Below, piece after piece: positions 1 through 32,161 of a DNA stretch of 32,161 nucleotides. Position numbers and translations under genes: made by a program. The stretch spans positions 1 through 32,161 of the forward strand of contig JAFIGT010000025.1 of assembly GCA_017849585.1 (NCBI GenBank). The letters run 5' to 3'. The notes under the pieces were generated by a model that made no database searches, was not told the origin of the DNA, and was given only the letters and a program-made list of their open reading frames with translations. The first letter of the stretch is position 1. Each line of letters begins with the position of its first letter. Origin of the DNA: Verrucomicrobium sp. Its GTDB lineage: Bacteria > Verrucomicrobiota > Verrucomicrobiia > Methylacidiphilales > UBA1321.

Positions 1-53
1 CGGGGTTTCCAAAGGGAATCATTCCCTTTGGCGGGGTGTGGGGCGGAGCCCCA
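1..53 (-). repeat. two-hairpin intergenic repeat, copy 1
   Basis: Directly after the nuoH stop codon, read on the minus strand, come a hairpin with arms GGGGC/GCCCC (loop TCC), a short linker ACACCCCG, and a second hairpin with arms CCAAAGGGAA/TTCCCTTTGG around a TGA loop. The same unit with one base changed follows the pgl stop codon at 9710-9762, also just after a TAG. A third version with a different second stem lies at 9972-10016. There is no T-tract, so it is not a textbook terminator. It could still stabilise or end the nuo transcript. Confidence 0.85.
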
Positions 54-1349
54 CTAGCGTATAACGGCGAGGAGGACGGCGGTGAGCAGGATGTTCAGCA
101 AGGCGACGGGCAGGAAGAATTTCCAACCGATCTGCATGAGCTGATCGTAACGGAAGCGGGGAAGCGTCCAGCGCACCCAGATGAAGACGAAGATAAACAT
201 CGCCATCTTGATCAGGAACGTGATGGCCTGCAATCCGGTGATGGCGAGACCCAGCCAACCGGCGGGCGGATTATAATACCACGGCGTCCAGGAGGCGGGC
301 GTGAGCCATGACCAACCGCCGAGGAACAACGTCACCATCAAGCAGGAGGCCACGATGAGCGCAGCGTATTCGCCGAGGAAGAAGAGCGCGAACTTCATCG
401 AGGAATATTCGGTGTGGTATCCACCGACGAGTTCGGTTTCGGATTCCGGCAAATCGAAGGGGAGTCGATTCGTTTCCGCAAAAGCCGACACGAGGAAAAT
501 CACAAACGACAACAGCAGGCACGGCCAGAGGAGGAGTTGCGACCAGGTGAATTCCGATGTCCACGGGAAGGGGAAGATGAGCCAGCCGTGCGTGGCCTGA
601 TATTGCACGAGATCGGAGAGATTCAGTTTGCCAATGACGAGGAAAATCGGAATCACCGACAAGCCCATCGAAACTTCGTAGGAAATCATCTGGGCGCTTG
701 AGCGGATACCGCCGAGGAAGGGATACTTCGAGTTCGACGACCAACCGGCGAGCACGATGCCGTACACACCGAGCGAGGAAATCGCGAAGGCGAACAGGAT
801 ACCCACGTCGATATTCGCGATCACGCCCGGATTCGGGATGTTCAGCACGAATTCAAAGGGAGAGCTGAAGGCGATGTGAATCGGAACGAGGCAGGCATAC
901 GGCACCACGCAGACCACGATGAGCGAAGGCATCATCGCGAGGGCCGGGGCGAGGGTGAAGTAGAACTTGTTCACGCTCGCGGGCGTAAATTCTTCCTTGA
1001 GGATGAGCTTGAGCGAATCGGGCAGCGGTTGGCCGAGACCGAGCAGCTTCCACTTCGGGACAGTGAAGAGGCCGAGGACTTTCACGCCACTTAGCGGCAG
1101 ACCGGTGCGGTTCGGACCCATGCGATCCTGAATGGCGGCACTGCAACGGCGCTCGGCCACGACCGAGTAGGAGACAAAAAAGAGCATGACGCCGATCACC
1201 ACCGCCACCTTGACGAGAATGAGAAGCGTGATCGTCAAGGCAGGCCAGAGCGAATAACCCGCCACGTTCAGCACGTACCCGCCATCGGCGGCCGCGGTCT
1301 GACCCAAAACACACGCGCCAGCCAGCGCGCTCGATAAATTCATCAACAT
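54..1349 (-). CDS. nuoH: NADH-quinone oxidoreductase subunit H
   Basis: This is the membrane subunit of complex I that carries much of the quinone-binding chamber where the peripheral arm meets the membrane arm. The 431-residue sequence is strongly hydrophobic with many predicted membrane helices. It carries the family hallmarks RMGPNR near residue 78, a GWSSNSKY loop, and ETNRLPFDLPESETELVGG in the second half. Usual NuoH proteins are about 325-350 residues. The extra length here sits in the loops and around the WLTPASWTPW stretch. The ATG at 1349 has an AAGGGA ribosome-binding site 7 bases upstream. A second in-frame ATG two codons later is possible. It is the last nuo gene visible, 20 bases after nuoG. 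NuoI-N would lie outside the window or elsewhere in the genome. Confidence 0.96.
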   Translation of the reverse strand: MLMNLSSALAGACVLGQTAAADGGYVLNVAGYSLWPALTITLLILVKVAVVIGVMLFFVSYSVVAERRCSAAIQDRMGPNRTGLPLSGVKVLGLFTVPKWKLLGLGQPLPDSLKLILKEEFTPASVNKFYFTLAPALAMMPSLIVVCVVPYACLVPIHIAFSSPFEFVLNIPNPGVIANIDVGILFAFAISSLGVYGIVLAGWSSNSKYPFLGGIRSSAQMISYEVSMGLSVIPIFLVIGKLNLSDLVQYQATHGWLIFPFPWTSEFTWSQLLLWPCLLLSFVIFLVSAFAETNRLPFDLPESETELVGGYHTEYSSMKFALFFLGEYAALIVASCLMVTLFLGGWSWLTPASWTPWYYNPPAGWLGLAITGLQAITFLIKMAMFIFVFIWVRWTLPRFRYDQLMQIGWKFFLPVALLNILLTAVLLAVIR

Positions 1350-1369
1350 GGACTCGTTCCCTTAAAAAA

Positions 1370-3064
1370 TTACGTTGTTACCGTGGCCGCTGCCGGCGCG
1401 ACTTCCACGCCGAGATCGCCCACCTTGCTCAGGCTCAATCCGGACAAGGCCGGAATGCTCGCCGCCACCGCCTTGAAGACTTCCTCAATGGTGTGCAGGC
1501 TGTTGCCGCCGGTGATCGTCGAGCGGAGTTTGAGCAGGATTTCAAAATCGTCCATCGTCTGGCCGGGAGTCGCGATCGCCTTGTTGAGACGTTGCAGACG
1601 GCCCGCGCCGTTGATCATCGACCCACGTTTTTCCGCGAAGCTCGCTCCGGGGAGTGAGAAATGCGCGATGTCGGTGCTGTGGCTCTTGAGCAGTTTCTGC
1701 GTGATGAGCAGGTCGAGTTTCGCGAGAGCGAACTCGGAGAGACCAGCGTCGCCAACGGGATCTTCGTGCAACGCGTAGAGCACCTTGATGCGACCGGACT
1801 CGATGCCGTCCTTGATCGCGGCGAGATTCTTGCCGTCGTTGGAAATCTGGAACAACTTCGCGCCCGCCGTGTTCGGGTTGAGATCGGCGCTGCGGAGAAT
1901 GCCGTCCGCTTCGCCGGTGCGAGGAACCACATCAGTAAGCACCGCATTGCCGCCGAGACCAGCGCGCAATTCGGCGAGAAGGAACAACTCCTCGTTGGTC
2001 ATGCGGGCCGAGCCGATGATGGCGATTTGTTCGGGCTTATACGATTTGATCCGGTCACGAATCTGCGCGAACGCGTCGTCCCACGCGACAGGGAGTGTCG
2101 TGGAATTCACGCGCGCCGTCGGCTGAAGCAAGCGCTCTTCAGCATGGATGTAGTGGAAGCCAAGGCGGCCCTGATCGCACATCCATTCGGAATTGACCAA
2201 TTCGTTCTCGCGCGGGGTGAGGCGATGCACGACGTTCTCGCGACTGCCGATGAGAATGTTGCAACCTGTGGCGCAACCGGTGCAGATGCTCTTGGTTTCC
2301 TTCAGGAACCAGACGCGCATCTTGAAACGGAAATCCTTGCTCGTGAGTGCGCCGACGGGGCAGATGTCGACGGTATTGAGAGAGTAATTGTTGTCCAGTC
2401 GCTTGCCGGGGTGAACCGCGAGCGTGGTGTGGCTGCCGCGCTGAGTAAAGCCGAGCACGTCGTCATTCACCATCTCACGCGAGAAGCGGATGCAACGCGA
2501 GCACATGATACAACGTTCGTCATCGAGCACGATGCGTTCGCCAATGTCGACCTGCTTCGGTTTGTGAACTTTTTGCTCTACGAAGCGACTGTCTTCGTTG
2601 CCGTATTCGACGGAAAATTCCTGCAGCTTGCATTCGCCCGCCTGATCGCAGATTGGGCAATCGAGTGGGTGATTGATGAGGAGAAACTCCATCACGCCCT
2701 TGCGGCAATCCTGCACCATGGGGGAATCGGTGCGAATGCCCATGCCTTCGGAAATCATCGTGGCGCAACCGATCTGCGGACGCGGAATCCAACCGATCTC
2801 GGGCTTGCCATCGGCACCGATGATCGGCTTGCGATCCGGCCCCATCTTGGGCGTGCCCATTTCGATCAAGCACATGCGGCAATTGCCGGAAATGGAGAGC
2901 TTCGGGTGGTAGCAGTAGTGCGGGATGAACTTGCCCACGCGCTTCGCGGCTTCGACCACGTTGAGCCCGCGCGGCAACTGCACCCACTGGCCGTCCACCT
3001 GCACATTGAGCAGCGGCGCATCCGCGGGAGTGATGTCGTGATTAAAAGGATTCTTGCAAGACAT
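1370..3064 (-). CDS. nuoG: NADH-quinone oxidoreductase subunit G
   Basis: This iron-sulfur subunit passes electrons along the peripheral arm of complex I. In the 564-residue product, a 2Fe-2S ferredoxin domain has C51, C62, C65 and C100. The His-Cys 4Fe-4S site is H132, C136, C139, C145. A further 4Fe-4S site is C185, C188, C191 with C235. A fourth set, C261-x2-C264-x3-C268-x27-C296, matches the N7 ligand pattern found only in some bacteria. The molybdopterin-oxidoreductase-like remainder is short, since many bacterial NuoG are 690-910 residues. The reading frame stays open 38 codons further upstream. That part lies inside nuoF and is basic and low in complexity, so the ATG at 3064, 14 bases after nuoF, is preferred. 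Confidence 0.95.
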   Translation of the reverse strand: MSCKNPFNHDITPADAPLLNVQVDGQWVQLPRGLNVVEAAKRVGKFIPHYCYHPKLSISGNCRMCLIEMGTPKMGPDRKPIIGADGKPEIGWIPRPQIGCATMISEGMGIRTDSPMVQDCRKGVMEFLLINHPLDCPICDQAGECKLQEFSVEYGNEDSRFVEQKVHKPKQVDIGERIVLDDERCIMCSRCIRFSREMVNDDVLGFTQRGSHTTLAVHPGKRLDNNYSLNTVDICPVGALTSKDFRFKMRVWFLKETKSICTGCATGCNILIGSRENVVHRLTPRENELVNSEWMCDQGRLGFHYIHAEERLLQPTARVNSTTLPVAWDDAFAQIRDRIKSYKPEQIAIIGSARMTNEELFLLAELRAGLGGNAVLTDVVPRTGEADGILRSADLNPNTAGAKLFQISNDGKNLAAIKDGIESGRIKVLYALHEDPVGDAGLSEFALAKLDLLITQKLLKSHSTDIAHFSLPGASFAEKRGSMINGAGRLQRLNKAIATPGQTMDDFEILLKLRSTITGGNSLHTIEEVFKAVAASIPALSGLSLSKVGDLGVEVAPAAATVTT

Positions 3065-3078
3065 AGGGCGTGGAAGGG

Positions 3079-4443
3079 TTAGTGTCCGTTCGTGGCTGCG
3101 ACGGCGGGGCCTTTGCCGGCACGTCCTTTTGCTTCGAACTCGTTCTTGAACTTGGCGACGAAACTCTGCACCGGCCACGAGCAGGCTTCACCCATGGCGC
3201 AGATGGTCCGGCCCGCGATGTTGTCGGCCACGCTCTTGAGCAGCGCAACGTCTTCCAGGCGACCATGACCGTCCGCAAGGCGGCGGGTGATCTTCTTCAT
3301 CCAGAGCGAACCTTCGCGGCAGGGCGTGCACTGGCCGCACGATTCATGCGCGTAAAATTCGGAGAGATTGGCGAGGCAGCTCACGATGTCGCGGCTGTCG
3401 TCGATGACGATGACGCCGCCGGAACCAGACATGGAACCGACTGCGGCCATGGTGTCAAAGTCCATCGGGATGTCTTCCAATCCGATTTCCTTGTCGATCA
3501 TCGAGCCGTCGGCTTGCTTTTCCTTGATCTTGTATTTTTCTCCTGCGCGCAGCACTTTCGACGAGCTGCCGCCGGGAATGACGGCCTGCAATTTGCGACC
3601 GTTTTTAATGCCGCCGCAGACATCGTTGATGAGCTGGCCGAGCGTGAGCGAGCCGACTTCAAATTCGTAGTAACCGGGCTTCGCCACATCACCGCTGACG
3701 CCGATGAGACGCGTGCCGGTGTTGTTCGGCTTGCCAATCTTCGCGTAATTCGCGCCACCCATGGCGATAATGTGCTTCACGTCGCAGAGCGTCTCGACAT
3801 TGTTCACGATCGTCGGGCACATGTAGAGACCGAGCACCGCGGGGAAATAAGGTGGCTTGATGCGCGGATAGGGACGCTTGCCTTCGAGCGATTCGATGAG
3901 GCCGGTTTCTTCACCGCAGATGTACGCACCCGCACCACGATGGACGTAAATTTCCAAATCGTAGCCGGAACCGAGGATGTTCTTGCCGAGAAAATTCTTC
4001 GCCTTGGCTTCGGCAATGGCCTTCTCGAGAATCTTCGCGCCGAGGGGAAATTCGCCGCGGATGTAGATATACGAGAGATGGACGTTGTTCGCGTAGCACG
4101 CGATGACCATGCCTTCGATCAGCTGATGCGGATCTTTGTGGATGATCTGGCGATCCTTGAACGTACCGGGTTCGGATTCGTCCGCATTGCAAATGAGATA
4201 GACCGGCTTGGTGTTCTTCGTCGGGTCGATGAAACCCCACTTCACGCCGCAAGCAAAACCCGCGCCGCCACGACCGCGCAGGCCCGAGGCTTTCACTTCA
4301 TTGACGATATCCGGGCCCTTCATGGTGAAGGCCTTCTTCAACTGCTCATAGCCGCCGTGCCGCAGGTAACACTCGATGTCGTTGGTGTAACCGGGCTCGT
4401 CGATGTGCTTGAAAACGAGGCGATATTCAGCGGGAGCAGGCAT
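3079..4443 (-). CDS. nuoF: NADH-quinone oxidoreductase subunit F
   Basis: This is the NADH-oxidising, FMN-carrying subunit at the tip of complex I. The glycine-rich LRGRGGAGF (residues 55-63) and GAGAYICGEETGLIESLEGK (170-189) are the nucleotide/FMN-binding signatures. C369-x2-C372-x2-C375-x39-C415 ligates the N3 4Fe-4S cluster. The 454-residue length is usual for the family. The ATG start lies 18 bases after nuoE, and the stop lies 14 bases before nuoG, so the three form one transcript. No missing residue or frameshift was seen. Confidence 0.97.
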   Translation of the reverse strand: MPAPAEYRLVFKHIDEPGYTNDIECYLRHGGYEQLKKAFTMKGPDIVNEVKASGLRGRGGAGFACGVKWGFIDPTKNTKPVYLICNADESEPGTFKDRQIIHKDPHQLIEGMVIACYANNVHLSYIYIRGEFPLGAKILEKAIAEAKAKNFLGKNILGSGYDLEIYVHRGAGAYICGEETGLIESLEGKRPYPRIKPPYFPAVLGLYMCPTIVNNVETLCDVKHIIAMGGANYAKIGKPNNTGTRLIGVSGDVAKPGYYEFEVGSLTLGQLINDVCGGIKNGRKLQAVIPGGSSSKVLRAGEKYKIKEKQADGSMIDKEIGLEDIPMDFDTMAAVGSMSGSGGVIVIDDSRDIVSCLANLSEFYAHESCGQCTPCREGSLWMKKITRRLADGHGRLEDVALLKSVADNIAGRTICAMGEACSWPVQSFVAKFKNEFEAKGRAGKGPAVAATNGH

Positions 4444-4461
4444 AGTCGTGAGTCGGTAAAA

Positions 4462-4980
4462 TCAATTGTATTTCTGAAGCAGCTCGTCGGCCTGCGTGTG
4501 GCTGACGCCTTCGTAAAAGTCGTCGTTCACCATGATGACCGGTGCGGTGCCGCAACTGGCGAGACATTCGACGAACTCGACGGAGAACTTGCCGTCGGCG
4601 CTGATGCCGAGGCCGTGCTCGTCGACTTTCGTGATGCCGAGCTTCTTCATGAAGTGCTCGCGCAATTCGTACGCGCCGCCCAGCTGGCAGGAAAGTGTGC
4701 GGCAAACCTTGATCTGGAATTTACCCGCTGGGTGTTGGCGGAACATCGGGTAGAACGTGACGAGTTCGAGAATCTGGATCGGGTTCAAGCCGAGCTTGCC
4801 CGCGATCCATTCCACGGCCTGATTGCTGATGTAGCCGTGCGTTTCCTGCCAGAAATGGAGCAGCGGCAAGGACGCGCTGCGCTTGGAGACCGGGTAATGG
4901 CTGATGAGCTCGTCGGCATGGGCGACGAACTCGGGCTTGAGTTCAACGTGGTCTTGGGTGTCGTGGCAGGTGGCGCTCAT
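4462..4980 (-). CDS. nuoE: NADH-quinone oxidoreductase subunit E
   Basis: This is the 24-kDa-type subunit with a thioredoxin-like fold that holds the off-path 2Fe-2S cluster N1a beside NuoF. Ligands C93-x4-C98 and C139-x3-C143 are all present. The N-terminal helical part contains LPLLHFWQETHGYI, typical of the family. The 172-residue length is normal. It starts 12 bases after the small lipoprotein gene and ends 18 bases before nuoF, so it belongs to the nuo transcript even though the lipoprotein separates it from nuoD. Confidence 0.97.
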   Translation of the reverse strand: MSATCHDTQDHVELKPEFVAHADELISHYPVSKRSASLPLLHFWQETHGYISNQAVEWIAGKLGLNPIQILELVTFYPMFRQHPAGKFQIKVCRTLSCQLGGAYELREHFMKKLGITKVDEHGLGISADGKFSVEFVECLASCGTAPVIMVNDDFYEGVSHTQADELLQKYN

Positions 4981-4992
4981 GTGGCTCGAAGT

Positions 4993-5277
4993 TTATTTCT
5001 CGAAGGAACCGTTCTTGGCCATGACCTTGTCGTTGACGAAGGTGATGGTGACTTCGGTGTTTCCTTTTTTGTAAAGGTAGGTGGTGCTGGTCAGGCCCAT
5101 GAAACCGCTGGTCTTCACTTCCGTCGGCTTGCCGAGAATGGCGGTGACCTGAGCGGGCGTCATGTCGTTCTGAACCTTGTCGAGATTGGCGGGCGTGACC
5201 TTGGAACCGCAAGCGACGAGCAGGCTCAGCGCGGCAACACACAGCATCAACTTGGCGGCACGAATCAGTGATTTCAT
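4993..5277 (-). CDS. BamE/SmpA-like small lipoprotein inside the nuo operon
   Basis: The 94-residue product starts with a basic N-region, a hydrophobic stretch and the lipobox LVAC with C23 as the likely lipidated residue. The mature part reads as the small SmpA/OmlA-type fold: a helical segment with DMTPAQVTAILGKPTEV (about residues 38-52), then a YLYKKGNTEVTITFVNDKV strand pair. That fold is found in BamE and related outer-membrane lipoproteins. It lies 25 bases after nuoD and 12 before nuoE in the same direction, so it is very probably co-transcribed with complex I. It is not a complex I subunit in any model system I know. A role in assembly or in the envelope is possible but unproven. Confidence 0.85.
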   Translation of the reverse strand: MKSLIRAAKLMLCVAALSLLVACGSKVTPANLDKVQNDMTPAQVTAILGKPTEVKTSGFMGLTSTTYLYKKGNTEVTITFVNDKVMAKNGSFEK

Positions 5278-5302
5278 CGGAGCGGTTCTTTCGGGGTTGG
5301 GG

Positions 5303-6547
5303 TTAGCGGTCGCACTCGCCCATGACGAAGTCGAGGCTGCCGAGGATGGCGGCGATGTCGCTCACCATGTGGCCGGGCAGCATCTTGGGCAGGATGCTCA
5401 GGTTGACAAAGGAAGGGGCGCGGATCTTGAGACGATACGGAACGCCGCCGCCATGGCTGTTGATGTAGAAGCCGAGTTCGCCCTTGGGGTTTTCCGCTCC
5501 AAAGTAAACTTCACCAGCGGGCGCATCAATGCCTTCGGTGACGAGCATGAAGTGATGAATCAGTTCCTCCATCTTGGTCAGGACGCCTGCCTTCGCGGGC
5601 AGATAATTCTTGTCCTCCACGTGAATCGGACCGGACGGCACGTTGCCCAGTGCCTGCTCGAGAATGCGCGAGCTCTGGCGGAGTTCTTCCAAGCGGACGA
5701 GATAGCGGTCGTAGCAGTCGCCCACGGAGCCGACCGGCACATCGAACTGATATTTCTCGTAGCCGAGATAGGGATTCACCTTGCGGACGTCGTAGTTGAC
5801 GCCCGAGCCGCGCAGGTTCGGACCGGAGAGGCCGAAGTTGATCGCGGTTTCAGCGGTGATGACACCGATGTTCTTGTTGCGGTCGATGAAGATTTTGTTG
5901 CGGGTGAGGAGATTGTCTACCTCGTCGATCTTCGGCCAGAATTGTTTGACGAAAGCCTGCGCCTCCTCGATCCAGCCGGGAGGCAAATCGCGCGTCATGC
6001 CGCCGATGCGGGTGTAGCTCGTGGTGAAGCGCGCGCCGGTGAGCCGCTCGATCAGATTATGAATCTTCTCGCGCTCGGTCATGATGTAGAGAAACACCGT
6101 CATTGCGCCGAGATCGAGACTCATGGCACCGAGGCCGAGCAAATGGGAGGAGACGCGGGCGAGCTCGCAACAGATCACGCGAATCGCCTGACCGCGGGGC
6201 GGCAATTGCCAGCCCATTAATTTTTCCACCGCGCAAGCGTAGGCCACGTTGTTGGCCAGCGGCGCGAGGTAATCCAGCCGGTCCGTGTAGGGCACGAACT
6301 GGTTGTAGGTCATGTTCTCGGCAATCTTCTCGTCGCCGCGATGCAGATAGCCGATGTCGGGGGTCGCCTTGGTGACGATTTCGCCATCCATCTCCACAAT
6401 GATGCGCAACACGCCGTGCGTGCTCGGGTGCGAGGGACCCATGTTGATGATGAGCTTCTCGCCGGCAAATTCGGGGGCGCTCTCGACTCCCTGCTGGGCG
6501 CGAGCCAGAGCGTCGGGAGTTTGAAATTCGGTAGTGGTGGCGGACAT
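5303..6547 (-). CDS. nuoD: NADH-quinone oxidoreductase subunit D
   Basis: This is the 49-kDa-type subunit, related to the large subunit of NiFe hydrogenases, that forms the quinone site with NuoB. Signatures are GPSHPSTHGVLRI near the N-terminus, GYLHRGDEKIAE with FVPYTDRLDYLAP, and a C-terminal GSLDFVMGECDR. The length of about 414 residues is normal for an unfused NuoD. The ATG at 6547 is chosen. A GTG four codons upstream (6559) is also in frame without overlapping nuoC, but a GGAAG about 12 bases before the ATG gives modest support to the ATG. It is separate from nuoC, unlike the fused nuoCD of enterobacteria. Confidence 0.97.
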   Translation of the reverse strand: MSATTTEFQTPDALARAQQGVESAPEFAGEKLIINMGPSHPSTHGVLRIIVEMDGEIVTKATPDIGYLHRGDEKIAENMTYNQFVPYTDRLDYLAPLANNVAYACAVEKLMGWQLPPRGQAIRVICCELARVSSHLLGLGAMSLDLGAMTVFLYIMTEREKIHNLIERLTGARFTTSYTRIGGMTRDLPPGWIEEAQAFVKQFWPKIDEVDNLLTRNKIFIDRNKNIGVITAETAINFGLSGPNLRGSGVNYDVRKVNPYLGYEKYQFDVPVGSVGDCYDRYLVRLEELRQSSRILEQALGNVPSGPIHVEDKNYLPAKAGVLTKMEELIHHFMLVTEGIDAPAGEVYFGAENPKGELGFYINSHGGGVPYRLKIRAPSFVNLSILPKMLPGHMVSDIAAILGSLDFVMGECDR

Positions 6548-6566
6548 AGGGAAAATCACTTCCAGG

Positions 6567-7148
6567 TTAGGGCAATTCCGGCGGACGGGCGCGCGGTTCG
6601 CGGTCGATGGTCAATGAGGCTGGGGCCGTGACAAAGGGGCCACCCGCGAGCGGGGCAGGCTTGGTGAACGCTTCGCCGGGGACGAGTGTTTCCTTGCCTT
6701 CGAGCGGGAAATCCTTGCGCAACGGATGGTACGGGTAGCCTTCCCACATGAGGATGCGGCGCAAATCGGGGTGACCGATGAAACGCATGCCGACCATGTC
6801 GTAGGCTTCGCGTTCGTGCCAATTGGCAGTTTGGTACAGGTGGGAGATGGTCGGCACGCCCTCATCGTCCTCGCTCACGCGCACTTTCACGCGGAGGTGC
6901 TGGGCGTTGTCGACCGAGGCAAATTCGTAGACGACTTCGAAGCGGGGCTCTTCGCCGAAATTATCCACGCCGGAGAGATCGACGAGGTAGTTGAAACCAT
7001 TGTCCTTGAGCAATTGGGCGACCGCCACGATCTCGGACTTGTCGACTTCGACGGTGGTCTCGCCGCGAAATTCCTTGGGCACACCCATCTTGCCAGCGAA
7101 ACGGGTCTTGAGCAATTCGAGAGCGGAAGCGGTATTGGCGATCGGCAT
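6567..7148 (-). CDS. nuoC: NADH-quinone oxidoreductase subunit C
   Basis: This is the 30-kDa-type structural subunit of the peripheral arm. The family signature EREAYDMVGMRFIGHPDLRR is at about residues 112-131, followed by YPYHPLRKDFPLEG. The 193-residue length is normal, with a proline-rich C-terminal tail (PAPLAGG to PPELP) after the conserved domain. The ATG start lies 14 bases after nuoB, and the stop is 19 bases before nuoD. Nothing is missing. Confidence 0.96.
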   Translation of the reverse strand: MPIANTASALELLKTRFAGKMGVPKEFRGETTVEVDKSEIVAVAQLLKDNGFNYLVDLSGVDNFGEEPRFEVVYEFASVDNAQHLRVKVRVSEDDEGVPTISHLYQTANWHEREAYDMVGMRFIGHPDLRRILMWEGYPYHPLRKDFPLEGKETLVPGEAFTKPAPLAGGPFVTAPASLTIDREPRARPPELP

Positions 7149-7162
7149 GGTTTCCTGAAAGT

Positions 7163-7699
7163 TTAGGCGGTGGCGACGTTGATGGGGGGACGTTCGCCCT
7201 TGAGCATCATGGTGGATTTCTCCGTCATGATCTTTTCCTGCAAACGCATGAGGCCTTCAAGCAACGCTTCCGGCCGGGGCGGACAACCCGAGATATACAC
7301 GTCCACCGGGATCAAATTATCAATGCCCTGCAGCGTGGCATAGCTGCGGTACATGCCGCCCGTGCTGGCGCAAGCGCCCATGGCGATGCACCATTTCGGC
7401 TCCGGCATCTGGTCCCAAATGCGCTTGGTGGAGAGGGCCATCTTGTAGGTGACCGTACCCGCGACGATCATGAGATCGCACTGGCGGGGAGAAAAACGCA
7501 TGACCTCAGCCCCGAACCGGGCGATGTCGTACCGCGAGGAGGCGGTGGCCATCAACTCAATGGCGCAACAGGCCAATCCCATTGGCATCGGCCAAAGGGA
7601 GTTCTTGCGCATCCAATTAATGGACGCGTCGAGGGTTGTCATGACGACATTACCTTCGGTTTTCGGGTTGTAGGAAATCTCATCGTGACCGTGAACCAT
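7163..7699 (-). CDS. nuoB: NADH-quinone oxidoreductase subunit B
   Basis: This subunit binds cluster N2, the last 4Fe-4S cluster before quinone. The four ligands are visible in the 178-residue protein: the tandem C44-C45 in [11 protein letters not shown]110 in GACAS, and C139 in [10 protein letters not shown]. It is the first gene of the operon here, with its ATG at 7699. In most bacteria nuoA is directly upstream, but the next 375 bases carry no NuoA-like reading frame and the next gene is divergent. A CRP-type palindrome sits about 42-60 bases upstream of the start codon. Confidence 0.97.
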
Positions 7700-8074
7700 G
7701 CAGATAAACTAATATCCGCTCTACCCATGGCAAGGTCTAATTGTGAAATTTTTCACAAGCCACCCGCATGGCGCGGCCCCACAATGCGGACGCCACCAGT
7801 GATGCTTTGGAAAACGAGTCGAGGGGGAAGAAAGGTCGAACGCGGAAAACAGAAGCGCGGCTTCTACTGCCCGTCCATCGGGCAAAACATAAGAAAAACT
7901 ACAAAAATCAACCGCAACATCCCTTTTCGCCCAATCTGGCTGCCAATCAAGCGCTTCCATTCCGCGAAGCCGTTCGATGATACATTCCGGTAAAGAATTT
8001 TTTGCCGCAGGTCGATCACTTCCCTTAAGACCGTGTCGCCCCCGCGAACCGGTAACTGAACGAAAGAAACCATC
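7700..8074. other. divergent intergenic region between nuoB and the FkbM-like gene
   Basis: These 375 bases separate two divergent genes. Besides the TGTGA-N6-TCACA site, I see two short hairpins: AGAAGC/GCTTCT around GCG (7851-7865), and GCCCG/CGGGC around TCCAT (7868-7882). An A-rich stretch follows them. Short open frames here have no recognisable protein features and no NuoA motif. It probably holds both promoters, but no convincing -35/-10 pair was identified. Confidence 0.6.
7741..7758 (-). promoter_or_regulatory. CRP/FNR-family-type operator upstream of nuoB
   Basis: A perfect palindrome with 8-base arms TTGTGAAA/TTTCACAA and a 2-base centre. It contains exactly TGTGA-N6-TCACA, the classical CRP half-site spacing. 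It lies 42-59 bases upstream of the nuoB start codon, a usual distance for activation of a start site close to the gene. Weak -10-like hexamers (TATTAG, TAGAGC on the minus strand) lie between it and the gene. Which regulator binds is not shown. The match to the CRP consensus is seen directly; the function is inferred. Confidence 0.6.
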
Positions 8075-8842
8075 ATGGCCATCGACCTCCTCAAAGCTCA
8101 ATCCGGGCAGCACGCCCTCGGCACTTTTGCCCGCACCTTCGAGATGGAATATCCGGATGATCGCGAGGAATCGGTCCGCCGCGTTCTTTCGGGCAAGGAC
8201 TTCCCCCTCGATGACCTGCCCGAGGAGTTCAACCCGCGCCTGATCGTCGACATCGGCTCGAATGCCGGGGCCTCCACCCTCTACTTTCACAGTCATTTCC
8301 CCGACGCCAAGATCATCAGCTACGAACCGTCGGTCTACAACTTCCCCTTCCTCGAAACCAATACCGCCGGACTGCGCAATGTCACCACGGTGAACTGCGC
8401 GCTCTCCAACGAAAGCGGCCTGCGCCCGCTCTTCTATGGCACCGGATTCCAATCCCGCACCTTCTCGCTGCTCGAATTCGCAGAGAACCGGGGTCGCGAA
8501 ATGGTCGAGGTACGCCGCGCGTCGGAGGAATTCATCGCCCGCAAGATCTCGCAAATCGCCATCCTGAAAGTCTCCGCCGAAGCATGCGAGCTCAACATCC
8601 TGACCGATCTCTTCGAGAACGTGCCCAACCTGAGCGTGCTCTTCCTCTACGTCGAATACCACGGCGGCACCGTGCGCGAACTGCTCAACCAGATGCTCGG
8701 CCGCGAGTACGAGTGCAAAGACCTCAACCTCGTCGGCAAACGCCACGCAACCCTGCGCTTCACCAATCGCGCGTTCCTGAAGTGGCTGAACTCTCGCCCC
8801 AGCGAGCAGCGTGATGTGGCCCCCAGACGTCGCGCCGCGTAG
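8075..8842 (+). CDS. FkbM-like SAM-dependent methyltransferase
   Basis: The 255-residue protein contains the SAM-binding motif I, VDIGSNAGASTLYF (about residues 58-71), then YEPSVYNFPFLETN at the second strand and NVTTVNCALSNESG. This is the arrangement of FkbM-family methyltransferases, which modify sugars or secondary metabolites. The usual FkbM motif LKIDVEGAE appears here as LKVSAEACELNIL (about 168-180), so the acidic residue and the glycine are changed. Activity on the standard substrates is therefore uncertain. It stands alone, divergent from nuoB, and precedes the tRNA-like fragment and pgl. The ATG is the first in the frame; no strong ribosome-binding site was seen. Confidence 0.75.
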   Translation: MAIDLLKAQSGQHALGTFARTFEMEYPDDREESVRRVLSGKDFPLDDLPEEFNPRLIVDIGSNAGASTLYFHSHFPDAKIISYEPSVYNFPFLETNTAGLRNVTTVNCALSNESGLRPLFYGTGFQSRTFSLLEFAENRGREMVEVRRASEEFIARKISQIAILKVSAEACELNILTDLFENVPNLSVLFLYVEYHGGTVRELLNQMLGREYECKDLNLVGKRHATLRFTNRAFLKWLNSRPSEQRDVAPRRRAA

Positions 8843-8858
8843 CAGACAATCGCGTTCA

Positions 8859-8909
8859 GAATCGTGTAGGACTCGAACCTACAATCAGGTGCTTATGAGT
8901 CTCCTGTTC
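8859..8909 (-). other. tRNA-like 3' half (possible tRNA remnant or attachment site)
   Basis: On the minus strand there is a perfect T-arm: stem GTAGG/CCTAC around the loop TTCGAGT (8866-8882). A 7-base loop CTCATAA precedes it at the spacing of an anticodon loop, which would carry CAT. The flanking anticodon stem pairs only 3 of 5 bases. No D-arm and no 5' acceptor strand complementary to ACGATTC is found at the right distance. It is therefore not an intact tRNA. Such 3' halves are left at integration sites or by tRNA decay. It lies just before pgl, and on the opposite strand. Confidence 0.5.
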
Positions 8910-8953
8910 TGTTCACCCTTGTCGTATTGAGTTCCATTCATTACGCTGAGGGC

Positions 8954-9709
8954 ATGAGCCCGACCTCCCGCGAGACCGTTCAAGTCTATCCCGATGCCGA
9001 TGCCCTGACCCTGGCCGCCGCCCTCGACTTTGTTTTATTGGCACAGGCCGCTGTGGCGGAACGCGGGGTGTTCACGGTCGCGCTGTCGGGCGGTTCCACG
9101 CCGAAGCGACTCTTCACCATGCTCGCGGACGAAGCTCATGGCGCCCTCGCCGCGCCGTGGGAACACATCCACTGTTTCTTCGGCGATGAACGTCACGTCG
9201 GTCCCGAGCATGCGGACAGCAATTTCCGCATGGCAAACGAAGCGCTCCTCTCGCGCATCGCGATTCCGGCCGAAAACATCCACCGCATCCGCGCGGAAAA
9301 TCCCGATGCCGCGCAAGCCGCCGCGCAGTACGAAACCGAGTTGCGCGCTTTCTTCGAGCCGCGTGGGTTGGTCCGCGATGGTTTTCCGCGCTTCGATCTC
9401 ATCCTGCTCGGCATGGGACCGGACGGTCACACCGCCTCGCTCTTTCCGGGCTCTACCGCTCTGGAGGAAAAGCAGCGTTGGGTAGTGTCGACGTGGGTGG
9501 AGAAATTCAAAACGGATCGCATCACGCTCACCTACCCGGCGATCAATCACGCGGCCAGGATCTCGCTGTTCGTCGCGGGCGCGGACAAAGCCGCTATGAT
9601 TCACGAAGTCCTCGTGGAGTACAAAGATACGCCGCGCTACCCGGTGCAATTCGTCCAGCCCGTCGATGGCGAAAAACTCTGGCTCCTCGACACCGCCGCT
9701 CGAGGATAG
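8954..9709 (+). CDS. pgl: 6-phosphogluconolactonase
   Basis: This enzyme hydrolyses 6-phosphogluconolactone to 6-phosphogluconate in the oxidative pentose phosphate pathway, in the cytoplasm. It is of the DevB/SOL type, related to glucosamine-6-phosphate isomerases. Family motifs are SGGSTPKRLF (residues 45-54), FFGDERHVGPEHADSN (75-90) and LLGMGPDGHTASLFPG. The length is about 251 residues. The ATG at 8954 is preferred; a TTG nine codons upstream is also in frame. A weak promoter-like pair TTGTCG-N17-TACGCT (8919-8947) would place the transcript start at this ATG. zwf and gnd are not in the window. The stop codon abuts the two-hairpin repeat. Confidence 0.93.
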   Translation: MSPTSRETVQVYPDADALTLAAALDFVLLAQAAVAERGVFTVALSGGSTPKRLFTMLADEAHGALAAPWEHIHCFFGDERHVGPEHADSNFRMANEALLSRIAIPAENIHRIRAENPDAAQAAAQYETELRAFFEPRGLVRDGFPRFDLILLGMGPDGHTASLFPGSTALEEKQRWVVSTWVEKFKTDRITLTYPAINHAARISLFVAGADKAAMIHEVLVEYKDTPRYPVQFVQPVDGEKLWLLDTAARG

Positions 9710-9762
9710 TGGGGCTCCGCCCCACACCCCGCCAAAGGGAGTGATTCCCTTTGGAAACCCCA
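9710..9762 (+). repeat. two-hairpin intergenic repeat, copy 2
   Basis: The same unit as at 1-53 and in the same orientation relative to the upstream gene, again starting immediately after a TAG stop codon. The first hairpin is GGGGC/GCCCC with loop TCC. The second is CCAAAGGGA/TTCCCTTTGG around TGA, with a single A-to-G difference from copy 1 that still allows G-T pairing. Confidence 0.85.
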
Positions 9763-9764
9763 CA

Positions 9765-9815
9765 TTGGGCCGAATTCGCCTTTTACGCAGACGTAAAAGA
9801 TCGAATCCGGCCCAA
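9765..9815. repeat. 51-base nested hairpin, about 21 base pairs
   Basis: The outer arms TTGGGCCG/CGGCCCAA are followed by a mismatch, then ATTCG/CGAAT, then an inner stem CTTTTACG/CGTAAAAG around the 4-base loop CAGA. Its inner stem closely matches that of the hairpin at 9910-9962. No run of T follows, so a terminator role is unproven. Confidence 0.7.
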
Positions 9816-9909
9816 GTGAATTTCAAACGCAAATCTTTACCATTTGAAGGGAGCATGAGAACGCGGGTTTCCATCCTCGTATAAGGTATGAACTCTTTGA
9901 GAAAACTCC

Positions 9910-9962
9910 CTTTAGGCAGCTGACATCTTTTGCGTCAGCGCAAAAAAGCCAGCTGCCGAAAG
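9910..9962. repeat. nested hairpin sharing inner stem with 9765-9815
   Basis: The outer arms GGCAGCTG/CAGCTGCC can be extended by CTTT/AAAG. They enclose an inner stem CTTTTGCG/CGCAAAA(aa)G with loop TCAG. Compared with the hairpin at 9765-9815, the inner stem keeps CTTTT-CG, and the one changed position (A to G) is matched by T to C on the other side, so pairing is preserved. Confidence 0.65.
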
Positions 9963-9971
9963 CAGAGGATT

Positions 9972-10016
9972 CTCAAGGGGCTCAGCCCCTTGAGCGGGGT
10001 GTGGGGCGGAGCCCCA
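9972..10016 (-). repeat. two-hairpin intergenic repeat, copy 3 (divergent second stem)
   Basis: In the opposite orientation to copy 2. On the minus strand the first hairpin, GGGGC/GCCCC with loop TCC, and the linker ACACCCCGC are conserved. The second hairpin has arms CTCAAGGGGC/GCCCCTTGAG around TGA. The stem differs from copies 1 and 2 but remains perfectly paired and keeps the TGA loop. The gap 9710-10070 holds copies 2 and 3 and the two nested hairpins; I see no gene in it. Confidence 0.8.
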
Positions 10017-10070
10017 AAGAATGCGGAGTTGCCCTAATGCGTGGGCTTTGCCATGCTGCGGGCAGTGGCG

Positions 10071-11162
10071 ATGAGTTCCGACTTTCAACAGCTAATCACC
10101 GAGGCGCGCGCGCAGAACCATCGCCGGCTTCATCCCCGTCGCGTGCTGGCGGCGAAACTCGCCACCTATCTTCCTGCTTCGATGCGATTCAAAGTCTGTG
10201 GTCTGCCCGGCGGATTGGCCGCAGCGGGCACGTGGAAGAAGCAGGAAGTGGCCCTGCCCAAGGAAGCGGGCGGCGGCACGGCATTTCTCGCCTCGATTGA
10301 AAACGGTATCGCGTGCGACTTCGGCGCGCATCTCACCGCCGATGGCCTGATCATTCCCGAGCTTTCCCCCGGCGCGAACGGCCCGATCATGGAACGCTTC
10401 CTCATCCACCAACGGATGCTGCCAGAAGTGACCCATCGCGCAGGCTCGGTCATCAGCCTCGCGCTGGACGGTCACAAAAATTTTTACCACTGGATGTACG
10501 AGGTATTGCCCCGCTGGCATATCATCAAGGCGTCCGGTCTCACCCACAACGGCGGCGTCTACGCTTTCCTGCAACACCGTTTCCATCGCGAAAGTCTCGC
10601 CCTGCTCGGCCTGGTTCCCGCGCGTATCGTGGACTCCGCCTCGCTGCCATTCCTGCGGGCGGATGTGCTGCAGGTGCCGTCCTTCGTGCGCAGTGATGAA
10701 CCGTGGATCTGCCAGTGGCTGCGCGACTCGCTGCTGGCCCCGGCGCTGAAGCACAGCTCGCTCCACACTCGCAAACGCCTTTACATTTCCCGCAAACAGG
10801 CGAACAGCCGCAAGATTGCCAATGAACCGGCGCTGGTGGAGCTGTTAAAGAAATACGATTTCACGGAAATCTGCCTCGAGGACTACGCGCTGAGCGGCCA
10901 GATCGCCCTCTTCCATGCCGCCCAGGCGATCGTGGCTCCGCACGGAGCGGGCCTGACGAATCTGACGTTCAGCGAGAGCGGCACCTTCGCGCTGGAGCTG
11001 ATTGCGCAAGGGCTGGAAGGGCCGTTCTACGAGCGGATCGCGAAGTCGCGCAACCTGCGCTATCAGCAAATCCGTTGTTCTCTGCAAAATCCCGCCGATC
11101 TCTACGGCAGCGATATCCACGTCGATCTCGAAGCCGTGAAAACCGCCCTGTCGCAGTTGTAA
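10071..11162 (+). CDS. glycosyltransferase family 61 (DUF563-type) protein
   Basis: Family 61 enzymes transfer sugars to cell-surface polysaccharides or glycoproteins. The marks here are NFYHWMYEVLPRWHI in the middle, the basic segment RKRLYISRKQANSRKI, and HGAGLTNLTFSESGTFALEL near the C-terminus, which matches the family pattern of a Gly-Ala-Gly loop followed by a Gly-rich turn and a Glu. The length is about 363 residues from the ATG at 10071. An ATG at 10053 and a GTG at 10041 are in frame and equally possible. There is no signal peptide or membrane helix, so it is likely cytoplasmic. It is isolated from any polysaccharide cluster and ends at a strong hairpin. Confidence 0.8.
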   Translation: MSSDFQQLITEARAQNHRRLHPRRVLAAKLATYLPASMRFKVCGLPGGLAAAGTWKKQEVALPKEAGGGTAFLASIENGIACDFGAHLTADGLIIPELSPGANGPIMERFLIHQRMLPEVTHRAGSVISLALDGHKNFYHWMYEVLPRWHIIKASGLTHNGGVYAFLQHRFHRESLALLGLVPARIVDSASLPFLRADVLQVPSFVRSDEPWICQWLRDSLLAPALKHSSLHTRKRLYISRKQANSRKIANEPALVELLKKYDFTEICLEDYALSGQIALFHAAQAIVAPHGAGLTNLTFSESGTFALELIAQGLEGPFYERIAKSRNLRYQQIRCSLQNPADLYGSDIHVDLEAVKTALSQL

Positions 11163-11163
11163 T

Positions 11164-11223
11164 GGGTCCAGCGTGACGCTGGACCCACTTATTTCATCAT
11201 TTTTGGATGCAACGTCACGTTGC
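11164..11223. repeat. REPIN-like inverted pair of palindromes
   Basis: The first palindrome has arms GGGTCCAGCG/CGCTGGACCC with loop TGA (11164-11186). The second has arms GCAACG/CGTTGC with loop TCA (11209-11223). Reversal of the loop means the two units are inverted relative to each other, as in REPINs. The pair lies between the convergent GT61 and bioB genes, so the first hairpin may also end GT61 transcription. Related units occur at 13363-13382 and 30204-30324. Confidence 0.65.
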
Positions 11224-11258
11224 CCCTTTGACGAGGATTGGGACGGAGCCCCACGCAA

Positions 11259-12227
11259 TCAAACCGCGGTGACAGGGGCCATTTTCTCCAAGCCGAGAGA
11301 GGCGAGGAGTTGATCGTCGTCGTTTTCGTCCGGGTTCGGCGTCGTCAGCAATTTGTCGCCGTAGAAAATGGAGTTCGCGCCCGCGAGGAAGCACAGCGCC
11401 TGGCCTTCCTTCGAGAGTGAACGACGACCGGCGGAGAGGCGAACCTTCGTCCGTGGCAGCGCAATGCGCGTCGTCGCAATCAACCGAACCAGTTCAAAAA
11501 TATCGACCATCTTGTGATCCGGCAGTTTCGCCGCGATCTTGGTGCCATCGATCGGCACGAGACAATTGATCGGCACGCTCTCCGGCTCGGGAGAAAACTT
11601 GGTCAACACTTCCAGCATCTTCAAGCGATCCGTCACCGTCTCGCCCATGCCGATGATGCCACCGCAACAAACCGACATGCCGACGTTCTGCACGTGCTTG
11701 ATCGTGTCGAGACGATCCTTGAAACTATGCGTCGTGACGATCTCCGAGTAATACTCGGGGCTGGTGTCGATATTGTGATTGTACGCGCTCACGCCCGCGT
11801 CCTTGAGCTGACGGGCGGCTTCCTCACTGAGCTGGCCGAGCGTGACGCACACTTCGAGGCCGAGATCATTGACCGCGCGCACCGTCTCGAGCACGGACTG
11901 AAATTTCGCATCCGTCTCGCGAATGCCTTTCCACGCCGCACCCATACAGAAACGGGTTGCGCCATTCGTCTTGGCGAGGCGGGCCACCTTGAGGATGTCC
12001 TCGGTCTCCATCAACGATTCCGCTTTCACGCCTGCCTTGGCGCGCGCGCTCTGGGAGCAATAGCCGCAATCTTCGCTGCAACCGCCGGTCTTGATGCTCA
12101 ACAGCGTGCAAAGCTGGACCTGATCCGCGGGCCAATGTTCGAGAAGGGTGGCACGGGCCTGATCAATGAGTTTGAAAAAGGGTTGATTGTAAATCGCTTC
12201 GAGCTGTTCGAGAGAGTGGGCGGCCAT
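11259..12227 (-). CDS. bioB: biotin synthase
   Basis: This radical-SAM enzyme inserts sulfur into dethiobiotin, the last step of biotin synthesis. The SAM cluster motif is C50-x3-C54-x2-C57 (GGCSEDCGYCSQ). The auxiliary 2Fe-2S cluster residues are visible as C94 (RFCMGAAW), C127 (LEVCVTLG) and the CCGG at 187-190. YNHNIDTSPEYY and the C-terminal VRLSAGRRS are also typical. The 322-residue length is normal. No bioA, bioF or bioD is adjacent. It has its own near-consensus promoter, which ends only 8 bases before the ATG. Confidence 0.97.
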   Translation of the reverse strand: MAAHSLEQLEAIYNQPFFKLIDQARATLLEHWPADQVQLCTLLSIKTGGCSEDCGYCSQSARAKAGVKAESLMETEDILKVARLAKTNGATRFCMGAAWKGIRETDAKFQSVLETVRAVNDLGLEVCVTLGQLSEEAARQLKDAGVSAYNHNIDTSPEYYSEIVTTHSFKDRLDTIKHVQNVGMSVCCGGIIGMGETVTDRLKMLEVLTKFSPEPESVPINCLVPIDGTKIAAKLPDHKMVDIFELVRLIATTRIALPRTKVRLSAGRRSLSKEGQALCFLAGANSIFYGDKLLTTPNPDENDDDQLLASLGLEKMAPVTAV

Positions 12228-12235
12228 AAGTTGTC

Positions 12236-12265
12236 ATTATAGGCGAAGGGAAAGGCAAACGTCAA
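12236..12265 (-). promoter_or_regulatory. sigma70-type promoter of bioB
   Basis: On the minus strand there is TTGACG (12265-12260), an 18-base spacer and a perfect TATAAT (12241-12236). Only 8 bases separate the -10 from the bioB ATG, so transcription should begin at or within a base or two of the start codon. The mRNA would then be leaderless. There is no room for a ribosome-binding site or a riboswitch. Confidence 0.75.
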
Positions 12266-12269
12266 CCTT

Positions 12270-12719
12270 ATGAGGGAGTTGGTTTACAGAGAGGATTCGT
12301 GGAATCTACGTAAGTTTGACTGGGATATGCAGCTGGATCACAATAAAGTCATGGGGAGCAAACGACTTTGGAAGTGGTCGGGATTGATTTTGTTTGGGTT
12401 GATGTTTGTGGCCGTGTGCTGCGGCTATTTATTTTCCACCATACAAACTTTCGTGGCGTGGGACCAAATGTACGTTTTCAGGGAGTACAGCCGGATCGAG
12501 AGAGTTAGTAATGATCCCAAGGAAATAGCCCAATGCCTACGGTCTATTGCTCGTGATTATCCTTCAGGGACTAAACAGAAAACGGGTAATTGTCTCGATA
12601 AAATGGTGGAAATAGCTCGCGAGGCATATGCGCGCCTCTGCATTGAGCACCTTCGCAAGTTGACCCAAAAAGATTTGGGTGATGACCCCAAGGCATGGAT
12701 TGAGGCGTATGATAAGTAG
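12270..12719 (+). CDS. hypothetical small membrane protein
   Basis: I do not recognise this 149-residue protein. It has a polar N-terminus of about 35 residues, one strong membrane helix (about 37-58, rich in L, F and V with CCG) and a polar, helix-prone C-terminal part with three cysteines. The codon use and composition are clearly AT-richer than in neighbouring genes, with many codons ending in A or T. That suggests transfer or relaxed selection. It is divergent from bioB, and the ATG at 12270 lies only 5 bases from the bioB -35 box. An internal ATG at 12327 could be the true start. Confidence 0.6.
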   Translation: MRELVYREDSWNLRKFDWDMQLDHNKVMGSKRLWKWSGLILFGLMFVAVCCGYLFSTIQTFVAWDQMYVFREYSRIERVSNDPKEIAQCLRSIARDYPSGTKQKTGNCLDKMVEIAREAYARLCIEHLRKLTQKDLGDDPKAWIEAYDK

Positions 12720-12741
12720 GGATTTACGCCACTCCCTTACG

Positions 12742-12780
12742 GTAAGCTTCTAACCTCAAGCTTACGCCGTTCGCTTGAGG
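12742..12780. terminator. two overlapping, mutually exclusive hairpins between convergent genes
   Basis: Hairpin A has arms GTAAGCTT/AAGCTTAC (12742-12749 and 12758-12765). Hairpin B has arms CCTCAAGC/GCTTGAGG (12754-12761 and 12773-12780). They share bases 12754-12765, so only one can form at a time. The site lies at the junction of the convergent hypothetical and EVE genes; B includes the last codons and stop of the EVE gene. A bidirectional termination role is likely but unproven. Confidence 0.45.
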
Positions 12781-13187
12781 ATATGCGCGAACTCATCCGG
12801 CGTGATGAGCATGACGGAGAGGCGCGACTGGCGAATGAGCGCGATGTCCTTGAGCTTCGCATCGGCTTTGATTTCCGGCAAGGCGAGCGATTTTGCGAAC
12901 GGGCGGACAGCTTTCAGGTCGACGCAGGACCAATCACCCTCAGTGGCGGTGGGATCGGGGTAAGCAGTCTTCGCGACCTCGGCGAGACCGACAATGGCGC
13001 GGTCGTCGTTGCTGTGGTAGTAGAGCACCGGATCGCCCTTTTGCATGGCGCGCAGATTATTGCGTGCTTGAAAATTGCGGACGCCGGTCCACGCCGTTTT
13101 TTTGTCCTTTTGGAACTGGGCAAAGGAGTAGGCGGCGGGTTCTTGTTTCACGAGCCAGCAGCGGACGGCAGCGCACGAGGTTTTCAT
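12762..13187 (-). CDS. EVE domain-containing protein
   Basis: The 141-residue protein is a single EVE domain, a PUA-like fold related to thymocyte nuclear protein 1 and thought to read modified bases in nucleic acids. Typical elements are CWLVKQEPAAYSFAQF at the N-terminus, WTGVRNFQARNNLRAMQKGDPVLYYHS in the middle, and IVGLAEVAKTAYPDP. EVE proteins are often found beside restriction or modification genes, but none is present here. The ATG at 13187 precedes a Cys-rich start (MKTSCAAVRCW). Confidence 0.9.
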   Translation of the reverse strand: MKTSCAAVRCWLVKQEPAAYSFAQFQKDKKTAWTGVRNFQARNNLRAMQKGDPVLYYHSNDDRAIVGLAEVAKTAYPDPTATEGDWSCVDLKAVRPFAKSLALPEIKADAKLKDIALIRQSRLSVMLITPDEFAHILKRTA

Positions 13188-13283
13188 AGGAATGTCCGCA
13201 GATTACGCAGAATGGGGCAGATGGAAATCAGGAAGTGCGCACAAAAAGAGGTGTCAATTGGCGCCATGTGAGTGGTGGATTAC

Positions 13284-13335
13284 TTGTAGGACGGTACTGC
13301 GTACCGTCGCGGCGGTTCACCGAACCACCCTACAA
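13284..13335. repeat. 52-base double-hairpin palindromic element
   Basis: The outer arms TTGTAGG/CCTACAA enclose two perfect hairpins: ACGGTAC/GTACCGT with loop TGC (13291-13307) and GGTTC/GAACC with loop ACC (13314-13326). The whole can fold as a three-way junction. It lies in the 194-base gap between yajQ and the EVE gene. A shortened relative, TTGTAGGACG then CCCTAC at 14171-14196, sits between infA and prc. Confidence 0.7.
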
Positions 13336-13362
13336 CGCAAAGATATTGAGTTGCCGCCCCGT

Positions 13363-13382
13363 TGGGTGCAGCGTCACGCTGC
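13363..13382. repeat. REP-like palindrome
   Basis: This 20-base unit, TGGGTGCAGCGTCACGCTGC, is identical to bases 30299-30318. Its core has arms GCAGCG/CGCTGC with loop TCA. It abuts the yajQ stop codon. Confidence 0.75.
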
Positions 13383-13867
13383 TAGGCGCGGAAGTTGGTG
13401 AAGTCGATGGCGACGTCGAATTCCTTCGCCTTGAGGGCGGCGATGACGGCTTGAAGATCGTCGCGGTTCTTGCCGGTGACGCGGACTTGCTTGTCCTGAA
13501 TCGCGCCGGTGACCTTGAGCTTGGTCTCCTTGATCGCGGCAGATACTTTCTTGGCGACTTCGTGGTCGAGGCCCTGCTTGATGTTGATGATCTGGCGGGC
13601 GTGGCCGATGGAGGAGACTTCCGGTTCTTTGCGCTCAATATTCTTCAAGCTGATGTTGCGGCGGGCGAACTTGCCGAGGACGACATCGCGCAGCGCTTCG
13701 AGCTTGTAAGCGTCGATGGCGGTGAGCGTGATCGTTTCCTTCTCGAGGACAATCTCTGCCTTGGCGTCGCGGAAGTCAAAGCGCGTGGCGATTTCCTTGC
13801 GGGCCTGGGTCAGGGCGTTATCGATTTCGCCGTGATCCACTTCGGAAACAACATCAAAAGAGGGCAT
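13382..13867 (-). CDS. yajQ: YajQ family nucleotide-binding protein
   Basis: The 161-residue protein is collinear with the YajQ family from MPSFDVVSEVDHGEIDNAL to the C-terminal VAIDFTNFR. The family has two ferredoxin-like domains, and members bind cyclic di-GMP or RNA and may act with transcription factors. The motif KQGLDHEVAKKVSAAIKETKLKV and the following VTGKNRDDLQAVIA are conserved. It lies 35 bases downstream of infA in the same direction and probably shares the serS-prc-infA transcript. A REP-like palindrome follows the stop. Confidence 0.95.
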   Translation of the reverse strand: MPSFDVVSEVDHGEIDNALTQARKEIATRFDFRDAKAEIVLEKETITLTAIDAYKLEALRDVVLGKFARRNISLKNIERKEPEVSSIGHARQIINIKQGLDHEVAKKVSAAIKETKLKVTGAIQDKQVRVTGKNRDDLQAVIAALKAKEFDVAIDFTNFRA

Positions 13868-13902
13868 GGGAAAAACTCCGGTAGAGTAAAAAAACGGACC
13901 GA

Positions 13903-14157
13903 TCAGCGGCGATATTGCGTCGGCGGGGGCATCCGGTTCTTGTCGAGCCGGTAAACGATGCGCGCCTTGGTCAGATCGTGGGGAGACATTTCCAGCTTCA
14001 CGCGATCGCCGGGGGTCAGGCGGATGAAACGCTTGCGCATCTTGCCAGAGATGTGTGCGAGGACCTGATGCTTGTTGTCGAGCTCCACGCGGAACATGGT
14101 GCCGGGCAAAATGGTGACTATCTTACCCTCTAGCTCAATCGTATCATCGGAACCCAT
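13903..14157 (-). CDS. infA: translation initiation factor IF-1
   Basis: This OB-fold protein binds the ribosomal A site during initiation. The core [22 protein letters not shown], then [39 protein letters not shown], is typical. The product is 84 residues, against 71-73 for most IF-1. The extra part is a basic, proline-containing tail, [15 protein letters not shown]. It sits between prc and yajQ with 35-base gaps on both sides, outside the usual ribosomal-protein operon setting. Confidence 0.97.
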
Positions 14158-14192
14158 AAATTTAGACCTTTTGTAGGACGCGAAGTGTAGCC

Positions 14193-16457
14193 CTACGGTG
14201 TCTTGTTGACCAGAGCATTCTTTTCATTGAGGAGTGCCGCGTAGTCAACGAGGATGTTTACGGCCTCATCCAGTTGGGGGTCCACGGTGGGATCGTCTTC
14301 CAGCAATTCGCCTTCCTTGTCCTTGTCATCATCCACCGGGGCGGCCGCTGTCTTGACGGTCTGGATCTTCTCCAGCGGGGTGTTCTTGTCGACATCCGCA
14401 AGGGTCAGCTCATAAATCTTGTCGCGTGGCACGCCGCGGTGACTGCGCTCCTGCTTGCGGGTGGCCGCTTGGGCGAGAAGATCCGCCTTTTCCTTTTTAC
14501 GGGCTTCTTCGTTGAGCGAAATGCTCTTGTCGGCGAGACGTTTCTTCAGCACCTCGATGTCGTCACGGACGTAGGAGAAATCCTTCGACAAGGCCACGCG
14601 CTGGCCGGAGCGGCGGGCGAGTTCCGCCACATAGGGGGCGGCGAGATTGTAATTGTCGTAGTCAACCCGGTTGACCTCGTCATACGGCAGGCAGCTCGTG
14701 AGGGTGCGTTCGCCGAGCTCCATGTAATCCAGCAGCGACGGCAGGGTGAGATCCGGAACAACACCTTTTTTCTGCGTGGAACCGCCGGCAATGCGGTAGA
14801 ACTTCTGCACGGTGAGCTTGAGGTTGCCGGGATCGCCATCGAATCCGAAGCCAACCCAGCGGTCGAGCGGCAGCAGGGTCTGGACGGTGCCTTTGCCGTG
14901 CGTGCTGGAATCGCCAATGATCACGGCGCGGTTGTAATCCTGCAAGGCACCCGCGACGATTTCCGAAGCCGAGGCGCTGAGATGCCCCACCAGCACGACG
15001 AGCGGACCGGAGTAAAGCTGGGCGCTGTCATCATCGCGCAGGGTCGTGATCTGGCCGTTGCCGTTGCGCACCTGAACAACCGGTCCCTGCCGAATGAAAA
15101 GCCCGGTGAGATCGATGGCTTGGTCGAGGAGCCCACCGCCGTTGCGGCGCAGGTCGAGAATGATACCGGCCACCTGCTCGCGCTTGAGACGCTCAATGAG
15201 CTTCGCCACGTCGCGCACGGTATTGTCATAGAACTGCGGCAGATTGATCACACCCACGCGGATGACAGTGCCATTGGGGCCGGGATGCTCGAAGATCTGC
15301 GCCTTGGCGAATTGCTCGGAGAGCTTGATTTCGTCGCGGGTCAGGACCACTTCCTTACGCATGGAGGCATCGGTCTGCCCAGCGGGAATGACGGAAAGGC
15401 GGACCTTCGTGCCACGCTTGCCGCGGATGAGATCGACGACCTTGTTGAGTTTCATGTCGATCGTATCGACGAATTCGCCGTCGCCCTGCGCGACACCGAT
15501 GATGCGGTCGCCCGCCTTCAACTTCTTGCTCGATTCGGCGGGACCGCCGGGGACGAGGCGTTCGATCTTGGCGTAGCCATCATCGGAACGCAGCACGGCT
15601 CCGATGCCGGAGAGCTTGAGCTTGATCGCGTTGATGTTGAAATTCTCCGCGTCGTCGGGAGTCATGTAGTCCGAGTGCGGATCATACGCGTGAGCGAGAC
15701 CGTTGAGGTAGGTCTGAAGTACTTCGTTTTCGTCCATCTCCAACGTGTATTTGCGCAGGTTGTTGTAACGGCGGGTGATCTTCTTGAGCACATCCTCCGG
15801 TTTTTCCTTGGTCAATTTACCCTGGAGAATTTCAAATTTAATGCGGCTGCGCCAGAGCTGCTCGGCCTCGGCTTCGTCCTTGGGGAAGGGCACCTTGGCG
15901 CGGTCGGGAGTAAACCGATCCGTCCCGGAGAAATTGTACGGTTCCTTGAGGAGTTTTTCGACAAGCTTGAGGCGCTGGTCGAGTCGCTCGCAAAAGCGTT
16001 GGAAGATCACGAAAGCCGGAGAGGCGTCACCGCGGACAGTAAACTTATCGAGTTCGTTGCCGTAGCGGGCGAGGAACTCATCAAGGTCGCTCTGGAGGAA
16101 AATCAGGTGCGAGTAATCGAGCGCATCCATGTAGCCCTTCACCATCTTTTGCGACATCTGGTTGTCGAACGGCTGCTGGTTGTAGTGATACTGCTCCAAA
16201 ATACGACCCACGAGCTGGGCAATCTTGCCATTACGGGCAGGTTTTTTCTCAATGGAACTGGCCGTCGCCGCCGCAGATGGCGTTGTTGCGACAGCTGCCT
16301 TGGCGGGTTCTGCCAGAAGCTGCGCCGGTTTGGGCGTCGCCTGGGCCTTGGCATCCGTCTGGGCGATGGCCGTGGCTAGAAGGCCGACGCCACAAGCACC
16401 CAAAGCAAAGAAGGACAAGGTCAAGAGACCGAGGGCGGAACGCCGCAGTTTATTCAT
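14193..16457 (-). CDS. prc: carboxy-terminal processing (tail-specific) protease Prc
   Basis: This periplasmic S41 serine protease degrades proteins from their C-termini and trims envelope proteins. The 754-residue product has a signal sequence (about 1-32, ending near ATAIAQ), an N-terminal helical domain, a PDZ domain around [26 protein letters not shown], and the catalytic S41 domain. S496 in SASASE and K522 in HGKGTVQ are the expected Ser-Lys dyad. The Ser-Lys spacing is one residue longer than in E. coli Prc. The long C-terminal domain ends in an acidic segment ([14 protein letters not shown]). Its ATG overlaps the serS stop by four bases (ATGA), so translation is probably coupled. Confidence 0.95.
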
Positions 16458-17728
16458 ATCGAGTCACTTCCAAAGTAAGGCTGCAATTTTTTCGGGATCT
16501 TGACGCTTCCGTCCGCTTGTTGATGGGTCTCCAGCAAAGCAATATACAACCGAGCCAGCGCCGTGCCAGAGCCGTTTAACGTGTGACAGAAAGTGTTCTT
16601 CCCGCTCTTATCTTTATAGCGCAGGTTCATGCGGCGCGCTTGAAAATCTTCGAAATTGCTGCACGAGGAAACCTCGAGCCAATTCTGCAGGCCGGGCGCC
16701 CACACTTCGATGTCGTAGCATTTCGCCGCGCCGAAACCGAGATCGCCCGTGCACAGGGTGATCACGCGATAGTTCAATTCCAAGTCGGTGAGCACGCGCT
16801 CGGCGTGGCCGACTAGCGTTTCGAGCTGCGCGTAGGAATCCTCGGGTTTGACAATGTGGACGAGCTCGACCTTGTCAAACTGGTGCACGCGGATCATGCC
16901 GCGCGTATCCTTGCCCGCGCTGCCGGCTTCGCGACGGAAACACGGGGTGTAGGCCGCGTAATGGATGGGGAGTTGCTCCTCGGTAAGAATCTCCTCGCGA
17001 TGCAGATTCGTCACGGGCACTTCCGCCGTGGGGACGAGGAACAAGTCCTCACCCTGCAAGCCGTACATGTCCTCTTCGAATTTCGGCAACTGACCCGTTC
17101 CCACCATGCACTCGCGGCGCACCATGAAGGGCGTGGCCACTTCGGTGTAACCGTGTTCGCGGGTATGGAGGTCGAGCAGGTAGTTCAGCAACGCACGCTC
17201 GAGCCGGGCGCCCGCACCGCGATAGACGATGAAACCGCTGCCGGAAATTTTCGTCGCCTGCGGGAAATTGAGCATCCCTTTTTTCTCGCCGATTTCCCAA
17301 TGGGTGAGCGCCTTGAAGGGGAGCACCACCTTTTCGCCAACCTGGCGCACAACGGGATTATCGTTCGCATCGACCCCGACGGGCACGCTGCTGTGGGGAA
17401 CGTTGTAAATCTGGAGCAGGAGAGCTTCCTGTTTCGCTTCGACGTCGGCAATTTCCTTGTCGGCCTCGGCAATAAGATCGGAAAGCCCCTTCATCTTGGC
17501 CTTCAATTCTTCGGCGGCGGCTTTCTCACCCTTGGCCATCATGCCGCCGATCTGCTTGCTGGCGGCGTTGCGCTCGCTTTTGCGGGTCTCGTTGAGCGTG
17601 AGTAACTCGCGGCGCTTCTTGTCCTGGGCCAAAAGGGTATCAATATGAACTTCATCGCCCCGGTTGCGGGTGGCGAGCCGGGCGCGGATTTCCTCCGGCT
17701 TTTCGCGTATAATCTTGATGTCGAGCAT
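16454..17728 (-). CDS. serS: seryl-tRNA synthetase
   Basis: A class II synthetase that charges tRNA-Ser. The N-terminal coiled-coil arm (about residues 30-100, rich in Lys and Glu) binds the tRNA long arm. Motif 2 is FRREAGSAGKDTRGMIRVHQF. Motif 3 is NGSGTALARLYIALLE, with SCSNFEDFQARRMNLRY before it. The length is about 424 residues. The ATG at 17728 is preferred to an in-frame GTG three codons upstream. It is the first gene of a serS-prc-infA-yajQ cluster. A weak promoter TTGCAC-N15-TATAGG precedes it. Confidence 0.97.
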   Translation of the reverse strand: MLDIKIIREKPEEIRARLATRNRGDEVHIDTLLAQDKKRRELLTLNETRKSERNAASKQIGGMMAKGEKAAAEELKAKMKGLSDLIAEADKEIADVEAKQEALLLQIYNVPHSSVPVGVDANDNPVVRQVGEKVVLPFKALTHWEIGEKKGMLNFPQATKISGSGFIVYRGAGARLERALLNYLLDLHTREHGYTEVATPFMVRRECMVGTGQLPKFEEDMYGLQGEDLFLVPTAEVPVTNLHREEILTEEQLPIHYAAYTPCFRREAGSAGKDTRGMIRVHQFDKVELVHIVKPEDSYAQLETLVGHAERVLTDLELNYRVITLCTGDLGFGAAKCYDIEVWAPGLQNWLEVSSCSNFEDFQARRMNLRYKDKSGKNTFCHTLNGSGTALARLYIALLETHQQADGSVKIPKKLQPYFGSDSI

Positions 17729-17742
17729 GGAAAGCACAACAG

Positions 17743-17769
17743 CCTATACGAATCCCCCTCACCGTGCAA
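17743..17769 (-). promoter_or_regulatory. possible serS promoter
   Basis: On the minus strand, TTGCAC (17769-17764) and TATAGG (17748-17743) are separated by 15 bases, shorter than the optimal 17. The -10 lies 14 bases before the serS ATG. It is the best candidate in the 85 bases between serS and the upstream gene, but the match is weak. Confidence 0.3.
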
Positions 17770-17813
17770 GCAGTAGGGGACTTTCCCCTCCCACCCCCCG
17801 CTGAAGAGCTTGC

Positions 17814-19031
17814 CTACGGAAAAAACCACATCCGGAAGGCAGCAATATCGATCCAGAGCGAAAGCGCGACGTAGAAGAGCGCCAGACCGATTTCCACTCG
17901 CCGCGGCAACGGGTGACGGAACGCCAGAAACAGCGCGAACGGTACGATATAATAGCGTGGCTCCACGTACGGCAGAACCGCCACCGACAGCAATGCGATT
18001 GGCAGCAACCACCGCCACCGCTCCTGCAAAAACGGCGTCAAGAACCAGCCCGCCAGGCCGAGCGGAATCACCGCCAACGCCACCACCCGCGCCCACGGCT
18101 GCGTCGCCACCGCGTAGAGCACGATATTGTGGAGCACGTAATCCAGATTGATCTTGTTGTAGAGACTCGACAGCTCGTACGTCAGCCCGAATAACGCCCA
18201 CGACACCGCCAGCACCAGCACCGTCCGCAAACGAAAGCCGCGATCCGACCGCCACCGTTGCCCCGCGAGACGCAGGCCGCGCACACAGTCCGGCAGAAAC
18301 AGCAAACAAACCGTGAACAGGAAGAACCAGACATTCGTCAGATTCAACGTCACCTGCTGCACCGACCGATCCCCCAGCGCCACGCCGCCGTTCCACGCCA
18401 TGAAGATCAGGAACGCCGCGAACAACACGAGAAATGGCCAGGTCCGACCCAGACCGCGGTAGAACAGGCGACCGCGCTCCTTGGCTGCGAAATCACAGTA
18501 CGGTTTCATCAACGCCAGCCAGATCAATCCCGCCCAGAAAATATTCGGCTGCCGGATCAACACCGCCAGCGCCGCCGCCAGCGCGCAGGTTCCCGTTTTC
18601 TTCCGCAGCGCGAGCCACACCGCCAGCAGCACCGCCGCCAGCCCCCAGAGATCGGTGTAAACCAAAAACCAGTATGGGAACAGCAACGGGAACCATGCCA
18701 ATTGCACCGTGCGCCAATACCGTTCCCGGGCCCGCAACACCGTCATGATTTGGAAAAAGAAGAAGAGCGCCACCGCACCGCCCAAGAAGGAAAAGAACCG
18801 CAGTGCCACGAGCGATTCCGCGCCCGTAAGCGTCACCGGCACCGCCATGAGCGCGTGATAACCGGGAAAAGTGGTGAGATACGACACCCGCGTGAAATCC
18901 CCGTGCGCAAGCCGCAGGATCTGTTCGCCATGACCCCACTCGTCCACGAATCGCGGCCCCGTCCGAAAGATCCAGAACAGCATCAGCAAGGACGCGAGCA
19001 ACAGGCCAAAGAAAAGAAGGGGACGTTTCAT
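17814..19031 (-). CDS. multi-pass membrane protein, ALG10/DIE2-like glucosyltransferase (copy 2)
   Basis: The 405-residue protein has about ten membrane helices. After the first helix comes FVDEWGHGEQILRLAHGDF, then TTFPGYH (about residues 54-60). This is the layout of the DIE2/ALG10 family (GT59, GT-C fold): an Asp-Glu-x-x-His in the first lumenal loop, Gln, a Gly-x-Phe and a Thr-x-Pro-Gly motif. A later VLIRQPNIFWAGL matches the family Arg-x-x-Asn-Ile-x-Trp segment. ALG10 in eukaryotes adds the terminal glucose to the dolichol-linked oligosaccharide. The bacterial substrate is unknown, presumably a polyprenyl-phosphate sugar acting outside the inner membrane. It is the paralogue of the gene just upstream, 4 bases away. 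Confidence 0.75.
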   Translation of the reverse strand: MKRPLLFFGLLLASLLMLFWIFRTGPRFVDEWGHGEQILRLAHGDFTRVSYLTTFPGYHALMAVPVTLTGAESLVALRFFSFLGGAVALFFFFQIMTVLRARERYWRTVQLAWFPLLFPYWFLVYTDLWGLAAVLLAVWLALRKKTGTCALAAALAVLIRQPNIFWAGLIWLALMKPYCDFAAKERGRLFYRGLGRTWPFLVLFAAFLIFMAWNGGVALGDRSVQQVTLNLTNVWFFLFTVCLLFLPDCVRGLRLAGQRWRSDRGFRLRTVLVLAVSWALFGLTYELSSLYNKINLDYVLHNIVLYAVATQPWARVVALAVIPLGLAGWFLTPFLQERWRWLLPIALLSVAVLPYVEPRYYIVPFALFLAFRHPLPRRVEIGLALFYVALSLWIDIAAFRMWFFP

Positions 19032-19035
19032 GGTC

Positions 19036-20241
19036 TCACGGGAAATACAGCAGCCGGAAGGATGTCGACGTCAGCACCGCCGCGCCGATCGCATACAGCA
19101 CCGTCATGGTCCACTCCACCCGGCGCGAGAGCGGTTCGCGAAACGCGAGGAACAACGCGCATGCCGGCAGATAATAGCGCGGATCGATGTGGGGAATCAC
19201 CAACACCGACACCACCGCCAATAATCCCATCCAGCGCAGGCGTTCCTGCGCCAACGGCGTGAAGAACCATCCCGCCAAACCCAGCGGCAGAATCGCCAGC
19301 GCCACAAGCCGCGCCCACGGCTGCGTGGCCACCTGATACAGCACGATATTGTGGATCATGTAATCCATGTTGATGCGGTTGAAAATGTGCGCGAGGTGGA
19401 AAGTCGCACCAAAGATCAGCCACAGCACCACTACGATTCCCAAGCCCCGCCACACCGTGCGACGGCCCCGCGCCCAGATGACGCCCACAGCGCGACCGCA
19501 CTGGATTGGAAAGAAAATCACCACGAGCCCCAAAAAGAACCACACATTCGTGGGGTAGCACGACACCGGCACTTTTTCGCGCGGACCAATCGCCACGCCA
19601 CCGTTCCACACCACGAACGCCAAAAATCCCGCCGCCACCAACAGCAAGGGCCACGTCTGGCGCAGCACCTGTTGCAGCCACGGCCACCCCCGCTTCGCCT
19701 CGCGCAGATCACCCGCCACCATCACCCATAATAGCCAGCCCCACAGAATCGCCGGAGGCCGGATAACCACCGCCACCGCCAAAGCCAGCGCACACCACCC
19801 CGCCTTTTTGCGCAACGCGGCATCCACCGCCCCCAGCAGAAACACCACGCCCCAGACATCGCTATAGGCGAGAAAAAGAAACGGAAAGAACAGCGGGAAA
19901 AACGCATACTGCGCCGTCCGCACCCACCGCTCCTGCGGCCAGAGTTGACCCACAATCCGGTAAAAAAACACCACCCCGGCGAAACTCCCCAACAGCGTCA
20001 CCAACCGGATCATCGCCAGCGAATCATCCCCCACCAGATAAATCACCGCCCCCGCCAACGCGTGATAACCCGGCGTCATCGCCAATTCCGGGTCCAACGA
20101 GAAATCCCCATGCGAAAACCGCTGCACCTGAGGCGCATGCCACCGCTCGTCAATCAGCACGTGATGGTGGCGGTACCCCCACACCATCGCCAGCCACGAC
20201 GCCAGCAACAGACCGAAAAAGAGCGCCATCCGCATTTTCAT
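19036..20241 (-). CDS. multi-pass membrane protein, ALG10/DIE2-like glucosyltransferase (copy 1)
   Basis: This is a tandem paralogue of the next gene, about 401 residues. The first loop reads IDERWHAPQVQRFSHGDFSL, followed by DPELAMTPGYH, again the Asp-Glu-x-x-His and Thr-Pro-Gly pattern of ALG10/DIE2. The later segment is VVIRPPAILWGWLL, where the Asn of the ALG10 motif is replaced. The last 110 residues are collinear with the paralogue (shared blocks HNIVLY, VATQPWAR, GLAGWF, and a C-terminal YFP against FFP). The start is chosen at the ATG 20241. A GTG at 20250 and ATGs at 20235 and 20229 are also in frame. The N-terminal halves have diverged more, which suggests different acceptors. Confidence 0.75.
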   Translation of the reverse strand: MKMRMALFFGLLLASWLAMVWGYRHHHVLIDERWHAPQVQRFSHGDFSLDPELAMTPGYHALAGAVIYLVGDDSLAMIRLVTLLGSFAGVVFFYRIVGQLWPQERWVRTAQYAFFPLFFPFLFLAYSDVWGVVFLLGAVDAALRKKAGWCALALAVAVVIRPPAILWGWLLWVMVAGDLREAKRGWPWLQQVLRQTWPLLLVAAGFLAFVVWNGGVAIGPREKVPVSCYPTNVWFFLGLVVIFFPIQCGRAVGVIWARGRRTVWRGLGIVVVLWLIFGATFHLAHIFNRINMDYMIHNIVLYQVATQPWARLVALAILPLGLAGWFFTPLAQERLRWMGLLAVVSVLVIPHIDPRYYLPACALFLAFREPLSRRVEWTMTVLYAIGAAVLTSTSFRLLYFP

Positions 20242-20303
20242 CTCCCGCACTTAACCACGAGCGCCCCCTCAACGTCCAGCAGGTTGCGGGGTATTGCTCG
20301 CCC

Positions 20304-20332
20304 TTTACAAAGCCTCCTTTCCGCTCTAGTGT
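20304..20332 (+). promoter_or_regulatory. candidate promoter of the LeuC-type gene
   Basis: TTTACA (20304-20309), a 17-base spacer and TAGTGT (20327-20332). The -10 keeps the three most conserved positions (T, A and the final T). Nine bases separate it from the ATG, so the mRNA would have almost no leader, as for bioB. Confidence 0.4.
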
Positions 20333-20341
20333 AGACGCTCT

Positions 20342-21712
20342 ATGACACTGACGGAAAAAGTTCTGGCCCGCGCCGCTGGCAAGAAATATGTCCAGCCCGG
20401 CGACAACATCTGGGTCAATGCCGACGTACTCCTCACCCACGACGTCTGTGGACCGGGGACGATTGGCGTTTTCAAACGTGAATTCGGTAAGACGGCCAAG
20501 GTTTGGGACAAGAACAAGATCGTCATTATTCCCGACCATTACATCTTCACCGCCGACTCCCTTTCCAACCGCAATGTCGACATCCTGCGCGACTTCGTCC
20601 GCGAACAGGGCCTGCCCTATTTCTACGACGTGATCGACGACCCGAACGGTCACTGGATCTTTGACAAATCGAAGGGCCAGCTCGCCAAACAGTACGGCTC
20701 GCACTTCGCGGGCGTCTGCCACACCGCCATCGCGGCCAAGGGCCACACCCGCCCCGGCGAAATCCTCTTCGGCACCGACAGCCACACCTGCATGGCCGGC
20801 GCGTTCAACCAATTCGCCACCGGCATCGGCAACACCGACGCGGGCTTCATCATGGGCACCGGCAAGCTGCTCATCAAAGTCCCCGAGACGATGCGCTTCT
20901 ACCTCGAAGGCGCGCTCCCCAAGGGCGTCATGGGCAAAGACATCATCCTGCACATCATCGGCGAGATCGGTTTTGACGGCGCCACCTACCGCGCCATGCA
21001 GTACGAAGGCCCCGGCGCCTACAACCTGCCGATGGACGACCGCATGACGGTGACCAACATGGCCATCGAAGCGGGCGGCAAGAACGGCATCTTCCCGTAC
21101 GACGAGAAGTGCGCCGCCTACGTGAACGAGCGCACCAAGCTCAACGGCACGAAGAGCGACTACCAGCCCGTCGAACTCGATCAGGACCAGAAATTCATCT
21201 ACGACAAGGTCATCGACCTCTCCAAGCTCGAGCCCACCGTCGCGCAACACCCCGATCCGGGCAATCGCGCCCTGGCCAAGACTCTCGACAAGGTGAAACT
21301 CGACCGCGCCTACATCGGTTCCTGCACCGGCGGCAAGACCTCTGACTTCCTCGCCTTCGCGCAGATCGTCAAAGGCCACACCGTCAAGATCGACACCTTT
21401 GGCGTTCCCGCCACCCCGGAAGTGGTCTTCGACCTGAAGAACACCCAATGGGACGGCAAGAGCGTCTGGGACCACCTCGTCGGCGCTGGCGTCACGATGA
21501 CCGAAAACGCCTCGTGCGCGGCCTGCCTCGGCGGCCCCGTCGATACGTTCGGCCGCATGAACAAGCCGATGTCCTGCATCTCGGCCACGAACCGCAACTT
21601 CCCCGGCCGCATGGGCCACAAGGAATCGCGCGTTTACCTCGCCTCCCCGTACACCGTGGCGGCGTCGGCCCTGACCGGCCACATCACCGACCCCCGCGAG
21701 TACCTCTCGTAA
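20342..21712 (+). CDS. leuC: 3-isopropylmalate dehydratase large subunit (homoaconitase-type)
   Basis: This aconitase-superfamily protein isomerises 2- to 3-isopropylmalate (leucine synthesis) or a related hydroxyacid. The 4Fe-4S ligands are C328 (IGSCTGGK) and C392-x2-C395 (SCAACLGG). Substrate-binding motifs LFGTDSHTC (142-150) and NRNFPGRMG (418-426) are present. The short form (456 residues, no swivel domain) works with a separate LeuD, which is not next to it. The sequence resembles the archaeal/thermophile LeuC2-homoaconitase branch more than the enterobacterial LeuC, so homoaconitase or methylmalate-type activity cannot be excluded. It stands as a single gene with its own promoter candidate. 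Confidence 0.88.
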   Translation: MTLTEKVLARAAGKKYVQPGDNIWVNADVLLTHDVCGPGTIGVFKREFGKTAKVWDKNKIVIIPDHYIFTADSLSNRNVDILRDFVREQGLPYFYDVIDDPNGHWIFDKSKGQLAKQYGSHFAGVCHTAIAAKGHTRPGEILFGTDSHTCMAGAFNQFATGIGNTDAGFIMGTGKLLIKVPETMRFYLEGALPKGVMGKDIILHIIGEIGFDGATYRAMQYEGPGAYNLPMDDRMTVTNMAIEAGGKNGIFPYDEKCAAYVNERTKLNGTKSDYQPVELDQDQKFIYDKVIDLSKLEPTVAQHPDPGNRALAKTLDKVKLDRAYIGSCTGGKTSDFLAFAQIVKGHTVKIDTFGVPATPEVVFDLKNTQWDGKSVWDHLVGAGVTMTENASCAACLGGPVDTFGRMNKPMSCISATNRNFPGRMGHKESRVYLASPYTVAASALTGHITDPREYLS

Positions 21713-21778
21713 AGGCAACGGCGGTTAGACGAAATTAACGGAATTTGAGACTGAATTAACGAACTGGAAAAAAGTAAA

Positions 21779-22126
21779 ATGCCTTTCGTAAATTGGTTGA
21801 ATCATCCCGTTAATTTCGTCAAAAAATCCGCCCTGCTTTTGAGCCTCGGCTTCGCCCTCATCCTCGGCGGCTGCGCCGGCATGCAAGCCAATGGTGACGT
21901 ACAGCAGTACAAGCTCATCGTCACCAAGCGCACCGAATACTACAAAACCAGTCCCGACCAACCCACCCCACCGGATGGCCGCCTCGACGAAGGCACCCGC
22001 ATCCGCGTGCTGCAGATGAGCGGCGAATATGCCAAGGTGGAAACCACCTACGGCCTCACCGTCTGGATTTCCTCCATGGCCATCGGCGCCAATCAGGAAA
22101 ACACCTACCAGCCCACCGGCGGCTAA
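21779..22126 (+). CDS. SH3-like lipoprotein
   Basis: The 115-residue product has a signal sequence with lipobox LGGC (C32 lipidated). The mature part resembles a bacterial SH3 domain: KLIVTKRTEYYKTSPD, then LDEGTRIRVLQMSGEYAKVETTYGLTVWISSMAI. The alternation of short strands and the Gly-Trp-type turn are typical of SH3b modules that bind cell-wall peptides. The N-region before the hydrophobic stretch is unusually long (16 residues), so the true start may be internal, but no later ATG precedes the signal. It is 66 bases after leuC, in the same direction. Two hairpins follow its stop. Confidence 0.75.
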   Translation: MPFVNWLNHPVNFVKKSALLLSLGFALILGGCAGMQANGDVQQYKLIVTKRTEYYKTSPDQPTPPDGRLDEGTRIRVLQMSGEYAKVETTYGLTVWISSMAIGANQENTYQPTGG

Positions 22127-22127
22127 A

Positions 22128-22165
22128 CCGATTGCCGCAAATCGGAGAGCGCGATTGCATCGCGC
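22128..22165 (+). terminator. two tandem hairpins after the SH3-like lipoprotein gene
   Basis: The arms CCGATT/AATCGG around GCCGCA (22128-22145) start 2 bases after the stop. They are followed by GCGCGAT/ATCGCGC around TGC (22149-22165). No T-tract follows. The TGC triloop is the same as in the element at 13284-13335. Confidence 0.4.
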
Positions 22166-22195
22166 GGATGACGTGACAGAATCCATGGCACGCCC

Positions 22196-22672
22196 ATGAA
22201 CATTGCTGCTGCCACCTCTGCCGACCTGCCAGCCCTGCTCGAAATCCAGCACGCTGCGTTTCGTGCGGAAGCCGACCAATACGGCGACTGCAGCATCCCG
22301 CCACTCCGCCAAACGGTGGACGATCTGCACGCCGATCTCGCCACGAAAACTTTCCTCAAGGCCACCGACGAGACGGGACAACTCCTCGGCTCCATCCGCG
22401 CCTTCGAAAAAGACGGCGTCTGCCACCTCGAAAAACTCAGCATCGATCCCGCCCACCAACGGCGTGGCTATGGCGCTCAACTCCTCCTCGCGGTGGAATC
22501 AAAATTCCCCCACGCCACCCGCTTCGAACTCTTCACCGGGCATCGCTCTGAAGGCAATATTCGCCTCTATCAAAAACTCGGCTATCGCACCGTGCGCGCA
22601 GAGGAAATCAGTTGCCGCCTGACTCTCGTCCATATGGAAAAACGCCGCACCCCACCCGGCAGCACGTCATGA
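22196..22672 (+). CDS. GNAT family N-acetyltransferase
   Basis: The 158-residue protein is a single GNAT domain. The acetyl-CoA pyrophosphate loop is QRRGYG (88-93), after the strand CHLEKLSIDPAHQ. The C-terminal part FELFTGHRSEGNIRLYQKLGYRTV is typical. The substrate is unknown. Its stop overlaps the ATG of the following glycosidase gene by four bases (ATGA), so the two are translationally coupled. Confidence 0.9.
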   Translation: MNIAAATSADLPALLEIQHAAFRAEADQYGDCSIPPLRQTVDDLHADLATKTFLKATDETGQLLGSIRAFEKDGVCHLEKLSIDPAHQRRGYGAQLLLAVESKFPHATRFELFTGHRSEGNIRLYQKLGYRTVRAEEISCRLTLVHMEKRRTPPGSTS

Positions 22673-23496
22673 TTCGCCTGGGCCTCGTGCTGCTCCTCAG
22701 CCTCGTCTGCGCTCACGCCGAGACGGAATCGCCCGGCCCCGGCCTCACACTGGAAACCGAGACCCGCACCGCGCCGCGACCGATGCGTCTGCATTGGCTC
22801 ACCGCCGATCTGAACACACCCGGTCTCGCCCTCGCCTTTTCCCCCGTCGATCCCACGTCCTCCTCCCCCGCGAAAGTGCTCGCCGCGAAACCGACCGAAC
22901 GGCTCCTCACTCTCGGCTGGAAAGTGCTCCTCAATGGCGATGCGTTCTACGTGATCGGCGATGAAAAGAAACGTTACCCCGCCGTGGGCGATCTGCTCGC
23001 GCTCCAAGGCTATGCCGTGTTCGAAGGAAAACGGTATGGTCAACGCTCGCCCAACAACGGCACGTTCTACGTCCTGAACGACCGAAAGACCATGGGCATC
23101 ACCTATGACGCGCCTCCGAAAAACACGTGGGGCGCGGTCGGCGGCTACCGCATCGTCTTGCACGACGGCAAAATCGGCAGCCACATCGACAACACACGAC
23201 TCCATCCCCGCAGCGTCATCGGCTTCAATAATGCCACCCGACAGGTCTACTTCCTCGTCGTCGATGGACGCCAACCCGGCCGCAGCGAAGGAGCCACGGA
23301 ACAGGAACTCGGCGAATGGATGCTGGCACGCGGCGCAACCGATGCCCTCAGTCTCGACGGCGGCGGTTCCTCCGTGCTCATCATCGAACAAGACGGCGGC
23401 GCCCGCGTCGTGAACCGCCCCGTCGGCGTCTGGGATCAACCCGGCACCGTCCGCTGCATCGGCAATGCCGTGGGACTGACACTTAAAACGGAGTGA
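22669..23496 (+). CDS. phosphodiester glycosidase family (NAGPA/DUF2233) protein
   Basis: The 275-residue exported protein has a signal peptide of about 17 residues (ending AHA). The domain is that of N-acetylglucosamine-1-phosphodiester alpha-N-acetylglucosaminidase. LLNGDAFYV (88-95) corresponds to the family Asn-Gly-x-Phe motif, HPRSVIGF is at 179-186, and SLDGGGSS at 228-235 is the diagnostic loop. Bacterial members are thought to act on cell-wall or exopolysaccharide phosphodiesters. The reading frame is open upstream, but the ATG at 22669 gives the signal peptide and the coupled overlap with the acetyltransferase gene. Confidence 0.88.
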   Translation: MIRLGLVLLLSLVCAHAETESPGPGLTLETETRTAPRPMRLHWLTADLNTPGLALAFSPVDPTSSSPAKVLAAKPTERLLTLGWKVLLNGDAFYVIGDEKKRYPAVGDLLALQGYAVFEGKRYGQRSPNNGTFYVLNDRKTMGITYDAPPKNTWGAVGGYRIVLHDGKIGSHIDNTRLHPRSVIGFNNATRQVYFLVVDGRQPGRSEGATEQELGEWMLARGATDALSLDGGGSSVLIIEQDGGARVVNRPVGVWDQPGTVRCIGNAVGLTLKTE

Positions 23497-23508
23497 TCGT
23501 TTTGGAGT

Positions 23509-23549
23509 GCGGGAGCTTGCTCCGCTTTGCTGTCCGGCGGCTTGCCGCC
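23509..23549. repeat. pair of short intergenic palindromes
   Basis: The arms GCGGGAGC/GCTCCGC around TT (one bulge, 23509-23525) are followed by the perfect GGCGGC/GCCGCC around TT (23536-23549). They lie 13 bases after the glycosidase stop, and may end its transcript or be another REP-like family. A third small palindrome, AGTAC/GTACT around TTTG (23605-23618), lies just before modA. Confidence 0.5.
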
Positions 23550-23631
23550 ATCAACACCACAAAATCTTTTAGGCCTCGTCGCCGCGCCCTTTTTCTGTAT
23601 CGTCAGTACTTTGGTACTTAGCCCTTTTGCC

Positions 23632-24420
23632 ATGAAATCTTTTGCTCTTCTCTCGCTGACGTTTCTCGCTCTCGCGGCCACATCACTGCGCGCGGACACC
23701 ACGCTCGTCATCGTCGCCGACAACACCCTGCGCGCCGCCCTGCCCGAACTCACCCAGATTTGGGCGGACAAACAGCCCGACATGAACGTCGAACTTCAGT
23801 TCACCAACGCCGAGACGATGCAAAAGCAAATCGTCGACAACAAAGGCGGCGACGTCCTCATCTTCGCCAACGCCGATGACCTGAAGGAAGCCACCAAGCG
23901 CGGTTACATTCTCGCCAGCGAACAAAAGCAGGTCGCCCGCAACGACCTCATCGTCTACGGTCGCAAGGCGCTCCTGCCCGACGAGGAACTCGAATGGTTC
24001 GACCTCGTCGCCCGCGAATGGGAAACCCTCGCGCTCGGCGATCCCGCCCGCACCGCGAGCGGCCGCGCCGCGCAAGCCGCCCTCAAGAAACACGATCTCG
24101 AAGCCCGCGTGAAGAGCAAGGAAACGCGCCTCTGCGGCAACGAAGCCGCCGCGCTCGACTGCGCGCGCCGGGCCGAGGTGGAAGCCGTTTTCGTCCTCAG
24201 CACCGACCTCGGCAAAACCGCCATCAATGGTTTCGTGGCCTACCCCATCAACCGCGCCGACTACCCCGGCATCTTCTACATCGCCGCCCCCACCAAGAAT
24301 TCCAAAGCCCCCAGCGCCGCGCGCAGCTACATCCAATCCCTCGCCGCCCCGGAATCGCTCCCGATCTGGACCAAGTACGGATTCAACCGTCCCGATGCCG
24401 GCGCGGTCCAGTTGCGATAA
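23632..24420 (+). CDS. modA: ModA-like molybdate ABC transporter substrate-binding protein
   Basis: The 262-residue periplasmic binding protein has a signal peptide (MKSFALLSLTFLALAATSLRA). It follows the ModA pattern: TLVIVADNTLRAALPEL for the first strand and anion-binding turn, KGGDVLIFANADDLKEA, NDLIVYGRKA, ALGDPARTASGRAAQAAL, and EAVFVLSTDL near the end. The ATG at 23632 is chosen because it begins the signal peptide. No modB or modC is near, so it either works with a transporter elsewhere or binds another oxyanion. It lies after the paired palindromes and shows no obvious operon partner. Confidence 0.8.
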   Translation: MKSFALLSLTFLALAATSLRADTTLVIVADNTLRAALPELTQIWADKQPDMNVELQFTNAETMQKQIVDNKGGDVLIFANADDLKEATKRGYILASEQKQVARNDLIVYGRKALLPDEELEWFDLVAREWETLALGDPARTASGRAAQAALKKHDLEARVKSKETRLCGNEAAALDCARRAEVEAVFVLSTDLGKTAINGFVAYPINRADYPGIFYIAAPTKNSKAPSAARSYIQSLAAPESLPIWTKYGFNRPDAGAVQLR

Positions 24421-24570
24421 GAGAGGGCCGTTTCCAGGGCGCGTGGTTAATCAGAGGTTGCTTTCACAATGGAATGACCTACCTCCCAACACCCGCATTT
24501 ATAAGCTCGCTAATTATTATTGAGTGCGGTTAATTCTTGGAACAGAAGTTGCAATCATTTCACATCTACT

Positions 24571-26133
24571 ATGGGAGCAGGCAAATTCTTTCCGGGTGGG
24601 AGCAAAAAGGGCAAAGCTCAAGAAGAGAAAGCGCCCGAACCGATTCGCGCGGAGCCACCCGCCACTAAAAAATCGGGACTCTTCCCCAACGCCAAATCGC
24701 GTTTCTCCAAGCCCGTCGACTCCAAGAGCAAACCCGGCGTCCTCCTGATGAGCGTCGCCTTTTGCGTATTCTTCATCTCCATCGGCTGGTATTACCTCGC
24801 CGTGCGACCAGCCAAGATGCAGGCCGCCGCCATGGCCGCGCAACTCGCCCAACGTGACAAGGAAGTCGCCGAACTGAAGAAAAAACAGGAGGAAGTCCAG
24901 AAGGAAGCCGAAAAGAAAGCCGAAGCCAAGGTGATCATCAAAGTCGACACCCGCCCCCCCGGAGCGCAGGTCGTCGTCGCAGGCATCACCAAGATGACGC
25001 CCGCCACTTTCGAAGGCTTGTCCTCGGGCAAAGCCACCCTCGTCATCACCCTCGACACCTACCACCCCATCACCCGCGAACTCGTGCTTGAAGGCGGCCA
25101 GACTTACGACCTCGGCATTCTCGATCTTTCCCTCAAATCCGGCATTCTCAAGGCCACCAGTCCACAAAAGGGAGCCACCTATTCCCTCTCCGGCCCCCAC
25201 TCCTTCAGCCAAAGCGGCACACTCCCCGCCACCCTGGAAAAACTCCCCGAGGGCTCCTACACCCTCACCGCCACCCACAACGGCTGGCAACTCCCGCCCC
25301 AGACGCTGACCATCACCGATGGCAAGGAGACGCTGCAGGAAGTCAAATTCCCCTACGGCACCATCACCCTCCAAACCACCCCGCCCGGAGCCTCCGTCCG
25401 CCGCGGTCGTCAGGAGATCGGCCAGACCCCGCTCACCCTCAGCGAGCTGCGGCCCGGCCCGCACAAGTACAGCCTCGAAAAGGAAGGGTATCGCACCGTT
25501 CGCGTGGAGAAGGATCTGAAGGAATTCGAAACTTATCCCATCACCCTCACACTGGAAAAAACCCGCGACTTCACCAACAGCTCCAACCTCGCTCTCGTCT
25601 GGATGAACGAAGGCTACTGGGTCGGCAAATACGAAGTCACCCAGGCCCAATACGAACAGGTCATGGGACGCGGCGCCAATGCCAGCGTCTTCCGCGGCGC
25701 CAACCGGCCTGTTGAAAACGTCACCTGGCAGCAAGCCACCGATTTCTGCACCCGCCTGACCGAGATCGAACTCGCCGCGGGAAAACTCCCCGCCGGATAT
25801 CGCTACGCCCTGCCGACGGAAGCGCAGTGGAACAACTTCGTCGGCGATGCCAACTACGACAGCGCCATCCTCGCCCTCGGCAACAGCATCGCCCCCGCCT
25901 CCACCGCCGATGTGGGCACAGGCGATCCGAATCAGTTCGGACTCTACGACGTCCTCGGCAACGTCTGGGAATGGTGCCAGGACAATTACGACGCCCAGGG
26001 CCGCACCCGCACCATGCGCGGCGGCGGCTGGCTCAGCTCACGCGATACCTTCCCCAATAAAAACACCCGCAACGGCGGCGGCGTGAACTACCGCGACAAA
26101 TTTACCGGCTTTCGCGTGGTCCTCACCAAATAG
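24571..26133 (+). CDS. PEGA-repeat and SUMF1-domain membrane protein
   Basis: In the 520-residue product the layout is: a Lys/Pro-rich N-terminus (1-55), a membrane helix (about 57-77), a coiled coil (about 82-120, MAAQLAQRDKEVAELKKK), PEGA or PEGA-like modules (about 121-345) with PPGAQVVVAG and PPGASVRRG turns, and a C-terminal SUMF1/FGE-like domain (about 350-520) with GKYEVTQAQYEQVMG, YALPTEAQWN, LGNVWEWCQDNY and YRDKFTGFRVV. The catalytic cysteines of formylglycine-generating enzymes are absent, so it is a binding or structural version. The basic N-terminus suggests the modules face the periplasm. The ATG at 24571 is preferred to a TTG 17 codons upstream. Confidence 0.88.
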   Translation: MGAGKFFPGGSKKGKAQEEKAPEPIRAEPPATKKSGLFPNAKSRFSKPVDSKSKPGVLLMSVAFCVFFISIGWYYLAVRPAKMQAAAMAAQLAQRDKEVAELKKKQEEVQKEAEKKAEAKVIIKVDTRPPGAQVVVAGITKMTPATFEGLSSGKATLVITLDTYHPITRELVLEGGQTYDLGILDLSLKSGILKATSPQKGATYSLSGPHSFSQSGTLPATLEKLPEGSYTLTATHNGWQLPPQTLTITDGKETLQEVKFPYGTITLQTTPPGASVRRGRQEIGQTPLTLSELRPGPHKYSLEKEGYRTVRVEKDLKEFETYPITLTLEKTRDFTNSSNLALVWMNEGYWVGKYEVTQAQYEQVMGRGANASVFRGANRPVENVTWQQATDFCTRLTEIELAAGKLPAGYRYALPTEAQWNNFVGDANYDSAILALGNSIAPASTADVGTGDPNQFGLYDVLGNVWEWCQDNYDAQGRTRTMRGGGWLSSRDTFPNKNTRNGGGVNYRDKFTGFRVVLTK

Positions 26134-26208
26134 GGCCATCCCCTCATCGCACCGGAGCCGATTCCTGTTGCGCTCGCTTTAAAACCGCGCTTAGTTTTAA
26201 ACCCCATC

Positions 26209-26781
26209 ATGAAAGTCACACTGCTCTCCCTCCTCGCTTGCTTGGTCACCGCCAGTTTTTTCCCCGCATTGGCCGCTGACACCGCCCCGATCCAGGCCCA
26301 GGACGTGGATGGCCAGTGGCGCACCCTGCCGCCCAAGGGCCGGTTCACCATCGTCATGTACACCAACGCCGATCTTGAGTCCGAGTCCAAAACACTCAGC
26401 AAAACGCTCGATCCCTACCGCGGCGCCCAGGATTTCCTCTTCATGCAAATTGTCGATCTCCGCGGCGAAATTCCCGGCATCGCCCGCCGCATGGCCGAAA
26501 AGCAAATCCGCAAGGAACTCGACATCGAAGCCACCCGCGTCAAACCCTTCTACGTCAAAAATGGCAGCAAGGCCGATCCCCGCTCCAATCTCTCCACCAT
26601 CGTCGATTACGGTGGCAGCTACCTCGCCCGCTTCAACTGGGATGATCGCGTCGAGATGGTCCGCTTCGTGATCTACAATTCCAAGGGCGTGGAAATCCGC
26701 CGCCTCGACAACACGAGCGACCCCAAGGCCGTGGCCAATTTCTTCCGCAGCCTCTTCGGCAGCAACACCGCCGAACAATAA
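26209..26781 (+). CDS. exported protein of unknown function
   Basis: The 190-residue protein has a clear signal peptide (MKVTLLSLLACLVTASFFPALA). The mature part begins DVDGQWRTLPPKGRFTIVMYTNADL, which resembles the first strand of thioredoxin-fold proteins but has no Cys-x-x-Cys. MQIVDLRGEIPGIARRMAEKQIRKEL and a late MVRFVIYNSKGVEIRRL follow. This is similar in outline to YtfJ-type secreted proteins, but the identity is not established. It starts 75 bases after the SUMF1 gene and may share its transcript. It is followed by a stem-loop. Confidence 0.8.
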   Translation: MKVTLLSLLACLVTASFFPALAADTAPIQAQDVDGQWRTLPPKGRFTIVMYTNADLESESKTLSKTLDPYRGAQDFLFMQIVDLRGEIPGIARRMAEKQIRKELDIEATRVKPFYVKNGSKADPRSNLSTIVDYGGSYLARFNWDDRVEMVRFVIYNSKGVEIRRLDNTSDPKAVANFFRSLFGSNTAEQ

Positions 26782-26802
26782 TTTCCAACAGTCGCTCCCG
26801 CT

Positions 26803-26832
26803 AAGGCGGATTGACTTCGTTCATCCGTCTTT
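26803..26832 (+). terminator. stem-loop between the exported-protein gene and recF
   Basis: The arms AAGGCGGAT/ATCCGTCTT form nine pairs with one G-T wobble around an 11-base loop, and are followed by T-rich sequence (TTTCC). It lies between two convergent genes and would suit termination of the plus-strand transcript. Confidence 0.4.
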
Positions 26833-26833
26833 C

Positions 26834-27892
26834 CTACTGCGGCAGACACGCCGACGGCGACACCATCCAACGGAAATCCTGCGCCATGGTCCAGCCACGA
26901 TCTTCGGGAGCCGTGATCAAAATAAAAGCCTCGGCCGGCAACAGAGCGCGGAGTGCCGCCTGCCGGTTTTCGTCAAGCTGCGGCGCGACATCGTCCATCA
27001 GGAAGACCGGCCATTGACCGCGCCGTTCACGAATGAGTTGCGCCTCGGCCAAGCGAAGCGCCAGCGCCGTGGTGCGTTGTTGACCTTCCGAACCAAACTT
27101 GCCAAGCGGCTTCCCGTGGCGCTCGAGAATCCAGTCGTCGCGATGAGGACCAAGCAGCGTCGCTTGAAACCGTTGTTCGCCCACCGCGACACTGGCCCAA
27201 TCGGGTGCAGCTTCGAGCGAGAAACTCGATCGATAGCGCAACGTCACAGCATCGCGTTCGCCGGACAACGCACGCACCGTTTCGCTCACCGCGCAAGCCA
27301 GTGGCTCCGTGATCGCCTGCCGCGCACGAGTCATGGCAAGACCGTGCTCGGTCACCAATTGCGTGAGTGATTCGCCAACGCGTCGATCTTCGCCGCCCTG
27401 CCGCAACCACGCGTTGCGCTGTTTCAAAGCCCGGGCGTAGTGTTGCGCGGTCGCGAGATAACCCGGTTCGCGTTGCGCGATCAATCCATCGACCCAATTG
27501 CGACGGCCCGCTCCCGAGCCGGTCACGAGTTCCCGGTCCTCGCCAATAAAAAGCACCGTCGCGAACTGTCCCCAAAAATCAACCGCGCTGGCCACCGGCT
27601 TCCCATCCATCACCAATTCACGACCCGTAGCACTCCATGTCGCAGACAGCGCCGTCCCGCCGAGTTTCGCCTCCACACGAAAGCAATCGCGCTGCCAGCA
27701 GACCAGCTCGCGCGTCTGCGCGGTGCGAAACGAGCGCAAGCGGCTCAAGAAATAAACCGCCTCGAGCACGGATGTCTTTCCCTGCCCGTTCGATCCAAAA
27801 AAGAAATGACGCCCCACCGGCAACTCCACACGGAGTTCCTCATGACAGCGGAATTGAAACAACCGCAAGTGAAGCGCAGCCAGATCGGACAT
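26834..27892 (-). CDS. recF: DNA replication and repair protein RecF
   Basis: This SMC-like ATPase loads RecA at gapped DNA together with RecOR. Walker A is GSNGQGKTS (33-41). The ABC signature region is KFGSEGQQRTTALALRLAEA. Walker B is VFLMDDVAPQLDENR. The length is about 352 residues, typical for RecF. The start at ATG 27892 (MSDLAALHLR) is chosen by family alignment; an ATG five codons upstream (27907) is possible. It is not beside dnaA, dnaN or gyrB as in many genomes. Confidence 0.95.
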   Translation of the reverse strand: MSDLAALHLRLFQFRCHEELRVELPVGRHFFFGSNGQGKTSVLEAVYFLSRLRSFRTAQTRELVCWQRDCFRVEAKLGGTALSATWSATGRELVMDGKPVASAVDFWGQFATVLFIGEDRELVTGSGAGRRNWVDGLIAQREPGYLATAQHYARALKQRNAWLRQGGEDRRVGESLTQLVTEHGLAMTRARQAITEPLACAVSETVRALSGERDAVTLRYRSSFSLEAAPDWASVAVGEQRFQATLLGPHRDDWILERHGKPLGKFGSEGQQRTTALALRLAEAQLIRERRGQWPVFLMDDVAPQLDENRQAALRALLPAEAFILITAPEDRGWTMAQDFRWMVSPSACLPQ

Positions 27893-28043
27893 GGGATGGT
27901 GGAGCATACTACAAGCCGGCCATCAGGAAACCAGAAAGCGGGTTTTACCAATCACTTCCGATTTCTCGACAAGCGCGGGCCAACCGGGTATGAAAGAGTA
28001 GATCCAGACGAACAGACCAGCCTTTTCCAAATTCCACTTGCAC

Positions 28044-28059
28044 TTGACCGATTAGTCAA
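28044..28059 (+). promoter_or_regulatory. TetR-type operator in the tetR promoter
   Basis: The palindrome TTGAC-N6-GTCAA lies between a weak -35 (TTGCAC, 28038-28043) and a -10 (TACTAT, 28061-28066, 17-base spacing), 14 bases before the tetR ATG. The 17-base stretch ACCGATTAGTCAACTAC (28047-28063) recurs with two changes at 28717-28733. Autorepression is the simple reading. Confidence 0.6.
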
Positions 28060-28073
28060 CTACTATAGTCCTC

Positions 28074-28694
28074 ATGAAACCTGAATGCGAAACCCGGACC
28101 AAGCTCCTAACGACGGCGTTAGAGCTGATGTGGGAACGCAGTTACGGTTCCGTCAGCGTGGATGACATCTGCGCCCGTGCCGATGTCCGCAAAGGGAGCT
28201 TCTACTATTTCTTCCCCTCCAAAAGCGACCTGACTGTCGCCGCCTTCGAAAAGAATTGGGAGCAAATCTGCGCGAAACTCGACCAGGCTTTCTCCCCGCA
28301 GCATCCCCCGCTAGAACGCTTCTCTCGCTTCGCCAAGGCGCTTTATCAGAGTCAGACGGAGAAAAAAGGCACCTGCGGCAAAGCCTGCGGATGCCCCTAT
28401 ATCTCTGTTGGACTGGAACTTAGCACGGAAGACGAAAACATCCGCAAAAAGGTGCAGAGCATCTTTTCCGGTTACTGCCGCTATTTCGAATCCGCCCTCA
28501 ACGAAGCCGAACGCGAAGGTCTGATTCCACCCGGCAACCATGCGGAAACCGCCCGCGCCATTGACGCACTGGTGATGGGATTACTCGTCCAAACCAAGAT
28601 TTATAATGACCCCGAAGCGCTGAAGCATACCGAACAAAGCATCTTCCGCCTGATCGGCATCGATGTCGCCCAGTCCATTGCTGCACACTCCTAA
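28074..28694 (+). CDS. TetR/AcrR family transcriptional regulator
   Basis: The 206-residue protein has an N-terminal helix-turn-helix (about residues 24-52: SVSVDDICARADVRKGSFYYFFPSK) typical of TetR repressors. The C-terminal ligand domain is helical. It carries a cysteine cluster, C101-x3-C105-x-C107, in KKGTCGKACGCPYI, where related regulators usually have GCL. This may sense thiols, metal or an electrophile, but that is inference. The -10-like TACTAT lies only 7 bases from the ATG, so the mRNA may be leaderless. It is followed by a second copy of its likely operator and by the 61-residue ORF, the SDR and the DUF5069 gene. Confidence 0.92.
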   Translation: MKPECETRTKLLTTALELMWERSYGSVSVDDICARADVRKGSFYYFFPSKSDLTVAAFEKNWEQICAKLDQAFSPQHPPLERFSRFAKALYQSQTEKKGTCGKACGCPYISVGLELSTEDENIRKKVQSIFSGYCRYFESALNEAEREGLIPPGNHAETARAIDALVMGLLVQTKIYNDPEALKHTEQSIFRLIGIDVAQSIAAHS

Positions 28695-28716
28695 AAATTT
28701 TTTACCCATAACCTAA

Positions 28717-28733
28717 ACCGACCAGTCAACTAC
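28717..28733 (+). promoter_or_regulatory. second TetR-type operator, before the downstream genes
   Basis: ACCGACCAGTCAACTAC matches the tetR operator region at 15 of 17 bases; the two changes are adjacent T-to-C transitions in the centre. The left half-site TTGAC is degenerate here. It ends 2 bases before the ATG of the 61-residue ORF. Confidence 0.55.
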
Positions 28734-28735
28734 CT

Positions 28736-28921
28736 ATGAAGACAAACCTCCCCAACGTCTCCCGCCCCCGCGCCTCCCGTCGTCGTCCCTCCATGATCAA
28801 TCCGCATGTCTTTTCCTTGATGTCGATTCCCTTCCCGGTTTTTGTCACCAACGAAAAAGGCAAGGTCGTTCCGACGATCACCCTGCCGGAATTCGCCCAA
28901 ATCACCCGCTACCAGGAGTAA
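28736..28921 (+). CDS. small ORF between tetR and the SDR gene
   Basis: A 61-residue frame with a basic, Arg/Ser/Pro-rich N-terminus (RPRASRRRPS), then MINPHVFSLMSIPFPVFVTN and a C-terminal VVPTITLPEFAQITRYQE. It fills the space between the operator and the SDR gene and ends 6 bases before the SDR ATG. That is the arrangement of a real, co-translated gene. The second operator ends 2 bases before its ATG, so the transcript start may lie inside it. In that case the internal ATG at 28793 would be the start. I do not recognise the family. Confidence 0.5.
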   Translation: MKTNLPNVSRPRASRRRPSMINPHVFSLMSIPFPVFVTNEKGKVVPTITLPEFAQITRYQE

Positions 28922-28927
28922 ACCATC

Positions 28928-29692
28928 ATGAGCCAACGATTCGAAAATAAAGTCGCCCTCGTCACGGGTGGAACCTCCGGCATCGGCCGCGCCACCGCCA
29001 TCGCTTTCGCCCGCGAAGGCGCCAGCGTGGTCGTCAGCGGTCGCCGCGAAAAAGAAGGTCAGGAAGTCGTCCAACTCATCACCGCCGCAGGCGGCAAAGC
29101 CCGCTTCATCCAAGCCGATGTGAGCGACGAAGCGCAGGTCGCCACGCTCGTGGAGAAAACCGTCTCCACCTTCGGCCGCCTCGACATCGCCTTCAACAAT
29201 GCCGGCGTGGAAGGCACCATCACGCCCACCACCGGAGTCACGGTCAAAGAGTACCAACATATCTTCGACATCAATGTGAAAGGCGTATTGCTCTCGCTCA
29301 AACACGAGATTCCCGCCCTGCTCAAAAGCGGCGGCGGCTCCATCGTAAACACCGCCTCGGTGCTCGGCACGCACGCGATGCCGAACTTCGCCATCTACAA
29401 CGCGAGCAAATTCGCCGTGATCGGCCTGACCAAGACCGCCGCGTTGGAAGTGGCCGCACAAGGCATCCGCATCAACTCCGTCTCCCCCGCCGTGATCCAG
29501 ACCGACATGGTCACCCGCGCCTTTGGTCCTCCCAGCGAGGAATCGAAAAAAGCGCTCGGCGCCATGCATCCGATTGGACGTCACGGCCAGCCCGACGAAG
29601 TGGCCGCCGCGGTACTCTTCCTGAGCTCCGCCGAAGCCTCCTTCATCACCGGGCACGACCTACTCGTCGACGGCGGCTACAACGCCAAATAA
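28928..29692 (+). CDS. SDR family oxidoreductase
   Basis: This classical short-chain dehydrogenase/reductase has 254 residues. The cofactor motif is TGGTSGIG (13-20), with RR at 39-40 after the second strand, favouring NADP(H). NNAG is at 90-93. The catalytic set is N116, S144, Y157 and K161 (YNASK). The C-terminal LLVDGGYNAK is typical. The substrate is unknown. It lies 6 bases after the small ORF and 37 before the DUF5069 gene, all behind the TetR operator. The cluster may respond to the aldehyde, quinone or other compound that the reductase handles. Confidence 0.93.
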   Translation: MSQRFENKVALVTGGTSGIGRATAIAFAREGASVVVSGRREKEGQEVVQLITAAGGKARFIQADVSDEAQVATLVEKTVSTFGRLDIAFNNAGVEGTITPTTGVTVKEYQHIFDINVKGVLLSLKHEIPALLKSGGGSIVNTASVLGTHAMPNFAIYNASKFAVIGLTKTAALEVAAQGIRINSVSPAVIQTDMVTRAFGPPSEESKKALGAMHPIGRHGQPDEVAAAVLFLSSAEASFITGHDLLVDGGYNAK

Positions 29693-29729
29693 TCCCGCCT
29701 CCCCAACCCACCCGAAAGGACAACATACC

Positions 29730-30185
29730 ATGAGCACCCTCAAATCCCTCGACCTCACCCAACGCCCCCCGCGCAGCGCGCGCACTCAACTCGGCGGCTA
29801 CGCCCTCCTCCCGCGCATGCTCGACAAGGCCCGCGCAACCATCGCGGGCAAGAACGGAGAATTCCACTACAACTGTCCGCTCGATCAACACATCATCAAC
29901 TTCCTCGGCATCGACCCAGACGCTCTCCTCACCGAATTGAAAACCGGCAAGGGCGACACCGAAATCTTGGAATGGATCACCACCCACCAGAAGAACAAAC
30001 ACACGCCATGGGAAATCAAAGTGTGGACCGACTATCAATCCCAACGCGGCCCCGATAGCGATCCGGAAATCGTGAAGTACTTCTACAGCTCCGTGGAAAA
30101 ACTCGCTCCGAAACGCACAGACCTGCGCACCTGGTTCGATTACCTCGACCTCGACGATTACGTCACCTTCGGCGGCGCCGCTTAA
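29730..30185 (+). CDS. DUF5069 domain-containing protein
   Basis: The 151-residue protein has the DUF5069 features: LGGYALLPRMLDKARATIAGKNGEFHYNCPLDQHIINFLGIDPD, then WITTHQKNKHTPWEI and a C-terminal WFDYLDLDDY. The function of the family is unknown. It has no signal peptide. It lies 37 bases after the SDR gene in the same direction, with a modest GAAAGGA ribosome-binding site. It is probably the last gene of the TetR-controlled group, and is followed by the REPIN-like repeat. Confidence 0.85.
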   Translation: MSTLKSLDLTQRPPRSARTQLGGYALLPRMLDKARATIAGKNGEFHYNCPLDQHIINFLGIDPDALLTELKTGKGDTEILEWITTHQKNKHTPWEIKVWTDYQSQRGPDSDPEIVKYFYSSVEKLAPKRTDLRTWFDYLDLDDYVTFGGAA

Positions 30186-30203
30186 CCAGCCCACAAATCG
30201 ATT

Positions 30204-30324
30204 GCAAAGCGCAACGTGACGTTGCTCCCTCCGGAGCGGCGTCACGCCATCCCAGCGGCGCTCCTGCCGCCCCCCACCGGCATGACTTCCTTCATTACTG
30301 GGTGCAGCGTCACGCTGCGCTTGC
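30204..30324. repeat. REPIN-like element: two inverted palindromic units
   Basis: The left end, GCAAAGC followed by arms GCAACG/CGTTGC with loop TGA (30204-30225), is matched as an inverted copy at the right end by arms GCAGCG/CGCTGC with loop TCA followed by GCTTGC (30304-30324). The interior contains GGCG/CGCC hairpins. The right unit includes the 20 bases identical to 13363-13382. Its right edge lies 32 bases before the LysM lipoprotein ATG and may overlap that gene's promoter. Confidence 0.75.
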
Positions 30325-30355
30325 AACATGGGATTGTCTTGTTAGGATGTGCCGC

Positions 30356-31201
30356 ATGTTCCGTCGCTTGACAGTTAGTGCCTTGTTAGTGTTGGGGATG
30401 GCCGCGTGCCAGCCGATCGATAAGAATCTCGAAGCCGAAGATTCGCGCAATCCGCACTTCAAGAAGGCTGAAAGTTACACCGAAGCCAAGAACTACGTGG
30501 AAGCCGTGCGCGAATACGAAGCCGCGCTCCAGGCCAACCCGAATGTCGCCACCGCTCACTACGAGCTTGGCCGCATTTATGGCGAAAAGCTCGGCGACGA
30601 AATCAGCTCCATGTACCATTTCAGCAAGTTCCTCGAACTGCGCCCCACCTCCGAAAAGCGGGAATCCGTTCAAGCCTTGCTCGACAACGCCAAGTTCTCC
30701 CTCGCCACCAAGCTCCCCAACTCCCCCGTAGCCAACGCGGAGATGTTTGCCCGCCTGCAGAGCGAGAATGCCAACCTGAAACGCGAACTCGAAGAAGTCC
30801 AATCCCGCGTGGCCCGCCTCGACCAGCAACAACAGAACACCGCCGCCGCCATCACCACGCCCGCTCCGTCAGCCCCAGTTGCCACGGCACCCACGGCCTC
30901 GGTCGAAGCGCCCAAGGCGACCCCCGCAGCCCCCGTCGCCCATCCCGCGACACCGGCTCCGGCCGCGGCCGCCGTTGTTCCCGTCGCCCCCTCCACCGCA
31001 CCCACGGCGACTCCAGCCGCCACCGCAGTGACGGAAGCCCGCAGCCACACCATCGCCAAGGGCGACACCCTGTGGAAGATCGCGCGCAAGTATTACAAGG
31101 GCGACGTCAACGCCAACATGGACAAGATCAAAGCCGCGAATGCTTCCCAAGTTGACTTCACCAAGCCGCTCAAACTCGGCACCGTCCTCGTCATCCCCTA
31201 A
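30356..31201 (+). CDS. LysM lipoprotein with TPR and coiled-coil segments
   Basis: The 281-residue protein has a lipoprotein signal with C18 as the likely lipidated residue (LGMAAC). A TPR-like region follows (about 30-95: AKNYVEAVREYEAALQANPN, ATAHYELGRIYG), then a coiled coil (about 125-155), a long Ala/Pro/Thr-rich linker (about 157-225), and a C-terminal LysM domain (about 228-281: HTIAKGDTLWKIARKYYKGD). LysM binds peptidoglycan, so the protein may tether an envelope complex to the wall. The ATG at 30356 has an AGGA site 8 bases upstream and is preferred to ATG 30347. It lies 20 bases before the coiled-coil gene. Confidence 0.88.
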   Translation: MFRRLTVSALLVLGMAACQPIDKNLEAEDSRNPHFKKAESYTEAKNYVEAVREYEAALQANPNVATAHYELGRIYGEKLGDEISSMYHFSKFLELRPTSEKRESVQALLDNAKFSLATKLPNSPVANAEMFARLQSENANLKRELEEVQSRVARLDQQQQNTAAAITTPAPSAPVATAPTASVEAPKATPAAPVAHPATPAPAAAAVVPVAPSTAPTATPAATAVTEARSHTIAKGDTLWKIARKYYKGDVNANMDKIKAANASQVDFTKPLKLGTVLVIP

Positions 31202-31221
31202 ATTTCCAACCGACTGAATCC

Positions 31222-31881
31222 ATGTCGAAACCGGCCAAAGACCGCTCCATGAAATCGCCCACTCCCAATTGGTCCAACGAAGAGCCGGACGATCTCCTCG
31301 CCGAGGCGTCCCCGCAGGTTTCCAGCGGTGTGACTGCGGACGATATCAACCTGAAAGTCCAGCAGGCGCAAACACAGCTCCTTGAGCTCAAACGCCAGCA
31401 GGAGGAAATCGAACGCCAACGCCGCGAGCTCGAGGAGCTCAGCCGCAAACAGCGCGAGTTCGAAGACGGCCGCCGCGAGATTCTCGAAAAGCTGACCCGC
31501 GGTCTCGTCGTTCTCGAACGGCAGGAATTCGAAATCAAGCGCGAGGCCGAGCAGATCCAACTCGTCCGCGAAACCTTCGGCGAACACCTCAAGGAAGTCG
31601 AAGCGATCAAGCCGCAGGATTGGCAACCCGGAGCCCTCCAAGCCGAGCTGACCCGCGCCCTCGCCATCATCGACCAAGCCCAGGCCGTGCACGGTCAAGC
31701 CCGCGCCCGACTCGACGCCCTGCGCGAAGAACCGCTCGATGCCGACGGCGAAGTCGTGACAACCGATCCCAGCCGCAAGAGTTTCGGCGACATGGTACGC
31801 GACGGCTTCGCCTACTCGCTGCCGGTCATTCTCCTCGGACTCGTCTACCTCTTCATCCTTATCACCAAGCACTCCGCCTGA
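31222..31881 (+). CDS. coiled-coil protein with C-terminal membrane anchor
   Basis: A 219-residue protein. Residues about 42-125 form a highly charged coiled coil (QQAQTQLLELKRQQEEIERQ). A short helical region (about 136-168) follows, and the C-terminus carries one membrane helix (about 198-214) with only five residues after it. This is a tail-anchored layout, with the bulk in the cytoplasm. I recognise no catalytic motif. It is 20 bases after the LysM lipoprotein and probably forms an envelope-spanning pair with it, but that is inference. Confidence 0.75.
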   Translation: MSKPAKDRSMKSPTPNWSNEEPDDLLAEASPQVSSGVTADDINLKVQQAQTQLLELKRQQEEIERQRRELEELSRKQREFEDGRREILEKLTRGLVVLERQEFEIKREAEQIQLVRETFGEHLKEVEAIKPQDWQPGALQAELTRALAIIDQAQAVHGQARARLDALREEPLDADGEVVTTDPSRKSFGDMVRDGFAYSLPVILLGLVYLFILITKHSA

Positions 31882-31939
31882 TCCCCCGGTTCCCTCCGGC
31901 AACCATCCCGAGCCACCGGCAACCCGGCACGTTCACCAC

Positions 31940-32161
31940 ATGGCCCCCTGGAAATTTCGCGGCGATTCCGATGACCCGGTAGAAAAACGGCGCCGCGAAC
32001 TTGCCGACCAGCAGCGCCGCCTCGCCGAGCAGATGAGCGAACTGGAAGCCAAGCTCGAAGCCGAGAAAAATCCCAAACCCGCCCCCCCCGTGGAGTGCCG
32101 CCCCCCCCGCTGGCCGCGGGGCGGAGAACAAAGCTTCGTACGCCAGGGAGGAACGGCACCG
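31940..32161 (+). CDS. start of a coiled-coil protein, cut by the window end
   Basis: From the ATG at 31940 the frame is open to the last base (74 codons). It begins MAPWKFRGDSDDP, then a charged heptad-like helix (KRRRELADQQRRLAEQMSEL), then a Pro-rich stretch. Two runs of eight C (32082-32089 and 32101-32108) lie in the Pro-rich part. After them another frame reads ENKASYAREERH, which looks more like the coiled-coil composition, so a sequencing indel is possible. The gene continues the lipoprotein/coiled-coil cluster 58 bases downstream of the previous stop. Confidence 0.45.
   Translation, partial: MAPWKFRGDSDDPVEKRRRELADQQRRLAEQMSELEAKLEAEKNPKPAPPVECRPPRWPRGGEQSFVRQGGTAP

Follow-up and report, generated by a model that had tools for sequence, protein, structure and literature searches.

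The last glucose of the eukaryotic N-glycan precursor is added by ALG10. The question raised by the locus described here is whether two adjacent bacterial genes encode true relatives of this enzyme and, if so, what they might do in a bacterium. The window, that is the whole stretch of 32,161 nucleotides that was analysed, is one contig (C6) of a 4.79-Mb genome that is 96% complete in 43 contigs. An earlier, sequence-only reading had claimed two tandem homologues of ALG10/DIE2 within it. Both open reading frames, termed here gene a and gene b (Table 1), are present and both score above the cut-off of the family; they are separated by 4 bp, are 46-47% identical to each other, and are the only PF04922 members found in this genome. 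Gene b has alternative ATG starts at 20241, the boundary adopted in the earlier reading, 20235 and 20229; that at 20235 is absent from the copy in Verrucomicrobia bacterium Tous-C9LFEB (hereafter Tous). The pair is flanked by serS (16454-17737, minus strand) and a leuC-like gene of the aconitase family (20342-21712, plus strand), and the gap between gene b and the latter is the probable start of a predicted two-gene operon. Long plus-strand ORFs opposite the pair (18258-19262) resemble GC-rich shadow ORFs and are without membrane character; a shadow-ORF explanation of genes a and b themselves was rejected.

Table 1. Features of the gene pair, in coordinates of the window
Feature	Coordinates	Strand	Basis
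Gene a, ALG10/DIE2-like GT-C protein, 405 aa	17814..19031	-	PF04922 score, dN/dS, modelled fold
Gene b, ALG10/DIE2-like paralogue, 404 aa from GTG 20250	19036..20250	-	PF04922 score, dN/dS
DEWGH, first extracytoplasmic loop of gene a (D30, E31, H34)	18930..18944	-	alignment
DERWH, first extracytoplasmic loop of gene b	20137..20151	-	translation and alignment
RQPNIFW of gene a (ALG10 RQxNxxW); RPPAILW in gene b	18534..18554	-	alignment
NGGVALGDRS of gene a; NGGVAIGPRE in gene b	18363..18392	-	alignment
C-terminal RYY of gene a (R359-Y361); kept in gene b; human RYF (provisional sequence)	17949..17957	-	alignment
91-bp gap between gene b and divergent leuC-like gene (putative operon start)	20251..20341		comparison by eye; very similar in Tous relative

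Relatives of the pair are rare and are carried by five genomes from four families of Verrucomicrobiota: that of the window (G000), G002 (taken to be Tous), G025, G488 and G063. A Pfam search places both proteins in the DIE2_ALG10 family (PF04922/GT59), gene a with 113.6 bits (E 1.8e-32) and gene b with 89.9 bits (E 2.8e-25), against a curated cut-off of 27 bits. The same search returned no second Pfam family for either at E <= 1, including PMT, PMT_2, ArnT and GT57/ALG6; neither protein is thus placed in another GT-C family, and the profile search proposed in the earlier reading bears out its assignment. NCBIfam returned no family at E <= 1 for genes a and b or for the G025 and G063 proteins. 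In the reverse direction, a profile built from seven bacterial proteins scored a human ALG10 sequence that did not come from a database record (here termed provisional) at 94.3 bits, with an E-value of 1.1e-28 among 211 entries, while the 210 control entries (200 shuffles of the human sequence and ten other proteins from carrier loci, seven of which are GT-C-like) all scored at most 1.1 bits, and chance similarity to ALG10 was rejected on this basis. The reverse test relies on the provisional human sequence, whereas the forward Pfam result does not. Genes a and b are true relatives of eukaryotic ALG10, a homology supported by the profile, by the reverse profile with its provisional human sequence, and by the GT-C fold. 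Identity to the provisional human protein is only about 22%, a level that does not establish the sugar or the linkage.

The motifs of the two proteins agree closely with those first described. Gene a carries DEWGH, a glutamine (in GEQ), GDF, TFPG and RQPNIFW, and gene b carries DERWH, a glutamine (in APQ) and GDF. Eight of the nine motif statements of the sequence-only reading hold, among them that one protein, gene a, keeps Arg-x-x-Asn-Ile-x-Trp; the exception is Thr-x-Pro-Gly in gene b, where AMTPG stands instead. That reading is silent on two further departures of gene b, RPPAILW in place of the RQxN segment and GPREK in place of GDRS. Residues D30, E31, H34, P56, Y125, D127, R160, W166, N214, G220 and R359-Y361 (gene a numbering) are invariant in all seven bacterial sequences, and a YT/SD motif is likewise conserved through the set. 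When the provisional human ALG10 is included, all eight sequences share the acid pair and histidine of DExxH (D30, E31 and H34), a proline, LxY, the arginine and tryptophan of RQxNxxW, the asparagine of NGG, and RY. The glutamine that follows DExxH is not retained in the G025 protein. Crude hydropathy gives 9-12 transmembrane segments in five bacterial members. In GT-C enzymes, the active site lies in the first extracytoplasmic loop, which carries an acid pair. A loop model of the fold (PMC6801728) likewise locates the active site there, and gives ALG10 13 transmembrane segments in the order 1-8-4.

The fold was modelled for gene a with AlphaFold2. An alignment of six sequences gave a mean pLDDT of 58.9, and one of seven sequences (model med7207fe1458) a mean pLDDT of 63.5 and a pTM of 0.68, a modest confidence. 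Foldseek returned no match at E <= 0.001 with either model; its best rows were nonetheless GT-C chains (the top seven with one model, the top eight with the other), followed by GPCRs and transporters. Ranks 2 and 8 of the top-eight search are translocon entries, the chain in question presumably being a subunit of OST. VIA-align 2 was used to realign 999 of Foldseek's best 1000 chains with the gene a model. Among the 50 matches listed, ranks 1-35 are all GT-C entries, with Z between 6.4 and 13.9 (at least 8.5 in 33 of the 35), and rank 36 is unrelated (Z 5.8). The GT-C matches comprise GPI mannosyltransferase I, Pmt4, Pmt1-Pmt2, ArnT, ALG6 with Dol-P-Glc, OST, AglB, ALG3, ALG9, AftA/B, Emb, PimE and a GPI transamidase chain; yeast ALG6 with Dol-P-Glc aligns over 255 residues at Z 12.2 and rmsd 5.0. 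As helical bundles may reach Z 13-14 by chance with this method, it is the coherence of the match list, rather than any single score, that points to a GT-C fold in gene a, and on these models the fold is supported. Sequence searches of the PDB with gene a, gene b, the six-row profile and the provisional human ALG10 gave no match at E <= 10, so that the comparison with a solved ALG10 proposed in the earlier reading could not be made directly.

What sugar donor such enzymes might use is suggested by the gene context of other carriers. In G025, genes for an ICMT/PEMT-like protein, a PMT_2 GT-C protein, a GT2 protein and the ALG10-like protein run head to tail with overlaps. In the PDB the GT2 protein matches sll0501 (5.9e-86), which we take to be GtrB, ArnC (1e-48) and Dol-P-Man synthase (6e-17), the first two being its closest solved relatives. 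GtrB loads glucose onto polyprenyl phosphate. Contig C41 of the window's genome carries two genes of the GtrB type; they show 44% and 37% identity with the GT2 of G025, and each has sll0501 as its closest solved relative (2.1e-84 and 1.4e-76). A search for polyprenyl-phosphate sugar synthases, as the earlier reading had suggested, is thus positive. A GtrB-type gene at E <= 1e-40 is also found in all four other carriers, but three of four non-carrier genomes have one too, so its presence is not specific to carriers; the link between an ALG10-like gene and a GtrB-type synthase in one gene string is seen in a single genome, G025. Around one of the C41 genes lies what reads from its translations as a surface-glycan-like cluster (G000:C41 L048:8226-15587), with UDP-galactopyranose-mutase-like, methyltransferase-like, epimerase-like and GT2-like genes and a GT-C-like protein.

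The lipid-linked glycan pathway that had been proposed stands in part. A route to a lipid-linked sugar donor is supported by the two GtrB-type synthases and by the G025 gene string, whereas a whole pathway resembling that of N-glycans is not supported: the oligosaccharyltransferase family STT3/PglB/AglB (PF02516) gave no match in the window's genome, 96% complete, and was positive in four of 14 control genomes, all archaea, the one glycan gene in the neighbourhood of the pair is a GT61 gene at a distance of 6.6 kb, and GtrB-type synthases are not specific to carriers. This GT61 glycosyltransferase gene (10041-11162) and a phosphodiester glycosidase (NAGPA) gene (22612-23496) flank the pair, each less than 7 kb from it.

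The reading preferred here, and considered fairly probable, is that genes a and b encode periplasmic transferases that would cap a glycan of the cell surface or of a protein, with an undecaprenyl-phosphate-hexose, probably carrying glucose, as donor; a role in N-glycosylation is not the best reading. The presumed two-gene operon would encode GT-C membrane glycosyltransferases, and a GtrB-type enzyme would make the polyprenyl-phosphate-hexose donor in the cytoplasm. A single hexose, probably glucose, would be taken from undecaprenyl-phosphate-hexose at the periplasmic face of the inner membrane, on which the DExxH loop would lie, and transferred with inversion to the terminus of another glycan. 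This acceptor would most likely be a polysaccharide of the cell surface, an intermediate linked to a lipid or the glycan of an exported protein. Gene a retains the ALG10 motifs; gene b, in which RQxN and GDRS are changed, would probably use another acceptor or donor. According to PMC10920833, GT59 enzymes are inverting and use lipid-phosphate-monosaccharide donors, and by analogy with GT59 we infer both properties for gene a.

Comparison with known systems shows where such enzymes may depart from their relatives. With ALG10/DIE2 the proteins share a score above the family cut-off, collinearity over their length, DExxH, RY near the C-terminus and, in gene a, RQxNxxW and NGGxxxGDRS. ALG10/DIE2 is, however, a eukaryotic Dol-P-Glc:Glc2Man9GlcNAc2-PP-Dol alpha-1,2-glucosyltransferase, and such an acceptor is not expected in a bacterium; moreover the bacterial proteins are about 70 residues shorter, are about 22% identical to the provisional human sequence, occur in tandem with gene b diverged in two motifs, and are found in a genome without STT3. 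ALG6/ALG8 (GT57, PDB 6snh) have the GT-C fold in common (Z 12.2) and the same type of donor would be expected, but there is no sequence-family match at E <= 1. In the GtrA/GtrB/Gtr(type) systems of O-antigen glucosylation, undecaprenyl-phosphate-glucose is made by a GtrB-type GT2, and a GtrB-type GT2 likewise stands beside the G025 gene. Unlike in those systems, no GtrA is recognised beside the genes, and the transferase here belongs to the ALG10 family.

The proteins might instead be protein O-glycosyltransferases of the PMT type (GT39), or ArnT-like modifiers of lipid A (GT83), that merely resemble ALG10. Structures of PMT and ArnT, which also use polyprenyl-phosphate sugar donors, fit the gene a model no worse than that of ALG6 (Z 12-14), and in both G025 (PMT_2) and G488 another GT-C gene directly precedes the ALG10-like gene, which may mean that proteins are the target of the pathway. 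Against this, neither protein matches a PMT, PMT_2 or ArnT family model at E <= 1, and the neighbouring GT-C proteins score below 1 bit with the bacterial ALG10 profile; such an identity is unlikely. The acceptor of GT39 and GT83 enzymes would be expected to differ.

The surroundings of the more distant members are varied. In G488, genes for O-antigen-ligase-like, rhodanese, MauE, ICMT-like (so labelled for its resemblance to that of G025) and GT-C proteins precede the ALG10-like gene. The latter and the GT-C gene share 4 bp, and RHS-like and DUF1573 genes come next. A search without a positive control found no relative of this companion GT-C protein in the window's genome. In G063 a gene read from its translation as pilin-like lies upstream, a TMEM260-like GT-C gene is convergent and a DUF1573 gene lies 5 kb on. 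DUF1573 genes are thus found within about 5 kb in all three loci (G025, G488 and G063), which may be chance, and none was recognised among 25 window ORFs scanned. Two distant carriers (L031:2319-16204 and L017:626-9478) share ICMT-like methyltransferase, GT-C, ALG10-like, RHS-like exported and DUF1573 proteins, to which L031 adds an O-antigen ligase, rhodanese and MauE.

Members of the family are scattered. Strong full-length members occur in three of 62 genomes of the order (G000, G002 and G025), and in the class G488 joins them, with six of 384 genomes matching at E <= 0.001, two of the six partially (21-24 bits). Across the phylum five of 387 genomes matched PF04922, of which G000 and G063 exceeded the cut-off, and five of 387 matched the seven-row profile, three of them partially (22-26 bits) and G000 and G063 again as strong members; the order, class and phylum samples overlap. 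Partial low-scoring matches (G129, G163, G223, G527, G528, G147, G425 and G438) were left out as members. No ALG10-like member was found in 14 named control genomes, a wider scan of genome contigs returned the Tous locus only, and no relative was found in a scan of viral contigs or by tblastn of the G063 protein against plasmids.

A 2016 study (PMC4973528) reported that lumenal ALG3, 6, 8, 9, 10 and 12 seem to be confined to eukaryotes and that nearly all prokaryotic sequences recovered in its profile searches were distant PMT or DUF2029 proteins. The proteins described here resemble ALG10 far more than those do, and searches of the open-licence literature yielded no paper in which a bacterial ALG10 is named. 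The bacterial branch thus bears on the origin of the lumenal ALG enzymes, and its full-length members make the origin and the minimal mechanism of ALG10 testable; one of them stands beside a GtrB-type synthase. A bacterial ALG10 may also be easier to express and solve, and the PDB search with the provisional human query turned up no solved ALG10. It is conceivable, if rather improbable, that an old bacterial branch, now scattered in Verrucomicrobiota and in one case joined to a GtrB-type donor synthase, is the stock of eukaryotic ALG10, which would then not have arisen inside eukaryotes; the final step in assembling the N-glycan precursor would in that case be of bacterial origin. Transfer in the other direction, from a eukaryote to Verrucomicrobiota and old enough for the observed divergence, would fit the patchy distribution over five carrier genomes, and in a small unrooted tree, which is no test of origin, G063 groups with the provisional human sequence with a support of 0.85. 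The bacterial sequences are, however, 23-36% identical to one another (outside close pairs and the a/b pair) and 19-24% identical to the provisional human one; they differ among themselves almost as much as from the human protein, which makes a recent transfer unlikely, so that any transfer must be old. As composition is also host-like, this origin is considered quite unlikely.

Both genes are under purifying selection. Relative to the Tous copies, gene a has a dN of 0.019 and a dS of 0.239 (dN/dS about 0.08), and gene b a dN of 0.032 and a dS of 0.230 (dN/dS about 0.14). This bears on whether gene b, or both proteins, might be non-catalytic partner subunits, as PIGU is in the GPI transamidase. 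RQxN and GDRS are lost in gene b, which diverges at both motifs together with its Tous orthologue (GPREK in gene b), and chain U of GPI transamidase 7wld, which we take to be PIGU, is among the fold matches of gene a (Z 10.1). Nevertheless, neither protein has changed its first-loop acid pair, the presumed catalytic element of GT-C enzymes, and both genes evolve slowly; a subunit role is judged decidedly doubtful. Since gene b has retained both the acid pair and RYY and shows purifying selection, it is better read as a paralogue of changed specificity than as a relic, and is predicted to be probably specialised for another acceptor or donor.

Eukaryotic contamination of the assembly, which might be suspected of a family described as eukaryotic in PMC4973528, was rejected as next to impossible: it is refuted by the same pair lying next to leuC in the independent Tous genome, third-position GC (0.796 in gene a, 0.788 in gene b) is inside the range of 13 other window genes measured (0.739-0.871), and the genes have no introns and are flanked by bacterial serS and an aconitase-family gene.

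In Tous, named Candidatus Verrucococcus diazotrophicus in PMC5673642 and discussed together with Methylacidiphilales genomes in PMC8706344, the pair is again beside a leuC-like gene, and no serS ORF was seen downstream within its 12.5-kb locus. In G001, of the same genus and 79% complete, no ALG10-like gene was found and a HAD-type hydrolase, as read from its translation, lies upstream of serS. With the pair present where the serS ORF is not seen, and serS accompanied in G001 by another gene, the pair is accessory.

A further GT-C protein, cut by a contig end in G129:C13 (L020:8656-10058), matches ALG3 (PF05208) with 23.9 bits against a cut-off of 23.6 and ALG10 below its cut-off. Several glycosyltransferase-like genes adjoin it, and it may be a further case of a lumenal ALG enzyme with a relative in bacteria.
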